Positions 1-64,000 of a stretch of 64,000 nucleotides of DNA are shown here, piece after piece; position 1 is the stretch's first letter, and each line of letters begins with the position of its first letter. A program made the translations under genes and the position numbers. Under the pieces are notes generated by a model, which saw only the letters and a list, made by a program, of their open reading frames with translations, searched no databases and had not been told where the DNA came from. Source of the stretch: Vaginella massiliensis (GTDB taxonomy: Bacteria > Bacteroidota > Bacteroidia > Flavobacteriales > Weeksellaceae); the NCBI RefSeq assembly GCF_900089075.1, contig NZ_LT593746.1, forward strand, positions 1,075,207 through 1,139,206. Reading direction: 5' to 3'.

Positions 1-2
1 AC

Positions 3-338
3 GGAAGTTTTATTTGGGGAATGTTGCCCGAAGAAATTTTGCCCACCCTGAAGATGAATGCCAATAAAAATCCTATTTCCTGGGAAGGGCATTTGTCTGG
101 TTTTTTGGTGGGATTAGTTTTAGCGCTTTATTTCAGAAAATTAGGCCCGCAGAAACAAACCTATTATTGGGAAGATGAAAATGTGTACGACCCTAAAGCA
201 GAAGCGCTTTGGCAAGCTTATTTGGAACAAGAGGAGCTGAAACGAGAATATGAAGAAATGCAAGAAAACCCAATAAAGATTCATTATTACTTAAAGAATG
301 ATGATGATACCTCAGAAGAAAAAACCTTAAAACAATAA
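3..338 (+). CDS. rhomboid-family intramembrane serine protease (3' end only)
   Basis: This is the C-terminal end of a gene entering from the left; the frame is open back to base 3, so no start is assigned. The visible part carries the segment SWEGHLSGFLVGLVLALYF, which matches the last transmembrane helix of rhomboid proteases with the catalytic His of the Ser-His dyad (WEGHLSG). The serine-bearing helix would lie outside the window. A hydrophilic, Glu-rich cytoplasmic tail of about 65 residues follows. Rhomboids cleave membrane proteins inside the bilayer; the substrate cannot be inferred. It converges with the cytochrome c peroxidase gene and shares a hairpin with it. Confidence 0.8.
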   Translation, partial: GSFIWGMLPEEILPTLKMNANKNPISWEGHLSGFLVGLVLALYFRKLGPQKQTYYWEDENVYDPKAEALWQAYLEQEELKREYEEMQENPIKIHYYLKNDDDTSEEKTLKQ

Positions 339-356
339 TGGTTCGAGGTTTTTTTA
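318..356. terminator. bidirectional terminator between rhomboid gene and peroxidase operon
   Basis: Arms aaaaaacct (319-327) and aggtttttt (346-354) pair across an 18-nt loop. A-run and T-run on the two sides suit both converging transcripts. The loop is long, so strength is uncertain. Confidence 0.45.
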
Positions 357-1502
357 TTTTGTAGGAAATTCTGGTCTTCTCATTTTGTATTTGGTACCCG
401 TCATGGATTCTAAGAAGGATACCAAAGCTTTTTTTTCTACTTTTGATAAATTCAGAGGTTTCAATAAAGAATCTGTTACAGGATGCATTGGGTCTGCAAT
501 TTTTTGTTCTGGTGTGGGACTATTCATTTGCATTCCGCTGTTGTAAATATTTACAATTCCTTCTAAAGTATCAAACAATCCGTTGTGCATCCAAGGTCTT
601 GTAATCATCAAATCTCGTAAAGATGGAGTTTTGAATTTTCCAGTATCATCTGGATTTTTAGTGATTTCGTACAAGCCTAAATCTTCGTATTCTCTTTTGT
701 AATAGGTAAGTCCAATGTTATGAAAAGATTCGTCTGTTAAATTCTTTCCGAAGTGGCAATTCATACAACGAGCTTTCGTTCTGAAAATATGCATACCGTA
801 GATTTCTTCATCGGTAAGAGCTGTGTAGTTTCCATCAATAAATTTATCAAATCTACTCGGTTGACTTTTTATCGTTTTTTGAAATTCTGCTAAAGCATTG
901 AAAATTCTTTCTGTGGTTATTTTATTATCACCAAAAGCATCTTCAAATAGTTTTAAATAATCTTGATATTTGCTTAGTCTTTCTGGTAATAAATTTAGAT
1001 CCATTGCCATTTCGTTATGCGCAGCGATAGGTCCTGAAGCTTGCTGTTCTAGTGTTGTTGCTCTTCCATCCCAAAAGAAACTTGTTCGGTCTGCAATATT
1101 AAGAAGTGACATGGTATTGCGTTTGCCTTGTAAATGATCATTCCCTAAAGCTACTCTACGTGCATCTGTCCATCCAAATTCTGGTTCGTGGCAAGAGCTG
1201 CAAGAAATTTGTTGAGAACCCGAAAGTTTTGGATCGAAGAACAACATTTTTCCTAATAAAACTTTTGGTAAAGCTTGTGTGGTGAAATAAGCGGTATCTG
1301 TTTTTATAGACTGAAATTCTTTCCACTCTACACCATGATCAATCGTAGGTTTTGGCCAATCTACAATTGCTTTTTTATAACTGTTGACAATATCTTGCAC
1401 TTTTGGGTCTTGAATCTTTTCTAATGACTGTTTTACTTTTGGTGTAAAACCGACCAAAATAGATAAAATGATGCCAATTACAAGTAATGTGAATTTTTTC
1501 AT
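354..1502 (-). CDS. di-haem cytochrome c peroxidase / MauG-family protein
   Basis: A 382-residue exported protein: hydrophobic N-terminal segment (about residues 4-19), then two haem c attachment motifs, CSSCH at 101-105 and CMNCH at 246-250, the hallmark of bacterial di-haem peroxidases (reduction of H2O2 in the periplasm) and of MauG-like enzymes. The N-terminal haem domain includes the conserved region with RNTMSLLN and FFWDGRATTLE. It is the last gene of a four-gene operon (receptor, lipoprotein, barrel, peroxidase), only 4 bp after the barrel gene. That context suggests a role tied to the imported substrate, perhaps oxidation of a metal or haem compound, rather than simple peroxide defence; this is inference. 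Confidence 0.88.
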   Translation of the reverse strand: MKKFTLLVIGIILSILVGFTPKVKQSLEKIQDPKVQDIVNSYKKAIVDWPKPTIDHGVEWKEFQSIKTDTAYFTTQALPKVLLGKMLFFDPKLSGSQQISCSSCHEPEFGWTDARRVALGNDHLQGKRNTMSLLNIADRTSFFWDGRATTLEQQASGPIAAHNEMAMDLNLLPERLSKYQDYLKLFEDAFGDNKITTERIFNALAEFQKTIKSQPSRFDKFIDGNYTALTDEEIYGMHIFRTKARCMNCHFGKNLTDESFHNIGLTYYKREYEDLGLYEITKNPDDTGKFKTPSLRDLMITRPWMHNGLFDTLEGIVNIYNSGMQMNSPTPEQKIADPMHPVTDSLLKPLNLSKVEKKALVSFLESMTGTKYKMRRPEFPTK

Positions 1503-1506
1503 TTCT

Positions 1507-3033
1507 TTAGAATGTTATTCCAAGGTTTAGGCTTGTAAAATTATTGTTTTTATTTTGTATTTTCTGTGATTGATATTGGGTTCCGATAAATATTGCCGGG
1601 ATTTTATCTAGTTCTAGATGATAACGTAAAGATGCTCCAACGGTTGTGATATCACTTGTGAGAAATGTATAATCTCTTAGAACCATATCATTCAAAAAGT
1701 CGATATTGTTTAGATTAAGAGCATTTGTTACGTTGATTACTTGTCGTTGAGAATAATAAGGTTGAAATTCTAAAACTTGATTATTTTTTATCTTTTGTTT
1801 AAAATCTAAGTTTATACCAAATTGTATACAATCATATTTCTGTCCATTAAATGGGTATAATCTAGATTCTTTAATGGTTTGATAATCTGTAAACGGAATA
1901 ATAGCAAGGCTGTATTTGTCTTTTTGTAATTCGTAATAAAGTTGAATTTTACTTGTGTTGGTTTCTTTCCTGTAAGCTTTTCTTTTGAATATAACTTGTG
2001 TTATTTCTGTATTATTGGTATAGCCGTATTCTTCCCCAGTTCTTGTTTGGTTAGCCAGTTGTGCAATAAACCCAATACGGTTCTGATTAAAACTATAAAA
2101 TTTTCCTATTTCGATAGAGTTGCTTTCGGTTGTCAAATCAGAAATATCATAATAAGCGTTGGTTACTTTTTTTGTGTTTTTTGATTTTTCTAATGTTGCA
2201 TTTAAATAAAAATCATGTTTTTTATTGATGATTTGTCCTCCTGCGGTGTATCCATACTCTTCGTGTATGCTAGAATTAGTATTACTAAAGAAATAATTGT
2301 AAGCACCGAAACCATTCATATTATACAAATATGGATTGATAATGTCGCTTATGAATTTTACAGAAATTTTTTGGGTGTATTTGTTTACGTTAGCAAAGAC
2401 TCCTATAGTCCAATCTTTGTATAGGTTGAAATTAAAACCTATTTTCATAGATAGGTCAGAAGTGGTTGTTACATTTCTAGGATCCCGTGGTCTGCTTCCT
2501 TGTTGTGCAGAATAGTCTGCTTGTAAACCTAATGTCCATTTGTTGATTTTTTGATTATATCCACCTCCAAATTTATATTGTTCTATGTTCATGTTTCCAC
2601 CAATACTATCAGCAATGATATAGGGTGCTATACGATCAAAGTCTAGATTTTCATTCCATTTGATATTGAAAATATCTTGGTTTTGATAGTTTGCATTTCC
2701 CCATATGGTTTTGTTTTCGTTTAGTTTTTGAAACGAATTGGTGAGAATCGTAAAACCTTCGGATTTAGAGCCCGTCTGCTGACGAAATAATTTTTTGTCG
2801 TCTTTTAGATAGTTAAGAGAAAAGTCAGAGAATGAAGAAGAACTATAATCCGACATAGTTGCCGGATTATAGAATAAATTGTTTTTTAAATCTCTTTCTG
2901 TATTGTATTGATTGTAGATTTTAGGATACAAATCAATACTGTCTTGTGCTTGCAATATTGTGTAACCTAAACTAATCAAAACAAAGCCAAGAAAATTTAA
3001 TATTTTCAATTTTAAAATATTTTTAATGAACAA
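1507..3033 (-). CDS. predicted outer-membrane beta-barrel protein (DUF6850-like)
   Basis: 508 residues with an N-terminal signal peptide ending near LQAQD (about residue 30). The rest is rich in alternating aromatic and polar residues (for example YSLAIIPFTDYQTI and FIGTQYQSQ), ending in LNLGITF with a terminal Phe, as expected for a beta-barrel inserted by the Bam machinery. It resembles the barrel family annotated DUF6850, which I recall next to DUF4876 lipoproteins; this assignment is from memory. It overlaps the upstream lipoprotein gene by 11 bp, so the two are probably translationally coupled. Function unknown; likely partner of the receptor and lipoprotein encoded upstream. Confidence 0.75.
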   Translation of the reverse strand: MFIKNILKLKILNFLGFVLISLGYTILQAQDSIDLYPKIYNQYNTERDLKNNLFYNPATMSDYSSSSFSDFSLNYLKDDKKLFRQQTGSKSEGFTILTNSFQKLNENKTIWGNANYQNQDIFNIKWNENLDFDRIAPYIIADSIGGNMNIEQYKFGGGYNQKINKWTLGLQADYSAQQGSRPRDPRNVTTTSDLSMKIGFNFNLYKDWTIGVFANVNKYTQKISVKFISDIINPYLYNMNGFGAYNYFFSNTNSSIHEEYGYTAGGQIINKKHDFYLNATLEKSKNTKKVTNAYYDISDLTTESNSIEIGKFYSFNQNRIGFIAQLANQTRTGEEYGYTNNTEITQVIFKRKAYRKETNTSKIQLYYELQKDKYSLAIIPFTDYQTIKESRLYPFNGQKYDCIQFGINLDFKQKIKNNQVLEFQPYYSQRQVINVTNALNLNNIDFLNDMVLRDYTFLTSDITTVGASLRYHLELDKIPAIFIGTQYQSQKIQNKNNNFTSLNLGITF

Positions 3034-4234
3034 TACCGTTTGCTAATGAAGAATCTGAATTAGCGATAAAATCTTCTGTAGAGTTATTGGTATCTTGGTA
3101 ACGTGTTTTTCCATTTTTCAATTTACCTGCTTCTTTACGTCGGATTGTTTTGCCATTGTATCCTGGCCAAGCACCTGTCCATCCTGAATCTATAGATTTA
3201 GAAGTAATTAATCTTAAGAATTTGTCGGGATTGCTTACATTTACTCCATCTATAATCCATGAGTTTGGAATTTGGTAAGATGATCGATTAATGACATTTC
3301 CAGCTGCATTTGTATAAGAGTAATTGTATTTGTTGTTTTCTAGAAAGTTTTCTGCATTTTGTCCTTCAGGGAAGCGAGCAATTACATAAGACTCTTGACT
3401 AGTTGTGTATAAGAATATCATATTGTAATTCATTTTTGTATAAATGATATTCATATTTGGTACATTAGGATTATCTACTTGCCCTAAAGATGGATTTTCA
3501 TTCGGGAACTCAAAATCAGCATTAATTAAATTATAAGCATCAGGTGCAAATTCTGTATGATCTATGGCATTATCTGCTACTACAATAAAATCACCAGGCT
3601 GTACTGGGTGTTCTGTTCCACTACCAGGAACAGTCATGATTGCGGATATAGCAAAAGCTTTATTCGGGTGAAATGGTGTTACATGCTGATCGGTTGTTGT
3701 AAAGAATTCAGACGTGGCAATAATTAAGTTATCAGCATACAATACTTTTTCTGTATTATTGGTAATTTTGAAATAACGACTATTGTTGTAATTTTTATTT
3801 TCTGCAGTTTTTATTCCTGTAAAGAAAACTTCTTCTATAATGAAATCTTCACCAAACTGTTTTACTAATAAATCTATTGTAAGGTTAGATGATAAGGTGT
3901 TTATAACAATTGTATTTCCTCCTGCAATTGCAACGTGGTCTCCATTGTTATCAATCCCTAAGCCGTTTGCAATGATGTTGTATGATCCGTAAGGTAGTTC
4001 TAATGAGTAAGTAGTTTGGTTTTCTAGTGATATGGTTTGTTTAGTTCCAGTGTTGGTTTCGATAATCTCAATTTTTAAGGAATTGATTTTTGATACGTTT
4101 TCTCCCTTAAAATTAAGTGTTAAAACACTGTTTTGTGTAACTTCTACTCCGAAGTCGTCATCACTATTACAAGAAAAAAGATTGAAAGATGCAAAAAGTG
4201 CTGCAATTCCTAAAATAATAATTCTCTTTTTCAT
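3023..4234 (-). CDS. DUF4876-like surface lipoprotein
   Basis: 403-residue lipoprotein: signal peptide with lipobox ending at Cys22 (NLFSC), followed by NSDDD, the acidic stretch typical of Bacteroidota surface lipoproteins. Residues about 35-125 form a beta-sandwich-like domain; from about 130 the pattern (FIIEEVFFTG, NNSRYFKITNNTEKVLYADNLII, QPGDFIVVADNAIDH) resembles a lamin-tail-like fold, as in DUF4876 proteins. It lies between a TonB-dependent receptor gene and a barrel gene, the usual place for a substrate-binding surface lipoprotein, though it is not SusD-like. The substrate is unknown; family assignment is by recognition only. Confidence 0.75.
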   Translation of the reverse strand: MKKRIIILGIAALFASFNLFSCNSDDDFGVEVTQNSVLTLNFKGENVSKINSLKIEIIETNTGTKQTISLENQTTYSLELPYGSYNIIANGLGIDNNGDHVAIAGGNTIVINTLSSNLTIDLLVKQFGEDFIIEEVFFTGIKTAENKNYNNSRYFKITNNTEKVLYADNLIIATSEFFTTTDQHVTPFHPNKAFAISAIMTVPGSGTEHPVQPGDFIVVADNAIDHTEFAPDAYNLINADFEFPNENPSLGQVDNPNVPNMNIIYTKMNYNMIFLYTTSQESYVIARFPEGQNAENFLENNKYNYSYTNAAGNVINRSSYQIPNSWIIDGVNVSNPDKFLRLITSKSIDSGWTGAWPGYNGKTIRRKEAGKLKNGKTRYQDTNNSTEDFIANSDSSLANGIVH

Positions 4235-4270
4235 ATTAAAATATTTGTTTTTTACTTTTGACTGATATTG

Positions 4271-7030
4271 TTAATAATTGTACTTTAATTCCATTCCGAA
4301 ATAAGGCGCAATACCGTTTCTACGCTCTATTTTTCGTCCATGAAATGTATAAGGATGTGCATAACTAAATAATCGATTTACAAACATAGATGCGCTAAGA
4401 GATTTATAGATGCTCTTGGTAACTTTTAGATTTGTATTGAAAGTAAAAGTATAGTTAGTTTGTATATTATCAGTTACTGAGGTGTTTCTTACTAGCCATT
4501 GTAAAATTGCATCTGATTGTTCTATTTCTGTGTATGGAAAAATATTTCCGTTCGGATCTACATAGTAATCTGGCTTTGCTATTCGTTTGTCTCTTTTTTC
4601 TCTATTAAATAAAGAGCCCTGAAAAGATGCTGAAAAAGTAAGGTTTAAATTAGGGATGTACGTATCTATAAATAGGTTGTAATTCATGTTTCTAAAATCA
4701 TAACCCATATCATTTTTATAAATTCCTACATATTGATAATCATTTCCTACTAATGAAACTTGTGGTTTCTCTTGTACAGGAATTGTATTTCTGTATTGAG
4801 TTCTGAAGTAAGAACCTGTAAATGTAAAACGAGTGTTAATGGTTTTGATTCTTGGTGATGAATAACCGAATTCTACACCATTTTTAGTAGTCTCACTTCC
4901 GTTTTCTGTGGTTGTATAAGAAGCCCAAACTTTTCTTGATTCAAAAGGAATATTTGTTAAATCTGGTCCATTATTCCAAGTACTAAGATCCACTTGTGTA
5001 TTATCATATCTTTTATAAGAATGGACTGTATAATTGCTCACGGCACGAAAACCATTTTCTAAATTTTCTTTGTAAAAGTTGACAAAAAGATTGTGGTTTT
5101 TGTAGCTTAAATCGACTCTCAATTCTTTTTTTATGTTTTTTGCAGCTACTAAATTCTTGTTTACCGTATTTTGTTTATAGGTCATAAAATAAGCATAACG
5201 ATAATCTGCATCTTTATGAAAAAAACTTAATTGTGTATAATCCCAAAATCGATCATTCGGATAAAGGTTATTCAAAGTTGGCATTTTGTAAAACTCTCCA
5301 TAACCCATGGTCAAATCTATTAGAAAAGGAGAGTTGTTAAGTATAAGTTTAGGGAGGTTGTATTGTAAATTTACACGAGGCTCTGTATAGATTTTGTTGT
5401 TGATTTTATAATCAGAACCCACGTTAAGCATAGAAGAAAAGCGTAAACCGGCATAAAGTGTAAACCTGTGATTGTTGATTTTATATGCTATTTCATCACC
5501 CAGGAAAGTAGCAACTAATTGGTAAGCAGGGATATCATCAAAACGTCGAGGCCTTGTAGTCATCCCTCCAGTAACAGGTCTTAAGATGTCGTATTTATGC
5601 CCGGTACCATAATTTTTTGCCAAACGAAAATCCAATCCAGCTTCGTATTTATGATTAAAAGCCCCGATTGTTTTACGTCCATTTGCTTGGAACATAGCAG
5701 AAATGTTGAGTGGCTTGCCGTCAGTCTCAAAATCTGAAATGTATCTTGTTTCAGGAAAATATCCTACATTCTCTCCTTGTTCAGTTGCAATCGAAACGGC
5801 TCTAGGTCCTGATAGTTGAACAAATTTGGTTTGTTCTAATTTTTCAAAACCTTGTCTTGCAGATGTATTTAAGATAAATTTATTGAAGAATAAGTTTTCA
5901 TCTTTCAAATTGTAAATAAAATTATTACTCAATGCAATATTCTGATTAGAAGATTTGTATTTGTCTACTAAATCATATCCTGTATCAGGATCAGCTTTTT
6001 GTTTATCTAAGTTGTTTGAGTAATCTAAGTTTGATCGCCATTCTAAAGAATTTTCACCAATCTTAAATTTTGCTTTTGAACGTAAAGATGAAGTTAATCT
6101 TTGGTAATTGTTAAAATCGATATCGGGTGTAGACTTCGCATCAAGTAAGTCTAAGCTAGCAAATAAATCCCAGCTATCTTTAATTCTAAACCCTTTTCCT
6201 GTATAGTATTGTTTGCTAAATCCGTCAGATTTAAATCTCACTTGAATAGGAGTATGCCTTATCTTTCGATCTATTTTTATCAAACCAGAAGTTAAATCTC
6301 CATAACCAGCAGAAGGAATTCCTCTTATAATTTCTACCTTTTCGATATCATTCGTAGAAAGAGTTCGCATATCTACACCAGTACTTGTGGTGTATCTATT
6401 TTCCGCAGCTTTTAATAGATGGTCAGCATCTAGAGAGGTTTGAAGATTTGCTCCAGAGTTAATTACATTATCATCAATCATAAACTGAATACCTAGAGAT
6501 GTTGTATTGTAATCTGATGGTCTACGGCTTTCCCTTAATGATGCGCTATTATTTGATGTTAGAGAAGGATCACGTGCCAACCCTCCTGGAAGTAACTCCA
6601 TGAGATCTGTAAAACTAGAAGGTTGCAAATGTTGCATAGCTTCTTTGGTGATGATTGATTTACTTGTAAGTCCTTTATCTTCTTTTGCAGTGATTACAAC
6701 TTTTTGTAATTGATTATAATCCGATTTTAACTCTATGTTGAAAACTGTGTTCTTGGAAAGGTTAATACTTATTTCTTGAGGCTGATACATGAAATGATTA
6801 ATCAATAAAGTATACGAACCTTTCGCTAAAACAATACTAGTCCTTCCTTCTTGATCACTGATTCCTAATATCTTTTCGTTAGAGATAATTTCTACATCAC
6901 TTATTTTTACTTTATCAATATCAGAAATATCAAAAGTAACGATGTAATCCTGAGCTTGTATAGAATAACAAACGACTAATAGAATGATTAATGAAAGCTT
7001 TTTGATTGAAATAGAATGGTTTATTAACAT
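4271..7030 (-). CDS. TonB-dependent outer-membrane receptor with carboxypeptidase-like N-domain
   Basis: 919 residues. Signal peptide ends near SIQAQ (residue 27). A carboxypeptidase-regulatory-like beta domain covers about 28-112, then the plug (about 120-250, with TFTDLMELLPGG-like and NDIEKVEIIRGIPSAGYGD segments), then a 22-strand-type barrel ending in aromatic residues (KYNY). Such receptors import siderophores, haem, cobalamin or glycans using TonB energy. It is the first gene of an operon with a DUF4876-like lipoprotein, a second barrel and a di-haem peroxidase. Absence of SusD and glycosidases argues against a glycan locus; a metal or haem ligand is more likely, but no ligand can be read from the sequence. 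The operon is AT-richer than the housekeeping genes nearby. Confidence 0.9.
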   Translation of the reverse strand: MLINHSISIKKLSLIILLVVCYSIQAQDYIVTFDISDIDKVKISDVEIISNEKILGISDQEGRTSIVLAKGSYTLLINHFMYQPQEISINLSKNTVFNIELKSDYNQLQKVVITAKEDKGLTSKSIITKEAMQHLQPSSFTDLMELLPGGLARDPSLTSNNSASLRESRRPSDYNTTSLGIQFMIDDNVINSGANLQTSLDADHLLKAAENRYTTSTGVDMRTLSTNDIEKVEIIRGIPSAGYGDLTSGLIKIDRKIRHTPIQVRFKSDGFSKQYYTGKGFRIKDSWDLFASLDLLDAKSTPDIDFNNYQRLTSSLRSKAKFKIGENSLEWRSNLDYSNNLDKQKADPDTGYDLVDKYKSSNQNIALSNNFIYNLKDENLFFNKFILNTSARQGFEKLEQTKFVQLSGPRAVSIATEQGENVGYFPETRYISDFETDGKPLNISAMFQANGRKTIGAFNHKYEAGLDFRLAKNYGTGHKYDILRPVTGGMTTRPRRFDDIPAYQLVATFLGDEIAYKINNHRFTLYAGLRFSSMLNVGSDYKINNKIYTEPRVNLQYNLPKLILNNSPFLIDLTMGYGEFYKMPTLNNLYPNDRFWDYTQLSFFHKDADYRYAYFMTYKQNTVNKNLVAAKNIKKELRVDLSYKNHNLFVNFYKENLENGFRAVSNYTVHSYKRYDNTQVDLSTWNNGPDLTNIPFESRKVWASYTTTENGSETTKNGVEFGYSSPRIKTINTRFTFTGSYFRTQYRNTIPVQEKPQVSLVGNDYQYVGIYKNDMGYDFRNMNYNLFIDTYIPNLNLTFSASFQGSLFNREKRDKRIAKPDYYVDPNGNIFPYTEIEQSDAILQWLVRNTSVTDNIQTNYTFTFNTNLKVTKSIYKSLSASMFVNRLFSYAHPYTFHGRKIERRNGIAPYFGMELKYNY

Positions 7031-7221
7031 CGAGCTTCTAAATGGGTAACAAAATTAAGAAGCGTTTAACAAAATAACTAATTTTATTTAGAATAAATAT
7101 AAATAATATGACTAAAATCATGTTTTCCTGTACTATTGTAACCGATCAATTATTATTTATAAACAGAATTTTTTAGGGAAGATATCTTTTGTATAATCAA
7201 AATTATAATTAAAAAACTATC

Positions 7222-7229
7222 TACCTTTG
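7222..7229 (+). promoter_or_regulatory. -7 box of rnpB
   Basis: TACCTTTG matches the Bacteroidota -7 consensus TAnnTTTG and ends 4 nt before the first paired base of the RNase P RNA, as expected for a transcript starting at about 7234. A good -33 TTG is not visible. Confidence 0.65.
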
Positions 7230-7233
7230 TACC

Positions 7234-7549
7234 GAGCAAGTCGCTTTGTCGCTGCGATGAAAATCGGAGAGGAAAGTCCGGACACCAAAGGGCAAGCATA
7301 GCGGATAACATCCGTCCGTCGAAAGGCGAGGACAAGTGCAACAGAAAGCAAGTACAGTTCGGCTGTAGTGAAAACAGGTAAACTCTATGCGGTGAAATGC
7401 CATGTATACCAACAGTTAAGTGCTGCTCGTGCGTTGTTGGGGGGTAGGCAGCTTCATGTTTTGGGTAACCAAAATAGTAGATAAATGACAAAGGCTTTGC
7501 TTGGTTATCATACCAAGCAAAGTACAGAATCCGGCTTATAGACTTGCTC
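7234..7549 (+). ncRNA. rnpB: RNase P RNA (bacterial class A)
   Basis: The RNA subunit of RNase P, which matures tRNA 5' ends. Visible landmarks: P1 helix formed by gagcaagtc (7234-7242) and gacttgctc (7541-7549); the universally conserved gaggaaagtccggac block at 7270-7284; acagaaa in the middle; and the acagaatccggctta block near the 3' end (7524-7538), whose ccgg/ggct bases belong to P2/P4 and the core. Length is about 316 nt, within the usual range. It has its own promoter and is divergent from the receptor operon. Its 3' end is only 9 bp from the stop codon of the converging pyrD gene. Open frames across this stretch are not genes. Confidence 0.95.
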
Positions 7550-7558
7550 TTTTCTTTC

Positions 7559-8590
7559 TTATTTTTGGGTAGAAATCCAGGCTTTTTTTATAGATTGTAT
7601 CAATTGTGGTCCTTCATAAATAAAACCCGTGTATAATTGTACCAAAGATGCTCCAGCTTCTTGTTTGCAGATTGCATCTTTCGCAGTATGGATTCCTCCA
7701 ACACCAATCAATACTTTGTCTTTTTGTATTTTGGTATGAAGATATTGAAGTATTTCAGTTGACTTTTCCATCAGAGGTCTACCACTCAAACCGCCAATTT
7801 CTTGGGTTAATTCTTGCTCTGATACAAGACCATCACGAGAAAGTGTCGTATTGGTAGCTACAATACCTGCAATATTGGCTTGTTCTACGATTTCGATAAT
7901 ATCATCCAACTGATCGGTAGATAAATCAGGAGCAATTTTTAGGAGAATAGGCTTTGGTTTATTCTTTTGTTCGTTTTCTTTTTGTAGGGTTTGCAATATA
8001 TACAGTAAGGGTTCTTTTTCTTGTAATTCTCGTAAACCAGGCGTATTGGGCGAACTCACATTCACTACAAAGTAATCAACATAATCAAATAATTTCCTGA
8101 AACAGATAAGATAATCCTCTACCGCTTTATCGTTCGGGGTAATTTTATTTTTGCCGATATTGCCACCAACAATCAACCGATTTCGTTTGGTTTTCTTTAG
8201 TTGTTCTACCGCATAATCTACTCCATTGTTGTTGAAGCCCATTCGGTTAATCAGTGCTTTATCTTTACGTAAACGCATCAATCGTGGCGCAGGATTTCCG
8301 GGTTGTGGCAAAGGCGTTACCGTCCCTATTTCAACATACCCAAACCCTAAAAGAGCCAGCTCTTCAATATACTCTGCATTCTTATCAAAGCCAGCTGCAA
8401 TGCCAACAGGATTTATAAAATCTAAACCCATCACATGAATTGGCTTTTGGTTGGATGAAGTTTGTAGAGTTGATTGAAGTAGTGTCTGAACCAAAGGAAA
8501 GTTTTTCCATCGTTTCAGATTATTCATCACAAAATAATGAGCCGCTTCGGGTTCTTTTCTAAATAGAAAAGATTTGATAATATCGTACAT
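7559..8590 (-). CDS. pyrD: dihydroorotate dehydrogenase, class 2 (quinone-dependent)
   Basis: Oxidises dihydroorotate to orotate in pyrimidine synthesis, passing electrons to membrane quinone. Counted from the ATG at 8590 it has 343 residues, with the short N-terminal membrane-associating helices of class 2, then the FMN barrel: NPVGIAAGFDKNAEY (about 60-74), RMGFNNNG, the catalytic-base loop NVSSPNTPGLREL with Ser180, and the phosphate-binding GVGGI and LYTGFIYEGP segments. The start at 8590 is preferred over an ATG at 8608 because a TATTTTTG -7 box lies at 8603-8596; only 5 nt separate it from the ATG, so the mRNA may be leaderless. The gene stands alone, away from other pyr genes. Confidence 0.95.
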   Translation of the reverse strand: MYDIIKSFLFRKEPEAAHYFVMNNLKRWKNFPLVQTLLQSTLQTSSNQKPIHVMGLDFINPVGIAAGFDKNAEYIEELALLGFGYVEIGTVTPLPQPGNPAPRLMRLRKDKALINRMGFNNNGVDYAVEQLKKTKRNRLIVGGNIGKNKITPNDKAVEDYLICFRKLFDYVDYFVVNVSSPNTPGLRELQEKEPLLYILQTLQKENEQKNKPKPILLKIAPDLSTDQLDDIIEIVEQANIAGIVATNTTLSRDGLVSEQELTQEIGGLSGRPLMEKSTEILQYLHTKIQKDKVLIGVGGIHTAKDAICKQEAGASLVQLYTGFIYEGPQLIQSIKKAWISTQK

Positions 8591-8595
8591 AGCTA

Positions 8596-8603
8596 CAAAA
8601 ATA
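8596..8603 (-). promoter_or_regulatory. -7 box of pyrD
   Basis: On the minus strand this reads TATTTTTG, a full match to TAnnTTTG. It ends 5 nt before the pyrD ATG, whereas other boxes here sit 15-38 nt ahead of the start codon. Confidence 0.5.
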
Positions 8604-8661
8604 ATCAATCAAAGGCGGATATTTAGCAAAATTTTCGTTTTATAATCCAATAGAGTTCTTG

Positions 8662-8669
8662 TATCTTTG
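8662..8669 (+). promoter_or_regulatory. -7 box of obg
   Basis: TATCTTTG matches TAnnTTTG and lies 25 nt before the ATG at 8695. It excludes the upstream in-frame start at 8659. Confidence 0.6.
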
Positions 8670-8694
8670 CAAATTAGCTATACAAGGAAAAACT

Positions 8695-9681
8695 ATGCAG
8701 ACGAATTTTGTTGATTATGTAAAAATACATTGTACAAGTGGACACGGTGGTGCTGGTTCTGCTCATTTGCATCGAGAGAAATTTATCGATAAAGGAGGTC
8801 CAGATGGTGGAGATGGAGGACGTGGCGGACACATCATCATGAAAGGAAATCGTAATCTTTGGACGCTTTTAGAATACAAATTCAAACGCCATTTCAAGGC
8901 AGAACGTGGCGGCAACGGTGGTAAATCGAGATCTACCGGAAAAGATGGCGATGATATTTACCTCGAGGTTCCAATCGGTACAATTGCCAAAGATGAAGAA
9001 GGCAATGTAATCGGTGAGATTGTAGAAGATCTGCAAGAAATAATTTTGATGAAAGGCGGAAAAGGCGGACTGGGGAACTGGCATTTCAAGTCGGCAACGC
9101 GTCAGACGCCGCGCTATGCTCAACCCGGATTGGAAGGCGAAGAAGGACAAATCACCTTAGAATTGAAAGTTTTGGCCGATGTTGGTTTGGTCGGATTTCC
9201 GAATGCTGGCAAATCGACCTTGTTGTCAGTGGTCTCGGCAGCAAAACCAAAAATTGCCGACTATGCTTTTACCACGCTTTCACCCAATCTAGGAATTGTA
9301 TCGTATCGTGATCATCATTCGTTTGTCATGGCCGATATTCCTGGGATAATAGAAGGAGCAGCAGAAGGCAAAGGACTTGGACACCGCTTCTTGAGGCATA
9401 TCGAACGAAATTCAACCTTGTTGTTTATGATTCCGGCCGATGCCGATGATTATAAAAAAGAGTATGAAATTTTATTGAACGAATTACGAAAATTCAATCC
9501 AGAATTGTTAGACAAAGCAAGGGTTCTGGCAATTTCGAAAAGCGATATGCTCGACGACGAACTGAAAGCTCAAATCAAAGCGCAGTTACCAAAAGATATC
9601 GAAACGGTTTTCATTTCATCGGTAGCCAATCAAGGGATTACAGAATTGAAAGATTTACTTTGGAAAAAATTAAACGAATAA
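8695..9681 (+). CDS. obg: GTPase Obg/CgtA
   Basis: 328-residue ribosome-associated GTPase acting in late 50S assembly and the stringent response. The N-terminal glycine-rich Obg fold covers about 1-158 ([27 protein letters not shown]). The GTPase domain follows: G1 GFPNAGKST (167-175), the switch segment TTLSPNLG, G3 DIPG (214-217), and SKSD near the end as a G4-like motif. There is no long C-terminal OCT domain, as is usual in Bacteroidota. The start at 8695 is set by the canonical N-terminus and by the -7 box at 8662-8669. ybaB follows 11 bp downstream, probably in the same transcript. Confidence 0.95.
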
Positions 9682-9692
9682 AATAGCGCGAT

Positions 9693-10004
9693 ATGTTTGG
9701 AAATTTGATGGGAATGATGGAAAAACTGAACGGACTGAAAGATAAGTTTAGCCATCTGAAAGAAGAATTAGACAACGATTTTTTTATTGCCAAATCCACT
9801 TCGGGTAACGTAAAGATTACGCTGTCTAAGTTTGCTACTATAAAAGATATAGAGTTGGCAGAGGGCGTAGAAAAAGAACAGCTCGAAGACGAATTGGTGC
9901 TTACGCTGAACAAAGCTTTGGAAAAAGTGAAAAACGAAGCAATGGAAAAGGCTAAAAAAACCGCAACCGAAAACATGCCGAATATCCCAGGCATGCCTTT
10001 CTAA
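9693..10004 (+). CDS. YbaB/EbfC-family nucleoid-associated protein
   Basis: 103 residues, the usual family length. The pattern is an N-terminal helix (MFGNLMGMMEKLNGLKDKF), a three-stranded sheet containing STSGNVKITLSKFATIKDIEL, a long C-terminal helix rich in Lys and Glu, and a Met/Pro tail (NMPNIPGMPF). Family members form tweezer-like dimers that bind DNA and are often encoded near dnaX-recR; here the gene follows obg instead, probably cotranscribed and ended by the hairpin at 10018-10051. Confidence 0.85.
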   Translation: MFGNLMGMMEKLNGLKDKFSHLKEELDNDFFIAKSTSGNVKITLSKFATIKDIELAEGVEKEQLEDELVLTLNKALEKVKNEAMEKAKKTATENMPNIPGMPF

Positions 10005-10017
10005 AAAGAATAAAGAA

Positions 10018-10051
10018 GCCGTCTCGTTTATAAAATCGAGACGGTTTTTTT
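10018..10051 (+). terminator. rho-independent terminator of obg-ybaB
   Basis: Perfect arms ccgtctcg (10019-10026) and cgagacgg (10037-10044) with a 10-nt loop, followed by seven T. Confidence 0.88.
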
Positions 10052-11723
10052 ATGATAAAAAAAATGAGGTCAAAAACCAACTCAATTTAATAATTTAGAA
10101 AAAGATGAGTTATTATTCTTGTTTACGCACTCATCTTTTTCAGATTATGAGCTAAAGCATGCAATCCGAACTCTAATTCCACTTTTTCAATTCCTTTTAG
10201 GGTAAATCTTTTGAAGTTTCGGTTGTGTTTGAGTTGGGCAAATGTAGGTTCGACATCAGCAGTTCTTTGTTTTCTTCTTATTTCTCCGATATCGGATGTG
10301 AGAAGTTCTCTTGTTTTTTGTTTGTGGTATTCTAATTTATGGTTCCTTTCTACTGTCCTGTTGTTTTTCCCCTTGAAGCACTGGCTTCTGAGCGGACATC
10401 CATTGCAGTTTTTAGCGGTATAACAACTATAGGTTTGCTTATATCCTGACTTTGTTTGGACTTTTCGCTCACCGCGCTTTTCCATACGTTGTCCCATCGG
10501 GCATACATAAAAATCTTGCGCTTCATTATAATAGAGTGAGTCTCGTTCAAAGGGTTTGGGATTTTTTCTTTTCTTTGATTTACCTTGTTCTTGGTCAAAG
10601 GTGTTGAACTTTACAAAGGCTTTGATTGCTTTGTCCTCCAAAAGTTCGTAATTTTCTTCACTTCCGTATCCTGCATCTGCGGTGAGTTCTTCGGGAAGCT
10701 CATTGTAGAGTTTTTTATGGTTTTCTAAATGAGGTTTTAAAGTATGAATGTCGTTGGTGTCTTGATGTAAGGTATAGTTGACGATGATTTGGTTTTCGGT
10801 GCTGATTTGTGCATTGTAGCCGGGTTTTAATTGTCCGTTCTGCATGTGGTCGTCCTTCATGCGCATAAAGGTCGCATCGGGATCGGTTTTGCTGTAGGAG
10901 TTGCGTTCTTGTAGTAACTTTTCTTGTTCTTGGTATTTCTTTAAGTTTGGCGCAAAATTCTTTTGGATGTAACGGGATTTGGCTTTTTTCTTTGGATCGT
11001 CAGACTTTTCTTTTAGGATTCGGTTGATTTTATCTGCGGCTTGTTGGACTTTTTCAGGATCAAGTTTTTTGAACTCCGGTGGCTCGGGATCTTGGTCTTC
11101 TTCATCAGCAACGCACTGCGCGTATTGCCACATATCCTCTAATTGTTTGATCATTTTCTCCCGATTGGTCTTGATGGAATTTCCCCAGACAAAGGTGTAT
11201 CTTCCAGCTACCGATTCTATTTTGGTGCCGTCTGTATAAACTCGTTTGAGACTCACTAATTTTTCTTCTGCCAAAAGCAATACCACTTGTTTGAAGATGT
11301 CTTTGAATACGGCTTTTAACTTATTGCTTCGAAATCGGGCTATCGTATTATGGTCGATGCTTTCTCTACCAGAAAGCCACATAAAGTTTATGTTCTCATT
11401 GAGGGCTTTTTCGATCTTTCTACTGGAATAAATATTGTCCATATAAGCGTAAACCATCACTTTGAGCATCATTTTAGGATGATAACTAGGATGACCTTCC
11501 CGACTGTAAGTTTCTAAAAGAGGTTTTAAGTCTATCTTCTCAACTACGTTGTTTAAGATTCTTACTGGATGATTAGTCGGAATTAATTCTTCTATCGAAG
11601 GTGGAAATAACCAGTTTTGGGATTGGTTATATTCTTTAATTCTATAGTTCATTTCGCTGAAAATTAAGTAGTTAAATATAGTGAATTCTATATTAATCAC
11701 CTAATAATCAATCCATTATTTAT
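10052..11723 (-). mobile_element. IS1182-family insertion sequence (approximate limits)
   Basis: The limits are the two flanking terminator hairpins; I could not identify convincing terminal inverted repeats or a target duplication by eye, so the ends are approximate. The element holds a single full-length transposase gene and looks intact. A stem at 10099-10110/10129-10140 (aaaaagatgagt / actcatcttttt) surrounds the transposase stop codon and probably terminates its transcript. Confidence 0.45.
10123..11652 (-). CDS. IS1182-family transposase
   Basis: 509 residues from the ATG at 11652. The N-terminal DUF772-like region includes NWLFPPSIEELIPTNHPVRI and HPSYHPKMMLKVMVYAYM. The DDE catalytic domain includes VYTDGTKIESVAGRYTF, a central LTADAGYGSEENYELL segment and a C-terminal YYNEAQDFYVCPMG cysteine region (CPMGQRM, CYTAKNCNGCPLRSQCF). 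It ends with RKQRTADVEPTFAQLKHNRNFKRF, bearing the last acidic residue. No frameshift or stop interrupts it, so it may be active. An in-frame upstream start at 11700 is possible but lacks the family N-terminus. Confidence 0.88.
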   Translation of the reverse strand: MNYRIKEYNQSQNWLFPPSIEELIPTNHPVRILNNVVEKIDLKPLLETYSREGHPSYHPKMMLKVMVYAYMDNIYSSRKIEKALNENINFMWLSGRESIDHNTIARFRSNKLKAVFKDIFKQVVLLLAEEKLVSLKRVYTDGTKIESVAGRYTFVWGNSIKTNREKMIKQLEDMWQYAQCVADEEDQDPEPPEFKKLDPEKVQQAADKINRILKEKSDDPKKKAKSRYIQKNFAPNLKKYQEQEKLLQERNSYSKTDPDATFMRMKDDHMQNGQLKPGYNAQISTENQIIVNYTLHQDTNDIHTLKPHLENHKKLYNELPEELTADAGYGSEENYELLEDKAIKAFVKFNTFDQEQGKSKKRKNPKPFERDSLYYNEAQDFYVCPMGQRMEKRGERKVQTKSGYKQTYSCYTAKNCNGCPLRSQCFKGKNNRTVERNHKLEYHKQKTRELLTSDIGEIRRKQRTADVEPTFAQLKHNRNFKRFTLKGIEKVELEFGLHALAHNLKKMSA

Positions 11724-11763
11724 ATAAAAAAACCGCCTCAGTTGTGAGACGGCTTCTTTTTTT
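11724..11763 (-). terminator. terminator downstream of the broken membrane-protein gene
   Basis: Arms ccgcctca (11733-11740) and tgagacgg (11745-11752) pair with one mismatch; on the minus strand the stem is followed by seven T. Its sequence closely resembles the obg-ybaB terminator on the other side of the IS, in inverted orientation. Confidence 0.65.
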
Positions 11764-12169
11764 ATTTCTGTTCCAATTTTTTCATCAGAAAATAAACAAC
11801 GATGCCAATTATTATACTTGATGCAAGTCCTCCGATAATAAATTCGGTAATGGCATCACAGCTTGCCCAATACGGTCTATTGTGACCGCAAATGTTGTAA
11901 ATATAGCGCAAAGTGTGAGAAATATAAGTTATCGCTACGATGATCGATAATTTCTGCCACGGCTTTGCAATATAGCGATTGAGTAAATAGTATATAATGA
12001 TAATGGGGATGATATAAAAAACGCCAAGTGCAAAATAAATCCAAATAAAACTGCTGAAAGGCGCGAAACTAAAATCATCAAAGATTGATCAAAAATATAA
12101 TTGCAATGGCGCTACAAAAAGCAACACCATTATAATCAGAATATGAATAAAAATTTTTCTATCGTGCAT
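11762..12169 (-). pseudogene. small integral membrane protein gene interrupted by one in-frame TGA
   Basis: Reading the minus strand from ATG at 12169 gives a hydrophobic N-terminus (MHDRKIFIHILIIMVLLFVA), then a single TGA at codon 27 (12091-12089). After it the same frame stays open to TAA at 11764-11762, adding about 108 codons with three more hydrophobic segments (IWIYFALGVFYIIPIIIIYY, LSIIVAITYIS, FIIGGLASSIIIGIVVYFL). No frameshift is needed, only one substitution. I do not recognise the family; about four membrane helices are predicted. A terminator follows. It is most simply a recent nonsense mutation. Confidence 0.65.
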
Positions 12170-12357
12170 TTTTACAAAATATATCGAACGAATTAAATGA
12201 TTTTTAAAAAGATACCTAAAAATTTGACCCTCAATTGCAGAATGATTATACCAGCAAAAAGCTTTTTGTATTTTAGTTAGCTGAAAAACAATGGCTTTTT
12301 TTGAAGCTCGGACTGAATAGGAAATCGAAAAAAATGAATTAAAATAAAAACTAAAAT

Positions 12358-12915
12358 ATGAAGCAATTATTTACGCTTTGGCTAATGTTGATCTCGTTTT
12401 TTGGAAATGGACAAACCAATGCAGAACTAATGACGGAAGTCGACAAAATCAAGTCTGAATTAAATGTACTGAAATCAGAAATACAATCTGTAAAAACGCA
12501 AAACCTCTATTTGAAAAAAGTTTTGGATATAAATGCGCCTGTTTTAGAAGTGAAAAGTAACGATAATGAGTACCGAATAACAAAAGTGGTGGGAAATAAA
12601 AAAGATAAAACGATTTCAATTACACTTTTAGCTGAAACAAAAGGCGAAAATAAATCAATGGAATTATCAGATTTGCATATTGTTGATTTAGAAGGAAATA
12701 AATACAAGGTCGATTTGTACAAATCTTCTGTGCCATATCCTAAATTATCAACAAATATTCCTCTCAAATTAATCTATACCTTTAAAGATATCATCGATGA
12801 GCCAAAGCTCATAAGACTTTTTAAATATAGTGCTTCGAGTAGTCTCGAAAGAAATTCGTTTGAAAAAGCGTGGTCAATTGTAGAATTCAGAGATTTAAAT
12901 GTGACTTGGGAATAA
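12358..12915 (+). CDS. hypothetical exported protein with N-terminal coiled coil
   Basis: 185 residues. A cleavable signal peptide (MKQLFTLWLMLISFFGNGQ) is followed by a short coiled coil (about 22-58, TEVDKIKSELNVLKSEIQSV) and a beta-rich domain (about 65-185) with a KDKTISITLLAET strand pattern like small immunoglobulin-like folds of periplasmic proteins. I recognise no family and cannot propose a function. It stands alone in an island of mobile and decayed genes and may itself be of recent origin. Confidence 0.65.
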   Translation: MKQLFTLWLMLISFFGNGQTNAELMTEVDKIKSELNVLKSEIQSVKTQNLYLKKVLDINAPVLEVKSNDNEYRITKVVGNKKDKTISITLLAETKGENKSMELSDLHIVDLEGNKYKVDLYKSSVPYPKLSTNIPLKLIYTFKDIIDEPKLIRLFKYSASSSLERNSFEKAWSIVEFRDLNVTWE

Positions 12916-13688
12916 ATGAAAAATTAGCATTTTTTTGTTGTAACAGTTGCGTCGGGGGAGAGGAAATGGTATTGAACAACTGTTAATTGAAAATAAAATT
13001 CATAATAAAAAATATAAATGAATAAGAATATTTGGGATCTGTTTAAACATTCTGAAAAAGGTAAAAACGCAATTTCTTTATTTTCTTTCGATTCTGAAGA
13101 GGATGATTTTGAGACGAAAGCCGAAGAAATTTTTAAAAAATTCAGTGAATATTTAGGAGGTTTGGGAAGATGTAGAAAATTTTATTAATCGTTGTTACTT
13201 GATCTTAGATAATATATATTATCAAGAAATTTTTATAGAAAAAGACGAAACGAATTCACGGCATTTCGAGAGGCTTATCGATACTTTGGAGCTGAACATG
13301 CTAGAGGTGAACGACGATGATAAACTCATTAAAATCACAGATTTTCCTCCATTTGTTAAGCAAAAAGATTATAAAACATTTAGGATTTGATACTTCAATT
13401 CTACCACAGTTGTACAGCCCCAATTTAGAAATTGAAGGTCAACTAAAAAATGAAAAAGATGTCGAAGAACAATTGTTGATTCCTGTTTTGCTGAAGTTAG
13501 GTTACGTAGAAAATGATTGGAAAAGACAATTGTCTCAAAAGGCAGGAAGAAAGGAAAAAGCCATACCTGATTTTGTGTTTTTACCCAAAGACGAAGTTCG
13601 TTTTCAGAATGCTCCATTAGTAATCGAATCAAAGTTCGATTTTAGTTCGAATATAGAACGGACGAAATCATACAACCAAGCTTTGTCC

Positions 13689-13697
13689 TACGCAAGT
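13689..13697 (+). repeat. left copy of 9-bp target-site duplication
   Basis: TACGCAAGT, identical to 14343-14351, bounds the IS remnant. Removing the element and one copy restores the host reading frame (SYASLMQAP). Confidence 0.8.
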
Positions 13698-14342
13698 GCC
13701 TGTTGCACAACGAAAATATATAAAAATTTTGTAAATTAGCCTATGCAAGGCAAGAAAAACTTTAGCCCACAACTATTTTATGAACTCAGTTTAGATAGGC
13801 TGGTTCCAGAGGATAATTTTTACAGAAAAACAATGAAAGTTTAGATTTTAGCTTTCTCTATAAGGCGACAAAGCATTACTACGGCAAAGACGGACAGCAT
13901 TCACAAGCCGCTGTATGACGAGATGCACGAGAAATTGACCAAGGACAAGAACTATACCCGCTTCCTCACCAAAAGGCGTAGCAGTACAGTAGAACCGGTT
14001 TTGGGAACGCTCATCAACCATCACAATATGAAACGCATCAACTCCAGAGGAATGGCACAAGCGAACAAACACGTCTTGATGGCGGCTTTGACCTATAACC
14101 TGAAGAAATACCTGCGTTTTGTGGTGAAAAAACCAAGTGTTTTAGCCCAAATTCTATCCCTGAAACAAAGGGAAGTACACAGTTTTCTAAAAACGCATCT
14201 CCACGAGCTCAAAGGCTTGTTTTTCACGTTACCCGAATTCTAAGATTCTGCACCACAACTAAAACAACAACCTCCTTTAAATCGCTTTAAAAGAGGTCGG
14301 TTTTTTTATTGGTTTTTATAAAAATGGGGGTTGTGCAACGGT
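13698..14342 (+). mobile_element. internally deleted IS1182-like element (645 bp)
   Basis: Ends carry inverted repeats: GTTGCACAAC at 13702-13711 and its complement GTTGTGCAAC at 14330-14339. Inside, an N-terminal transposase piece starts at 13743 (MQGKKNFSPQLFYELSLDRL). It is frameshifted at about 13830 (NESLDFSFLYKATKHYYGK) and joined near 13895 to a C-terminal piece ending at 14243 (SSTVEPVLGTLINHHNMKRI, LMAALTYNLKKYLRF). About two thirds of a normal transposase is missing, so the element cannot move by itself. It is a different IS type from the intact one at 10.1-11.7 kb. A hairpin terminator lies at 14270-14307. Confidence 0.75.
14270..14307 (+). terminator. terminator inside the IS remnant
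   Basis: acctcctttaaa (14270-14281) pairs with tttaaaagaggt (14286-14297) over a 4-nt loop, followed by cgg and seven T. Confidence 0.65.
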
Positions 14343-14351
14343 TACGCAAGT
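14343..14351 (+). repeat. right copy of 9-bp target-site duplication
   Basis: TACGCAAGT, identical to 13689-13697. Confidence 0.8.
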
Positions 14352-14677
14352 CTAATGCAAGCGCCTATTTTTGGTAATTGTGATAAAGACAGAATAATTA
14401 TATATAAAGAGAATAAAGGTCATTTTGATAGATTCAAACCTAGTTTCGAAAAACATTGGCAAAACTTGCATGATCCAGAAACTTTCAGTCAGTTGAAAAA
14501 AATAATAGGAAAAGAAATAATTCAGACAATAATTTAAGTTTAATCAAAATCAAAAACACTTTTAAGAAAAGGACCATTTAGAAGCTGAGCGATTAGAAAA
14601 ATATTTTTGATGATTTCCTACACATCAACCAAGATTCAGATAAATCTATTTTTGTATTGAATGTTGATTTTTCGACG

Positions 14678-15790
14678 TTAGTTTTTGATATCCATCACAT
14701 CTCGCAAGACATTGCCAAAAATATTAAAACCTAAAACCAACAGCATGATGGCCAAACCAGGTAAAATAGCCAGATGTTGCTTGCCAAGAATGATATGACT
14801 GTAATGCTCTTTGATGATGTTTCCCCAAGAAGGCGTAGGCGGTTGCGCCCCGATTCCTAAAAAGCTTAGTCCGCTCTCTACCAAAATCGCAGAGGCAAAA
14901 TTGGCTGCCGAAATCACAATAACTGGCGCCATGACATTGGGCAAAATTTGTTTGAAAATTATGCGATAATCTGAGAACCCCAAAGCTCTTGCCGCCTCTA
15001 CAAATTCTTTTTCACGATACGATAAAAATTGTCCACGGACCACGCGCGCAACTTCTACCCACATGGTGAGTCCGACCGCAATAAAAATTTGCCAAAAACC
15101 TTTGCCAATTGCCAAGGTAATGGCGATAACCAACAAGAGTGTTGGGATAGACCAAACCACATTGATCACCCACATGATAAAATTGTCTATTCTACCACGA
15201 TAGTACCCTGCGATAGCACCCAAACCAATTCCGACGACAAGCGAGATAAAAACAGCTATGAAACCGATGAGGAAAGAAATACGCGTGCCAATGACCAAAC
15301 GCGAAAAGAAATCGCGACCGTAACTATCGGTACCCAAAAGATAGGTTTTGTCGAAAATAAATTTTTTCTCGATTTCTGATTTCGAGATGTGGTGTTTGGT
15401 CCACAAGCTGAGCGGTACAGTTACATTCTCTCCTGCAACGCCATCGCCAATATTTGGGGTGTAGGTAAGTGCTTCGTTGTGAATAGTGTAATGCAGAATA
15501 CCAATATGCTCCGTGTCGATTTCTTTACCAAAAAATAAATCTTCTAGAGAATAGCCAGGGCGGTAATTGCTTAGCGGTATCTCGATGGTTTTTTGAGTGT
15601 AGCCAACAGGGGCATAAGCAATGGTAAGATCTTGTCGATTTGCATTTTTCGTTTTATCGGTCGCAATGCAATAGGCAAAAATGGTGATAAAAGCCGCACA
15701 AATGATAACAGCAAAAGAAAGAACCCCAAGAGGATTCTTTCTTAATTTTTTTATGGTACTATGTGTAAGTGAGCCTTGATGATCGACCAT
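14678..15790 (-). CDS. ABC transporter permease, OppC/DppC type
   Basis: 370-residue inner-membrane permease of peptide/nickel-type importers. One N-terminal helix (about 24-45) is followed by a periplasmic insert of about 110 residues, longer than in E. coli DppC. A core of five helices then carries the EAA loop EFVEAARALGFSDYRIIFKQ, which contacts the ATPase. It starts 4 bp after the Prc-like protease gene and is probably cotranscribed with it. No OppB, ATPase or binding protein is encoded within many kilobases, so its partners must be elsewhere. The stop codon abuts the decayed nuclease locus. Confidence 0.88.
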   Translation of the reverse strand: MVDHQGSLTHSTIKKLRKNPLGVLSFAVIICAAFITIFAYCIATDKTKNANRQDLTIAYAPVGYTQKTIEIPLSNYRPGYSLEDLFFGKEIDTEHIGILHYTIHNEALTYTPNIGDGVAGENVTVPLSLWTKHHISKSEIEKKFIFDKTYLLGTDSYGRDFFSRLVIGTRISFLIGFIAVFISLVVGIGLGAIAGYYRGRIDNFIMWVINVVWSIPTLLLVIAITLAIGKGFWQIFIAVGLTMWVEVARVVRGQFLSYREKEFVEAARALGFSDYRIIFKQILPNVMAPVIVISAANFASAILVESGLSFLGIGAQPPTPSWGNIIKEHYSHIILGKQHLAILPGLAIMLLVLGFNIFGNVLRDVMDIKN

Positions 15791-15794
15791 TTTA

Positions 15795-17948
15795 TTATCT
15801 TCTTATATCGCGCAACACATGGATAGACTCTTCTAAATACAAGTCTTTTTCTAAAGATTTGTGCCAATTTTCTCGGCGTGTTTTCAGCACGGTGTCATTT
15901 TTTATTTTTTGCAATTCGCGTTGTGTGTTGCTAAATTTCAACTTGTTTTTGTATTTGTCCAAAACCTCAAACTTTTCGATGTTCTTTTCGCGGCCATCTC
16001 TGAATTTTTTATAATCTTCCAAGTTCAACGGAATCGATTTGGTGTCTTCCAACGACTTCATAAACTTAGCACTTTCATCAATCAATCTCAGGTTGGCGTT
16101 ATCAGAAAGTCGAGCTTTACTTCTTTCGATAATGGTTTGCAAATTGATTTCTGGTTTCCAACGTTCGATATTCAGTGCCGCGATTTGATCCCAAGGGAGT
16201 GATTCTTTACGAGAACCTTCATTTATTTCGCTATAGGTGTATTGATCTACCATCGCGATATCAGAATTTACGCCTCGCAACTGTGTCGATCCACCATTTA
16301 CACGGTAGAATTTTTGAATTGTTAATTTCAGCGCGCCTAACTCTTCCGAGCGGTTTTGTTGATCTACTGGAAAAATGGTTTGCACGGTTCCTTTACCAAA
16401 AGATTGTGGGCTACCCACGACAACGGCTCTGCCATAATCTTGCATGGCAGCCGCTAAGATTTCAGAAGCAGATGCCGACAATTCGTTGATCATCACCACC
16501 AAAGGTCCGTCGTAAGCAATCATCGGGTCTCGATCTTCGTGTATTTTCATCATACCGTCGCTTCTTTTTACTTGTACGATTGGTCCGTTTTTAATAAACA
16601 ATCCAGCGATTTCGATTACTTCTTCCAACGATCCTCCTGGGTTGTTTCGAACGTCCATCACAAGCCCTTTGATGTTTTCTTTTTTCAGTTCGTTTATCTC
16701 TCTCAGAATATCATCCGAAGGATCTCGGCTTTCTGTGCCATTCATACTGGTATAGAATTCTGGGAGGTAGATGATGCCGTATTTGTCGCCTTTCTCGTCG
16801 GTAATCACAGCCGATCTTGCAAAGGTTTCATCGGTTTCGATAATGTCTCGGATCAACGAAATTTCTTGTTGCGAACCATCTTTTTTCTTAACGGTAAGGA
16901 TAACTTCTGTTCCTTTTTTACCTCGAATCAGGCGAATGGCTTCGTCTAAGAGCATGCCTACAATATTCACGGCTTCGCCTTTCTTACCTTGGGCTACTTT
17001 TATGATTTGATCACCAACTTGCAATCGTCCATCTTTCCAAGCGGGACCACCAACCACAAGGCTGGCAATGGTTGCATAGCCTTTTTTGTCTTGCAATTGC
17101 GCTCCGATTCCTTCTAATTGTCCAGACATGCTGATGTCTAAATCTTCTTTATCTTGAGGTGAAAAATATACGGTATGCGGATCGTATTGTACCGTGAAAC
17201 TATTCATATACATCGAGAAATAGGTCTCGCGTTTGCGTTGCTTCAGTCTGCGGAAATAATCTAGGATTAAATCTTTCACTTCGTCTCGTGCGATTTTTTC
17301 TACCTCGTTGAATGGCGTGTCCTTGGTAATTTTTTTCTTATTATCGCTGTCGTCAAGTGTATTTTCTTTGGTTTCGCCGATAGAATCTTTTTGTTTTTTA
17401 CGCTCGTCCAATTCGTCTTGCATCGAAATGATTTCGAGCATGATGTTGTACTTCAAATATTTTCGCCAACGATCTTTTAGTTCGGCTTTGTCTTTGGCAT
17501 AATCGATGGTTTTGGGGTCGATTACAAAATCTTCTTTTACCGTGAAGTCCATCGGTTGCTCAAAGATTTCTTTCGAAAAAGCTTCAACCTCTTCTATGCG
17601 TTTGTAGATGGTGTCTACGGTAGCAAAATAGAAGGTAAGGTCTTCGTTGTTGAAAAAATCGTCTTGATTGTGAATGTCTTTTTTGAAGTAATCATAATCC
17701 GATTTCAACAACAATCGTTTTGCAGGGTCGATGAATTCTAAATATTTGGCAAAAACTTTTTCCGAAAAATTATCATTGATTGTTGCCGGTTTGTAATGAA
17801 TGTATTTTAGCGTAGTGCGTGTATTACGCATGATTTTTTTGTAATCATCTTCATTTTCTTTATCGCTTGCAAATGGTTTACAAAAGCAAAATGCTAAGAA
17901 ACTCATCGATAAAAATGCAAGGAGGATATACGTTTTCTTTATCAGCAT
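15795..17948 (-). CDS. prc: carboxy-terminal processing protease (Prc/Tsp, S41A)
   Basis: 717-residue periplasmic tail-specific protease that trims lipoproteins and cell-wall hydrolases. The N-terminus has a hydrophobic segment followed by CFCKP, which may be a lipobox. A helical domain (about 30-260), a PDZ domain (about 272-355, GQLEGIGAQL and GGPAWKDGRLQVGDQI) and the S41 catalytic core follow, with the serine in SASASEI (near 495) and the lysine in SFGKGTVQ (near 519). The C-terminal Lys-rich helical region resembles DUF3340 of Prc. The -7 box at 18010-18003 serves it; the OppC-like permease gene follows by 4 bp. Confidence 0.93.
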   Translation of the reverse strand: MLIKKTYILLAFLSMSFLAFCFCKPFASDKENEDDYKKIMRNTRTTLKYIHYKPATINDNFSEKVFAKYLEFIDPAKRLLLKSDYDYFKKDIHNQDDFFNNEDLTFYFATVDTIYKRIEEVEAFSKEIFEQPMDFTVKEDFVIDPKTIDYAKDKAELKDRWRKYLKYNIMLEIISMQDELDERKKQKDSIGETKENTLDDSDNKKKITKDTPFNEVEKIARDEVKDLILDYFRRLKQRKRETYFSMYMNSFTVQYDPHTVYFSPQDKEDLDISMSGQLEGIGAQLQDKKGYATIASLVVGGPAWKDGRLQVGDQIIKVAQGKKGEAVNIVGMLLDEAIRLIRGKKGTEVILTVKKKDGSQQEISLIRDIIETDETFARSAVITDEKGDKYGIIYLPEFYTSMNGTESRDPSDDILREINELKKENIKGLVMDVRNNPGGSLEEVIEIAGLFIKNGPIVQVKRSDGMMKIHEDRDPMIAYDGPLVVMINELSASASEILAAAMQDYGRAVVVGSPQSFGKGTVQTIFPVDQQNRSEELGALKLTIQKFYRVNGGSTQLRGVNSDIAMVDQYTYSEINEGSRKESLPWDQIAALNIERWKPEINLQTIIERSKARLSDNANLRLIDESAKFMKSLEDTKSIPLNLEDYKKFRDGREKNIEKFEVLDKYKNKLKFSNTQRELQKIKNDTVLKTRRENWHKSLEKDLYLEESIHVLRDIRR

Positions 17949-18002
17949 ATGTTTTCTTTATCTATGGATTTTGAAATAAAAATTTAAATTTTATTTAATC
18001 TT

Positions 18003-18010
18003 CAAATATA
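18003..18010 (-). promoter_or_regulatory. -7 box of the prc operon
   Basis: Minus strand TATATTTG, full match to TAnnTTTG, about 54 nt before the prc start. It faces the surE promoter at 18043-18050. Confidence 0.6.
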
Positions 18011-18042
18011 AAACCAAAAAATCGGATTTCGATTCTATTTTT

Positions 18043-18050
18043 TACATTTG
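18043..18050 (+). promoter_or_regulatory. -7 box of surE
   Basis: TACATTTG, full match to TAnnTTTG, 28 nt before the surE ATG. Confidence 0.6.
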
Positions 18051-18078
18051 TAATGAAACCGATAAAAGTAATTAGAAA

Positions 18079-18846
18079 ATGAAAAGACCGCTAATTTTAG
18101 TCACCAACGATGATGGGATTACGGCTCCTGGTATACGAGCGCTAATCGATATGGTAAAGGATTTTGGTGATATTTATGTGGTAGCACCCGATAGTCCGCA
18201 AAGCGGAATGGGGCATGCTGTTACCATACACTCGATCATCAAACTAGAAGAGATTGTGGTAGAAGATTCTACCCGCAAAGAATTTTCGTGCTCTGGTACT
18301 CCAGTAGACTGTGTGAAATTGGCGGTGAGCAATATTTTGCCAAGAAGACCAGATTTGTGTGTTTCTGGTATCAATCACGGCTCCAACTCGTCGATCAATG
18401 TAATCTATTCTGGTACGATGTCTGCCGCGGTAGAGGCGGGGATAGAAGGGATTTCGGCTATTGGTTTTTCGTTAGATGATTTTTCGTACAATGCCGATTT
18501 CGAGCCTGCGCGCGAATACATACAAAAAATAGTGAAAGAAGTCCTCGAAAAAGGCTTGCCAAGAGGCGTAGTGTTGAATGTGAATATTCCGAAGTTACCA
18601 AAAGAAGAGTTGAAAGGGGTGAGGGTGTGTAGACAAGCCGATGCCAAATGGTACGAGGAGTTTGATAAACGCACAGATCCACGAGGTAGAACTTATTATT
18701 GGATGTCGGGCGAGTTTAAGAATTTGGACAAAGGCGAGGATACCGATGAATATTATTTGTCACAGGGGTATATTTCGGTCGTGCCAATTCGCTACGATTT
18801 GACTGCCCATCATGTTTTATCTGAACTGAAAAATTGGGATTTGTAA
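18079..18846 (+). CDS. surE: 5'/3'-nucleotidase SurE
   Basis: 255-residue metal-dependent phosphatase of nucleoside monophosphates. Diagnostic motifs: the N-terminal ILVTNDDGITAPGIRAL with metal-binding Asp11/Asp12, APDSPQSGMGHAVT with the metal-binding Ser, GTPVDCVKLA, and SGINHGSN with the metal-binding Asn. Length fits the family. It is a single gene with its own promoter, terminated by a hairpin shared with the converging TPR gene. Confidence 0.95.
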   Translation: MKRPLILVTNDDGITAPGIRALIDMVKDFGDIYVVAPDSPQSGMGHAVTIHSIIKLEEIVVEDSTRKEFSCSGTPVDCVKLAVSNILPRRPDLCVSGINHGSNSSINVIYSGTMSAAVEAGIEGISAIGFSLDDFSYNADFEPAREYIQKIVKEVLEKGLPRGVVLNVNIPKLPKEELKGVRVCRQADAKWYEEFDKRTDPRGRTYYWMSGEFKNLDKGEDTDEYYLSQGYISVVPIRYDLTAHHVLSELKNWDL

Positions 18847-18907
18847 TTCTTGAAGAGTGGTTTTTTTTGAACGCTTTTCGCGAAATTTGTCCTTGAATTG
18901 AATCGAT

Positions 18908-18943
18908 AAAAAAAGCTTAGATACCACGATCTAAGCTTTTTTT
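18908..18943. terminator. bidirectional terminator between surE and the TPR gene
   Basis: aaaaaaagcttaga (18908-18921) pairs perfectly with tctaagcttttttt (18930-18943) over an 8-nt loop; A and T runs serve both directions. Confidence 0.9.
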
Positions 18944-18962
18944 GTTATCACAAAAAATGTTA

Positions 18963-20147
18963 TTACTTACCAATCAAAGATTTTTCGAGCGCTCTGAACT
19001 CGTCTTCTTTTGTTTGATTTTCGGTAGCACGGTAAGCATTGATTAAATATCGTACATACTGAACATTTTTCTTGTCCAACTCATATGCTTTCTGTAAATA
19101 TGGCAAAGCCTCTGTGTAAGCGTCTTTACGTTTTTTGGTGTACTCGTCGTAAATCGCTCGTTGATTTTTAGAATTTCCGAGGTTGTTGTTGATTTTTTCG
19201 ACATACTCTTTCTCGTTATTTAAAATCGTCAATGCCATGTTCACGTTTGATTCTAAGTGATTCGGATTCAACGCTAACGATTTCTTGAAAGCCTCTTTTG
19301 CTTTGTCGACTTCATTGTCTTGTAAATAAAGTGTTCCTAAATTATAAAGGCTCGCTTGATCGTTCGGGTTGATTTTGATCGACTCTTCCAACTGTTTTTT
19401 CATTTTATCTCCGTTGCCCGTAACTTGATAGATTGCGGTGGCAAGCGTCGAGATGTCGCTATCGTTCGGATATTTTTTCAACGCTTCTTCCAAGATTGGG
19501 TCAAACGTTTTGCTGGTGTACAAGTTGTTCAACGCCAATACGTACAAATCTCGGTTGTAATCTTTGGTTTGGGTTTGCGACATACCCGTAAAGTTGGCTG
19601 CAGCTAATTCTTTGATGATTTTGAGTGAGTTGGTAAAATCTTTTGCGTTGTAATATGTAATTGCTGCTTGATATTTGTATAATTCATCGGTTGCGCCTAA
19701 AGCTTTGGTTAAATTGTAGATGTCTAAGAATTTTGGTGCAGCAGTTTTATAATCTTTTTTGTCTAAAGCTGTATTGGCTTCATCCAAGACTTTGTTTGCC
19801 AAAGCAGAGACTTCAGAGTTCAGAAGAATGCCGAATTTCTGCGTCAGTTCTTGCGTTTTTGGTTTTGCATAATTACCATTTGCAATTGCTTTGTTTAGCT
19901 CTTCTTCTGAGTAATAGTATTCTTCTTTTTTGGTGTCTTTATTGCGTATAATGTAGACTTTCCCATTTTCATATTTTCCTAATGCTGCGAGTTCTGTCGC
20001 TGCTTTAGAAGCTTCACCAATAGAGAGCAGACGTTTTGCTTCGTTGTAATGTTTCTCTGCTAATTTCGATGGTTCGGTTGTCAATTCTTGGGCAAAAGAA
20101 ACTCCGATAGCTAAAACCAATCCTAATGATAAAACGAATTTTTTCAT
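18963..20147 (-). CDS. exported tetratricopeptide-repeat protein
   Basis: 394 residues with a signal peptide (MKKFVLSLGLVLAIGVSFAQ). A region at about 25-105 contains VYIIRNKDTKKEEYYYSEEE. Helical repeats fill about 110-390; the clearest canonical TPR is SLYNLGTLYLQDNEVDKAKE followed by AFKKSLALNPNH. TPR proteins act as scaffolds; no partner is indicated. It lies 17 bp after the gyrA stop and probably shares the gyrA transcript. A -7 box of its own is not visible in the gap. Confidence 0.82.
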   Translation of the reverse strand: MKKFVLSLGLVLAIGVSFAQELTTEPSKLAEKHYNEAKRLLSIGEASKAATELAALGKYENGKVYIIRNKDTKKEEYYYSEEELNKAIANGNYAKPKTQELTQKFGILLNSEVSALANKVLDEANTALDKKDYKTAAPKFLDIYNLTKALGATDELYKYQAAITYYNAKDFTNSLKIIKELAAANFTGMSQTQTKDYNRDLYVLALNNLYTSKTFDPILEEALKKYPNDSDISTLATAIYQVTGNGDKMKKQLEESIKINPNDQASLYNLGTLYLQDNEVDKAKEAFKKSLALNPNHLESNVNMALTILNNEKEYVEKINNNLGNSKNQRAIYDEYTKKRKDAYTEALPYLQKAYELDKKNVQYVRYLINAYRATENQTKEDEFRALEKSLIGK

Positions 20148-20164
20148 GTTTTTTTGTTTTATTT

Positions 20165-22735
20165 TTATTCTTCAGTCGAATGATCTTCGGCTGGATTTTC
20201 ATTATTAGACTCTGAATTGTTTTCAAGGATTGTACCATTTTCATCGGTCAACTCCTCGTTCTCATCCTCTACTTCTTCTTCGATTTCAACTTTTGCTATG
20301 GCTGCAATTTCATCATTGTTTTTCAGGTTGATGAGTCGAACACCTTGTGTTGCTCGTCCCATCACGCGAATCTGATCCAATCCTGTACGAATGGCAACAC
20401 CCGATTTGTTGATGATCATCAGATCGTTGTCGTCGGTTACAGATTCTATGGCAATCAATTTTCCAGTTTTCTCGGTAATGTTCAGCGTGGTTACGCCTTT
20501 TCCACCACGATTGGTTTCGCGATAGTCTTCTATAGAGGTGCGTTTTCCGTAGCCTTTTTCAGAAACGACCAAAACGGTTTCGTTTTCGATATCCGACACG
20601 ACAATCATACCGATTACTTCATTGTCTGGTTCTTCACCGAGATTGATACCTCTTACTCCAGAAGCTGTTCGACCCATTGGGCGTACTTTTTCGTCGTAGA
20701 ATCTGATGGCTTTACCGTATTTAGAGGCGATCATGATTTGCGATTTTCCATCGGTCAGCAAGGCTTCCAAAAGCGTATCGCCTTCGCGAACTGTAATCGC
20801 ATTGATTCCGTTGGCGCGTGGTCGAGAGTAGGCTTCCAAAGAGGTTTTCTTGATGATACCATTTTTGGTAACCATGATGACGTAGTTGTTGCGTACGTAT
20901 TCTTCATCCATCAAATCGTGGGTGCGGATGTAGGCTTTTACTTTGTCGTCTGGTTCTATATTGATCAAGTTTTGGATGGCTCTACCTTTCGAGGTTCTCG
21001 ATCCTTCTGGAATTTCGAATACTCTGAGCCAGAAACATTTTCCTTTTTCGGTAAAGAACAGCATGTATTGGTGATTGGTCGCCACCACAATGTATTCTAA
21101 GAAATCTTCGTCACGTGTTGTGGCTGCTCGGTTTCCAACTCCGCCACGCGATTGTTTTTTATATTCTGATAATGAGGTGCGTTTGATGTAGCCCATTCTA
21201 GAGATGGTGAGCACTACATTTTCGTCTGGAATCAAATCTTCCATGTTGAAATCTCCTCCAGAATAGTCGATGTCCGTTCTTCTTTCATCTCCATACTTCG
21301 ACTTGATTTCGAGCAACTCTTCTTTGATGATGCTGTATCGCAAGTTTACATCGTCTAAAATGCTTTGCAAGTAGTTGATGGTTTTCATGATTTCTTCGTA
21401 TTCTGCACGAATTTTATCAATTTCAAGTCCAGTGAGAGTTCTGAGGCGTAACTCTAAGATTGCTCTTGCCTGAATCTCCGACAAATCGAATGCCGCCATC
21501 AATGCTTCTCGAGCGACATCTGGAGTTTCGCTTTCGCGAATGATTTTTATTGCTCTGTCCAAATCGTCTTGCGTGCCCACCACTTTCATGTATCCTTCTA
21601 AGATGTGTGCACGTTCTTTGGCTTTTTTCAATTCGAATTCTGTTCGGCGAACCACCACATCATGACGGTGATTTACGAAGTGGATGATGATGTCTTTCAG
21701 GTTCAATTGTTCTGGTCGACCATTGACCAAAGCAATGTTGTTGACGCTGAAAGATGATTGTAATTGGGTGAATTTGAATAGCTTGTTCAGTACAACGTTG
21801 GGTACTGCATCCATTTTCAACACATAAACAATGCGCATTCCTTTACGATCCGACTCGTCGCGAATCTCCGAAATTCCGTCGAGTTTTCCATCCTTTACCA
21901 AATCGGCAGTTTTGGCAATCATGTCTGCTTTGTTTACTTGGTATGGAATTTCGTTTACGATGATGCAATTGCGTCCGTCCACCTCTTCAAAAGTAGTTTT
22001 TGCACGCAAAACAACTCGGCCACGTCCTGTTTCGAATGCTTGTTTTACGCCATCATAACCATAGATAGTTCCTCCCGTAGGGAAGTCTGGTGCTTTGATA
22101 TGTTGCATCAATTCTTCTATGGTGATGTCGTTGTTGTCGATATAAGCGATGGTACCGTCTATGGCTTCGCTCAGGTTATGCGGTGCCATATTGGTCGCCA
22201 TTCCTACTGCAATACCCGCCGCACCGTTCACCAACAAGGTTGGGATGCGCGATGGCAATACGGTTGGCTCGTATATGGTATCGTCGAAATTGAGTCTGAA
22301 ATCTACTGTTTCTTTGTCTATATCTGCCAACAATTCGTCAGATATTTTTTGTAGTCTTGCTTCGGTATAACGCATTGCTGCAGGTGGGTCACCATCAACA
22401 GAACCGTAATTACCCTGTCCGTCTACAAGTAGATAACGCAGAGACCATGGTTGCGCCATGCGGACCATGGTGTCGTAAACAGAACTGTCACCATGCGGGT
22501 GAAATTTACCTAAAACCTCTCCAACAATACGAGCAGATTTTTTATAAGCACGATTTGAAAATACCCCTAATTCGTACATTCCAAATAACACTCTTCTGTG
22601 TACAGGCTTCAGCCCATCGCGTACATCTGGGAGTGCACGAGAAACAATCACCGACATCGAATAATCGATGTAAGCTGATTTCATTTCGTCTTCAATGTTA
22701 ATGGGAATTAGTTTTTCTCCTTCAGTCATATTCAT
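20165..22735 (-). CDS. gyrA: DNA gyrase subunit A
   Basis: 856-residue breakage-reunion subunit of gyrase. The catalytic tyrosine is Tyr123 in AMRYTEARL. The quinolone-determining region reads [17 protein letters not shown], with Ser84 and Asp88 at the positions of E. coli Ser83 and Asp87, so the common resistance substitutions are absent. The C-terminal half holds the beta-pinwheel; the GyrA box is a variant, QSRGGVG instead of QRRGGKG. An acidic tail ([16 protein letters not shown]) ends the protein. The first ATG (22735) is used; another lies two codons later. Its mRNA probably continues into the TPR gene. Confidence 0.97.
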
Positions 22736-22849
22736 ATATTATATAAGGGTGTAAAATTACAAAATTTTAATCGAATAAGGTGACTGATTGATGATAGAAT
22801 TATCAACAAAATATTATTGAAACTTTGTGTTTAATTCATAAAATAATTA

Positions 22850-22857
22850 TAAATTTG
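22850..22857 (+). promoter_or_regulatory. candidate -7 box upstream of rpmH
   Basis: TAAATTTG matches TAnnTTTG, 163 nt before the rpmH ATG and 18 nt before a GTG-started short ORF. It may be a second, distal promoter. Confidence 0.35.
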
Positions 22858-22875
22858 CCCCCAATAAAACTGTGA

Positions 22876-23028
22876 GTGAATATTATTAATCCTTCAGAAG
22901 TTGCTTCCCGAAAGGCTTTTGAGGTTAATTTGCTAAAATTCACAGATGTTTTAAATTTTAATAGAAAAAATAATTATATTTGCAACCCCATTCGTGTAAT
23001 GGATTCCAAACTTTGTAAAGATGAGTAA
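22876..23028 (+). CDS. possible 50-residue ORF upstream of rpmH
   Basis: A GTG-started frame ([20 protein letters not shown]) runs 50 codons and ends 8 nt inside rpmH. It is preceded by a TAAATTTG box at 22850-22857. The composition is plausible for a protein, but GTG starts are uncommon here and an open frame of this length is not rare by chance. I recognise no family. Confidence 0.25.
22975..22982 (+). promoter_or_regulatory. -7 box of rpmH
   Basis: TATATTTG, full match to TAnnTTTG, 38 nt before the rpmH ATG. Confidence 0.6.
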
Positions 23029-23179
23029 GAGAACATTTCAACCAAGTAACAGAAAGAAAAGAAACAAACACGGGTTCCGTGAGCGTATGTCGACTAAAAA
23101 TGGTCGTAGAGTATTAGCAAATCGTAGAAGAAAAGGCAGAAAAGCATTGACGATTAGCGAAGTTAGAGCTAAACGATAA
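23021..23179 (+). CDS. rpmH: 50S ribosomal protein L34
   Basis: 52 residues, highly basic. The L34 signature is complete: [20 protein letters not shown], then [20 protein letters not shown] and a KALTISE tail slightly longer than in E. coli (46 residues). L34 sits near the exit side of the 50S subunit and assembles late. It is a stand-alone gene here, not in the usual rpmH-rnpA pair, with its own -7 box. Confidence 0.95.
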
Positions 23180-23234
23180 TAGCTACTATTTAATAATTTT
23201 AAAGCTTGAGAGGAAACTTTCAGGCTTTTTTATT

Positions 23235-23242
23235 TATATTTG
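23235..23242 (+). promoter_or_regulatory. -7 box of the FtsE-like gene
   Basis: TATATTTG, 20 nt before the ATG at 23263; it rules out the upstream in-frame start at 23206. Confidence 0.6.
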
Positions 23243-23262
23243 TTTTACAAAGAATAGAGAAA

Positions 23263-23961
23263 ATGTCTGAATTGAATAATGTCATCGAGCTCAATAGCGC
23301 ATCAGTTTATCAACGTAGTCACCTGGTTTTGAGTGGTGTAAATTTCCAATTGAAAGAGGGTGAATTTGTCTACCTCATCGGGAAAACTGGTAGCGGAAAG
23401 AGTAGCTTGATGAAGGTCTTATATGGTGATTTGCCTTTGGAATCGGGTAAAGGATCGGTTGTGGGTTATGATCTGAAGAATCTAAAAATTGGTAAAATTC
23501 CAGATCTCCGTCGTCATCTCGGAATTGTGTTTCAAGATTTTCAGTTGTTGACAGATCGTACCGTAGAGCAAAATCTCAGCTTTGTCTTGAAAGCAACCGG
23601 TTGGAAGAATTCGCAAATGATAAAAGATCGTATCGATCAAGTGTTGGATAGCGTAGGAATGCTGTCGAAAAAGAAAATGATGCCATTTCGTCTATCGGGT
23701 GGTGAACAGCAAAGGGTGGCTATTGCGCGTGCTTTACTGAATTCGCCAAAGTTGATTTTGGCCGATGAACCTACTGGAAATTTAGACCCAGAGACCTCCA
23801 ACGAAATCATGAACCTTCTTTTGTCGGTATCGAAACTCAACAACTGTGCGGTAATGATGGCAACACATGATTACGACATCATTCGAAAATTTCCGGCACG
23901 CATGTTGAAATGCGAAAACGAAAAGGTAGTAGAATATTTTCCAGAAATGTTAGAAAATTAA
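23263..23961 (+). CDS. ftsE: FtsE-like ABC ATPase of cell division
   Basis: 232 residues. Walker A GKTGSGKSS, Q-loop FQDFQLL, signature [10 protein letters not shown], Walker B LILADEPTG and switch His in ATHDYDI are all present, so it is an active-type ATPase. The sequence DLRRHLGIVFQDFQLLTDRT is typical of FtsE, which with FtsX controls peptidoglycan hydrolases at the division site. No ftsX is adjacent, as is usual in Bacteroidota. LolD-type ATPases are related, but a separate LolD-like gene lies at 55517. The start at 23263 is chosen because of the upstream -7 box. Confidence 0.85.
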   Translation: MSELNNVIELNSASVYQRSHLVLSGVNFQLKEGEFVYLIGKTGSGKSSLMKVLYGDLPLESGKGSVVGYDLKNLKIGKIPDLRRHLGIVFQDFQLLTDRTVEQNLSFVLKATGWKNSQMIKDRIDQVLDSVGMLSKKKMMPFRLSGGEQQRVAIARALLNSPKLILADEPTGNLDPETSNEIMNLLLSVSKLNNCAVMMATHDYDIIRKFPARMLKCENEKVVEYFPEMLEN

Positions 23962-23998
23962 TAGCATTTCAGCGGAAATTTAAAATATAAAAAACTTG

Positions 23999-24045
23999 AT
24001 TGCACTGCTCCAAAAAAGTTAGATTGGGTCGGTGCAATTTTTTTT
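23999..24045. terminator. terminator between ftsE and the converging glycosyltransferase
   Basis: attgcac (23999-24005) pairs with gtgcaat (24032-24038); eight T follow, and on the other strand T-rich sequence follows too. The 26-nt loop is long. Confidence 0.6.
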
Positions 24046-24055
24046 GTTCTCTTTA

Positions 24056-25174
24056 TTAAACCTTAAACCGATCGAAAATTTCTTTTAATTTCTGCTCTTC
24101 ATTTTCCCAACAAAGTTTACGCGAGGCAATGGTAAGATTCTCTCGATAGTGCGTTTTTCCGTTTGCGAGCATTTGTTCTATTTTCGATTTTATTTCGTCT
24201 GGTTCATGATTTCGAATCACTTCACCAATGTCGTAAGTATTGATGATCTTTTCGATTTCTGGCAGATTCGACCCGAGAACCGGAACCCTCGCTTGGATAT
24301 AATCGAACAGTTTGTTGGGCAAAGCATAACGATAGCTCAGACCGTGATCTTCTTCTATGCTGATGCCGATGTCTGCCAAAGGCGTGATACTCTTCAGAAG
24401 ATCTGCATTTACTCTTCCTAAAAAATGAACCCTGTCTTGTAGTTGAAGATTGTGGCGTAGTTTTTCGATTGTTGCTTTATTTGGTCCATCGCCAACAATC
24501 CACAATTGAGCAAAATCGATAAATTGAAAAGCAGCAATCATCTTTTCTAGTCCGCGACTAATGTTTACATCGCCCTGGTACAAAACAATGGGCTGATCTA
24601 AGGGATTGGGTGGTAAAGGAAAAAAAACGGTTTCTTCTGTTTCATTCCATTTTATCAGTTTCGGGAGGTTTCGAATCACTGCGGGTTTTACCTTGTATTC
24701 TTGCTCGAACCACGTTGCATATCCTTCGCTTACGGTATAAAAATGTTTGATTTTCGGAATTAAAAATCGCTCGAGCATTTTCCAGACTTTTTTAGTCCGA
24801 GGTCGAGCACTCAGCGAAGGCATTTCAGAATAGATTTCGTGGCTATCGAAAACCAAAGGTCTTTTCTTTAGTTTACTGATGAGGTAATAAGGCAAAAGCG
24901 TGTCCAAATCGTTGGCAAGCAAAATGGTTTGTTGGTCGGTTCTCTCCCATAAAACCCAAAACAACTTCCAATTATATTCCAAATAAAACTTGTACGAATC
25001 TTTGTAATGAACATGGATGAGGTGTGTACGAAAAGGTTTGTCCAACTTTCGACTTCCTCGATGATCCGACCCAATGAGTTCGACATCGAAACCAAACTTC
25101 AATAAAGAACGGCAAACCTTGTCTAATCGTTGATCGTTTTCGATATTATTGATAACAGCTGCGAGAATTTTCAA
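24056..25174 (-). CDS. GT4-type glycosyltransferase
   Basis: 373 residues if started at the TTG at 25174 (KILAAVINNIENDQRLDKVC), which fits the beginning of a GT-B N-terminal domain; another TTG at 25216 would add 14 residues, and no ATG is available. The N-domain has PLVFDSHEIYSE. The C-domain has VLYQGDVNISRGLEKMIAAF, LWIVGDGPNKATIEKL and the glutamate-containing segment ALPNKLFDYIQARVPVLGSN, where retaining GT4 enzymes bind the sugar nucleotide. It presumably acts in surface polysaccharide synthesis. It overlaps the end of a small ORF upstream. Confidence 0.82.
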   Translation of the reverse strand: MKILAAVINNIENDQRLDKVCRSLLKFGFDVELIGSDHRGSRKLDKPFRTHLIHVHYKDSYKFYLEYNWKLFWVLWERTDQQTILLANDLDTLLPYYLISKLKKRPLVFDSHEIYSEMPSLSARPRTKKVWKMLERFLIPKIKHFYTVSEGYATWFEQEYKVKPAVIRNLPKLIKWNETEETVFFPLPPNPLDQPIVLYQGDVNISRGLEKMIAAFQFIDFAQLWIVGDGPNKATIEKLRHNLQLQDRVHFLGRVNADLLKSITPLADIGISIEEDHGLSYRYALPNKLFDYIQARVPVLGSNLPEIEKIINTYDIGEVIRNHEPDEIKSKIEQMLANGKTHYRENLTIASRKLCWENEEQKLKEIFDRFKV

Positions 25175-25343
25175 AACTAAGCGATGTTTTTTTGATGAAT
25201 AGATTGTGAAACTCAACCCAAAATAAAAATGCCAAAACGAATCGAATCTCGTGTGCGTTGTTCAAAACAAATGGCATCACGATAAAAATCGTGACCGAGT
25301 AACCGATGATTTCAGCAAGTTTTAATTGGTAGAAAGTAGCCAT
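25146..25343 (-). CDS. small hydrophobic protein, hypothetical
   Basis: 65 residues with two predicted membrane helices (LAEIIGYSVTIFIVMPFVL and IRFVLAFLFWVEFHNLFI). A TAATTTTG box at 25383-25376 lies 32 nt before the ATG at 25343, so it would be the first gene of the glycosyltransferase transcript. It overlaps that gene by 29 bp or more. I recognise no family; the promoter placement is the main support. Confidence 0.4.
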   Translation of the reverse strand: MATFYQLKLAEIIGYSVTIFIVMPFVLNNAHEIRFVLAFLFWVEFHNLFIKKTSLSFENSRSCYQ

Positions 25344-25375
25344 CTTGTGAATGTTGTGTTCGATAAAGTATCGTT

Positions 25376-25383
25376 CAAAATTA
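25376..25383 (-). promoter_or_regulatory. -7 box of the glycosyltransferase transcript
   Basis: Minus strand TAATTTTG, full match to TAnnTTTG, back to back with the kdsA box. Confidence 0.5.
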
Positions 25384-25407
25384 ATAAAAATTACATAATA
25401 AGTTTCT

Positions 25408-25415
25408 TATCTTTG
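25408..25415 (+). promoter_or_regulatory. -7 box of kdsA
   Basis: TATCTTTG, full match to TAnnTTTG, only 4 nt before the kdsA ATG, which suggests a leaderless or nearly leaderless mRNA. Confidence 0.5.
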
Positions 25416-25419
25416 CCTA

Positions 25420-26229
25420 ATGATACAGACACTTCCAAAAATTAAGAATCAAGATTCTAGAAATTTCTTTTTAATAGCCGGACCTTGTGCCATCGAAAGC
25501 GAAGAAATGGCATTGCAAATTGCCGACAAAGTGGTGAATATTACATCGAAATTGAATATCCCATACATCTTCAAAGGTTCTTTTAAGAAAGCAAATCGTT
25601 CTCGTATTGATAGTTTTACTGGAATTGGTGATGAAAAAGCGTTAGAAATTATTCGTAAAGTTGGTGAAACTTTCGATATTCCGACGACCACCGATATTCA
25701 CGAGCCTTGGCATGCAGAAATGGCTGCCGAATATGTAGACGTTTTGCAGATTCCGGCATTTTTGGTCCGTCAGACTGATTTAGTGGTTGCTGCAGCAAAA
25801 ACAGGCAAACATGTTACCCTGAAAAAAGGGCAATTTCTCTCGCCAGAAAGCATGAAGTTTCCGGTAGAAAAAGTAACCGATTCAGGTAATCAAAATGTTG
25901 CGATTATCGAACGAGGAAGTATGTTTGGTTATGGAGATTTGGTGGTGGATTATCGTGGAATCCCGGTGATGCAAAATTATGCACCGGTAATTTTAGATAT
26001 CACACATTCTCTGCAACAACCGAATCAAGCTTCGGGCGTAACCGGGGGAAAACCAGAACTGATAGAAACCATTGCCAAAGCAGGAATTGCAGTTGGTGCA
26101 GATGGCTTATTTATAGAAACGCATCCTGACCCAAAATGTGCAAAAAGTGATGGTGCGAATATGTTGCAATTAGATTTATTAGAAGGACTATTGACAAAAT
26201 TGGTAAGAATTCGTCAAGCTATTTTATAA
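25420..26229 (+). CDS. kdsA: 3-deoxy-8-phosphooctulonate synthase
   Basis: 269 residues. Condenses phosphoenolpyruvate with arabinose 5-phosphate to KDO 8-phosphate for lipid A-core synthesis. Family motifs: FFLIAGPCAIESEEMAL, FKGSFKKANRSR, TTTDIHEPWHAEM, LQIPAFLVRQTDL, KKGQFLSPESMK, ERGSMFGYGDLVVDYRG, and DGLFIETHPDPKCAKSDGAN near the end. The Asn rather than Cys at the N-terminal metal position (ANRSR context) cannot be judged reliably here. A loose hairpin (ctatcc at 26257, ggatag at 26295, then eight T) may terminate the gene. Confidence 0.95.
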   Translation: MIQTLPKIKNQDSRNFFLIAGPCAIESEEMALQIADKVVNITSKLNIPYIFKGSFKKANRSRIDSFTGIGDEKALEIIRKVGETFDIPTTTDIHEPWHAEMAAEYVDVLQIPAFLVRQTDLVVAAAKTGKHVTLKKGQFLSPESMKFPVEKVTDSGNQNVAIIERGSMFGYGDLVVDYRGIPVMQNYAPVILDITHSLQQPNQASGVTGGKPELIETIAKAGIAVGADGLFIETHPDPKCAKSDGANMLQLDLLEGLLTKLVRIRQAIL

Positions 26230-26418
26230 CATAATAATCTTCATCCAATCATTTAACTATCCGGAAAATAGAAAAAGCTTATTTAGTTTTTTATGGATAG
26301 GATTTTTTTTGGATTGATTTTATAGAATAGAATAATGAACAGAAAAACAAGAAGATTGAAACTTTTTTCTGTTTATGTACGATTTTTTATTAAATGAATG
26401 TGATAGAAAATATTGAAA

Positions 26419-27780
26419 ATGAATAATTTAATTCAAAAATATAATATTCCAGGACCTCGTTATACAAGTTACCCGACCGTTCCGTTTTGGGACAATGATG
26501 GCTTTACTAAACAAGGCTGGATAGAAACTTTTCAGCGCGCTTTTGATGAAAGTAATGAAGAAGAAGGAATCTCGATTTATATCCATTTACCTTTTTGCGA
26601 ATCACTTTGTACATTTTGTGCGTGCAATAAACGGATAACCAAACAACACAGCGTAGAGCAACCTTATATAGAAACCTTGTTGCAAGAGTGGAAGTTGTAT
26701 GTTGACTTGTTGCCTGCTCGACCAAAAATCAAAGAAATACACTTGGGCGGAGGAACGCCAACGTTTTTCTCTCCAGAGAATTTAAGCCTATTGATAAACG
26801 GAATTTTTGAGCTTGCAGATCGAGCAGATGATTATGAATTCAGTATAGAAGGGCATCCCAACAATACCACAAAAGCTCATTTACAAGCACTGTACGACGT
26901 AGGATTTAGACGCATTTCGTATGGTGTACAAGATTACGATTACAAAGTACAAAAGGCAATAAACCGAATTCAGCCTTTCGAAAACGTAGAAAAAGCAACC
27001 CTTGAAGCGCGCGAAATAGGTTTTACCTCTGTCTCTCACGATTTGGTGTTTGGCTTACCGCATCAGACCCTAGAAGGGATGATCGATACCATCAACAAAA
27101 CCAAATCTCTGAATCCGGACCGCATTTCTTTCTACAGTTATGCCCATGTGCCTTGGATAAAAGGCGTGGGGCAACGCGGATTTGAAGATGAAGATTTACC
27201 TTCGCCCGAGTTGAAACGTGAATTGTACGAAGAAGGAAAACGCCTGTTCGAAGAAATGGGATATGTAGAAATTGGGATGGATCATTTTGCTTTGCCAACA
27301 GATAGCATGTACCAATCGATGGTTGCACATACCTTGCATCGCAATTTTATGGGGTATACCTCATCAAAAACCCAATTGATGATTGGCTTAGGCGTGTCAT
27401 CGATTAGTGATTCTTGGTACAGTTTTGCTCAGAACGAAAAAACAGTAGAAGAGTACGAAACCACGATACGCAACGGCGAATTGTCGGTTTTCAAAGGTCA
27501 TATCCTTAGCGAAGAAGATTTGATTATACGTCGCCATATCCTAAATCTGATGTGCAATTTGGAAACTTCGTGGAAGGACGATTCGATGAAATTTGATCAT
27601 TTATCGAATTCGCTCGAAATGTTACAAGGAATGCAAGATGATCAGTTGATAGAAATTTTCGACGACCGTTTGGTGGTAAAAGAAGAAGGTCGACCATTTG
27701 TGCGAAATGTATGCATGGCTTTCGATTTGCACCTGTTGAAAAATGCACCAGAAACGCGAATTTTTTCAATGACGATATAA
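26419..27780 (+). CDS. hemN: oxygen-independent coproporphyrinogen III oxidase
   Basis: 453 residues from ATG 26419. A radical-SAM enzyme that decarboxylates coproporphyrinogen III in haem synthesis without oxygen. The cluster motif HLPFCESLCTFCACN supplies Cys60, Cys64 and Cys67 for the 4Fe-4S cluster, plus the fourth Cys69 typical of true HemN. GGGTPTF, the DLVFGLPHQT segment and the N-terminal PRYTSYPT, characteristic of HemN rather than HemW, are present. It lies 189 bp after kdsA with no clear -7 box. Confidence 0.95.
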   Translation: MNNLIQKYNIPGPRYTSYPTVPFWDNDGFTKQGWIETFQRAFDESNEEEGISIYIHLPFCESLCTFCACNKRITKQHSVEQPYIETLLQEWKLYVDLLPARPKIKEIHLGGGTPTFFSPENLSLLINGIFELADRADDYEFSIEGHPNNTTKAHLQALYDVGFRRISYGVQDYDYKVQKAINRIQPFENVEKATLEAREIGFTSVSHDLVFGLPHQTLEGMIDTINKTKSLNPDRISFYSYAHVPWIKGVGQRGFEDEDLPSPELKRELYEEGKRLFEEMGYVEIGMDHFALPTDSMYQSMVAHTLHRNFMGYTSSKTQLMIGLGVSSISDSWYSFAQNEKTVEEYETTIRNGELSVFKGHILSEEDLIIRRHILNLMCNLETSWKDDSMKFDHLSNSLEMLQGMQDDQLIEIFDDRLVVKEEGRPFVRNVCMAFDLHLLKNAPETRIFSMTI

Positions 27781-27818
27781 TTCAATAGAATAAATTTTAG
27801 AATAATTATTCAAAATAC

Positions 27819-27826
27819 TATATTTG
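27819..27826 (+). promoter_or_regulatory. -7 box of hpt-adk
   Basis: TATATTTG, 17 nt before the ATG at 27844. An in-frame GTG at 27829 falls before the likely transcription start. Confidence 0.6.
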
Positions 27827-27843
27827 AAGTGGACAATAACTCA

Positions 27844-28383
27844 ATGAAAGAAATAGATATTTTAGGGAAAACATTTATTCCGTACATCGCATTCGAAGAA
27901 ATAGAGCATGCTATCATCAATATGGCCAACAAAATCTACGAGGAATACAAAGATGAAGTTCCGGTATTTGTTGGGGTATTGAATGGTGTGGTCATGTTCA
28001 TGAGCGATTTTTTGAAGAATTACCCAGGCCAATGCGAAATCTCGTTTTTGAAATTGGCTTCTTACGAAGGCACAGCTTCTACCGGAAAGGTATGCGTGCA
28101 AATGGATATTCCAGTTTCATTAGAAGGTCGTCACGTGATTATCTTAGAAGATATCGTAGATACAGGCAACACTTTGGTAGAATTGCATCGAATCTTGACT
28201 GAGAAAAACGTAAAATCGCTGAAGATTGCGACCTTGTTATTCAAACCAGACGCTTATAAAAAAGATTTGAAAGTAGACCTTATCGGTCTGTCTATTCCAG
28301 ATAAATTTGTACTGGGTTACGGCTTAGACTACGACGGTTACGGAAGAAATCTTCCAGATATATATCAAATTAAATCATATTAA
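27844..28383 (+). CDS. hpt: hypoxanthine phosphoribosyltransferase
   Basis: 179 residues from ATG 27844. Purine salvage: transfers the phosphoribosyl group from PRPP to hypoxanthine or guanine. The PRPP loop is VIILEDIVDTGNTL, and FVGVLNGVVMFMSDF and KLASYEG are typical of the family. adk follows 14 bp downstream, joining two purine nucleotide functions in one operon driven by the box at 27819-27826. Confidence 0.93.
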   Translation: MKEIDILGKTFIPYIAFEEIEHAIINMANKIYEEYKDEVPVFVGVLNGVVMFMSDFLKNYPGQCEISFLKLASYEGTASTGKVCVQMDIPVSLEGRHVIILEDIVDTGNTLVELHRILTEKNVKSLKIATLLFKPDAYKKDLKVDLIGLSIPDKFVLGYGLDYDGYGRNLPDIYQIKSY

Positions 28384-28397
28384 AACACCATAAAACA

Positions 28398-28985
28398 ATG
28401 CTAAACATCGTACTGTTCGGCCCTCCAGGTAGTGGGAAAGGAACTCAAGCGCAATTTTTGGAGCAGAAATACCAAACGCCTCAAATCTCAACAGGAGAAT
28501 TGTTTCGTTATAATCTGAAAAACAATACCGAATTGGGACAACAGGCACGCGAATATATGGACAAAGGTAGTTTGGTTCCAGACGATATCACAACCAAAAT
28601 GCTGGTTCAGGAATTGGATAAAGGCAAAGGTCCAAACGGATACATCTTCGACGGTTATCCACGAACTACATCACAGGCAGAAGCCTTAGACGTGATCTTG
28701 GCCGAAAAATTCGACGACGAGGTTACCGTGACCGTTGCTTTGGTTGTTGATGACGAAGTGTTGGTGCAACGCTTACTCGAAAGAGGAAAAACGAGCGGAC
28801 GCAGCGATGATGTCGATGAATCGATTATTCGTCATCGTATTACCGAATATTACGCCAAAACTGCCGAAGTTGCCGAGCATTACAAGGCGCAAGGCAAATG
28901 GGTAGAAATTGATGGGATAGGTGAAATTGATGAAATTACCACCAAACTAATCGAAGCCATCAACAAAGCAATGATAAAAGAATAA
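28398..28985 (+). CDS. adk: adenylate kinase, short-LID type
   Basis: 195 residues; interconverts ATP + AMP and 2 ADP. P-loop GPPGSGKGTQ near the N-terminus, AMP-binding STGELFR and DGYPRTTSQAEAL, and RGKTSGRSDDVDE around the LID. The LID is the short form, with none of the four-Cys zinc site or extended lid of about 214-residue enzymes, as is common in Bacteroidota. Second gene of the hpt-adk operon, ended by a strong terminator. Confidence 0.95.
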   Translation: MLNIVLFGPPGSGKGTQAQFLEQKYQTPQISTGELFRYNLKNNTELGQQAREYMDKGSLVPDDITTKMLVQELDKGKGPNGYIFDGYPRTTSQAEALDVILAEKFDDEVTVTVALVVDDEVLVQRLLERGKTSGRSDDVDESIIRHRITEYYAKTAEVAEHYKAQGKWVEIDGIGEIDEITTKLIEAINKAMIKE

Positions 28986-29010
28986 CGATATTTAACGAAA
29001 GCTATACACC

Positions 29011-29039
29011 AAAAAAACCTCCATTTTCGGAGGTTTTTT
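29011..29039. terminator. bidirectional terminator after adk
   Basis: aaaaacctcc (29013-29022) and ggaggttttt (29029-29038) pair perfectly over a 6-nt loop, with A and T runs on both sides. Confidence 0.9.
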
Positions 29040-29047
29040 ATTTAGCA

Positions 29048-29767
29048 TTACTGATAAGTAACGGTTTGTGTAAAATTGTCTTCAGGTCCTACGGTGCTGA
29101 TCTTTTTAGGGAATAGATTCCCAACTTGATAGTCAGAATAACTCAAAGTAGTAGGCGACATGTTGGCATGCTTTATCGACTTCAATTGATTTTTGTTCTT
29201 TGCCTCAGGAGAAATTTTGAAGTAAGAAAACACCCAAGATTCTGTTTTGATGTTTTTGTACAACGATTCTTCGGCTAAGTATTCGTAATTCGTTGCATTT
29301 CCTGCTTCGAATTTTTGAACCAAATTTCCATCGCTGTAGCTGAAAGAGGTGGTGTCATAACTCCTCAAAGTTCCATCAGCATTTACTTTAATATAGTCGA
29401 TCTTTACACTCGCATTATTCTTTTTTTGCTCAATCTTTATGTTGTCCGATCCTTCGTAAGAAATGATGTATTCGTAATCTTCATCTGTACCAGGATTGTC
29501 TTCGATTACTTTTGACAACTTGTTGCTGATATACGAAAACTGGTATTGCGAAATACTCGCATTCAAGGTAGACGTAATTTTTGTGAGGTATAGGTTTGTG
29601 TTGTATTCGTATTCTTCGAATCCGTTCTCAGAACCAGTATAAACAAATTTTACAGGAACCAAGGTTTGTTCTGGCGAATTTCCTCTGCCGTTGTCATCAT
29701 CTGATGAACACGAAAGAAAAGACAAGGTCCCGGTTGCGAATAAAGCGATTAAAGCTAATTTTTTCAT
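29048..29767 (-). CDS. hypothetical lipoprotein
   Basis: 239 residues. The lipobox ends at Cys20 (LSFLSC), followed by SSDDD, the acidic export signal of Bacteroidota surface lipoproteins. The rest is beta-rich with YD/RHS-like periodicity (YEYNTNLYLTKITST, YQFSYISNKLSKVIED, LRSYDTTSFSYSDGNL), a pattern common in uncharacterised flavobacterial lipoproteins of DUF4595-like type. Function unknown. It follows the C1 peptidase gene by 50 bp on the same strand and may be cotranscribed. Confidence 0.8.
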   Translation of the reverse strand: MKKLALIALFATGTLSFLSCSSDDDNGRGNSPEQTLVPVKFVYTGSENGFEEYEYNTNLYLTKITSTLNASISQYQFSYISNKLSKVIEDNPGTDEDYEYIISYEGSDNIKIEQKKNNASVKIDYIKVNADGTLRSYDTTSFSYSDGNLVQKFEAGNATNYEYLAEESLYKNIKTESWVFSYFKISPEAKNKNQLKSIKHANMSPTTLSYSDYQVGNLFPKKISTVGPEDNFTQTVTYQ

Positions 29768-29817
29768 TGGTTAAACTATTTTACATTTTGTTTATGTACA
29801 ACGTCGAAATGGCAGAA

Positions 29818-31008
29818 TTATTTCAGTTTGTTCAAAATATTCTTTGGCACGGCGTCTTTATGCACCAAAATGTTCAGCGTTTTATAATCGACATAGGCTT
29901 TGGTTACATACATATAGCCTTTGTAATCGTTGCTTTCGCCCCAAGAATTTTTGATGATGTAATATTCTTTGCCATTTTGGTCTTTTGCCAATCCCACGAT
30001 GTGCATTCCGTGATCGTCTGTGGTTTCGTAATTGTCAAAAGCTTGTTGTCTCATTTCTTCGGTAATTTTTCGCTCAGGCTTCGGGCCGTTGAACATATCT
30101 TTTCGTTCTTGCTCGGTCATATCGGCATATTCTTTTTCTGGTATGTACGCCACGCCGTTTTTCCAACTGAAAGATTTTTCAGAAACATCTTGCGCCCAAG
30201 CAACGGTATAACCATTTTTCAATGCATTGTCTATGATCATCGTGAGTTCGTTCATTGGTACATTCCAATATTGCCCCAACGCCCAGTTGTCTGGAATCAT
30301 GAGGATGAATTGTTTGTAATATGGATGCTCTTTGAACGATGAAATGGCTACGTAATCGCTGGCCTTGATTCCGATACGTTCGTTTGCAAAAGTTTTTGGC
30401 GTGTATTTTTTACCCTCATAAGTAAAAGTTGCGGGATATTTGCCCAAATACGCATCGAGAATTCCGGCGTATGCCGAAGTCCAATTGGGCGTAAGTTTTC
30501 CGTTTTTGTTCTGCACGATTCCGCTAAGAAAGCCTTCTAATGCAGCGCTCATTTCACCAAACTGATTTTTATTTGTTCCGTAATTTAGGCCAGTGTAGGC
30601 TTCGTAAGGGACAGCTCCGTATTTTTCGTAAACGTTCAACACGTCATGAAATACACCGCCTTCGCCCAAAGCCAAATTTCCGTGCATTTTTACATATTGT
30701 ACCGCTCGGTCTTGGTAGGCGTGTCGAGCAGTGAAAACCTGTGATAAGACAATCGGTTTTTTGCCCATTCTTATCATTTCAGATTCGATAAACGAGTTTC
30801 CAGAATACGACCAACAAGTACCCGAAGAGGCTTGATTTTGTACTGGAGTTTGAGATAAATTGATGATTTCTGTGAACTGAAAAGACGCTTTGCTGTTGTC
30901 GCTAACATTCTTGCTGAGTGAATTGACCAAATTGTCTTGTGCGTGGAGCGAGCCTCCCATTCCAGCCAAAAAAGAAATGGTAATTACCGATAAAACTATT
31001 TTTTTCAT
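29818..31008 (-). CDS. exported C1-family cysteine peptidase (bleomycin-hydrolase-like)
   Basis: 396 residues with a signal peptide (to about LHAQD, residue 24). Papain-like triad: Cys65 in QASSGTCWSYS, His in TTDDHGMHIVGLA and Asn in YIIKNSWGES. Long insertions between Cys and His and the overall layout match peptidase C1B (aminopeptidase C / bleomycin hydrolase). Because of the signal peptide it should act in the periplasm or outside, unlike cytosolic PepC. Probably degrades peptides; the substrate cannot be seen. Confidence 0.88.
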   Translation of the reverse strand: MKKIVLSVITISFLAGMGGSLHAQDNLVNSLSKNVSDNSKASFQFTEIINLSQTPVQNQASSGTCWSYSGNSFIESEMIRMGKKPIVLSQVFTARHAYQDRAVQYVKMHGNLALGEGGVFHDVLNVYEKYGAVPYEAYTGLNYGTNKNQFGEMSAALEGFLSGIVQNKNGKLTPNWTSAYAGILDAYLGKYPATFTYEGKKYTPKTFANERIGIKASDYVAISSFKEHPYYKQFILMIPDNWALGQYWNVPMNELTMIIDNALKNGYTVAWAQDVSEKSFSWKNGVAYIPEKEYADMTEQERKDMFNGPKPERKITEEMRQQAFDNYETTDDHGMHIVGLAKDQNGKEYYIIKNSWGESNDYKGYMYVTKAYVDYKTLNILVHKDAVPKNILNKLK

Positions 31009-31087
31009 GTCTTGATATTGATTAAACTTTAATTTACTTGTCTGAACTAATGTTCGAAAGTTACAAAAGCTTTTGATTTTTTTAAGC

Positions 31088-32722
31088 TTAAAAAGTGCTC
31101 AAAATACCAAAATGAATTTTAGATTCTTTGAAGTCGAACGATTGTTGCGCTGTTTTTCCAACCGCATAACTCAGGTTGAAAATTCCCATTCTAGTCAAAA
31201 AAGAGATGCCAGTACCCAAACTCAACAGGTTTGTTTTGATGTCCATACGTCTATTGTCGATAGAACCGTAATCGCCAAACAAGGCAACATAAAAGGCTTC
31301 GTTGGGTACAAAACGATATTCTGCACCTAGAATTCCGTATTGATTGGCGGTGATACTTTCTTCGTTAAAGCCACGAATCGAATTGAATCCGCCAATCCTA
31401 TAAAGTTCATTTTCTGAAAATTCATTCGCTGCATCAAACAATCCGTAATAGGTCAACGAGGCTTTGGCATAGTGTTTTTTGCCAAGGTGAAACAGGCGAT
31501 AAGTTTCGAGTCCGACTTCGTACTGATGCGTTGTTTCATTCTCGATTTCTTGCGTTGGAGCGTAATTTTTTTCTTTTCTTCTGATCGAATTTGCCATAAC
31601 AAATAATCGTTGTTTGCCTTCTAATATTCGGAATGCTGATCCTAAAAAATATTCGTAGGTTATTCCAAAATAGGTTTTCTGAAAGTCGTCATAATTTCTT
31701 GCAATTTCGGGATATTCGTCGAGCACAAAATTGGATGATTGCAAACCGAGGTTGAGTCCAATATTCGAATTAGAATTTAGCTGATAAAAGAATCGTTGAT
31801 TGAGGTGCGAATTGACAAATACGCTATCTTGTTTGAAGAGTTTGAAATTGGTTTCGCTGCCAATGCGCGACTTCAACAGATAAGGGAAACGCAAACGCAA
31901 ATCGAGCGTGGTATTTTTGTTTGCCGTTCCTATCCAATTCAACCGAATTTGCTCCATGGCGTTGAAGTTGTTGTTGAGCTCCAATGTCACATTGCCATTC
32001 AACTTGAATTTTCCTTCTTCATCCGACCCAAAACCAAGGATTCCATCAAACAGATTAGCATTCACTTTTTCGGTATAGAGGTAGAGGTAAGTCGAATCTT
32101 CTCTGAACAAAATATTGGGTGATCGGGTCTGCTGTATAAAAGGATTTTGAGCGATTTTGGTACTGAGTTCTGCCAGCTTGTTTTCGTTATAAATTTCACC
32201 ATTTCTCAGCTCGAGCTGTTGTTTGATATAACTTGGCGAAAGCTTTTGATAACCGACCAATTTCACCCCATCGATGGTTCTCGTCTTGCCTTTTTGCAAA
32301 AGCAATTCAACTTTTGTTTCATTGTTCAGCTGTCCTTTCGGGATGATTTTTACGCTAGAAAAAGGGCGACCGTTTTCAATTTCTTTTTGATTGATGGTTT
32401 GGATGATAGAATCCAAATTTTTGGTAGGAAAATAATCGTGCTGATTTTGGAAAAGTTCGTTATTTTTTACCCAAATATTACGGTATAATTTTCCTCGATT
32501 CAGGTAAACTTTTCGATCTGTAATCGAATCGATTTCTAGGGTGTAATATCCCATTTGCTGCAGCGAATCAAAAACAAGTGAGAGCTCGTATGGCGTTATA
32601 TTTTTATCAAAAATTTTAGCATTTCCGGCAGATTGCAGGTCGTAGAATTCGTACATTTTCTTTTCTTGTGCCCAACTATTCAGGCAAAGAAACAACGTGA
32701 AAAGCGTAAGTATGTATTTCAT
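31088..32722 (-). CDS. Omp85-superfamily outer-membrane protein (BamA/TamA-like)
   Basis: 544 residues from the ATG at 32722, giving a clean signal peptide (MKYILTLFTLFLCLNSWAQ). POTRA-like modules occupy about 20-200 (SPSYIKQQLELRNGEIYNEN). The C-terminal barrel has the family motif GGFNSIRGFNEE and ends in KIHFGILSTF with terminal Phe. Length is between FhaC and TamA, with few POTRA domains. It may secrete or insert a partner protein; no two-partner exoprotein is nearby. A second, larger Omp85 gene (tamL) is at 44781. Confidence 0.85.
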   Translation of the reverse strand: MKYILTLFTLFLCLNSWAQEKKMYEFYDLQSAGNAKIFDKNITPYELSLVFDSLQQMGYYTLEIDSITDRKVYLNRGKLYRNIWVKNNELFQNQHDYFPTKNLDSIIQTINQKEIENGRPFSSVKIIPKGQLNNETKVELLLQKGKTRTIDGVKLVGYQKLSPSYIKQQLELRNGEIYNENKLAELSTKIAQNPFIQQTRSPNILFREDSTYLYLYTEKVNANLFDGILGFGSDEEGKFKLNGNVTLELNNNFNAMEQIRLNWIGTANKNTTLDLRLRFPYLLKSRIGSETNFKLFKQDSVFVNSHLNQRFFYQLNSNSNIGLNLGLQSSNFVLDEYPEIARNYDDFQKTYFGITYEYFLGSAFRILEGKQRLFVMANSIRRKEKNYAPTQEIENETTHQYEVGLETYRLFHLGKKHYAKASLTYYGLFDAANEFSENELYRIGGFNSIRGFNEESITANQYGILGAEYRFVPNEAFYVALFGDYGSIDNRRMDIKTNLLSLGTGISFLTRMGIFNLSYAVGKTAQQSFDFKESKIHFGILSTF

Positions 32723-32814
32723 TCCGATAAAAATCAATAACTACAACGTGATTAAGTTACCTTTAAGTATTTAGATTTTGGTTTTTCTATAGCTAAACTA
32801 ATGATTTATCCTAT

Positions 32815-32822
32815 TATTTTTG
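32815..32822 (+). promoter_or_regulatory. -7 box of the DUF3817 gene
   Basis: TATTTTTG, 19 nt before the ATG at 32842. Confidence 0.55.
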
Positions 32823-32841
32823 TAGAAAATAAAAAAAACGT

Positions 32842-33150
32842 ATGTTGAAACTTTTCAAAATCGTCGGTGTTTTAGAAGCAATTTCTGCTGTGTTGTTGTT
32901 TTTCTTTGCCATGCCAATGAAATACATTTGGCAAGATCCAACCTATGTAACTCATGTGGGTAGAGCACACGGATTGTTGTTTGTAGTCTATGTTGTGTTG
33001 TTGTATTTATTGAAAGATAAATATAATTGGAGTTGGACAATTTTCGCGATCTTCTTTGTTTCAGCCGTTATTCCAGGTGGAACAATTTGGGCTGAACGGA
33101 GGTTGTTAAACCCCAAAAGATATCAAAACAATCATTTTGGACGTAACTAA
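32842..33150 (+). CDS. DUF3817 membrane protein
   Basis: 102 residues with three membrane helices (about 5-24, 40-60, 67-85). The sequence resembles DUF3817 proteins: GVLEAISAVLLF, THVGRAHGLLFVVYVVLL and SAVIPGGTIWAERRLL. Function of the family is not established. Single gene with its own -7 box. Confidence 0.82.
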   Translation: MLKLFKIVGVLEAISAVLLFFFAMPMKYIWQDPTYVTHVGRAHGLLFVVYVVLLYLLKDKYNWSWTIFAIFFVSAVIPGGTIWAERRLLNPKRYQNNHFGRN

Positions 33151-33178
33151 TATTGGTTTGATCTGAGTTTCTAATATT

Positions 33179-36019
33179 TCAAAAATTGAACAATTCCTCA
33201 TTCGATAATTCTACTATGGGCATACCCAAATTTTCTAAAACAGGCATCACCTCTTCTCGCTTACCAATGACGGCAAAATTTTGTTTTTTGTGACTGATGT
33301 GTTTTCGATAAAAATCGGCCATATCTTCCAACGAAATATGTTCAATTTCGGATAGGATTCGTTGGTTAAAATCTTCGTTCAATCCTTTATCTTTTACCGA
33401 TAACCAATAGAAAAACAAATCGGTGTTCACGTAGCGTTTACTCGATATTTTTTTGATGATAGAGGTTTTGGCAGCGTCAAACTGTAATTGCGATCGCGGA
33501 AACTCATCGAGGATGTGGTTCATCGTATCAATTGCCAACTTCATTTTATCGGGCTGTGTGCCCAATACTCCACTCAAATAGCTGTAATCGCTCGCCGTAT
33601 TGCCCAAGTCGTAACTTGCTCTTACCGAATATGCTAATGATTTTGCTTCTCTTATTTCCTGAAAAACCACCGACGATAAACCGCTTCCGATGTATTCATT
33701 AAACAATAGGGCATAAACGATATTTTGAATATTGAATAATTCATCGCGTGATACAAAGCGAATTTCGGCTTGCACCATATCGTAAGGGGTAAAATATATA
33801 GTCTGATTGGCTTCGGGTTGTGGAAAATGATATGGAGTCGGAATATCAGTCGATTTGCCGAATAGCATTTTTTCTTTCGTCCACTTTTTCACCAATTCTT
33901 TCTCACGTGCATACACCAAAATAGCGGGTTTGATATTTAAGAAATTTCGGATGCTATTTTGGATGTCTTTCGGAGTTTTTGCTAACAATTCTTTGCTTTT
34001 TACCAAAGTTCTTTGTCTATTTTCTGCTCCGTATTTTGCATACAAGAAAAGAGCTTGGGCGATTTTCGTCTTGTCAACAACGGCTGTTTCTCGAGATTTG
34101 ATGATGTTTTCGATATAAGATTCGAGGATGCTTTCTTCCACAAGAAAATCTTGTAACAAGTGATTGAAGAGCATTAAACCTTTTTCGATGTTTTCTTCTA
34201 ATCCCGAAAGATAAAGAAACGTTCGTTCGTTTTGTGTTCGTACTCTAAAATCGATTCCGTATCGGTAAAATTCTTTTCGAAGTTCTTCGGCAGAATAGCG
34301 AGACGTACCGGCATAATCTAAATAGCCCAAGGCCAAACTCAAAAATCGGTCATGATCTTTGCCCATTTCGGTTATGAAATAGAGATTTACCAAATCGTTG
34401 TCTCGGTTGGGAATATAGTAGAAATCGACGTCCTGTATGCTTTCTTTTACAATTTCGGTGTCAAAATCAACCAAGACTGGGGCAATGGCTTCACTTTTTT
34501 GCTGTTTGAAACGCTGATAAAACTTCGATTCGTCTTTTCGATTGATTTGGATTGGAGTGATCGCCGGACTTTTGACATAGACCAATGATTTGTTTTCGCC
34601 TTGTCGTTTGTAGACGGTGACTGGATTGGTGTAACGTTGCTGGGCAAAAGACACGATGTCTGCTTTGCTGATTTTTGCCATGCTGTCGATTTCGTTGACT
34701 ACATTTTCCCAAGGAATATCGTTGATAAATGAGCGATAGAGCCAAGTACCCAAACTCGCAGGTTTTATAATAGTGTTGAGCCTGTGTTTTTTGTAATCAT
34801 TGACAACCGCTTCGATCAGCCACTCGTCAAAATCCCCTTTTTTTATACGGTCGATCTCGTGTAGGATGAGTTTTTGTACGTCCTCCAACGTTTGTCCGTC
34901 TTTTGGCGTACCAGCAAAAATGTGCATTCCGTATTCTCGGTAGAACGAAGTTACGCTACTTGCAGCTTGTGCTTTTTGAGGTTGATTGATATTCAGGTCG
35001 ATCAATCCTGCAATGCTATTGTTCAGCATTACATCAATCAATTTTATATAGACAGCGTCTTCAGAATTATACCCGCCGAATCGATAGGCAAATTGCAAAC
35101 GCTCTGCCGAAGGTGAAAAAACTTCTTTCACCACAGGCTGTTCTATTGGAGGTTCTTTGGCGATGTATTGTGTTGGTTTTTCGACTTTTGCAAATTGTCC
35201 AAAAGTATTGTCAATCAATTTGATCGTCTTGTCAAAATCCAAATCTCCAACCAAGATGATCGCCATATTGCTCGCTACATAGTAACGATTGAAATATTCG
35301 TAAATGGCTTTCATCGAAGGGCTTTTAAGGTCTTCTGGTCGTCCCAACACGGTTTGATTTCCGTAATTCGAATTGGGAAATAAGCCTTGCATCATGGCGT
35401 TGAAAATCAAGCGTCCATCATGGTCTTGGCTTCGGTTGTATTCTTCGTAAACGGTTTCGAGTTCGGTGTGGAAAAGCCGAAGAGCGACGTCGGCAAAACG
35501 GCAACTTTCCAATTCGGTCCATTTTGCAAGTTCGTTCTTGGGGATGTTGTTGTAATAAATGGTTTCGTTGTACGAGGTATGCGCATTCACGTTGTTGGCT
35601 CCGATAAGCGAGGTGAGTTTGTCGTACTCATTCGAGATGGCATATTGCGAGGCTTCGAACGACAAACAATCTATTTCTTGGTACAATTCAGCCTTGCGAT
35701 CGGTATTTTTTTCGTTCCGATGCTCCTCGAATAATTGAGCTAAGCGTTGGAGAATTGGTTTTTCTTTTTCCCAATTCAGTGTGCCAATATCCGAATTGCC
35801 CTTGAACATCATATGCTCGAAATAGTGCGCGAGCCCTGTGGTGTCGTTCGGGTCGTTGTTAGATCCCGTTTTTACGGCGATATAGGTTTGAATTCTTGGT
35901 TCGTCAAAATTTTGACTCATATAGACCGTCAGCCCATTGGCTAAAGTATAAATTCTTGTTTTAGACGGATCGTTTGCTACGCTTTCGTAAGAATATGTTT
36001 TGGTTGAATTTTCGATCAT
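33179..36019 (-). CDS. M16-family zinc metallopeptidase, two-lobed
   Basis: 946 residues, a full M16 enzyme with both halves fused (active lobe about 1-480, inactive lobe about 500-946). The inverted zinc motif HYFEHM gives His65, Glu68 and His69; the distal Glu is probably in ELETVYEEYNRS. It has no signal peptide, so it should be cytosolic, like insulysin-type enzymes that degrade peptides; many Bacteroidota M16 proteins are exported instead. It is the last gene of a tight operon (FAD oxidoreductase, crcB, this gene), starting 1 bp after the crcB stop codon. Confidence 0.92.
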   Translation of the reverse strand: MIENSTKTYSYESVANDPSKTRIYTLANGLTVYMSQNFDEPRIQTYIAVKTGSNNDPNDTTGLAHYFEHMMFKGNSDIGTLNWEKEKPILQRLAQLFEEHRNEKNTDRKAELYQEIDCLSFEASQYAISNEYDKLTSLIGANNVNAHTSYNETIYYNNIPKNELAKWTELESCRFADVALRLFHTELETVYEEYNRSQDHDGRLIFNAMMQGLFPNSNYGNQTVLGRPEDLKSPSMKAIYEYFNRYYVASNMAIILVGDLDFDKTIKLIDNTFGQFAKVEKPTQYIAKEPPIEQPVVKEVFSPSAERLQFAYRFGGYNSEDAVYIKLIDVMLNNSIAGLIDLNINQPQKAQAASSVTSFYREYGMHIFAGTPKDGQTLEDVQKLILHEIDRIKKGDFDEWLIEAVVNDYKKHRLNTIIKPASLGTWLYRSFINDIPWENVVNEIDSMAKISKADIVSFAQQRYTNPVTVYKRQGENKSLVYVKSPAITPIQINRKDESKFYQRFKQQKSEAIAPVLVDFDTEIVKESIQDVDFYYIPNRDNDLVNLYFITEMGKDHDRFLSLALGYLDYAGTSRYSAEELRKEFYRYGIDFRVRTQNERTFLYLSGLEENIEKGLMLFNHLLQDFLVEESILESYIENIIKSRETAVVDKTKIAQALFLYAKYGAENRQRTLVKSKELLAKTPKDIQNSIRNFLNIKPAILVYAREKELVKKWTKEKMLFGKSTDIPTPYHFPQPEANQTIYFTPYDMVQAEIRFVSRDELFNIQNIVYALLFNEYIGSGLSSVVFQEIREAKSLAYSVRASYDLGNTASDYSYLSGVLGTQPDKMKLAIDTMNHILDEFPRSQLQFDAAKTSIIKKISSKRYVNTDLFFYWLSVKDKGLNEDFNQRILSEIEHISLEDMADFYRKHISHKKQNFAVIGKREEVMPVLENLGMPIVELSNEELFNF

Positions 36020-36020
36020 T

Positions 36021-36386
36021 TTATTTTATCAGTTTTAGACCCAAAAAGGTGAATCCTACACCCAACACTAGACTGGCAAAGGTGTAAAAAATCAAGACCA
36101 GATAATTTTGATTTTGGTATAATTGTATATTTTCTAACGAAAAAGTAGAAAAAGTTGTAAAACCACCACAAAAACCAGCAATCAATAAAAAATATAAGGT
36201 CTGATTTGCCTGTTGTTTTCCTAAATAAGTAAATAACAAACCAATGAGGAAACAGCCGAGCATATTGACCAAAAAAGTCCCAAACGGAAAATCATAATTC
36301 CATAGATTCACCGTAAAGCGAGAAATCATGAATCGAAGAGCCGACCCAATTCCGCCACCCAAAAATACGAGCAATGCTTGTTTCAT
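36021..36386 (-). CDS. crcB: fluoride channel CrcB/Fluc
   Basis: 121 residues, four membrane helices. Fluc proteins are dual-topology dimers that export fluoride. Family motifs: GGGIGSALRFMISRF at the N-terminus, FPFGTFLVNMLGCFLIGLL with the pore Asn, and GFCGGFTTFSTFS with the phenylalanine-box and central Na+ region. A single copy is consistent with a homodimer. It lies between an FAD oxidoreductase gene (3 bp) and an M16 peptidase gene (1 bp). I saw no fluoride riboswitch upstream of the operon. Confidence 0.92.
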   Translation of the reverse strand: MKQALLVFLGGGIGSALRFMISRFTVNLWNYDFPFGTFLVNMLGCFLIGLLFTYLGKQQANQTLYFLLIAGFCGGFTTFSTFSLENIQLYQNQNYLVLIFYTFASLVLGVGFTFLGLKLIK

Positions 36387-36389
36387 TTT

Positions 36390-37958
36390 TTATTTTTTTA
36401 ATTGCTTGGCAACCGAATGCGCGACTTTTGCACCGTCCATCGCTGCAGAAATGATTCCGCCCGCATATCCAGCACCTTCGGCACAAGGGTAAAGTCCTTT
36501 TACTTGCGGATGAGCCAACGTGACTTCATCTCTCGGAATGCGAATCGGCGAGGAGGTTCTGCTTTCTGTTGCGACAACATTCGCTTCTTCGGTAAAGTAT
36601 CCTTTCATTTTTTTCCCAAACGATTTAAATCCGTCTGCTAATGCCCGATAAACTTCTTTGGGTAAAACTTCGCTCAACAAACAACTTTGGATCCCGGGTA
36701 GGTAAGAACAATCGTTCAAATTATTAGAGAGTTTATTTTCAACAAAATCAGTCATGCGTTGTGCAGGCGCTTTCAACTTTCCGCCGCCCAAATTCCAAGC
36801 CTTTTGTTCTACCATTTGTTGATAATACATCCCAGCCAATTCTCCTTCGAATCCATAGTTGGCAAAGTCTTTTTCATCTACCGTTACCACCATTCCCGAA
36901 TTGGCAAAAAAACCATCACGTTTCGACGGCGACCAGCCGTTTACCACCAATTCGCCTTCTGTTGTAGAGGCTGGCGCAATGATTCCGCCCGGACACATGC
37001 AAAATGAAAAAACGCCGCGATTGTTCTCTTGACTCACCAAACTGTACGAGGCAGCAGGTAAAAATGATGACCGTTTTTGATTGACGGGACAATGATATTG
37101 CGCCGAATCGATGATGTGTTGAGGATGTTCGATACGAACGCCAAGCGCAAAAGGTTTGGTTTCTAAAGCAATCTTTTTTTGATGCAACAATAGAAAAATA
37201 TCACGAGCCGAATGACCTGTTGCTAAAATCACTTGATGCGTTGTGATCCAATCGGTATGATTAACTTGTATTCGTTGCATTGCGCCAAAAGAAAAATCAA
37301 TGTCTGTGAGTTTGGTATTGAAGCGAATTTCACCGCCGCAATCCAAAATCGCTTCGCGCATTTTGGCAATTATTCCAGGTAATTTGTTGGTTCCGATGTG
37401 CGGATGCGCGTCTTGCAAGATGCGTTCTGTAGCTCCGAAATAGACAAACCATTGCAACGATTTCAATACATTGCCACGCTTGGTCGATCGCGTGTAGAGT
37501 TTGCCGTCAGAATAGGTTCCTGCGCCACCTTCACCAAAACAATAGTTCGATTCTGGATTTACAATTCCTTCTTTGTTCATCGCAGCCAAATCACGTCTTC
37601 TTTCTCGTACATCTTTTCCGCGCTCGATGATGATCGGTTTCAAACCCAATTCAATCAACTCCAAAGCAGCAAACAAACCAGCAGGTCCAGCACCGATGAT
37701 GTAAATTTCTTGCGCATTCGTAATGTTTTGTAATTGCGGATGAAATTCAAATTCATCAAAGAACGCTTCATCTACAAAAACATTTACCTGCAATTGCGCC
37801 ATAATGGTTTTACTTCGGGCATCCATCGATCGTCTCGTAATCTGATAAGAAGAGATTTGATGAGGTTTTACCCCAATCGATTTCGAAAGTTGCTGTCTGA
37901 TGATCTGATCGTCTTGAATGTGTTGATATGGGATGCGAATGCTTACTTTTTGCGGCAT
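36390..37958 (-). CDS. FAD-dependent oxidoreductase (COG2509-like)
   Basis: 522 residues. An N-terminal domain of about 80 residues (SIRIPYQHIQDDQIIRQQLS) precedes the FAD dinucleotide-binding motif GAGPAG at about 89-94. The block ESNYCFGEGGAGTYSDGKLY and the SFCMCPGGIIAPA segment are hallmarks of the COG2509 group of uncharacterised dehydrogenases. The C-terminus ends with CAEGAGYAGGIISAAMDGAK, an FAD-contacting motif. Substrate unknown. First gene of the operon with crcB and an M16 peptidase, driven by a TAATTTTG box at 37985-37978. Confidence 0.87.
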   Translation of the reverse strand: MPQKVSIRIPYQHIQDDQIIRQQLSKSIGVKPHQISSYQITRRSMDARSKTIMAQLQVNVFVDEAFFDEFEFHPQLQNITNAQEIYIIGAGPAGLFAALELIELGLKPIIIERGKDVRERRRDLAAMNKEGIVNPESNYCFGEGGAGTYSDGKLYTRSTKRGNVLKSLQWFVYFGATERILQDAHPHIGTNKLPGIIAKMREAILDCGGEIRFNTKLTDIDFSFGAMQRIQVNHTDWITTHQVILATGHSARDIFLLLHQKKIALETKPFALGVRIEHPQHIIDSAQYHCPVNQKRSSFLPAASYSLVSQENNRGVFSFCMCPGGIIAPASTTEGELVVNGWSPSKRDGFFANSGMVVTVDEKDFANYGFEGELAGMYYQQMVEQKAWNLGGGKLKAPAQRMTDFVENKLSNNLNDCSYLPGIQSCLLSEVLPKEVYRALADGFKSFGKKMKGYFTEEANVVATESRTSSPIRIPRDEVTLAHPQVKGLYPCAEGAGYAGGIISAAMDGAKVAHSVAKQLKK

Positions 37959-37977
37959 TTAGTCAATAAAATTTTTA

Positions 37978-37985
37978 CAAAATTA
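37978..37985 (-). promoter_or_regulatory. -7 box of the FAD oxidoreductase-crcB-M16 operon
   Basis: Minus strand TAATTTTG, 19 nt before the ATG at 37958. Confidence 0.55.
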
Positions 37986-38149
37986 CTCGTTTGATTTAAG
38001 TTTGAAACTCATCGGGTTCACTATTTTTCTGAAAAGTTATAAATAATCAACACAAAAACCACTGATTTTCGCTTAATTATTAAACATTGCTCACATCGGT
38101 TGTTGTTTTTTACCCATTATTTTATACAGGTTAAATAACGAAAATCAAT

Positions 38150-38157
38150 TATCTTTG
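38150..38157 (+). promoter_or_regulatory. -7 box of prfA
   Basis: TATCTTTG, 17 nt before the ATG at 38175. Confidence 0.6.
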
Positions 38158-38174
38158 CCAACCAAATAGATAAA

Positions 38175-39266
38175 ATGGCAGATATAGGATTATTAGATAA
38201 GTTGAGAGCGATAAAACAACGATTTGATGAGGTTGCAGATTTAATTATTCAGCCCGATATCATCAACGATCAAGCTCGTTATGCCAAATTGAACAAAGAA
38301 TATTCTGACCTCAAAGATTTCGTCGAAAAACAAAAAGAATACGAAGGACATCTCAATGTAATCGAAGAAGCCAACGCCATCATTGCCGATGGTTCGGATG
38401 CCGAAATGGTAGAATTGGCAAAGATGGAAAAAGACGAAGCCATCAATGCAATTCCGGCTTTGGAAGAAGAGATAAAAATGATGTTGATTCCGAAAGACCC
38501 AGAAGACGATAAAAACGTAATCGTAGAGTTGCGATCGGGGACAGGAGGAGACGAAGCTGCAATATTTGTAGAAGACATTTACCGCATGTACACCATGTAT
38601 TTCAAAGATAAAGGTTGGCGACATGAGGTGTTGAATACTTCTGAAGCCTCTGGAAAAGGATACAAAGAATTGGTGATGCAAGTTGAAGGCAATGCAGTTT
38701 ACGGAACTCTAAAATACGAATCTGGAGTGCATCGAGTGCAACGCGTACCCGAAACCGAATCGCAAGGACGTGTACACACTTCGGCGATTACCGTGGCAGT
38801 ATTGCCCGAGGCAGAGGAGGTAGATGTAGAGATCAATCCGGCAGATTTGGAGTATCAAACCGCGCGCTCATCGGGTGCAGGAGGGCAGAATGTGAACAAG
38901 GTTGAAACTAAAGTACAGTTGACGCATAAGCCAACCGGAATTGTTATTGTGTGTCAGGAAGCTCGTTCGCAACATAAAAACCGCGAAAAAGCATTGCAAT
39001 TGTTGCGCACCAAATTGTACGAAATTGAATTCGAGAAGAAACACTCAGAGCGTTCTGCGCAACGCAAGTCTTTGGTCTCGACAGGTGACCGTTCGGCAAA
39101 GATTAGAACCTACAATTATCCGCAAGGTCGTGTAACCGATCACCGCATCAACAAATCGATTTACAATTTAGACAACTTCATGAATGGTGATATTCAAGAA
39201 ATGATAGACGCATTGAAAGTTGCCGAAAATGCAGAAAAATTAAAAGGCTCAGAAGAAGATTTATAA
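38175..39266 (+). CDS. prfA: peptide chain release factor 1
   Basis: 363 residues. Recognises UAA and UAG and triggers peptide release. The GGQ motif lies in [14 protein letters not shown]. The codon-reading tripeptide appears as P-E-T in [13 protein letters not shown], the PxT form of RF1, not the SPF form of RF2. The basic C-terminal segment ([31 protein letters not shown]) is typical. Single gene with its own promoter and terminator. Confidence 0.95.
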
Positions 39267-39292
39267 AATCAGCTACCATATCCCAATTGTAC

Positions 39293-39319
39293 AAAACCTT
39301 CCATTCGGAAGGTTTTTTT
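39293..39319 (+). terminator. terminator of prfA
   Basis: aaaccttcc (39294-39302) pairs with ggaaggttt (39307-39315) over a 4-nt loop; seven T follow. Confidence 0.88.
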
Positions 39320-39365
39320 GTGCTGTTGTTTTTGTAACGAAATAGTTGTAACTTCCTAGAAACGA

Positions 39366-40652
39366 ATGATGATGAGAGAAGAACTGTTGCATCATATCTG
39401 GAAATTCAAACTTTTTCGGTTCGATAATCTTAAAACCATTTCTGGGAAATCGATCGAAATTTTGCACGCTGGCGTACTCAATACGAATGCTGGTCCAGAT
39501 TTCAACGAGGTCAAAATTAGGTTGGAAAATCTCATTTGGTATGGTGCCGTAGAATTGCATGTAAAATCTTCCGATTGGCATTTGCATCATCATTCATCCG
39601 ACCCAAACTACCACGCAATTATTTTACACGTCGTCTACGAATACGATGGCGAGATCGAAATTTTAGCCAATAAGAATATCGAAACCCTAGAACTGAAACC
39701 GTATATCGACAGTCAGATCCTGTCCAATTATCAACATTTTATCCAACCCAAGCAAGAATTACCCTGCAAATCTTTTGTGCCAGAAATCGACTCTACCAAA
39801 ATATTTCATTGGAAAGAGCGCTTGCTCATCGATCGATTGCATCAGAAATCGGAGCGAATTTTTACAGAATTGCATAATGCAAACAACGATTGGGAAGCCC
39901 TATTTTTTCATCAACTGTCGTATAATTTTGGTTTGATGAATAACGCCGAGATATTTCTCCTATGGAGCAAATCCTTTCCTTTTTCGGTTTTGCAGAAGAT
40001 TCAGCATCATCCTCAAAAGATAGAAGCGCTGTTTTTCGGACAAGCCGGTTTGTTGGAGGCAGAACCCCAAGATGAATATCAAAAAACACTGAAAGAAGAG
40101 TACGATTTTATTCGACACAAACATCAATTGCTTGCATTGTCGCATCATTTGTTTCACTATTTCAGAATGCGACCCGTGGGTTTCCCAACAATTCGCTTGG
40201 CTCAATTGGCAGCTTTCTATGCCCGATTTCCACAGCCTTTTTTAGAAATGATTCAATTGCGCAATTTCGATTCTATACAAGATGCGTTTCAACAAATCGA
40301 AGTGAATTCGTATTGGAATACGCATTACAAATTTGGCGTAGAAAGTAATTTTTCTAGCAAAAACATTGGGCACAATAAGATCGTCAATATTTTGCTCAAC
40401 ACCATCATTCCCCTGCGATATGCCTACATGCGCTACCATGATTTGGATATTGATGATGATTTTTTTGAGTTGTATTTTGGTATAAAGGCAGAAAAAAACA
40501 AGATTACAAAGCTATTCGAAGAAGCCAATTTTTCGCACCGAAATGCTTTCGACTCGCAGGCGTATTTAGAAGCTCATCGAGTTTTATGTTTACCAAAAAA
40601 ATGCTTAAATTGCAACATCGGACACGAAAGTTTGAAAATTCATGCTAGATAA
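39366..40652 (+). CDS. DUF2851 family protein
   Basis: 428 residues, cytosolic in appearance. The N-terminal third carries the family pattern MREELLHHIWKFKLF, HAGVLNTNAGPDFNEVKIRL and GAVELHVKSSDWHLHHH, a beta-rich region with conserved Asp, Glu and Lys that recalls restriction-like nuclease folds (PDFNEV then ELHVK). The C-terminal part is helical. No function is established for DUF2851. The last 11 bp overlap the PspC-like gene, so the two are likely coupled. Confidence 0.88.
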   Translation: MMMREELLHHIWKFKLFRFDNLKTISGKSIEILHAGVLNTNAGPDFNEVKIRLENLIWYGAVELHVKSSDWHLHHHSSDPNYHAIILHVVYEYDGEIEILANKNIETLELKPYIDSQILSNYQHFIQPKQELPCKSFVPEIDSTKIFHWKERLLIDRLHQKSERIFTELHNANNDWEALFFHQLSYNFGLMNNAEIFLLWSKSFPFSVLQKIQHHPQKIEALFFGQAGLLEAEPQDEYQKTLKEEYDFIRHKHQLLALSHHLFHYFRMRPVGFPTIRLAQLAAFYARFPQPFLEMIQLRNFDSIQDAFQQIEVNSYWNTHYKFGVESNFSSKNIGHNKIVNILLNTIIPLRYAYMRYHDLDIDDDFFELYFGIKAEKNKITKLFEEANFSHRNAFDSQAYLEAHRVLCLPKKCLNCNIGHESLKIHAR

Positions 40653-40863
40653 ATTCAGAAATATCACCGAAATATCATGGTTCAACGTTATCGAGCGCAT
40701 TGCAGACCGCATTGGGGTTCGCGTAACCAAGCTTCGGTTGATCTATATTTATCTTGCTTTTGCTACCTTGGGAGGTGCATTTGTTGCGTACTTCATCATG
40801 GCTTTTGCTCTTTGGGTAAAAGATTGTTTCGTTATCAGACGCAAGTCTGTTTTCGATTTGTAA
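40642..40863 (+). CDS. PspC-like small membrane protein
   Basis: 73 residues covering one PspC domain: an amphipathic start, then IADRIGVRVTKLRLIYIYLA and a hydrophobic hairpin (about 32-58), ending in a basic tail. PspC domains occur in phage-shock and anti-sigma membrane proteins; here only the domain itself is present. Overlaps DUF2851 by 11 bp. Role unknown. Confidence 0.75.
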   Translation: MLDKFRNITEISWFNVIERIADRIGVRVTKLRLIYIYLAFATLGGAFVAYFIMAFALWVKDCFVIRRKSVFDL

Positions 40864-40957
40864 CACGCTTTATTCGCCACTTTTCTCTCTACTCAGAAGG
40901 TCAACGAATATTATTCGTAGGTGTTGTTTTGTTTCATTTTTTAAAAACTCACATCGT

Positions 40958-41938
40958 ATGAAAAAATCTATTTTACCTTTTTTGATGCTCACGAGAAATC
41001 AACGAATTGGGTTACTGGTTTTCGGTTTGTTGTTATTATTGACCGAAGGTTTGCTCGCCTTCAACTTTTCGAAGAAAACCTCGCCCCAAGATCTCGACAG
41101 TTACGATCGTTTGGCAAAGTTAGAAACGCTTTTCGATAGTCTCAATCGTGTACAAAACAGTGGCTATACCGCCAAGGTAAAAACAATTCGGAATGCCAAT
41201 TCAGAACTCAAACCTTTCAATCCTAACGATTTGAGTCAGCTTGGTTGGGTGAATCTCGGTTTCAGTCCGAAACAAGCCGAAGTAATCTTGAGGTATAAAA
41301 GTATGATTGGCGGAGTTTTCACTTCCAAAGAGCAAATACGCAAATGTTTTGTGATCAGTGAAGAGAAATATGCTGAGCTCGAACCTTTTATTCTCTTGCC
41401 ACTAAAATCTAAGATCGACGAACGATTGGCGAAGCAACAAACCAAAAAACCGGTTCATTATACCAAATTCAATCCCAATCATTATACCGATAAAGATTGG
41501 ATAAAAATCGGTTTCAGTCCAAAACAAGCCGAAACCATACTCAAGTACAAAAGAATGGTGGGTGGCGAGTTTGTATCAAAAGAACAATTGGCAAAATGCT
41601 ATGTGATTTCCCAAGAGAAATTTGATGAAATGAAAAGTTTTATTGATTTGCCAGAGCGTGCAGAATCCGTTGTAAAGCCAAAGAATGAAAAAACCATTGT
41701 CTCGAACGAAAAGCAATCGGTCAACGAAAAACCAGATATTGTTTACGAAAAATTTAATCCAAGCACCTTGGACAAAGAAGGTTGGATGAAATTGGGATTC
41801 TCTGAAAAGCAAGCCACAACGATCATCAAATACCGCTATTCATTAGGAGGTAAGTTTACAGCCGAGACGTTGAAAAAAAGTTATGTAATTTCTGAAAAGA
41901 AGTATGAAGAAATGGAGCCTTATCTGGTTTTTGAGTAA
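40958..41938 (+). CDS. membrane-anchored triple helix-hairpin-helix protein (ComEA-like)
   Basis: 326 residues. One N-terminal membrane helix (about 19-37, IGLLVFGLLLLLTEGLLAF) anchors three copies of a HhH-type unit of about 55 residues, near 90-148, 172-228 and 270-325. Each has the pattern LGFSPKQA...ILKYK...GG.F.SKEQ...CYVI. HhH units bind DNA backbones nonspecifically; ComEA uses this in DNA uptake. The repeats diverge little, which suggests duplication within the gene. Topology would place them in the periplasm. A terminator follows directly. Confidence 0.82.
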   Translation: MKKSILPFLMLTRNQRIGLLVFGLLLLLTEGLLAFNFSKKTSPQDLDSYDRLAKLETLFDSLNRVQNSGYTAKVKTIRNANSELKPFNPNDLSQLGWVNLGFSPKQAEVILRYKSMIGGVFTSKEQIRKCFVISEEKYAELEPFILLPLKSKIDERLAKQQTKKPVHYTKFNPNHYTDKDWIKIGFSPKQAETILKYKRMVGGEFVSKEQLAKCYVISQEKFDEMKSFIDLPERAESVVKPKNEKTIVSNEKQSVNEKPDIVYEKFNPSTLDKEGWMKLGFSEKQATTIIKYRYSLGGKFTAETLKKSYVISEKKYEEMEPYLVFE

Positions 41939-41941
41939 AGA

Positions 41942-41975
41942 AAAAAAGGTTGTCTTTTCTAGGCAACCTTTTTTT
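41942..41975. terminator. bidirectional terminator (HhH gene and distal tRNA-Gly)
   Basis: aaaaaggttg (41943-41952) pairs with caacctttttt (41964 onward), loop about 11 nt, with A and T runs serving both strands. Confidence 0.85.
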
Positions 41976-41979
41976 GAAG

Positions 41980-42052
41980 AGCGGGAAACGGGACTCGAAC
42001 CCGCAACATTCAGCTTGGAAGGCTGACGCTCTACCAATTGAGCTATTCCCGC
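41980..42052 (-). tRNA. tRNA-Gly(TCC), distal copy
   Basis: Minus strand folds as a cloverleaf: acceptor GCGGGAA/TTCCCGC, D arm AGCTCAATTGGTAGAGC, anticodon loop CTTCCAA (anticodon TCC), and T arm with GGTTCGAGTCC. CCA is not encoded. Identical to the copy at 42421-42493 and carries its own -7 box. Confidence 0.95.
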
Positions 42053-42063
42053 ATTTTGTGGCG

Positions 42064-42071
42064 CAAATATA
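42064..42071 (-). promoter_or_regulatory. -7 box of the distal tRNA-Gly
   Basis: Minus strand TATATTTG, 11 nt before the tRNA 5' end. Confidence 0.6.
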
Positions 42072-42252
42072 CTGTGAAACATTTCTATTTTCCAAACAAA
42101 ATTTAGAAAAATCTAAGAGGAAAAATGTAACAATTTGAAGCACTTTGAAATAAAAAAATACAGGTTTAAAATTTTTCGCATACGATTTATTGCAAAGGTG
42201 AAATAGAGGCGTGTTTTTCTGTATTTTGCAAGATGAAAAAAGTAAAAGTAGA

Positions 42253-42271
42253 GGGAGAGGGGAGGGTAGGG
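42253..42271 (+). other. G-quadruplex-type motif between tRNA genes
   Basis: Four G runs (GGG 42253-42255, GGGG 42259-42262, GGG 42264-42266, GGG 42269-42271) with loops of 3, 1 and 2 nt on the plus strand. In an AT-rich intergenic region this is unusual. Confidence 0.55.
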
Positions 42272-42282
42272 CAGTTTGATAT

Positions 42283-42309
42283 AAAAAAACCGAACCAAGA
42301 ACGATCCGG
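42283..42309 (-). terminator. terminator of the four-tRNA operon
   Basis: On the minus strand ccggatcg and ggttcgg pair with several G-U pairs, followed by seven T. It separates the first four tRNA genes from the distal tRNA-Gly. Confidence 0.55.
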
Positions 42310-42315
42310 AATTAG

Positions 42316-42399
42316 TACCTCAGGCGGGACTTGAACCCGCACGTCCTAATGGACACAGGATTTTAAGTCCTGCGTGTCTACCAATTCCACCACCAAGGC
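42316..42399 (-). tRNA. tRNA-Leu(TAA), copy 2
   Basis: 84 nt on the minus strand. Class II tRNA with acceptor GCCTTGG, anticodon stem-loop caggactTAAaatcctg (anticodon TAA), a variable arm around tgtccattaggacgt, and T arm GGTTCAAGTCC. Identical to 42522-42605. Confidence 0.95.
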
Positions 42400-42420
42400 G
42401 TCCAACTTCTGAGAAGTAAG

Positions 42421-42493
42421 AGCGGGAAACGGGACTCGAACCCGCAACATTCAGCTTGGAAGGCTGACGCTCTACCAATTGAGCTATTCCCGC
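42421..42493 (-). tRNA. tRNA-Gly(TCC), proximal copy
   Basis: 73 nt, identical to the copy at 41980-42052; anticodon TCC. Lies between the two tRNA-Leu copies. Confidence 0.95.
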
Positions 42494-42521
42494 AGAAATT
42501 GATTTTATAAATTAAAAAAAG

Positions 42522-42605
42522 TACCTCAGGCGGGACTTGAACCCGCACGTCCTAATGGACACAGGATTTTAAGTCCTGCGTGTCTACCAATTCCACCACC
42601 AAGGC
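42522..42605 (-). tRNA. tRNA-Leu(TAA), copy 1
   Basis: 84 nt, identical to 42316-42399; anticodon TAA with a long variable arm. Confidence 0.95.
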
Positions 42606-42637
42606 AAAATTTAATTTATAATTTCAGCATTTCAAAG

Positions 42638-42710
<73 letters not shown>

Positions 42711-42720
42711 GATTGGAGTG

Positions 42721-42728
42721 CAAATATA
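42721..42728 (-). promoter_or_regulatory. -7 box of the tRNA operon
   Basis: Minus strand TATATTTG, 10 nt before the tRNA-Gly(GCC) 5' end; CAAA blocks further right could supply the -33 TTTG. Confidence 0.6.
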
Positions 42729-42798
42729 AAAAATGTAATTCGACAAATGCAAATCTTTTTATCTAAAAATTTTGAATATTTTGCACTTCATTTTTTAA

Positions 42799-43647
42799 CT
42801 AATTGATAGGCATCAACATATCGGTCACTTCCTTCAATTTATTTTTTAGTTTGGTTCGATGTACAATCATATCAACGAAGCCTTTCTCTAATAAAAATTC
42901 TGATGTTTGGAATCCTTCTGGTAAATCTCGACCGATTGTTTCTTTGATTACACGAGGTCCGGCAAAGCCTATCAATGCTCCTGGTTCTGCCATAATGATG
43001 TCGCCAATAGAACCGAAAGATGCTGTAATCCCACCAAAAGATGGATTGGTGAGCAAGGTGATGTATGGAATTTTGTGTTCGGCAAGTTGAATTAATTTGG
43101 CTTCTACTTTGGCTAATTGCATTAGCGAAATTGCTGCTTCCATCATTCGGGCTCCACCAGATTGTGTGATGATGAGCAAAGGGGTTTTGTGCTTGATTGC
43201 ATAATCTACGGCACGTGCTATTTTCTCACCCATTACAGATCCCAACGAACCGCCAATGAATTTGAAATCCATACAACAAATCGTCATTTCTCGACCATGA
43301 ACCTTACCTACGGCTGTACGTATAGAGTCGTTCAGTCCGCTTTTGTTGCGCAAATCTTCAAGACGTTCTTTATACGGTTTGGTGTCTACCCAATTGAGTG
43401 GATCTTCGCTCAAAAGTTTAGCGTCTAGTTCTTTGTATTTTCCTTCGTCAAAAAGGATTTCGTAATATTCCTGACTTCCTATTTGCACATGATGATCGTC
43501 TTCTGGACTTACATAGGCATTTGCTTTCAGCTCTTCTGTTTCTATAATTTTGCCAGAAGGCGTTTTGTACCATAGTCCTTTGGGTACATCTTTTTTAGCT
43601 TCTGTTGGCGTTGTAATCTTTTTTTTACGTCTTATAAACCAAGCCAT
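42799..43647 (-). CDS. accD: acetyl-CoA carboxylase carboxyltransferase subunit beta
   Basis: 282 residues. With AccA it transfers the carboxyl group to acetyl-CoA, the first step of fatty-acid synthesis. The crotonase-like core has [37 protein letters not shown] and [14 protein letters not shown]. The N-terminal region aligns with the zinc ribbon of E. coli AccD, but the four cysteines are replaced (WYKTPSGK and VSPEDDHH), so no zinc can bind there in the usual way; flavobacterial AccD proteins share this. It follows fbaA by 24 bp in one operon. Confidence 0.94.
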
Positions 43648-43671
43648 ATATTTTGTGTTTGTAGGATTAGT

Positions 43672-44739
43672 TTAACCTAATCGATTAATATTATTTAAAT
43701 CTTCAAAAGCTTTGATTAATCGCTCTTTGAAAGAAACTTCTCCAGCTCTCAACCAAACTCTTGGGTCATAGAATTTTTTGTTTGGTTTGTCTGCCCCATC
43801 CGGATTTCCAATTTGCGATTGAAGATAGCCTGCATGTTGGTCGAAGTATTGACGCACGCCCTCCATAAACGCGAATTGCAAATCGGTATCGATGTTCATT
43901 TTGATCACGCCATAGCTGATTGCTTCTCTAATTTCTTCTAACGTTGAACCCGAACCTCCGTGGAAAACAAAGTTCACCGCTTTTTCGATTCCGTATTTTT
44001 CTTGAATGAATTTTTGTGAGTCGTCTAGAATTTTTGGGGTCAATACCACATTCCCAGGTTTGTAAACACCATGCACGTTACCAAAAGCTGCTGCAACCCA
44101 AAAATTATCGCTAACCTCTTTCAACGTATCGTAGACGTAAGCCACTTCTTCTGGTTGGGTGTATAGCAAAGCGTTGTCGACATTCGAGTTGTCTACTCCG
44201 TCTTCTTCACCACCAGTAATTCCCAACTCTACTTCGAGGGTCATGTTCATTTTAGTCATTCGCTCGAAATATTTTTTTGAGATTTCCATGTTTTCGGTCA
44301 GTGGTTCTTCAGACAAATCCAACATGTGCGAACTGTACAGTGTTTTTCCTGTTTTGCTGAAGTGTTCTTCGTTTGCTTTTAAAAGTCCATCGAACCACGG
44401 CAACAAATTTTTTGCACAATGATCGGTATGCAAAATAATGGTTGCGCCGTATGCTTCTGCCAATTCGTGAATGTGTTTTGCTCCAGCGACTGCCCCAGCA
44501 ATTGCTGCTCTTTGGTTGTCGTTGTTCAAGCCTTTACCAGCGTTGAAACTTGCTCCGCCGTTCGAAAACTGGATGATCAGTGGAGAGTTTACTTCAACTG
44601 CAGCTTCCATGGCTGCGTTTATCGTGTCGGAACCGGTAACGTTACAAGCGGGTAACGCGTATTGATTGGTTTTAGCGTCTTGTATTATTTCTGATACTAG
44701 TTCACCTGTAGCCACACCGGCAGGAAATTTTCTACTCAT
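43672..44739 (-). CDS. fbaA: fructose-bisphosphate aldolase, class II
   Basis: 355 residues from the ATG at 44739. Zinc-dependent cleavage of fructose 1,6-bisphosphate in glycolysis. Visible: AYGATIILHTDHCAKN with the zinc-binding His and catalytic Asp, the later zinc His in NFVFHGGSGST, and the phosphate-binding YGVIKMNIDTDLQ. A longer frame back to 44847 is rejected because a TATCTTTG -7 box lies at 44768-44761. It leads the fbaA-accD operon. Confidence 0.95.
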   Translation of the reverse strand: MSRKFPAGVATGELVSEIIQDAKTNQYALPACNVTGSDTINAAMEAAVEVNSPLIIQFSNGGASFNAGKGLNNDNQRAAIAGAVAGAKHIHELAEAYGATIILHTDHCAKNLLPWFDGLLKANEEHFSKTGKTLYSSHMLDLSEEPLTENMEISKKYFERMTKMNMTLEVELGITGGEEDGVDNSNVDNALLYTQPEEVAYVYDTLKEVSDNFWVAAAFGNVHGVYKPGNVVLTPKILDDSQKFIQEKYGIEKAVNFVFHGGSGSTLEEIREAISYGVIKMNIDTDLQFAFMEGVRQYFDQHAGYLQSQIGNPDGADKPNKKFYDPRVWLRAGEVSFKERLIKAFEDLNNINRLG

Positions 44740-44760
44740 CGAATTTGTTTTTTGATTAAA

Positions 44761-44768
44761 CAAAGATA
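44761..44768 (-). promoter_or_regulatory. -7 box of fbaA-accD
   Basis: Minus strand TATCTTTG, 21 nt before the fbaA ATG and in the gap after tamL. Confidence 0.6.
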
Positions 44769-44780
44769 GTAATCTATTCT

Positions 44781-47408
44781 TTAGAACGGATAATTTATCC
44801 CAAAATGTAAACGCGGTTTGTTGGTTTTGAAATCGACAAACTGCCATCTTTGGCCTTCGGGAAGCGAAGGATCGTGAAGTTTGAAGGCAACATCTAAACG
44901 CAAAATCGCAAAATTACCGATATGATAACGGGCTCCGATACCTGTACCAACACCTAACTGACTGAGGAATTTATCGAAATGAAACATGGTTTGCGGTCGT
45001 TCTTTGCTCGTCCCCCAAATATTACCAGCATCAATAAAATAAGCACCTTCTACGCTGCCAAAGAATCGTTTTCGGACTTCGATATTCATCAAAACCTTCA
45101 TACTTTCAAAAGATAAACTTTGGTTTTTTGAATTTGGAATTTTTGGCTGGTCGGCTGGCCCTAAAGTGAGCGGAGCCCAACCGCGAACATCGTTCGATCC
45201 ACCGGCAGAATAGCTTCGGATGAATGGGATGAATTTAGAATTACCGTAGGGTTGTGCAAATCCGAACATTGCTCTGGTAGCCAAAACGGTTGACGAATCG
45301 AGGTTCCATTTTTTTCGAACATCAACATCTACCTTCACAAATTGTGAATAGGGTATTTTGAAAACAGTTCCGACTTCATCTCCAAGTTCATCTTGCCCTT
45401 TCAAGAATCCGAAAGCCTTGTCCAAAGCGCCCAAGAGATTCCCAGCTAGTTCTAATCTTGTATTGATGAACCATGGATTTCGATTGGTGGCACGAGGGGC
45501 ATTTTCTTCGTTGAACGTAAATTGATAGATCATAGAGTTGATGAGGGCATCTTGCGAGATACTCGCTTTTCGATACATCAAATTTTCGAATAAAATAAAA
45601 TCTTCTGCCATACTCTGATCCATCCAATTTCGATAACCGAGATCGTTTTGTATAATATCACCCAATTCGTCGTAGGTAATCAGACCGTTTTCGAAATCGG
45701 ATTCGTAGGTATTATCGTAAAAGAAATAATTGCTTGCGTTCTGATTAAAAATTTCGCGGTCTAGCGTAAAAATTTCATAATAGCGGTGTTTGCTTCTGTT
45801 TCGGATGTATTCGGTATTGAAAATCGATAGCTTGTGTTGGAATTCGCGGTACGAAATGTCCATGTCGAACCCGAATGTATACGAGTTGCGATCCAAGCCA
45901 ACATTGCGTTGAATGCTCGTTCCCATTCGCAACACCGATTCTGCTGCGAAGCGTTTTGGCAAAATCTTTTCGGTATTGAAAGGCAGCGCCAAATAAGGCA
46001 TCCTCAAACGATTCTCCAACGAGATTTCGTACGCATTGAAAAATCCACTAGAATTAGCGGCAAATCCTTCTGTTACATTCCCCAAAGTTCCTTTGAAAGT
46101 GGTCTCGAGATTTTCACCGCCGCCAAAAAGATTTCTAGAGGTGAGGGTAACCCCGGGCGAAACGGCATAGTTGAGGTATTTTGCCCAATATCCTTCGAAA
46201 AAGACACTCAGATCGTATCGTTTTTTTGGAAAATAGGTGATGTAATAATTCAGGGCGGTATCGACGCGTTCTGGAATAAAACCTCGAAAATTCATGTTTT
46301 CTTTTTTCAAGATATTCCGTTTGGTTTGAGTTTCTTGACGCAAGCGATACAGCTGACCTTCTTCCAACACCATACCATCGGTAAAATATTTTGGACGATA
46401 GCGAGGTTTCTGCTCATAATACAACTCATATCCATTATACTCTCTCATAAATGGATAATTGCTAGGGTCGAAATTATCTGCCGTAACGGTGTTTTCTGAA
46501 TCTGGAAAGATTCTGATTTTGTTGATGGTAAATTGCCTGAATTGTTTCTGTTCTAGACTGTCGACGTTCACGATAGTGGTGTCTTTTATATAACGATCGA
46601 TGAACATAGTTACATCTAATCGTTTGTTGCTTTTCAGGGTGTCGGCCTCAAAATAAAGGTCTTCGCCAGTATTGTTGAAATCGTAGAAACCTCTATTTTT
46701 CAAATACTCTTCTATACGCGTTTTTTCATTTTCGAAATTGGTATAATTGTACTGATCTCCTGCAAAAATCTTCGACTGGTCGGCAATCGAGCTCACGTAC
46801 CGTTCGATCAGCGTATCTTTGATGTTGTGGGTGTAGGTCTCGATGTACGAAGGCTCGTTCAGCGTTATATTGTATTGGATTTGCGCTTTTTTGTTCGCTG
46901 AATCTAATTTGATGTCTGGGTCGACTTTTGAATCGAAAAAGCCTCGATCTTGTAAATAAATTTCAATATTGTTTGCCGAAAATTCCGTCTGCGACGTATC
47001 GAGAATTACGGGCGGTTCGCCTTTAGAAAACAAAAATCGTTGAAACCATTTGCTTTGTCCCACATATTCCTCCAATTCGTTGGCAATGAATAAGCTATCC
47101 AAGGTTTTTTTGTTCTGACGAGATTCTGGATAACTGTAATAAATCTCGAAAACTGTATCGAATTTAGGATCCGTCATGTTGTACATCTGCAAGCGCAATG
47201 GGAAACCTAATACCTTTGCATTGGGCTTTTGTTTCACATGCGATTTGAAATCGCTGTTGATATTCTTTTTGTTCTCTTTGTCGGTAATTACAAATTTGTT
47301 TTTAGTCAATAAATAGTCGCCATCTTGTACTTTTTTGGTGGTGTTACACGACCAAATGATTAAACCAACACTGAATAATAGTGATATATTTGTAGTGAAT
47401 TTACGCAT
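44781..47408 (-). CDS. tamL: TamL, lipoprotein TamA-like Omp85 protein
   Basis: 875 residues. The signal peptide ends in a lipobox with Cys21 (LIIWSC), so unlike TamA of Proteobacteria this is a lipid-anchored barrel, as in the Bacteroidota TamL group. POTRA-like modules fill about 25-420 (NNIEIYLQDRGFFDSKVD, IEEYLKNRGFYDFNN). The barrel includes YSAGGSNDVRGWAPLTLGP, the family RGW motif, and ends in HFGINYPF with terminal Phe. It is thought to work with an inner-membrane TamB in outer-membrane assembly; tamB is not in this window. It is divergent from the SpoU gene, with only 6 bp between the ATGs. Confidence 0.9.
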   Translation of the reverse strand: MRKFTTNISLLFSVGLIIWSCNTTKKVQDGDYLLTKNKFVITDKENKKNINSDFKSHVKQKPNAKVLGFPLRLQMYNMTDPKFDTVFEIYYSYPESRQNKKTLDSLFIANELEEYVGQSKWFQRFLFSKGEPPVILDTSQTEFSANNIEIYLQDRGFFDSKVDPDIKLDSANKKAQIQYNITLNEPSYIETYTHNIKDTLIERYVSSIADQSKIFAGDQYNYTNFENEKTRIEEYLKNRGFYDFNNTGEDLYFEADTLKSNKRLDVTMFIDRYIKDTTIVNVDSLEQKQFRQFTINKIRIFPDSENTVTADNFDPSNYPFMREYNGYELYYEQKPRYRPKYFTDGMVLEEGQLYRLRQETQTKRNILKKENMNFRGFIPERVDTALNYYITYFPKKRYDLSVFFEGYWAKYLNYAVSPGVTLTSRNLFGGGENLETTFKGTLGNVTEGFAANSSGFFNAYEISLENRLRMPYLALPFNTEKILPKRFAAESVLRMGTSIQRNVGLDRNSYTFGFDMDISYREFQHKLSIFNTEYIRNRSKHRYYEIFTLDREIFNQNASNYFFYDNTYESDFENGLITYDELGDIIQNDLGYRNWMDQSMAEDFILFENLMYRKASISQDALINSMIYQFTFNEENAPRATNRNPWFINTRLELAGNLLGALDKAFGFLKGQDELGDEVGTVFKIPYSQFVKVDVDVRKKWNLDSSTVLATRAMFGFAQPYGNSKFIPFIRSYSAGGSNDVRGWAPLTLGPADQPKIPNSKNQSLSFESMKVLMNIEVRKRFFGSVEGAYFIDAGNIWGTSKERPQTMFHFDKFLSQLGVGTGIGARYHIGNFAILRLDVAFKLHDPSLPEGQRWQFVDFKTNKPRLHFGINYPF
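47385..47392 (+). promoter_or_regulatory. -7 box of the SpoU gene, inside tamL
   Basis: TATATTTG, 22 nt before the ATG at 47415; it lies within the first codons of tamL on the other strand. Confidence 0.55.
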
Positions 47409-47414
47409 GAGTAT

Positions 47415-48149
47415 ATGTTAACTAAAAACGCTATTAAGATAATTACTTCTTTGGGTTCTAAAAAAATTAGACAAAAATATAATTTGTTTGTGGTAGAAGG
47501 TGTTAAAAATGTAAAAGAAGTTCTAAAAAGTCCTATAAAAATCCAAGATCTCTATACCACCAACCCAAATTTCGAGTCAGAAGGGGTAGCGAATATTTAT
47601 CATATAAGCGAAGCCGAGCTGAAGAAAATTAGTTTTTTGACCTCGCCAAACGAAGTGTTAGCAGTTTGTCGCATTCCAAGTTTTGATGCGTCAATGTCCT
47701 ACGAAGGACTCAAAATAATGCTCGATACAGTAAACGATCCAGGGAATTTGGGCACCATCATTCGGTTGGCAGATTGGTTTGGTGTTTCCGAAATTATTTG
47801 TTCCAAAGAAACCGTTGACCTATACAACCCAAAAGTCATCATGTCTACCATGGGTTCTTTTACACGCGTCAAATTGTGCTATACCGATTTGTCGACTTAT
47901 CTAAAAGATTATCCCTATCCGGTTTTGGGAACTTTCATGGAGGGCGAATCGATTTATGCGTACGATTTTCCAGAAGATGTAATGATTTTGATGGGCAACG
48001 AAGCCAACGGAATTTCTGAAGGGTTGATGACGGATATCGACCATAAAATTGGCATTCCTTCTTTTGGGCAATCGACCGAAAGTCTAAATGTTGCCATGGC
48101 AACCAGCATTGTTTTGGGAGAGATTTTTTCACAGAAATGTAGAAAATAG
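47415..48149 (+). CDS. TrmH/SpoU-family RNA 2'-O-methyltransferase
   Basis: 244 residues. The N-terminal substrate-binding part (SLGSKKIRQKYNLFVVEGVK) precedes the trefoil-knot SPOUT domain with its three motifs: NDPGNLGTIIRLADWFG, MGNEANGIS and IPSFGQSTESLNVAMATSIV. It uses S-adenosylmethionine to methylate ribose in rRNA or tRNA; which nucleotide cannot be told. The gene begins 6 bp from the divergent tamL ATG. Confidence 0.92.
   Translation: MLTKNAIKIITSLGSKKIRQKYNLFVVEGVKNVKEVLKSPIKIQDLYTTNPNFESEGVANIYHISEAELKKISFLTSPNEVLAVCRIPSFDASMSYEGLKIMLDTVNDPGNLGTIIRLADWFGVSEIICSKETVDLYNPKVIMSTMGSFTRVKLCYTDLSTYLKDYPYPVLGTFMEGESIYAYDFPEDVMILMGNEANGISEGLMTDIDHKIGIPSFGQSTESLNVAMATSIVLGEIFSQKCRK
47472..47479 (-). 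promoter_or_regulatory. -7 box of tamL, inside the SpoU gene
   Basis: Minus strand TATTTTTG, 63 nt before the tamL ATG and within the SpoU coding region. Confidence 0.45.
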
Positions 48150-48205
48150 AGTGTTATAATTTTCTTAAAGTGCCTTTTCTCAGCTTGTTTTTAGCCGAAT
48201 CCTTT

Positions 48206-48213
48206 TAGTTTTG
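48206..48213 (+). promoter_or_regulatory. -7 box of the serine hydrolase gene
   Basis: TAGTTTTG, 24 nt before the ATG at 48238; it excludes the in-frame TTG at 48211. Confidence 0.5.
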
Positions 48214-48237
48214 TATCCTGGGCTGAGTCAAGTAAAC

Positions 48238-49509
48238 ATGAAAAATTTTTTAATTACCTTAATCCTAATCACCTTCGCCACTATTTTTTATCAATGCAAA
48301 AAGCAAGAAGAAAATCAGCTTGTAACGCAAGAAAACACCGAACCTCGTTTCGATTCGATCAATTGGTTCGAAGCAGCAAAATTCAAATCCATATCCTCAA
48401 AAGATCTGAGCTTTTATCGGCAAAGCATACAAGCTTTTTATGACGAAAATTGGGCGTCGCAACCAGTAAGTGCAGGATTGTTGGTTGCGAAAGACGGAAA
48501 AATAATTTTTGAACGTTATAGCGGATATGCCGATGTAGAACGAGGCGATACGCTTACAGAACAGACGCCCTTGCATATTGCATCGGTCTCGAAAGTGATG
48601 ACTTCCTTGGTGATTTTGAAGTTGGTAGAACACGAGCGACTGGCGCTCGATCAGACTGTGAAATCGATCTTGCCCAGTTTTCCTTATCCCGATATTACGG
48701 TCAGGCATTTGCTCAATCATCGCAGCGGTTTACCAAATTATTATAATGTAATCGACGAGTTGAAATTAGGCGAATTTCGTGCTACTCAAATTTCCAACGA
48801 CGATGTGTTGAGGTTGTTTGCAGAGCATGATGTTCCTCAACTTTCTCCAACCAATACCAAGTTTTCGTACTCGAATACCAATTTTGCCCTGTTGGCACTT
48901 GTGATCGAAAAACTCACCCAAAAATCATATCCAGAAGCGATGGATTATATGCTTTTCAAACCATTGGGGATGAGTCAGACCTTTGTTTTTGAGTTTGATA
49001 AGCATCAAAATTTTGTCTCTTCATCGTACGGATTTGGAGGTAAAAAATGGGAATGGGACCACTTAGATAAAGTCTATGGTGATAAAAATATTTATTCGAC
49101 TCCTCGCGATATTTATCGAATGGATTATGCCATGTATTCTGATAAATTTTTGCCCAAAAAATTATTGAAAGAAGCCTTTTCGGGTTACAGCTACGAGTCT
49201 AAAGGCGTAAAAAATTATGGGTTAGGTTTTCGTATGATGGAGTACGATAACGGAAACAAATTTCTCTATCACAACGGTTGGTGGCACGGGAATTACAGTG
49301 TGTATGTGCACGATCCGAAGCATCATGTTGCGATTATTGCACTGGGGAATCGCCAGAACCGGAAAATCTATGATGCCTTTTCTTTGGTGTCTATTTTTAG
49401 TGACGATTATCCGATTTCGATGAAAATCAAAGATTCGGTTACGGTTGCATCCAAAATCAAACAAAAAGAGCAACGAGATAGTTTGATTACCAACAAAAAA
49501 GTCCAGTAA
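48238..49509 (+). CDS. lipoprotein serine hydrolase, class C beta-lactamase family
   Basis: 423 residues. The lipobox ends at Cys20 (ATIFYQC). Catalytic motifs of the PF00144 family: SVSK (SxxK, in LHIASVSKVMTSLVIL) with the nucleophile Ser, and YSN (in TKFSYSNTNFALLAL). HNGWWHGNYS near the C-terminus probably supplies the third motif in place of KTG. Such proteins include D-Ala-D-Ala peptidases, esterases and AmpC enzymes; a plain esterase or peptidase is more likely than resistance. The start is set by the upstream -7 box and the signal peptide. Confidence 0.88.
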   Translation: MKNFLITLILITFATIFYQCKKQEENQLVTQENTEPRFDSINWFEAAKFKSISSKDLSFYRQSIQAFYDENWASQPVSAGLLVAKDGKIIFERYSGYADVERGDTLTEQTPLHIASVSKVMTSLVILKLVEHERLALDQTVKSILPSFPYPDITVRHLLNHRSGLPNYYNVIDELKLGEFRATQISNDDVLRLFAEHDVPQLSPTNTKFSYSNTNFALLALVIEKLTQKSYPEAMDYMLFKPLGMSQTFVFEFDKHQNFVSSSYGFGGKKWEWDHLDKVYGDKNIYSTPRDIYRMDYAMYSDKFLPKKLLKEAFSGYSYESKGVKNYGLGFRMMEYDNGNKFLYHNGWWHGNYSVYVHDPKHHVAIIALGNRQNRKIYDAFSLVSIFSDDYPISMKIKDSVTVASKIKQKEQRDSLITNKKVQ

Positions 49510-49521
49510 TTGCTGGACTTT
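49498..49521 (+). terminator. short hairpin at the end of the serine hydrolase gene
   Basis: aaagtccag (49498-49506) pairs with ctggacttt (49513-49521); the stop codon is in the loop, and only a weak T tract follows. Confidence 0.5.
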
Positions 49522-49563
49522 CTCTGATGTTTTATGCTCGAATAGTGAGGTTTGTGCCCGATT

Positions 49564-50262
49564 TTAAATCTCTTGAATCAACAATCGGAAGCCTTCACCA
49601 TGAATGTTTACAATTTCTACATTTGGGTCTTTCTTCAAATATTTGCGTAGTTTGGCAATGTAAACGTCCATGCTTCGCGAGGTAAAATAATTATCGTCGT
49701 GCCAAATGCGGGTAAGTGCAATTTCGCGCGGCATCAAATCATTTTTGTAGATGGCCAACAATCGCAACAATTCATTCTCTTTTGGCGATAGTTTTTGCGA
49801 TTTCCCATCAAAGGTTAATTGTCTTAACTTCGCATTGAAATGGAATTTCCCAATCTGGAACTCCTCTTGTTCGAATTTTTCTTCTTCGCCAAAGTTGCGT
49901 TGCAACACGGCTTTTATTTTGTACAACAAAACTTCAGAATCAAAAGGTTTCAAAACATAATCGTCAGCTCCAATTTTGTATCCACTCAACACGTCTTCTC
50001 GCATATTTTTAGCGGTCAAGAAGATCAACGGTTGGTCTGGCTTCAGTTGTTTTATTTCTTTCCCCAGGGTAAAACCGTCTTTTTTAGGCATCATGACATC
50101 CAAAATACAGAGGTCGTATTCCCCTTCTTTGAATTTTTCTAAGCCGTCTTCACCGTCTATTGCATGCGTTACATCGAAGTCGTTTATCAATAAATAGTCT
50201 TTCAAGACGCTTCCAAAACTTGGGTCGTCTTCAACTAATAAAAGTCTTTGTTTTTCGCTCAT
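49564..50262 (-). CDS. rprY: OmpR-family response regulator (RprY-like)
   Basis: 232 residues from the ATG at 50262. Receiver domain about 5-120 with acidic pocket LVEDDP, phosphoacceptor Asp55 (CILDVMMPKKDG) and conserved Thr and Lys in FLTAKN. Winged-helix DNA-binding domain about 135-230 (LSPKENELLRLLAIY, SRSMDVYIAKLRKYL). It follows its kinase by 2 bp. The pair resembles RprX/RprY of Bacteroides; the name is by similarity. Target genes are unknown. Confidence 0.9.
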   Translation of the reverse strand: MSEKQRLLLVEDDPSFGSVLKDYLLINDFDVTHAIDGEDGLEKFKEGEYDLCILDVMMPKKDGFTLGKEIKQLKPDQPLIFLTAKNMREDVLSGYKIGADDYVLKPFDSEVLLYKIKAVLQRNFGEEEKFEQEEFQIGKFHFNAKLRQLTFDGKSQKLSPKENELLRLLAIYKNDLMPREIALTRIWHDDNYFTSRSMDVYIAKLRKYLKKDPNVEIVNIHGEGFRLLIQEI

Positions 50263-50264
50263 CT

Positions 50265-51821
50265 TTATTTTTTTAAAGGTAGTTTGACATAAAATGTACT
50301 TCCTTCTCCCAGTTTGCTTTCTGCCCAAACGTTGCCCTGATGAAGTTCAACGATTTTCTTCACATAAGCCAATCCTAGACCGTGTCCTTTCACATTATGT
50401 ACATTTCCAGTTTCTTCTCTATAGAATTTTTCAAATATTTTTTTCAATACGCTAGGCGACATTCCCATCCCTTTATCTTTCACTTCTAGCACAAAATTAT
50501 CACCTTGGTTATAGGTTTTGATAGAAATTTCTGGTCTATCTATCGAATATTTTCTAGCATTATCTAGAATGTTGATGATGATATTTTCTAGATGAAAAGC
50601 GTCTCCATGAACGATTGTTCTATCTGCTTGGTATGTTTCAAAAATTGTACCACTCCGCTCAGATACAATAAATCGTATGGGTTCCAACGCTTTTTCGATA
50701 ATGCTATCCATTTCAACATCTTGCAGGTTCATATCCATTTGATTTCGCTCTAGTTTCGACATTCTCAAAACCATTTCGACATGCGAATTCATTCGTTTGT
50801 TTTCTTGCTTTATCAGGTCGGCGTAGTATTTAACTTTTTCGGGATCGGTGGTCACTTTTTCGTTTTTCAAGGCGTCCGACGCAATGTTGATCGTCGCAAT
50901 CGGAGTCTTGAATTCGTGCGTCATATTGTTGATAAAATCGGTTTTGATTTCTGAGATATTTCGTTGCAATTGCATATAATAGATTGCCAAAGAGAACACC
51001 GATATGATGATGATGGTCAAGATAAAGGTGAGGGCAAGAATCGGAACCGAAGAACCTAAAATAGCAATATTTTGCTGCGGAAAATAAACATTGAAATAAA
51101 AAGCCGGATGTTCATCTTTGTCATAAAACAACGGGATAGAGAAACGCGTATTCTCGTTTCTGAAGTTTTTTGATCTGATGTTGGTCAGCGCAGAATCTCC
51201 TTTCAGGATTCCGATTTCGGGCGTGGTATGAATTCCACGATTTTTCAATTCTTTTTTGAAAATAGAATCGATCAGTTCGATCGAAATACGCTTATCAATA
51301 GGTTTCGAGCCTGCATCCAATCTAGCAAAACGCTCGATAGAGTAGGTCGAGTTTTTGAATGCTTCTTCGTAGTTGAGGCTCAGCGGCGTGATGCCCAAAC
51401 CTTGTGCCGAAGAGTCTTTGGGTATTTTTATCAAACTTTCTTGTTTGTATACATCGGCTTTGGTGATGCTGTCGTTGTATTCGCCCGAAATTGGGACTTC
51501 GGTTTTGTCTAAGATATATCGGGTAAACAAGACGTAAGTTACATCAACAGAATCTTTTATAGCCTGTGTCGAAACCACTTCGGGTTTGTTTTTATTGGCT
51601 TCGAAATCTTGTTGTACATTGGCAAATTGTTGATAATAAGTGTTGAGCTCGTTTTTGTTGATTTTATCTGCCGTATTGTTCATGGCCTGATAAACGCTGG
51701 TATTGAAATTCTCTTTGCTCGAGTCGAAGGTCAATTTCAACCAATAAAATTGGATGATCATCAACCCGATGAGGGCAACACTCATCACACTTATCAATAC
51801 TTTGTAGAATCCTTTTTTCAT
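50265..51821 (-). CDS. rprX: sensor histidine kinase (RprX-like)
   Basis: 518 residues. Two membrane helices (about 8-29 and 258-282) enclose a periplasmic sensor of about 225 residues with no recognised domain. The H box is FINNMTHEFKTPIATI with the phosphorylated His. The ATPase part has NILDNARKYS (N box), VKDKGMGMS (G1) and GHGLGLAYVK (G2). No HAMP domain is evident. Encoded between coaE (4 bp upstream) and the response regulator (2 bp downstream) as one operon. Confidence 0.92.
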   Translation of the reverse strand: MKKGFYKVLISVMSVALIGLMIIQFYWLKLTFDSSKENFNTSVYQAMNNTADKINKNELNTYYQQFANVQQDFEANKNKPEVVSTQAIKDSVDVTYVLFTRYILDKTEVPISGEYNDSITKADVYKQESLIKIPKDSSAQGLGITPLSLNYEEAFKNSTYSIERFARLDAGSKPIDKRISIELIDSIFKKELKNRGIHTTPEIGILKGDSALTNIRSKNFRNENTRFSIPLFYDKDEHPAFYFNVYFPQQNIAILGSSVPILALTFILTIIIISVFSLAIYYMQLQRNISEIKTDFINNMTHEFKTPIATINIASDALKNEKVTTDPEKVKYYADLIKQENKRMNSHVEMVLRMSKLERNQMDMNLQDVEMDSIIEKALEPIRFIVSERSGTIFETYQADRTIVHGDAFHLENIIINILDNARKYSIDRPEISIKTYNQGDNFVLEVKDKGMGMSPSVLKKIFEKFYREETGNVHNVKGHGLGLAYVKKIVELHQGNVWAESKLGEGSTFYVKLPLKK

Positions 51822-51825
51822 GCAG

Positions 51826-52434
51826 TTATGCGATGTAATATTTTGTTTTGATTTCTTGATAAACGCGCTCTACTTCTTGTGCCAACTCCGTTAGACCTAA
51901 ATTATTTTCGATGATATAATCGGCGTATTTCAACCGTTCTTCTTCAGAAAGTTGATTGTTGATGCGGGCTTCGACAGCCTCTCGAGAGGTGTTGTCTCGT
52001 TCCAAAACGCGTTGGATTCTCACCGCTTCATTTGCCGAAACCACAATGAGTTCGTCTAGCAATCGGTACGATCCGCTTTCGATCATAATGGCGGCTTCTT
52101 TCATTACAATTGGCGAATGTTGAGCTTTGGTCCACTCTTCATTATCGCGAAAGACGGCTGGGTGTACAATTGCGTTTAGCTTTATTAATTTTTCGGGATT
52201 GCTGAACGTCATCGAAGCTAAATATGCGCGGTCTAAACGTCCGTTTTTATAAACATCTTCTCCAAATTCGGTTTTCAGTTGGTCGATCACCTCGATGTTT
52301 TCATTCATCAAGGCTTTTGCACGATCATCGGCGTAATAGACAGGAATGCCTTTTTGTTCGAATAGTTTTGCTACGGTCGATTTACCAGAGCCAATTCCGC
52401 CCGTGATGCCGATAATGATTTTTTCTTTTTTCAT
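51826..52434 (-). CDS. coaE: dephospho-CoA kinase
   Basis: 202 residues from the ATG at 52434. Last step of coenzyme A synthesis. P-loop GITGGIGSGKST, YYADDRAKALM, the DRAYLASMTFSNPEKLIKLN segment, and IVHPAVFRDN are characteristic. A longer frame to 52479 has a non-canonical N-terminus. It leads the coaE-kinase-regulator operon; the functional link to signalling is not obvious. Confidence 0.94.
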   Translation of the reverse strand: MKKEKIIIGITGGIGSGKSTVAKLFEQKGIPVYYADDRAKALMNENIEVIDQLKTEFGEDVYKNGRLDRAYLASMTFSNPEKLIKLNAIVHPAVFRDNEEWTKAQHSPIVMKEAAIMIESGSYRLLDELIVVSANEAVRIQRVLERDNTSREAVEARINNQLSEEERLKYADYIIENNLGLTELAQEVERVYQEIKTKYYIA

Positions 52435-52472
52435 GGATGAAATAAAGTCGATGGGAAAGGTACAAAAAGTAA

Positions 52473-52498
52473 AGAGCAAATGTTAAAACATTTGCCCT
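52473..52498 (-). terminator. inverted repeat between sucC and coaE
   Basis: gcaaatgtt (52476-52484) and aacatttgc (52487-52495) are perfect inverted arms with a 2-nt gap; a T-rich tract follows on the minus strand. Probably the sucC terminator. Confidence 0.5.
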
Positions 52499-52527
52499 TA
52501 AATATTTTTAAAAGTATATTAAAATTT

Positions 52528-53718
52528 TTATAAAATCTCTGCTACTTTATCTGCTGCATCTTGTAAGGTTTCCACAGCATGAACTTGCAATCCAGAATCA
52601 CTAATCATCTGACGAGCAAGTTCTGCATTGGTTCCTTGTAATCGTACAATGATTGGCACGTTGATCGAGTCTCCCAAGTTTTTGTAAGCATCCAAAATTC
52701 CTTGTGCAACTCGGTCACAACGAACGATTCCACCAAAAATATTGACCAAAATACCTTTTACGTTTTCATCTTTCAAGATGATGCGGAATGCTTTTTCTAC
52801 ACGTTCTGCGTCTGCTGTACCCCCAACGTCTAAGAAGTTTGCAGGGTTACCACCCGATAATTTGATGATGTCCATGGTTGCCATTGCCAAACCAGCTCCG
52901 TTCACCATACATCCTACATTTCCGTCGAGTTTTACGAAGTTAAGACCAGCTTCATCAGCTTCAACTTCGGTTGGGTCTTCTTCACGTTTGTCGCGTAATT
53001 CAGCCAAATCTGGATGACGGAAAAGTGAATTGTCGTCCAACGTAACTTTAGCATCTACCGCCATGATTTGGTTGTCAGACGTTTTCAATACTGGGTTGAT
53101 TTCGAATAAAGAGGCGTCGATGCTTGTGTATGCTTTATACAAGGCTTGGATGAATTTTACCATTTCTTTGTAAGCTGTTCCGCTTAGTCCAAGGTTGAAT
53201 GCAATATTTGCAGCTTGGAAACCAGTAAGACCTACAGCAGGATCGATTTCTTCTGTAAAGATTTTATCTGGTGTTTCTTCTGCTACCGTTTCGATGTCCA
53301 TTCCACCTTCTGTAGAATACATGATCATATTTCGACCTTTTGCACGATCCAACAAAACCGAAACATAGAATTCCTCGGTTTCAGATTCACCTGGATAATA
53401 AACGTCTTCAGCGATTAATACTTGGTGTACTTTTTTTCCTTCTGCCGAAGTTTGTGGGGTGATCAATTGCATTCCGATGATTTCGCTCGCTTTTTCTCTT
53501 ACTTCGTCCAAGTTTTTCGCGAGTTTTACTCCACCACCTTTACCGCGACCACCAGCATGAATTTGTGCTTTTACCACATGCCATCCACTACCAGTTTGCT
53601 CTGTAACTTTTTTTGCTGCTTCTACTGCTTCTTCTGGCGTTGATGCCGTAATACCACGTTGTACTTTTACACCGTATTTGCTTAAAATTTCTTTTGATTG
53701 ATATTCGTGAAGATTCAT
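52528..53718 (-). CDS. sucC: succinyl-CoA synthetase subunit beta (ADP-forming)
   Basis: 396 residues. TCA-cycle enzyme making ATP from succinyl-CoA. ATP-grasp N-terminal half (MNLHEYQSKEILSKYGV, HAGGRGKGGGVKLA) and CoA-ligase C-terminal half with NGAGLAMATMDIIKLSGG and NIFGGIVRCD. Length fits the family. The alpha subunit gene sucD is not adjacent. A TATTTTTG box lies at 53747-53740. Confidence 0.96.
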   Translation of the reverse strand: MNLHEYQSKEILSKYGVKVQRGITASTPEEAVEAAKKVTEQTGSGWHVVKAQIHAGGRGKGGGVKLAKNLDEVREKASEIIGMQLITPQTSAEGKKVHQVLIAEDVYYPGESETEEFYVSVLLDRAKGRNMIMYSTEGGMDIETVAEETPDKIFTEEIDPAVGLTGFQAANIAFNLGLSGTAYKEMVKFIQALYKAYTSIDASLFEINPVLKTSDNQIMAVDAKVTLDDNSLFRHPDLAELRDKREEDPTEVEADEAGLNFVKLDGNVGCMVNGAGLAMATMDIIKLSGGNPANFLDVGGTADAERVEKAFRIILKDENVKGILVNIFGGIVRCDRVAQGILDAYKNLGDSINVPIIVRLQGTNAELARQMISDSGLQVHAVETLQDAADKVAEIL

Positions 53719-53739
53719 TTGCTTTTGTTTTTCAGTTTA

Positions 53740-53747
53740 CAAAAATA
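53740..53747 (-). promoter_or_regulatory. -7 box of sucC
   Basis: Minus strand TATTTTTG, 21 nt before the sucC ATG. Confidence 0.55.
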
Positions 53748-53864
53748 GTAATTAAGTCGAGTTTAAAGAATTTTAAACTATGATTTTTTATTATTTGATA
53801 ATTTTTTAATCTTTTTCATCCAGTTGATGTTTTGATTGTGTTAATTTGAATGATATTTGAGGAT

Positions 53865-55499
53865 ATGTCGAAAAGGGTATATGTTTTTTGTGGAATGATT
53901 CTCATTCTCAATATGATTCAGGCTTTTTTTACGCCATTGGCAGATGACGAAGCCTATTATTGGGTGTGGTCTCAACATCTACAAATTGGGTATTTTGACC
54001 ATCCGCCTGCTGTAGCATGGCTTATTCACGCAAGTGATTTTTTGTTTGATGGCGAAATTGGCGTTCGTTTTTTTACCGTAATTTTCAGTGCGCTTTCTGC
54101 TTTTTTATTTTGGAAAATTGTTGAACCTCGAGGCCGATATCAAGAAAACTTAGCGATGGTGCTGTATCTCGGATCGCTGATGATTCAATTGTTTGGGTTT
54201 GTAACGACGCCCGATGCGCCCTTGTTGTTTTTTACTTTTTTGTATTTGTATGCGTTGAAATGTTTTATGGCTCGCAGTACCATTTTTTACACCTTGTTGT
54301 TGGCTGTTTCTTTGGCAGGGCTTATGTACAGTAAGTTTCATGGTATATTGGTGATAGGCTTTACCTTGATTCCGCTACTGAAAATAATTTGGAAACGTCG
54401 CAATTTTTATCTTGCAGTCTTTTTGTCGTTGGTTTTGTACTCGCCTTATCTGTATTGGCTGTTCGACACTGGTTTTATTCCTTTTCGATATCATCTGATC
54501 GATCGTAATTTTGTTGCATTCGAGGTTTTTCCTCTTGTCGGTTTTGTAATTGGCGCACTGATTTTGTCTACCTTATTTTTGTCCTATCATTTATGGAAAT
54601 CCTTTTCTAAATCAAAACCCGAAGATGATTTTCTGAAAAGTATCGCTTCTTTAAGCCTTTTACCATTTGTGTTTTTGGTATTGATGGCATTCAAAAATAA
54701 ACCTCAAGTACAATGGTTGTTGATTGCGTTCGTAGCTCAGATCATTTGGTTTTATTTCACCTATCGAGATTCGAACGACAAAAAAATCATTCAATTAGGA
54801 TTAGCCAATGTCGGGTTGATTTTTTTGATGCGTATTGCGTTATTATTTCCTTCAATTTCACCATTTTTCGATTATAAATCAAGTGCCATCAGAATAGGGG
54901 AGCGATTGGCTGCTGAAAAATATGTTGTTTTTGAAAAGTACCAAGAAGCGTCTCTTTTTTCGTTTTACAACCAAAAACAAGCGTTTACGTATAGAACCAT
55001 TGGCAATCGTCGGTCGCAGTTTGATGTTTGGAATGTGGAGGAAGCGTTGAGGTCGAAAGATTTTGTGTTTTTGTCACGTTGGAACGAAAAAAATGATTCG
55101 GTTTTGGGTTGGAAAAATAAGCAATACTACCTCAAAAAAGTGAAGAATTTTTCACCCTATCATGCAGTAAAATTTCAGTTCGTTAACCAAGATCTAAAGC
55201 TTGCACCTGGTGAAAATGTATTTGTTGAATTTGCGATAGATTATCCTTATTCACAAATCTTTGGCGAAGAATTTGACGTGTTTTTGGTCTTGACCCAAGG
55301 CGAACAATTCAATATTCTGAAGACGATTCAAATTACTGTAAATCAGCTTGTATGGTCGGATGCTCATCATGCAAAAGGCAAGGTAGAACTCGGTGCTGAG
55401 TGGCAAACGGGCGATTATGTGCTCTATTTGGGCGTGCAAACGCATCAAATGCCATTGAAATATTTATCGAACGGATTGAATATGAAAATTACAGAATAA
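53865..55499 (+). CDS. GT39-type membrane glycosyltransferase (ArnT-like)
   Basis: 544 residues from the ATG at 53865; a further in-frame start at 53850 is possible. About ten membrane helices in the first 350 residues. The first periplasmic loop has LADDEAYYWVWSQHLQIGYF followed by DHPP, where the acidic pair is the catalytic signature of polyprenyl-phosphate-sugar-dependent transferases such as ArnT. The C-terminal 190 residues are soluble and periplasmic. It probably adds a sugar to lipid A or another surface glycan. lolD follows by 17 bp. Confidence 0.85.
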   Translation: MSKRVYVFCGMILILNMIQAFFTPLADDEAYYWVWSQHLQIGYFDHPPAVAWLIHASDFLFDGEIGVRFFTVIFSALSAFLFWKIVEPRGRYQENLAMVLYLGSLMIQLFGFVTTPDAPLLFFTFLYLYALKCFMARSTIFYTLLLAVSLAGLMYSKFHGILVIGFTLIPLLKIIWKRRNFYLAVFLSLVLYSPYLYWLFDTGFIPFRYHLIDRNFVAFEVFPLVGFVIGALILSTLFLSYHLWKSFSKSKPEDDFLKSIASLSLLPFVFLVLMAFKNKPQVQWLLIAFVAQIIWFYFTYRDSNDKKIIQLGLANVGLIFLMRIALLFPSISPFFDYKSSAIRIGERLAAEKYVVFEKYQEASLFSFYNQKQAFTYRTIGNRRSQFDVWNVEEALRSKDFVFLSRWNEKNDSVLGWKNKQYYLKKVKNFSPYHAVKFQFVNQDLKLAPGENVFVEFAIDYPYSQIFGEEFDVFLVLTQGEQFNILKTIQITVNQLVWSDAHHAKGKVELGAEWQTGDYVLYLGVQTHQMPLKYLSNGLNMKITE

Positions 55500-55516
55500 A
55501 AGACTAATTTTACCCC

Positions 55517-56197
55517 ATGATAAAAGCGGTAAATATTCATAAAAAATTTGGCGAACTCGAAGTGCTGAAAGGAGTTACCTTGGACATCTCACCAAAAGAA
55601 ATCGTGTCGATAGTAGGCGCATCGGGTGCTGGTAAAACTACCTTGTTGCAAATTCTGGGAACTTTAGAAAAACCTTCAAATCCATCGGAATATCAGTCGT
55701 CGATATTGATAAAAGGCGAAGATATTACGAAACTTACAGATGTGCAATTGTCGCAATTTCGAAACGAAAATATTGGGTTTATTTTTCAGTTTCATCAATT
55801 GTTGCCCGAGTTTTCGGCTTTAGAAAATGTAATGATTCCAGCTTTTATAAAAAAAACAGCTCGCTCGGAAGCCGAAAAAAGAGCAAAAGAATTGTTGAAT
55901 TTGCTCGGTTTATCGCACAGAATTGGGCATAAACCCAATCAACTTTCTGGTGGTGAACAGCAAAGAGTTGCCGTTGCAAGGGCGTTGATCAATCAACCTT
56001 CGGTTGTGTTTGCAGACGAGCCTTCGGGGAATTTGGACTCTAAGAACGCAGAGGAATTGCACCAATTGTTTTTCAAGCTTAGAAACGAATTGGACCAAAC
56101 CTTTGTGATCGTTACTCACAACGAAGAATTGGCGAATATGACGGATCGAAAATTAGAAATCCAAGACGGTTTGTTGGTCAAAGAAACAGTGCAGTAA
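55517..56197 (+). CDS. lolD: LolD-like ABC ATPase of lipoprotein export
   Basis: 226 residues. Walker [11 protein letters not shown]-loop [19 protein letters not shown] with the LolD-type sequence, signature [12 protein letters not shown], Walker [13 protein letters not shown] and switch His in VTHNEELA. The [16 protein letters not shown] stretch is typical of LolD, which powers release of lipoproteins from the inner membrane. The lolC/E partner is not encoded beside it. It follows the GT39 gene by 17 bp. Confidence 0.85.
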
Positions 56198-56247
56198 GAA
56201 CGTTTCATCCTCTTCCAAGATGTAAAAAAAGATAAGGACTAAAACTG

Positions 56248-56255
56248 TATTTTTG
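56248..56255 (+). promoter_or_regulatory. -7 box of the TIGR02757 gene
   Basis: TATTTTTG, 37 nt before the ATG at 56293. Confidence 0.5.
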
Positions 56256-56292
56256 GTTTGCTTAAAGGTCAAAATCATCAAATCGTTATTTT

Positions 56293-57051
56293 ATGACAGA
56301 TTTACAAGATTTCTTAGAAGAAAAAGTACGGCAATACAATACCTTAGATTTTATCGAGACCGATCCCATTCAGATTCCTCATCGGTATTCGCTGAAAGAG
56401 GATATAGAAATTTCGGGATTTCTTACCGCAACTATTGCATGGGGAAATCGGAAAATGATTATAAAAAACGCCAATCAACTAACGCAACTGATGGGTAATT
56501 CACCCTACGATTTTGTTATGAATTTTTCTGATCGCGATTTAGACAAAATGCAAAATTTCGTTCATCGCACTTTCAATGGAACCGATTTGCAATTTTTTAT
56601 GAAATCGCTGCGCAATATTTATCAACGACACGGCGGTTTAGAAGAAATTTTCACACAGCATCAGACTCCTACATCGATGCAAAACGCCATTGCTGCTTTC
56701 AAAACTATATTTTTCGAGTTAGAACACGCGCCTCGAACGACAAAACATATTTCGGATCCGTTGAAAAATTCGGCAGCCAAACGCCTCAATATGATGCTGA
56801 GGTGGTTTGTACGAAAAGATGCACAAGGAGTAGATTTCGGAATTTGGAATTCAATTCCGATGTCGATATTGAGTTGTCCGCTCGATGTGCATTCTGGGAA
56901 TACCGCTCGTGATTTGGGATTGCTTACGCGAAAGCAAAACGATGCCAAAGCTTTGGCCGAATTGGATATGAATTTACGCCAATTGGATGCTCACGATCCG
57001 GTGAAATACGATTTTGCTCTTTTTGGGTTGGGAGCAATTGAGAAATTCTAA
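56293..57051 (+). CDS. TIGR02757 family protein
   Basis: 252 residues, cytosolic, largely helical. It matches the TIGR02757 family pattern: YNTLDFIETDPIQIPHRYS, EISGFLTATIAWGNRKMIIK, a central LNMMLRWFVRKDAQGVDFG and a C-terminal DPVKYDFALFGLG. The helix-rich form with RWFVR and PLDVHSG recalls HhH-GPD DNA glycosylases, but no established function is known to me. Single gene, convergent with the TlpA gene. Confidence 0.87.
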   Translation: MTDLQDFLEEKVRQYNTLDFIETDPIQIPHRYSLKEDIEISGFLTATIAWGNRKMIIKNANQLTQLMGNSPYDFVMNFSDRDLDKMQNFVHRTFNGTDLQFFMKSLRNIYQRHGGLEEIFTQHQTPTSMQNAIAAFKTIFFELEHAPRTTKHISDPLKNSAAKRLNMMLRWFVRKDAQGVDFGIWNSIPMSILSCPLDVHSGNTARDLGLLTRKQNDAKALAELDMNLRQLDAHDPVKYDFALFGLGAIEKF

Positions 57052-57078
57052 AGAAAAACTGCAAATTGTTCTTCAAAA

Positions 57079-57672
57079 TTATTCGTTACGAGCTTTCAAG
57101 CTATTCAGGAAATTTACAATTTCATCACCAGAATAGTCTGCCATTCCCAAAGTGGAGTGCACTATATTGCCTTCTTTGTCGAGGATGATGGTCGTGGGTA
57201 AATTCCCGTTAAAAAGTTCGGTCGGAATCGCTGAGTTCGGATAGAAAATCGGGAGATTGAGCTTCTTCCGTTTCATGAATTCTTGGGCTTTTTTTTGATT
57301 TTTTTCTATTTCTATGGTCAAAATCAATACCTCGTCATCTGTTGTGAATTTATCGTGTAGAACTTGAATCGAGGGCATTTCTGCTACACAAGGCGGACAC
57401 CAAGTTGCCCAGAAATTAAGGAAAACAACTTTACCTCTCAGATCTTCCAAAGAAAAGGTCTCGGCTTGGTCGTTGATCAGCTGAAAATTGAGGTAATTTT
57501 TGTGGAGAGTTTTGGGTTCGAATTGTTCTAATTTAGGTTGAAAAAATCCAAGTTTCATTAAGCATTGATGCACAAAAGCTTTGGCATCTGTAGAGATCAA
57601 AAGGATCAACCCTATCCCAAAGAAAACTAAGTTGGACAGGTTGTTTTTGATGATTTGGATTAATTTTTTCAT
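57079..57672 (-). CDS. TlpA-like membrane-anchored thioredoxin
   Basis: 197 residues. One N-terminal membrane helix (about 15-29) then a periplasmic thioredoxin fold with active site WCPPC (Cys92, Cys95 in NFWATWCPPCVAEMP) and the cis-Pro loop LPTTIILDKEG. It probably reduces disulfides, for example for cytochrome c maturation. It sits 22 bp downstream of the Crp-family regulator gene and may belong to the YeeE operon. Confidence 0.9.
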   Translation of the reverse strand: MKKLIQIIKNNLSNLVFFGIGLILLISTDAKAFVHQCLMKLGFFQPKLEQFEPKTLHKNYLNFQLINDQAETFSLEDLRGKVVFLNFWATWCPPCVAEMPSIQVLHDKFTTDDEVLILTIEIEKNQKKAQEFMKRKKLNLPIFYPNSAIPTELFNGNLPTTIILDKEGNIVHSTLGMADYSGDEIVNFLNSLKARNE

Positions 57673-57694
57673 GGATGACGAACTATAAATTAGT

Positions 57695-58324
57695 TTATAA
57701 TATTCTGATTTCGTTTCGGTTTAATTCTAAAAAACCTTCCTTTTCTAAAGCCTTCAACAATCTAGAAATTACAACCCTCGAAGTGTTGAGTTCGTAAGCG
57801 ATTTCTTGGTGTGTTTTGATAACCAGATTACCATTGTTGATGCCTGCAACAACCAATAAATATTTTTTCAGGCGAGCATTCATATTATTAAATGCCAAAT
57901 TGTCTATGGCGGCGAGCATTTCATCTAAACGTTTGTTGTAACTGTCGAAAATGAATTTCCTCCAACTCGGATATTTCGCTAACCATTTGTCCATCTTGGT
58001 AATCGGAATCATCACCATTTCGCCGTTTGTTTCGGCAATGGCACGAATTTTACTCTGCTTATCGCCCAAACAGCATGCCATGGTCATGGCGCATGTATCG
58101 CCTTTTTCTAGGAAATAGAGCAACAATTCTCCTTTGTCAAAATCTTCTCGTAAAATTTTAACCACTCCGCTAATCAAAATGGGCATTCCGTCTATGATCT
58201 GATTCAGGTCGATCAACAAATCGCCCGCTTCGAATTTGATCAGTCGTCCGAGCGAATCGAATTCGTTCAGCAAATCATCTTCAAACCAATGCGGATAAGT
58301 CTTTTCTATTTTCGTTCTCACCAT
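57695..58324 (-). CDS. Crp/Fnr-family transcription regulator
   Basis: 209 residues from the ATG at 58324. Cyclic-nucleotide-binding-like beta-roll about 25-125 and a C-terminal helix-turn-helix (HQEIAYELNTSRVVISRLLK). A pair of adjacent cysteines lies in TCAMTMACCLGDKQ, a possible redox or persulfide sensor site; the four-Cys cluster motif of Fnr is absent. The start lies 1 bp after the stop of the upstream YeeE half, so it is cotranscribed and probably controls this sulfur module; persulfide sensing is an inference. Confidence 0.88.
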   Translation of the reverse strand: MVRTKIEKTYPHWFEDDLLNEFDSLGRLIKFEAGDLLIDLNQIIDGMPILISGVVKILREDFDKGELLLYFLEKGDTCAMTMACCLGDKQSKIRAIAETNGEMVMIPITKMDKWLAKYPSWRKFIFDSYNKRLDEMLAAIDNLAFNNMNARLKKYLLVVAGINNGNLVIKTHQEIAYELNTSRVVISRLLKALEKEGFLELNRNEIRIL

Positions 58325-58325
58325 T

Positions 58326-58739
58326 TTAATGCGGAATTTTATCTTTGACAACACCGTACAAATAGGTGCCAAGCAAAGCGCCCACAATTACAATGATCAT
58401 CGCATATACTCCTGTGCCAAGAAGAACGAAAATAGGGCCAGGACAGGCTCCGACCAACGCCCAACCTAATCCGAAAAATGTACCTCCGACCAAATAGCGA
58501 ACGATCGATTTTGCTTTGGGCTGAATTTCGATTGGTTTGCCGTTGATGTCTTTTGCTTTTTTCTTTTTCATCATCTGTACGCCAATCAGTCCGATAATCA
58601 GTGCCGAACCTATAAAGCCGTACATATGGAAAGATTGGAAGTTGAACATTTCGTAAATTCTAAACCAAGACGCGGCTTCTGCCTTGTACATGGTAATCCC
58701 GAAAACTATTCCTAAAAGGATAAAACTAAAATTTCTCAT
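58326..58739 (-). CDS. YeeE/YedE half-size transporter, DUF6691 type
   Basis: 137 residues, four membrane helices. Carries the half-motif VGGTFFGLGWALVGACPGP, with the Cys-containing loop that in YeeE passes thiosulfate through the membrane. The partner half is encoded 4 bp upstream (58744). Together they equal one full-size YeeE. The next gene is a Crp-family regulator. Confidence 0.88.
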   Translation of the reverse strand: MRNFSFILLGIVFGITMYKAEAASWFRIYEMFNFQSFHMYGFIGSALIIGLIGVQMMKKKKAKDINGKPIEIQPKAKSIVRYLVGGTFFGLGWALVGACPGPIFVLLGTGVYAMIIVIVGALLGTYLYGVVKDKIPH

Positions 58740-58743
58740 GATC

Positions 58744-59292
58744 TTAGAATATTAATGGAAAAATGAGGTGCGTCATGATTAGTCCACCAACAAAAAAACC
58801 AATGACTGCAATCAAAGAGGAAATTTGTAAATCGCTCAAACCCGAAATGGCGTGGCCAGAGGTGCAGCCACCAGCATAGCGCGTTCCAAAACCAATGAGC
58901 AATCCGCCTACCAACAAGATGATAAAATTTTTCACCGATATTGTTTCGAAGATTTCTGTGGGCGAATAAGCTTTACCCGCACTGTCGAAGCCCAAATCGT
59001 TTAGTTGAGCAATGGTTTGCTCGGATATCGCTGGAATTTGTTGGTCTGATAAAAAATGCGCTGCAACAAAACCGCCTATTATTGCTCCTACCAGAAACCA
59101 TAAATTCCATCGCTGATCTTTCCAATTGAAGTCAAAAAAATCACATGATTTACCGGCTCCCATCGCTGAACAAATTGTTCTGAAATTGGACGAAAATCCG
59201 AAACTTTTTCCTAAATAAATTAATAACAACATCACGATTGCGATGATTGGCCCGCCAATATACCATGGCCATGCTTGTAAGATAAATTCCAT
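58744..59292 (-). CDS. YeeE/YedE half-size transporter, first half
   Basis: 182 residues from the ATG at 59292; an in-frame start at 59334 is less likely because the region before 59292 is the end of a different, decayed gene. Helices with LIGFGTRYAGGCTSGHAISG, the Cys-bearing signature of the thiosulfate pathway, plus the internal ICSAMGAGKSCDFF insertion. Acts with the DUF6691 half encoded downstream to import thiosulfate or a related sulfur compound. Confidence 0.88.
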   Translation of the reverse strand: MEFILQAWPWYIGGPIIAIVMLLLIYLGKSFGFSSNFRTICSAMGAGKSCDFFDFNWKDQRWNLWFLVGAIIGGFVAAHFLSDQQIPAISEQTIAQLNDLGFDSAGKAYSPTEIFETISVKNFIILLVGGLLIGFGTRYAGGCTSGHAISGLSDLQISSLIAVIGFFVGGLIMTHLIFPLIF

Positions 59293-59300
59293 TTTCAAAT

Positions 59301-59399
59301 TTAATATTTTAATACGTTTGATTGACAAACACAATCGGTTTTAGAAATTCGAGTTTCTACAATAGCTTTGAAACCACCTTCGATTTGCGAGGCAAAATC
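59301..59399 (-). pseudogene. remnant of a rhodanese-like / MBL-fold sulfur enzyme gene
   Basis: The minus strand encodes a C-terminal fragment, DFASQIEGGFKAIVETRISK followed by TDCVCQSNVLKY and TAA at 59303-59301; a stop lies just before it (59402-59400) and no longer frame exists. GGFKAI and the VC ending resemble the tail of MBL-fold/rhodanese fusion proteins that precede paired YeeE genes in flavobacteria; this comparison is from memory. Confidence 0.5.
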
Positions 59400-59544
59400 T
59401 TACGGTGTCGATTTCCTTTTCAACATTTTTTATAGTAAACATCTTGCGTTAAACATGTGGTAAATATTTGTTCTACTTTCATTTCTTTGTACTTTTACAA
59501 GGACGAATTTCGGGCAAATGAATCGCTCGGTTGGTAACATCTGT

Positions 59545-59552
59545 TACATTTG
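59545..59552 (+). promoter_or_regulatory. -7 box of the esterase gene
   Basis: TACATTTG, 21 nt before the ATG at 59574; it overlaps and excludes an in-frame start at 59550. Confidence 0.6.
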
Positions 59553-59573
59553 AAAAAGTTAAGAAAAGAATTT

Positions 59574-60227
59574 ATGAAAGAATTGAAAGGCATACATTAT
59601 ATAGAACGCAAGCCAACTGTAGAGACCAACAATCCATTTTTGTACCTGCTGATACACGGCTATGGTAGCAACGAAGAAGATCTTTTTAGCTTTGCCAACG
59701 ACTTGCCAGCAGCGGCACATGTGGTGTCTGTAAGAGGGAGGTTTCCGTTGATTTTCGGCGGATTTGCTTGGTATGAATTGGATTTCAGTAGTGGTATAAA
59801 AATGACAAACTATAGCGAAGGGATTGACTCTAAGAATGCTTTGATCGATTTTATTGATGCTTTCAACGAGCAGGAAAATTTAGATCCTTCGAATGTCTGG
59901 ATAAGTGGTTTCAGCCAGGGGGCAATCCTCAGTTATGCAATCGCCTTATCTTTCCCCGAAAAAGTGAAAAACGTGCTGATACTCAGTGGTTATCCCGAAC
60001 GAGAATTCATCGATTTCAGTAAAGATAATGCTGCGTATCAACATCTGAATTTCTTTGTTTCGCATGGGACAGAAGACGTGGTTTTACCAATAGAAGGCGC
60101 CAGAATGGGGAAAAAACTTCTCACAGATTTAGGAATTGCGCACGAGTATCATGAGTACCAAAGTGGTCACGGAATTGTACCGCAAAACTATTTCGATATG
60201 ATGAATTGGATAAAAAAAGAGCTGTGA
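59574..60227 (+). CDS. carboxylesterase/phospholipase-like alpha/beta hydrolase
   Basis: 217 residues, cytosolic. Oxyanion region LIHGYGSNEED, nucleophile in GFSQG (WISGFSQGAILSYAIA), acid in SHGTEDVVLP and catalytic His in YQSGHGI: a complete Ser-Asp-His triad of the carboxylesterase/lysophospholipase group (Abhydrolase_2). The substrate is unknown. Start at 59574 fits the -7 box. Confidence 0.9.
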   Translation: MKELKGIHYIERKPTVETNNPFLYLLIHGYGSNEEDLFSFANDLPAAAHVVSVRGRFPLIFGGFAWYELDFSSGIKMTNYSEGIDSKNALIDFIDAFNEQENLDPSNVWISGFSQGAILSYAIALSFPEKVKNVLILSGYPEREFIDFSKDNAAYQHLNFFVSHGTEDVVLPIEGARMGKKLLTDLGIAHEYHEYQSGHGIVPQNYFDMMNWIKKEL

Positions 60228-60252
60228 AATGTGTTTGTTTTCATACCGTTAT

Positions 60253-60768
60253 CTAAAGAAATTTCACCTCAATTGCGTCGCCATGATATTCTTTGAAATT
60301 GGCGTCGTAGAACTCCAAATTGGTGTAGCGATATAATAAATTGATGAGTTCTTTTCTCAGAATTCCTTTTCCAAAACCATGAATCAGAATAAGCCTTATT
60401 TGTTCTTCGTTCATGGCTTTTTCTATTTCTTCTCGCGCAGTATCGAGTTGGATTTGCAAAATTTCTGATTGGTTGAGTTGATGAGGTTTTTGGACCAGAA
60501 ACTCGATATGCAAATCTATTTCTCGCGTGAGGTAAGGCGTTCTATGTGATTTTCTAAAAGTTCTGAATTTTGGTTTCGTGAAAGTCTTTTCTTCTTGCTC
60601 AACCACAATATCAATACCCATAGTTTTATCAAGAATCAACTCATTTTGCAAAAAAACATATTCGAAGCCATGTTCATCTTTTACCCAAATTTTTGGCAGC
60701 TGAATCTTGGATATCGTACCTCGAATATCCTCGTCTATCGCTTTCACTAAGTCGCCTTTCTGAAACAT
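60253..60768 (-). CDS. Smr-domain protein
   Basis: 171 residues from the ATG at 60768. The N-terminal third is a small beta-barrel (FQKGDLVKAIDEDIRGTISK), as in DUF2027-like or MutS2-linked domains. The C-terminal Smr domain has the two signature motifs EIDLHIEFL and ILIHGFGKGILRKEL. Smr domains nick or bind nucleic acid and occur at the end of MutS2. The -7 box at 60791-60784 rules out a longer start at 60786. Confidence 0.86.
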   Translation of the reverse strand: MFQKGDLVKAIDEDIRGTISKIQLPKIWVKDEHGFEYVFLQNELILDKTMGIDIVVEQEEKTFTKPKFRTFRKSHRTPYLTREIDLHIEFLVQKPHQLNQSEILQIQLDTAREEIEKAMNEEQIRLILIHGFGKGILRKELINLLYRYTNLEFYDANFKEYHGDAIEVKFL

Positions 60769-60783
60769 TTTACAGCTTTGTTG

Positions 60784-60791
60784 CAAAAGTA
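60784..60791 (-). promoter_or_regulatory. -7 box of the Smr gene
   Basis: Minus strand TACTTTTG, 15 nt before the ATG at 60768. Confidence 0.5.
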
Positions 60792-60863
60792 ATTATTTTC
60801 GATAAAATATAAGGGTCTTCAAACAGTCTAAAACTTTGTGTTTTTGTGATTGAAAGCTAAGCT

Positions 60864-60989
60864 ATGCAAACCAAAAGTCAGAAGACAAAAGCACTGTTTA
60901 GACTACGATCATTAGAAATGGGTGGTGTACAAAAAGTGATGTTGGATTTTTTAGTGCTTTTATCAAGAATTTTGTTAGAAATCAGATGA
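60864..60989 (+). pseudogene. N-terminal remnant of a GT4 glycosyltransferase gene
   Basis: A 41-codon frame reads KTKALFRLRSLEMGGVQKVM followed by LDFLVLLSRIL and TGA. LFRLRSLEMGGVQKV matches the start of GT4 enzymes where the donor-independent first loop lies. The rest of the gene is missing; another GT4 gene begins at 61075. Confidence 0.6.
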
Positions 60990-61074
60990 ACTTTATATTT
61001 TAAAAATAATATTTTTACTTATCAATGATAGATTAGAGCAGTATCAATTATCGTATACTCAACTATAATTAAGA

Positions 61075-62226
61075 ATGGAACAAGCAAGCAAAAGAAAAAG
61101 AATTTTATTGGTTTATTATAAACTTTTCAAGGCAAGTGGTGTTGCTCGCGTAATGACCAATCTTGACAATGAATTAGTGGAACAAGGATATGAGGTCTCT
61201 ATTTTGTTGATGGTAAAAAATACCGATAGTTTTTTCTATTTAGACAAACGTGTAAAAATTGAGGCGATAGACATTTTTTCACACTGGGGATTTCAAAAAA
61301 TCAATGTGAATTTGGATAAATACGCCCCTCGATTGCCCTATAGAAATAACATAAAAAATTATGTTTATGATTTTGGACAATGGCAAATGTTGCATAACTG
61401 GATGAATAAATATCATGAAAATTATGATTTGATTATTAGTTGTTGGTATAAGTTATCGTCACAGTTAGCAGTCCATAAAAAAGTTAGAAGCAAAACAATT
61501 GCTTGGGAGCATGCGAATTTCCATGTTGGTGGGGCTTGGTGGAAAGGAGTAATGAGAAAAAACTACAAAAAACTTAAAGCAATTGTTTGTATTAACTCAG
61601 ATTCATATAATCACTATAAATTATTAAATTCGTCAACTTGGCACATTCCGAATATCATTGGATTACCATTTGAATCGTATGACTCTATACAAAATTCTCA
61701 AAAAGAAAACACATTAATCTATGTTGGTCGTTTAGATGAGGATAAAAATGTAGGAGAACTATTAACGATACTTGAAAATATTAATTTTGAAACGTTTCAA
61801 TTTAAAATTATTGGAGACGGACCATCTAAAGATAAAATTGAAAAGAGAATAGAAGAGAACTCTCATCTAAAACAGCATGTTCAATTCTTAGGTTTATGTA
61901 GTATTGAAGAAATTTATAAAGAGCTTTCCCAAAGTAAAATTTTTCTTTTTACGAGTAAAACAGAATGCTTACCAACTGTTTTGATTGAGGCTAATTTGTG
62001 TTCCAACGCTCTGATAGCTTACGATTGTCCGTACGGACCCTCGGATATTATCAATGAAAAGAATGGTTTTTTAGTGCCGCTTCACGATCGAGAAACCTTC
62101 CAACAAAAATTAACTTATCTCATCCAAAACAAAGAAAAACTCGATCATTTGATGAAAACTTCTTACCAAGAATCCAAAAAATGGAGAAAAGACGCAATCA
62201 TCGAGCGATGGAAAAGAATACTTTAA
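61075..62226 (+). CDS. GT4-family glycosyltransferase
   Basis: 383 residues. N-domain VYYKLFKASGVARVMTNLDN; C-domain TLIYVGRLDEDKNVGELLTI, FKIIGDGPSKDKIEKRI, FLFTSKTECLPTVLIEANLC with the ExxxxxxxE-type motif, and DCPYGPSDIINEKNGFLVP near the end. These are typical of retaining transferases that add hexoses to lipopolysaccharide or glycans. The base composition looks lower in GC than the neighbours, and a related gene remnant lies just upstream, both compatible with acquisition or turnover of glycan genes. Confidence 0.87.
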   Translation: MEQASKRKRILLVYYKLFKASGVARVMTNLDNELVEQGYEVSILLMVKNTDSFFYLDKRVKIEAIDIFSHWGFQKINVNLDKYAPRLPYRNNIKNYVYDFGQWQMLHNWMNKYHENYDLIISCWYKLSSQLAVHKKVRSKTIAWEHANFHVGGAWWKGVMRKNYKKLKAIVCINSDSYNHYKLLNSSTWHIPNIIGLPFESYDSIQNSQKENTLIYVGRLDEDKNVGELLTILENINFETFQFKIIGDGPSKDKIEKRIEENSHLKQHVQFLGLCSIEEIYKELSQSKIFLFTSKTECLPTVLIEANLCSNALIAYDCPYGPSDIINEKNGFLVPLHDRETFQQKLTYLIQNKEKLDHLMKTSYQESKKWRKDAIIERWKRIL

Positions 62227-62479
62227 GCACAAAGCTGCACTCTCTATAATGTTTTTTCTTCTTCGGTTAAATCAAAGTTTTGTGTCTGATTATAAAACAT
62301 TGATAATAAGTGTTTTATGTATTTTTAGTGATAATTTCTTAACAAAATTAAGAAATGGCAAAAATCTTAACTGTTTTTTAACGAATTCGATTTTTCCCTA
62401 ATAATAGGGGGTTTCGGAGATAAATTTAATCGCAATCATGTTTTGTGCGCGACTTCTAATTTTCTATTTATATCCCTTT

Positions 62480-62487
62480 TAAATTTG
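62480..62487 (+). promoter_or_regulatory. -7 box of rlpA
   Basis: TAAATTTG, 28 nt before the ATG at 62516. Confidence 0.55.
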
Positions 62488-62515
62488 CAGCGTATTAATC
62501 AGAAAAATCTAAAGG

Positions 62516-63043
62516 ATGAAGAAAGGCATAATATCATTACTATTGATGCTGACCATATTTCCAATAGCCAATGCTGATGGTAAAATTAGAGTAAACGATG
62601 AATCGGTATTACTCGAAGTTTTGAAAACAGAAATTGTACCAAATCACGAAAAACAATTCGTAAATTTTGTAGTGGAGGATACAATTGAACAGAAAAAAGA
62701 AGAAATCTCGTTGGAAGAGAAAAAAGAATTGGATGATCTTATCGATCGTTCTGCTTCTATCGCGACAGGTGTTGTTTCTTGGTACGGTGAGAAATTTCAC
62801 GGTAGAAAAACAGCAAGCGGGGAGGTTTATGACAAGCATGAACTCACTGCAGCGCATAAAACATTACCATTTGGAACAAAAGTTCGGGTAACGAACATCA
62901 AAAATGGGAAATCGGTTGTGGTTACGATCAACGACCGTGGACCTTACGTAAAATCGCGTGTTTTAGACTTGAGTCAAGCAGCTTTCAATGAGATTGGGCA
63001 TACGTCTACGGGTGTAATGCACATCGAATACGAAGTGTTGTAA
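62516..63043 (+). CDS. rlpA: RlpA-like septal lytic transglycosylase
   Basis: 175 residues with a signal peptide (MKKGIISLLLMLTIFPIANA). A linker rich in Glu and Lys covers about 25-80; the double-psi beta-barrel domain covers about 83-172 with GVVSWYGEKFHGRKTASGE, FGTKVRVTNIKNGKSV, and the catalytic Asp in TINDRGPYVKSRVLDLS. RlpA cleaves naked glycan strands at the septum. No SPOR domain is present, unlike the E. coli protein. Ended by a strong terminator shared with mqo. Confidence 0.9.
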   Translation: MKKGIISLLLMLTIFPIANADGKIRVNDESVLLEVLKTEIVPNHEKQFVNFVVEDTIEQKKEEISLEEKKELDDLIDRSASIATGVVSWYGEKFHGRKTASGEVYDKHELTAAHKTLPFGTKVRVTNIKNGKSVVVTINDRGPYVKSRVLDLSQAAFNEIGHTSTGVMHIEYEVL

Positions 63044-63067
63044 GAAACCGTGACGATTAGAAATAAT

Positions 63068-63101
63068 AAAAGGGATTTCAAATTTTTGAAATCCCTTTTT
63101 T
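63068..63101. terminator. bidirectional terminator between rlpA and mqo
   Basis: aagggatttca (63070-63080) pairs perfectly with tgaaatccctt (63087-63097) over a 6-nt loop, with A and T runs on both sides. Confidence 0.9.
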
Positions 63102-63121
63102 CATGTGAATATTATTGCATT

Positions 63122-64000
63122 TTATCTATTTAGTTTTAATGTTGCAGATGTCCAGTTGCGACTTCTCTCAACCGATTCTTCGGTGTCGAAAGTCTCTTCG
63201 AGCGAAGGAATCATTTCTTTGATGGCAGTTTTCCATTCGTTTTTCATCAGTTCTGGGAAACATTTTCTCAGAACGTTCAACATGGCGTACACCGATGTAG
63301 AAGCACCAGGAGAAGCGCCTAACAGTGCCGAAATGCTTCCGTCTGTAGATGAAACAATTTCAGTTCCGAATTTCAAAACTCCTTTCGAACCATTTTTTTC
63401 GATAACTTGTACGCGTTGTCCGGCAGTTTGTTCGAACCAATCTTCTGCTTTTGCTTCTGGATAATAATCTTTCAACAATTCTACTTTTTTATTTTTAGAC
63501 AACATCACTTGTTCGATTAAGTATTTCGTCAAATCCATATTATTCCAACCGCAATTCATCAAGAAGCCTAAATTGTTCATATTCACCGATTTGAATAGGT
63601 CTAAAGGAGAGCCGTGTTTGAGGAATTTGGTAGAAAATACGGCGAAAGGACCAAACAGCAACGATTTTTTACCGTTGATTACGCGCGTATCGAGGTGCGG
63701 AACAGACATTGGTGGAGCACCAAGTTTTGCTTTTCCGTAAACTTTTGCTTGATGTTGTTGGATAACAGCTTCGTTTTGGCAGATTAACCATTGTCCGCCC
63801 ACTGGGAAACCGCCGTACAGCTTAGATTCTGGAATTCCAGATTTTTGTAATAATAAGATAGCGCTACCGCCAGCACCGATGAAAACAAAATCGGCGTTGA
63901 CCGCTCTGGATTGTTTTTGTTTCAGATCTTCGACTTTTACAGCCCATTTTTGGTTCGATAGTCGTGTAAGGTCTTTCACTTCGTGCTCGGTATGCAATTC
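63122..64000 (-). CDS. mqo: malate:quinone oxidoreductase (3' part)
   Basis: The gene enters from the right edge, so only the C-terminal 292 codons or so are visible and the frame is open to base 64000. FAD enzyme oxidising malate and reducing quinone. Visible motifs: [57 protein letters not shown] and [20 protein letters not shown]. It replaces or supplements malate dehydrogenase in the TCA cycle. The stop is followed by the shared terminator at 63068-63101. Confidence 0.93.

Follow-up and report, generated by a model that had tools for sequence, protein, structure and literature searches.

Outer-membrane receptors that act with a partner surface lipoprotein include BtuB-BtuG and SusC-SusD, which are lipoprotein-lid transporters, and the Xus xenosiderophore system, a TonB-dependent receptor (TBDR) with a surface lipoprotein. 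The Bacteroides Xus locus is named as BT_2063-2065 in the available part of a paper on iron depletion (PMC10434189), which also reports induction of three loci that, like the operon described here, encode a TBDR with DUF4876 protein(s): PG1019-22 of P. gingivalis (20.8-214.5-fold), and BT3625-33 (36.7-128-fold) and BT1933-39 (3.5-7.4-fold) of B. thetaiotaomicron. These anaerobes differ in that no di-haem enzyme is named among the induced genes in that part of the paper, BT3625-33 having PepSY, ABC and DUF4857 genes in its place; nor is a mechanism for the DUF4876 family given there alongside the data (PMC10434189). In a hemin-availability study a P. gingivalis DUF4876 gene has an LFC of -5.42. 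MauG-like di-haem enzymes are encoded adjacent to a partner, and in many cases close to a TBDR, in the MbnP/MbnH, SACCP/MopE and CorB/CorA systems; the MbnP and MopE/CorA partners, which the present operon does not have, carry a conserved Trp and are linked to copper, and in MopE a Trp becomes kynurenine (PMC3621798, available part).

The 64,000-nucleotide stretch of Vaginella massiliensis DNA analysed here (the window) carries four ORFs whose translation places them all on the minus strand: a TBDR of 919 aa with a plug domain (4271..7030), a DUF4876 (PF16215) lipoprotein of 403 aa (3023..4234), a DUF6850 (PF21012) outer-membrane beta-barrel of 508 aa with a TTG start (1507..3033), and a di-haem c-type enzyme, MauG/MbnH-type in our assignment, of 382 aa with a signal-like N-terminus (354..1502). 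A 36 bp gap, an 11-bp overlap and a 4 bp gap separate them; the tightly spaced four-gene operon of the preliminary description is borne out by ORFs and Pfam, gaps included. The receptor matches Plug (1e-6), with a CarbopepD_reg_2 match under its cut-off; the lipoprotein belongs to PF16215 (3.5e-46, 158 bits against a curated cut-off of 27.9), the barrel to PF21012 (2.1e-80, 271.6 bits against 27, covering 1-464 of the 464 profile positions), and the fourth protein matches CCP_MauG (PF03150, 1.1e-51). Among the eight proteins scanned with Pfam, those of the operon and its four neighbours (the end of a rhomboid-like ORF, below cut-off, dihydroorotate dehydrogenase, Obg and a transposase), there was no SusD, glycosidase or siderophore-synthesis protein, as had been noted earlier; a SusC/SusD glycan system was rejected, the operon proteins having no SusD family member. 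Compared with Xus, the operon differs in its DUF4876, DUF6850 and di-haem proteins; some Bacteroidales forms share PepSY_TM.

For the TBDR, no solved homologue that might point to a substrate was found by sequence at E<=0.001. In the DUF4876 protein a lipobox Cys22 is followed by NSDDDF, which we take to be like a surface-export signal; both calls are simple patterns, and the lipoprotein is probably surface-exposed. Its His226 is present in 98.6% of the proteins from loci with the enzyme and 99% of those from loci without. The protein is a homologue of PDB 4q1z (BT_1938), and this member of its own family is the sole strong fold match of its model, which sets it apart from BtuG and SusD; a literature search on 4Q1Z found no paper. 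The DUF6850 model (mean pLDDT 87.1) has about 18 strands, counted by hand, and three short helices behind the signal helix; it matches only general barrels (receptors, FadL, OprC), BtuB chains being among those listed, with TM-scores of at most 0.43 among the 50 matches listed. That the set has no described function, as the preliminary description stated, holds in the literature searched for DUF4876 and DUF4857. A search on iron limitation in Flavobacteria gave no paper that combines all four terms, and one on MauG, diheme and TonB gave none on an operon of this type by title or abstract start.

Conserved co-occurrence across Bacteroidota was the check proposed for the idea of a single outer-membrane uptake operon, and it supports that idea. 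The 79 named loci counted here are the best among 531 confirmed relatives, a choice that favours near relatives of the query; TBDR and DUF6850 both accompany DUF4876 in 76 of them. In a set of 71 loci the gene run of DUF4876 holds a TBDR in 70 and DUF6850 in 69. With such counts the co-occurrence of this three-gene core is not due to chance. The di-haem gene is present in 41 of the 79 (Flavobacteriales and Sphingobacteriales), constantly behind the DUF6850 barrel, and is absent from all 32 Bacteroidales loci among them. Another 24 of these best 79 (Bacteroidales) carry an ABC-permease-DUF4857 module, a label that required all three parts, 13 of them with PepSY_TM; none carries both partners and 14 carry neither (9/32 Bacteroidales and 5/41 Flavobacteriales loci, some near contig ends, the label of L166 being unsure because it ends soon past DUF6850). 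The di-haem enzyme is an exchangeable fourth part of the operon. Since the partner split tracks taxonomy, oxygen as its cause is a guess. Within the organism's own family all 27 genomes bearing DUF4876 have a close relative of the enzyme (linked in 25, unlinked in 2), against 13 of 49 without DUF4876 (Fisher 7.8e-11, uncorrected for relatedness, from a hand count at E<=1e-76); DUF4876 is absent from 13 of the 40 family genomes that have such a relative. The two locus sets overlap, and removal of exact DUF4876 duplicates left 73 loci with and 71 without the enzyme; with short proteins excluded, the alignments hold 72 and 60 rows for DUF6850 and 72 and 67 for the TBDR. No DUF4876 ORF was obtained from L089, and L082, whose DUF6850 frame is broken, was counted without the enzyme in the 71-locus set (35/36) and with it later (77/149).

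A Fur-box-like 21-bp palindrome, TATTTAGANNNNNTCTAAATA (7085..7105, no strand assigned), lies 55-75 bp upstream of the TBDR ATG with 1 mismatch of 16. At 7050..7057 on the minus strand TAATTTTG fits TANNTTTG, which we take to be the Bacteroidota -7 promoter element, and as read from the sequence may mark a promoter; no convincing -33 TTG for this candidate is present in the sequence. The palindrome matches the published Riemerella Fur box, ATTTAGAATTATTCTAAAT, from a paper whose available part has four promoters taken to EMSA (PMC5609570). Our motif came from a listing of palindromes and was then counted as a fixed pattern in the same upstream regions from which it was taken: at up to 3 of 16 mismatches, 54 of the 61 non-redundant operons with the di-haem gene (thinned from 77 regions) have it ahead of the receptor, 53 of the 54 sites beginning within -160..-15, against a mean of 1.55 and a maximum of 4 in 20 rounds of shuffling, and 3 of 61 for the reversed pattern. 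It stands before 16 of 393 other ORFs of the same loci, and in 8 of 69 loci without the di-haem enzyme, these regions being unthinned. The organism's own genome has 19 sites at up to 2 mismatches, several inside ORFs, against 7 for the reversed pattern; the operon's is one of four with 1 mismatch, and other sites adjoin Peripla_BP_2-FecCD-ABC (FecCD-type transporter) and feoAB (FeoAB) genes. Three FUR-family genes score above cut-off. Its upstream box makes the operon most likely a member of the Fur regulon, with putative Fur binding and a putative response to iron. The box, together with the published induction of the anaerobes' DUF4876 loci by iron depletion, supports the metal or haem link suggested earlier and narrows it to iron; those induction data come from anaerobes.

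The fourth gene had been called a di-haem cytochrome c peroxidase, which is the name of its Pfam family (PF03150), and it has the two CxxCH haem motifs of the classical enzyme: CSSCH (1188..1202, minus strand, residues 101-105) and CMNCH (753..767, minus strand, residues 246-250), with C101, C104, H105 and C246, C249, H250 all kept in 73/73 operon copies. The ligand position does not agree with that name, and the classical enzyme was rejected: Tyr320 (543..545, minus strand), a Tyr in 73/73, stands where 1iqc has an aligned Met, which we take to be the distal ligand of the high-potential haem in classical di-haem peroxidases. Tyr320 aligns with a Tyr of 6e1c and with Tyr294 of MauG (chain position counted by hand in the printed alignment), presumably an axial haem ligand. 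MauG-type enzymes are poor classical peroxidases. By NCBIfam the protein falls below both the equivalog cut-off of MauG (TIGR03791, 230.8 against 443.85 bits) and the cut-off of MbnH (TIGR04039, 215.2 against 362.85 bits), the latter not decisive here because the enzyme next to a true MbnP in the same genome also scores below it (235.2 bits). Ligand position and profile scores suggest that the enzyme is better described as MauG/MbnH-type than as a cytochrome c peroxidase. It is probably periplasmic; a simple lipobox pattern occurs in 0/73 operon copies. An N-terminal Y42...W49-P50 signature (1353..1379, minus strand) is kept in the operon copies (Y42 and W49 73/73, P50 71/73) and is common to most relatives outside the operon (19/22, 18/22 and 18/22, respectively), the MbnP-linked copies being without it.

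Twenty other regions that encode relatives of the enzyme were sorted by hand reading into 10 orphans, 7 SusC/D-linked, 2 MbnP-linked and 1 unassigned, with SusD identified by Pfam in L145 only, and MbnP shown in L150 and assigned by likeness in L155. Two orphans, L152 and L153, are the genomes whose enzyme is unlinked from the three-gene core; on hand reading, each has a receptor-like ORF on the opposite strand by the enzyme. A Fur box at up to 3 mismatches was found at none of the 10 orphans, these two included (5-7 mismatches), and before the receptor in 1 of the 7 SusC/D-linked cases. Because relatives outside the operon lack the box, the link to iron does not extend to the enzyme itself; the notion that it always belongs to an iron system is not supported, given these orphans and the SusC/D- and MbnP-linked copies. 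Given such relatives, the earlier suggestion that the imported compound is oxidised by the enzyme, or a metal set free by it, is not established. This genome has, besides, a separate true MbnP adjoining a second di-haem gene.

We favour, with some assurance, a Fur-repressed outer-membrane operon for acquisition of iron (carrier or haem) with an exchangeable partner module. TBDR, DUF4876 lipoprotein and DUF6850 barrel would capture and import, under iron scarcity, what we infer to be an iron carrier or haem; in Flavobacteriales and Sphingobacteriales the fourth gene would contribute the MauG/MbnH-type enzyme, probably periplasmic, and in most Bacteroidales copies an ABC-permease-DUF4857 module, about half with a PepSY_TM protein, would take its place. 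Tentatively, a high-valent haem derived from O2 or H2O2 might oxidise the imported carrier and help to free iron, though we hold this to be doubtful. We give a rather low chance to oxidative iron acquisition as the sense of the whole arrangement, in which the enzyme would act in the periplasm, oxidising or breaking the imported ferric carrier or haem to free iron; the core in gut anaerobes uses ABC-DUF4857 instead, and there would therefore be one core with interchangeable oxygen-type and anaerobe-type partners.

The MauG/MbnH-type character of the enzyme, and the known parallel of MbnP-MbnH pairs near TBDRs (PMC3621798, available part), would also suit an oxidative modification of DUF4876, DUF6850 or TBDR, creating a metal or ligand site or a Tyr-based cross-link before the protein reaches the surface. 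Tyrosines that could serve as targets are invariant where the enzyme is present: Y153 of DUF6850 (72/72, against 0.65 in loci without it), Y85 of DUF4876 (73/73 against 0.94) and Y823 of the TBDR (1.00 of 72 against 0.78 of 67). No partner has an invariant Trp, however, the best being W326 of DUF4876 (0.79, and present in proteins from loci without the enzyme too), W126 of DUF6850 (0.76) and W331 of the TBDR (0.76), whereas MbnP in a like test on 31 of its best-scoring loci keeps MxWxWxxxY in 21/21 with a di-haem-type neighbour (CxxCH and WDG in one frame within ~1.5 kb). DUF4876, unlike MbnP-type partners, also has no MbnP (PF20243) match and no conserved WxW. An MbnP/MbnH pair and, against this positive control, Trp modification of DUF4876 as a conserved mechanism were rejected; a Trp-modifying role of the MbnP/MbnH type is disfavoured, and with DUF4876 loci lacking the enzyme common (72/149) we regard maturation of any operon protein as unlikely.

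The same features bear on copper (MbnP/MbnH-like) uptake or homeostasis instead of iron. MbnT-MbnP-MbnH is a close, copper-linked parallel of a TBDR with an exported partner and di-haem enzyme (PMC3621798, available part), but the Fur-type box and published iron response, the difference of DUF4876 from MbnP and the separate position of the genome's true MbnP make this very improbable. Protection, with an ordinary peroxidase hitch-hiking in an iron operon and removing periplasmic H2O2 during iron import, would accord with PF03150 membership, with orphan relatives that have no surrounding uptake operon (only the opposite-strand receptor-like ORF in L152 and L153) and with raised values for PG_1019 and PG_1020 in a mutant transcriptome, as given in the available part of an oxidative-stress paper. 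The invariant Tyr in place of the 1iqc Met and the constant placement behind this one barrel speak against it, and it seems unlikely to us.

In P. gingivalis and B. thetaiotaomicron the DUF4876 loci respond to iron depletion with strong induction, yet the papers found assign them no function. The Fur-box-like link in Flavobacteriales and Sphingobacteriales, with the partner swap, makes the question of substrate testable in environmental laboratory strains; to our knowledge, this would place a MauG-type enzyme outside the known settings of Trp modification and copper.

The four minus-strand ORFs of the operon span window positions 7030-354 and were identified by Pfam scan as Plug/TBDR (4271-7030), DUF4876 (the lipoprotein, 3023-4234), DUF6850 (a barrel, 1507-3033) and CCP_MauG (the di-haem enzyme, 354-1502); the first and last junctions are gaps of 36 and 4 bp and the middle one an overlap of 11 bp, bearing out the tight packing claimed in the preliminary description. 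The flanks are housekeeping: genes for dihydroorotate dehydrogenase and Obg, and RNase P RNA (7233-7554, +; RF00010, 202 bits), together with the end of a rhomboid-like ORF (Pfam score below cut-off). An ORF overlapping the RNase P RNA site (7153-7491, -) is probably spurious. Further along lies a transposase ORF (10123-11700, -; DDE_Tnp_1_6 match); an ORF of equal length and almost the same start lies elsewhere in this genome, near feoAB (compared region L260:118-1692, -).

Of 395 Bacteroidota genomes, 37 have DUF4876; within the window's order the figure is 34 of 395. Where a DUF4876 ORF is present, the same gene run includes a TBDR in 70 of 71 loci and DUF6850 in 69, nearly always in the order TBDR, DUF4876, DUF6850; the enzyme gene, where carried, comes after DUF6850, in region L054 with a 133-aa ORF intervening. 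A set of 79 named loci was taken as the best-scoring part of 531 confirmed relatives; TBDR and DUF6850 both accompany DUF4876 in 76 of them, and the enzyme is carried by 41 (36/41 Flavobacteriales and 5/5 Sphingobacteriales loci). An ABC-permease-DUF4857 set is present in 24 (23 of 32 Bacteroidales, plus one without rank), neither partner in 14, and both together in none. Of the 24 ABC loci, 13 include PepSY_TM (manual count), often accompanied by a lipoprotein with a weak, below-cut-off OB-fold match. The split between partners tracks taxonomy, and its cause may be oxygen; in region L085, which belongs to the window's order, the ABC set takes the enzyme's place. In L082 the TBDR and DUF6850 are each split into two ORFs, possibly by sequencing error, and the enzyme ORF is whole. 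In other lineages (L040-L043, L045, L048, L049, L053, L058) the core is joined by one or both of two families, with proteins of about 140 aa and 300 aa; Pfam scan of the L042 members gave no match.

In the window's family, close relatives of the enzyme (E<=1e-76) are held by 27/27 genomes with DUF4876 and 13/49 without (76 genomes sampled; manual count and Fisher test, relatedness uncorrected). For 25 of these 27 genomes the relative is the operon's own enzyme gene; the remaining two have it away from the core, with no Fur box before either copy. A quick tree places operon, SusC/D-linked and orphan copies (no uptake operon around) in one clade of 54 rows with support 100, and MbnP-linked and unassigned copies apart from it, these carrying a long-branch warning. 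Operon copies lie on both main branches, with five changes of label, and are therefore not one clade. The second di-haem copy of Vaginella massiliensis, of MauG/MbnH type, adjoins a true MbnP gene, which it follows (L105:9643-11542, -; G000:C7). Relatives in L137, L142-L145, L147 and L154 are the last genes of SusC-SusD-type operons, behind a lipoprotein of roughly 490 aa; the lipoproteins of L145 and L137 gave no match in a Pfam scan.

The highest-scoring NCBIfam profiles for the enzyme are MauG (230.8 bits) and MbnH (215.2 bits), under the cut-off in both cases. Its Tyr320 aligns with MauG residue 294 (position counted in a printed alignment) and also with a 6e1c Tyr; in 1iqc a Met occupies this position. 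We take these to be haem-ligand positions. All 73 operon copies keep Tyr320, Trp144 and the two CxxCH motifs, and 72 keep Gln154. The earlier "di-haem cytochrome c peroxidase" thus stands as to its two CxxCH motifs and CCP_MauG match; the peroxidase label is doubtful, since the best profiles are MauG and MbnH and an invariant Tyr replaces the Met of 1iqc. A simple pattern found a lipobox in none of the 73 copies, which points to a probably periplasmic enzyme. It may add an oxidising step to the operon's function.

Whether an operon protein could be the substrate was approached through conserved residues. An invariant Trp was sought in alignments from enzyme-bearing loci, where the best columns reached 0.79 (DUF4876), 0.76 (DUF6850) and 0.76 (TBDR). 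MbnP served as positive control: in 31 of its highest-scoring loci, drawn from the same order, two Trp are kept at a frequency of 0.97, and in 21/21 where a di-haem-type neighbour is present; mean identity within the control was 0.35, a divergence similar to that of DUF4876 (0.39) and DUF6850 (0.27). To judge from these alignments, reaction at a conserved Trp of the operon proteins is disfavoured. A Tyr may be a candidate site: Y153 of DUF6850 is invariant in 72/72 enzyme-bearing loci versus 0.65 elsewhere, two groups that also differ by descent. DUF6850 itself is a predicted barrel of about 18 strands (manual count on the predicted structure), for which a fold search returned general barrel matches only. 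DUF4876, of which 4q1z (BT_1938) is the solved relative, keeps lipobox Cys22 in 73/73 proteins from enzyme-bearing loci, followed in most listed variants by acidic residues (SSDDDF-type), presumably a surface-export signal.

Of 61 non-redundant operons with the enzyme, 54 have the palindrome TATTTAGANNNNNTCTAAATA upstream of the TBDR at no more than 3/16 mismatches, and in 53 of the 54 it starts within -160 to -15. Shuffled controls gave a mean of 1.55 and a maximum of 4 (20 rounds), the reversed pattern 3/61, other ORFs of the same loci 16/393, and enzyme-less loci 8/69. As the pattern was derived from the same upstream regions in which it was then counted, independent support comes from the published Riemerella Fur box, ATTTAGAATTATTCTAAAT, reported with EMSA for four promoters (PMC5609570). 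The window's own site (7085-7105) has one mismatch. Across the Vaginella massiliensis genome, which has FUR-family genes, there are 19 sites at <=2 mismatches versus 7 for the reversed pattern; some adjoin FeoAB and a Peripla_BP_2-FecCD-ABC set, and several others fall within ORFs and look like chance occurrences. In L254, a region of this genome, two neighbouring sites (3006 and 3044) precede an ankyrin-repeat gene (1513-2988, -), and a gene for PepSY_TM lies two ORFs beyond it. According to published work, iron depletion raises PG1019-22 20.8-214.5-fold and BT3625-33 36.7-128-fold (PMC10434189), and a P. gingivalis DUF4876 gene has an LFC of -5.42 in a hemin-availability study (PMC10470040). 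The operon is most likely a Fur-repressed uptake system for iron or haem, with an exchangeable partner.
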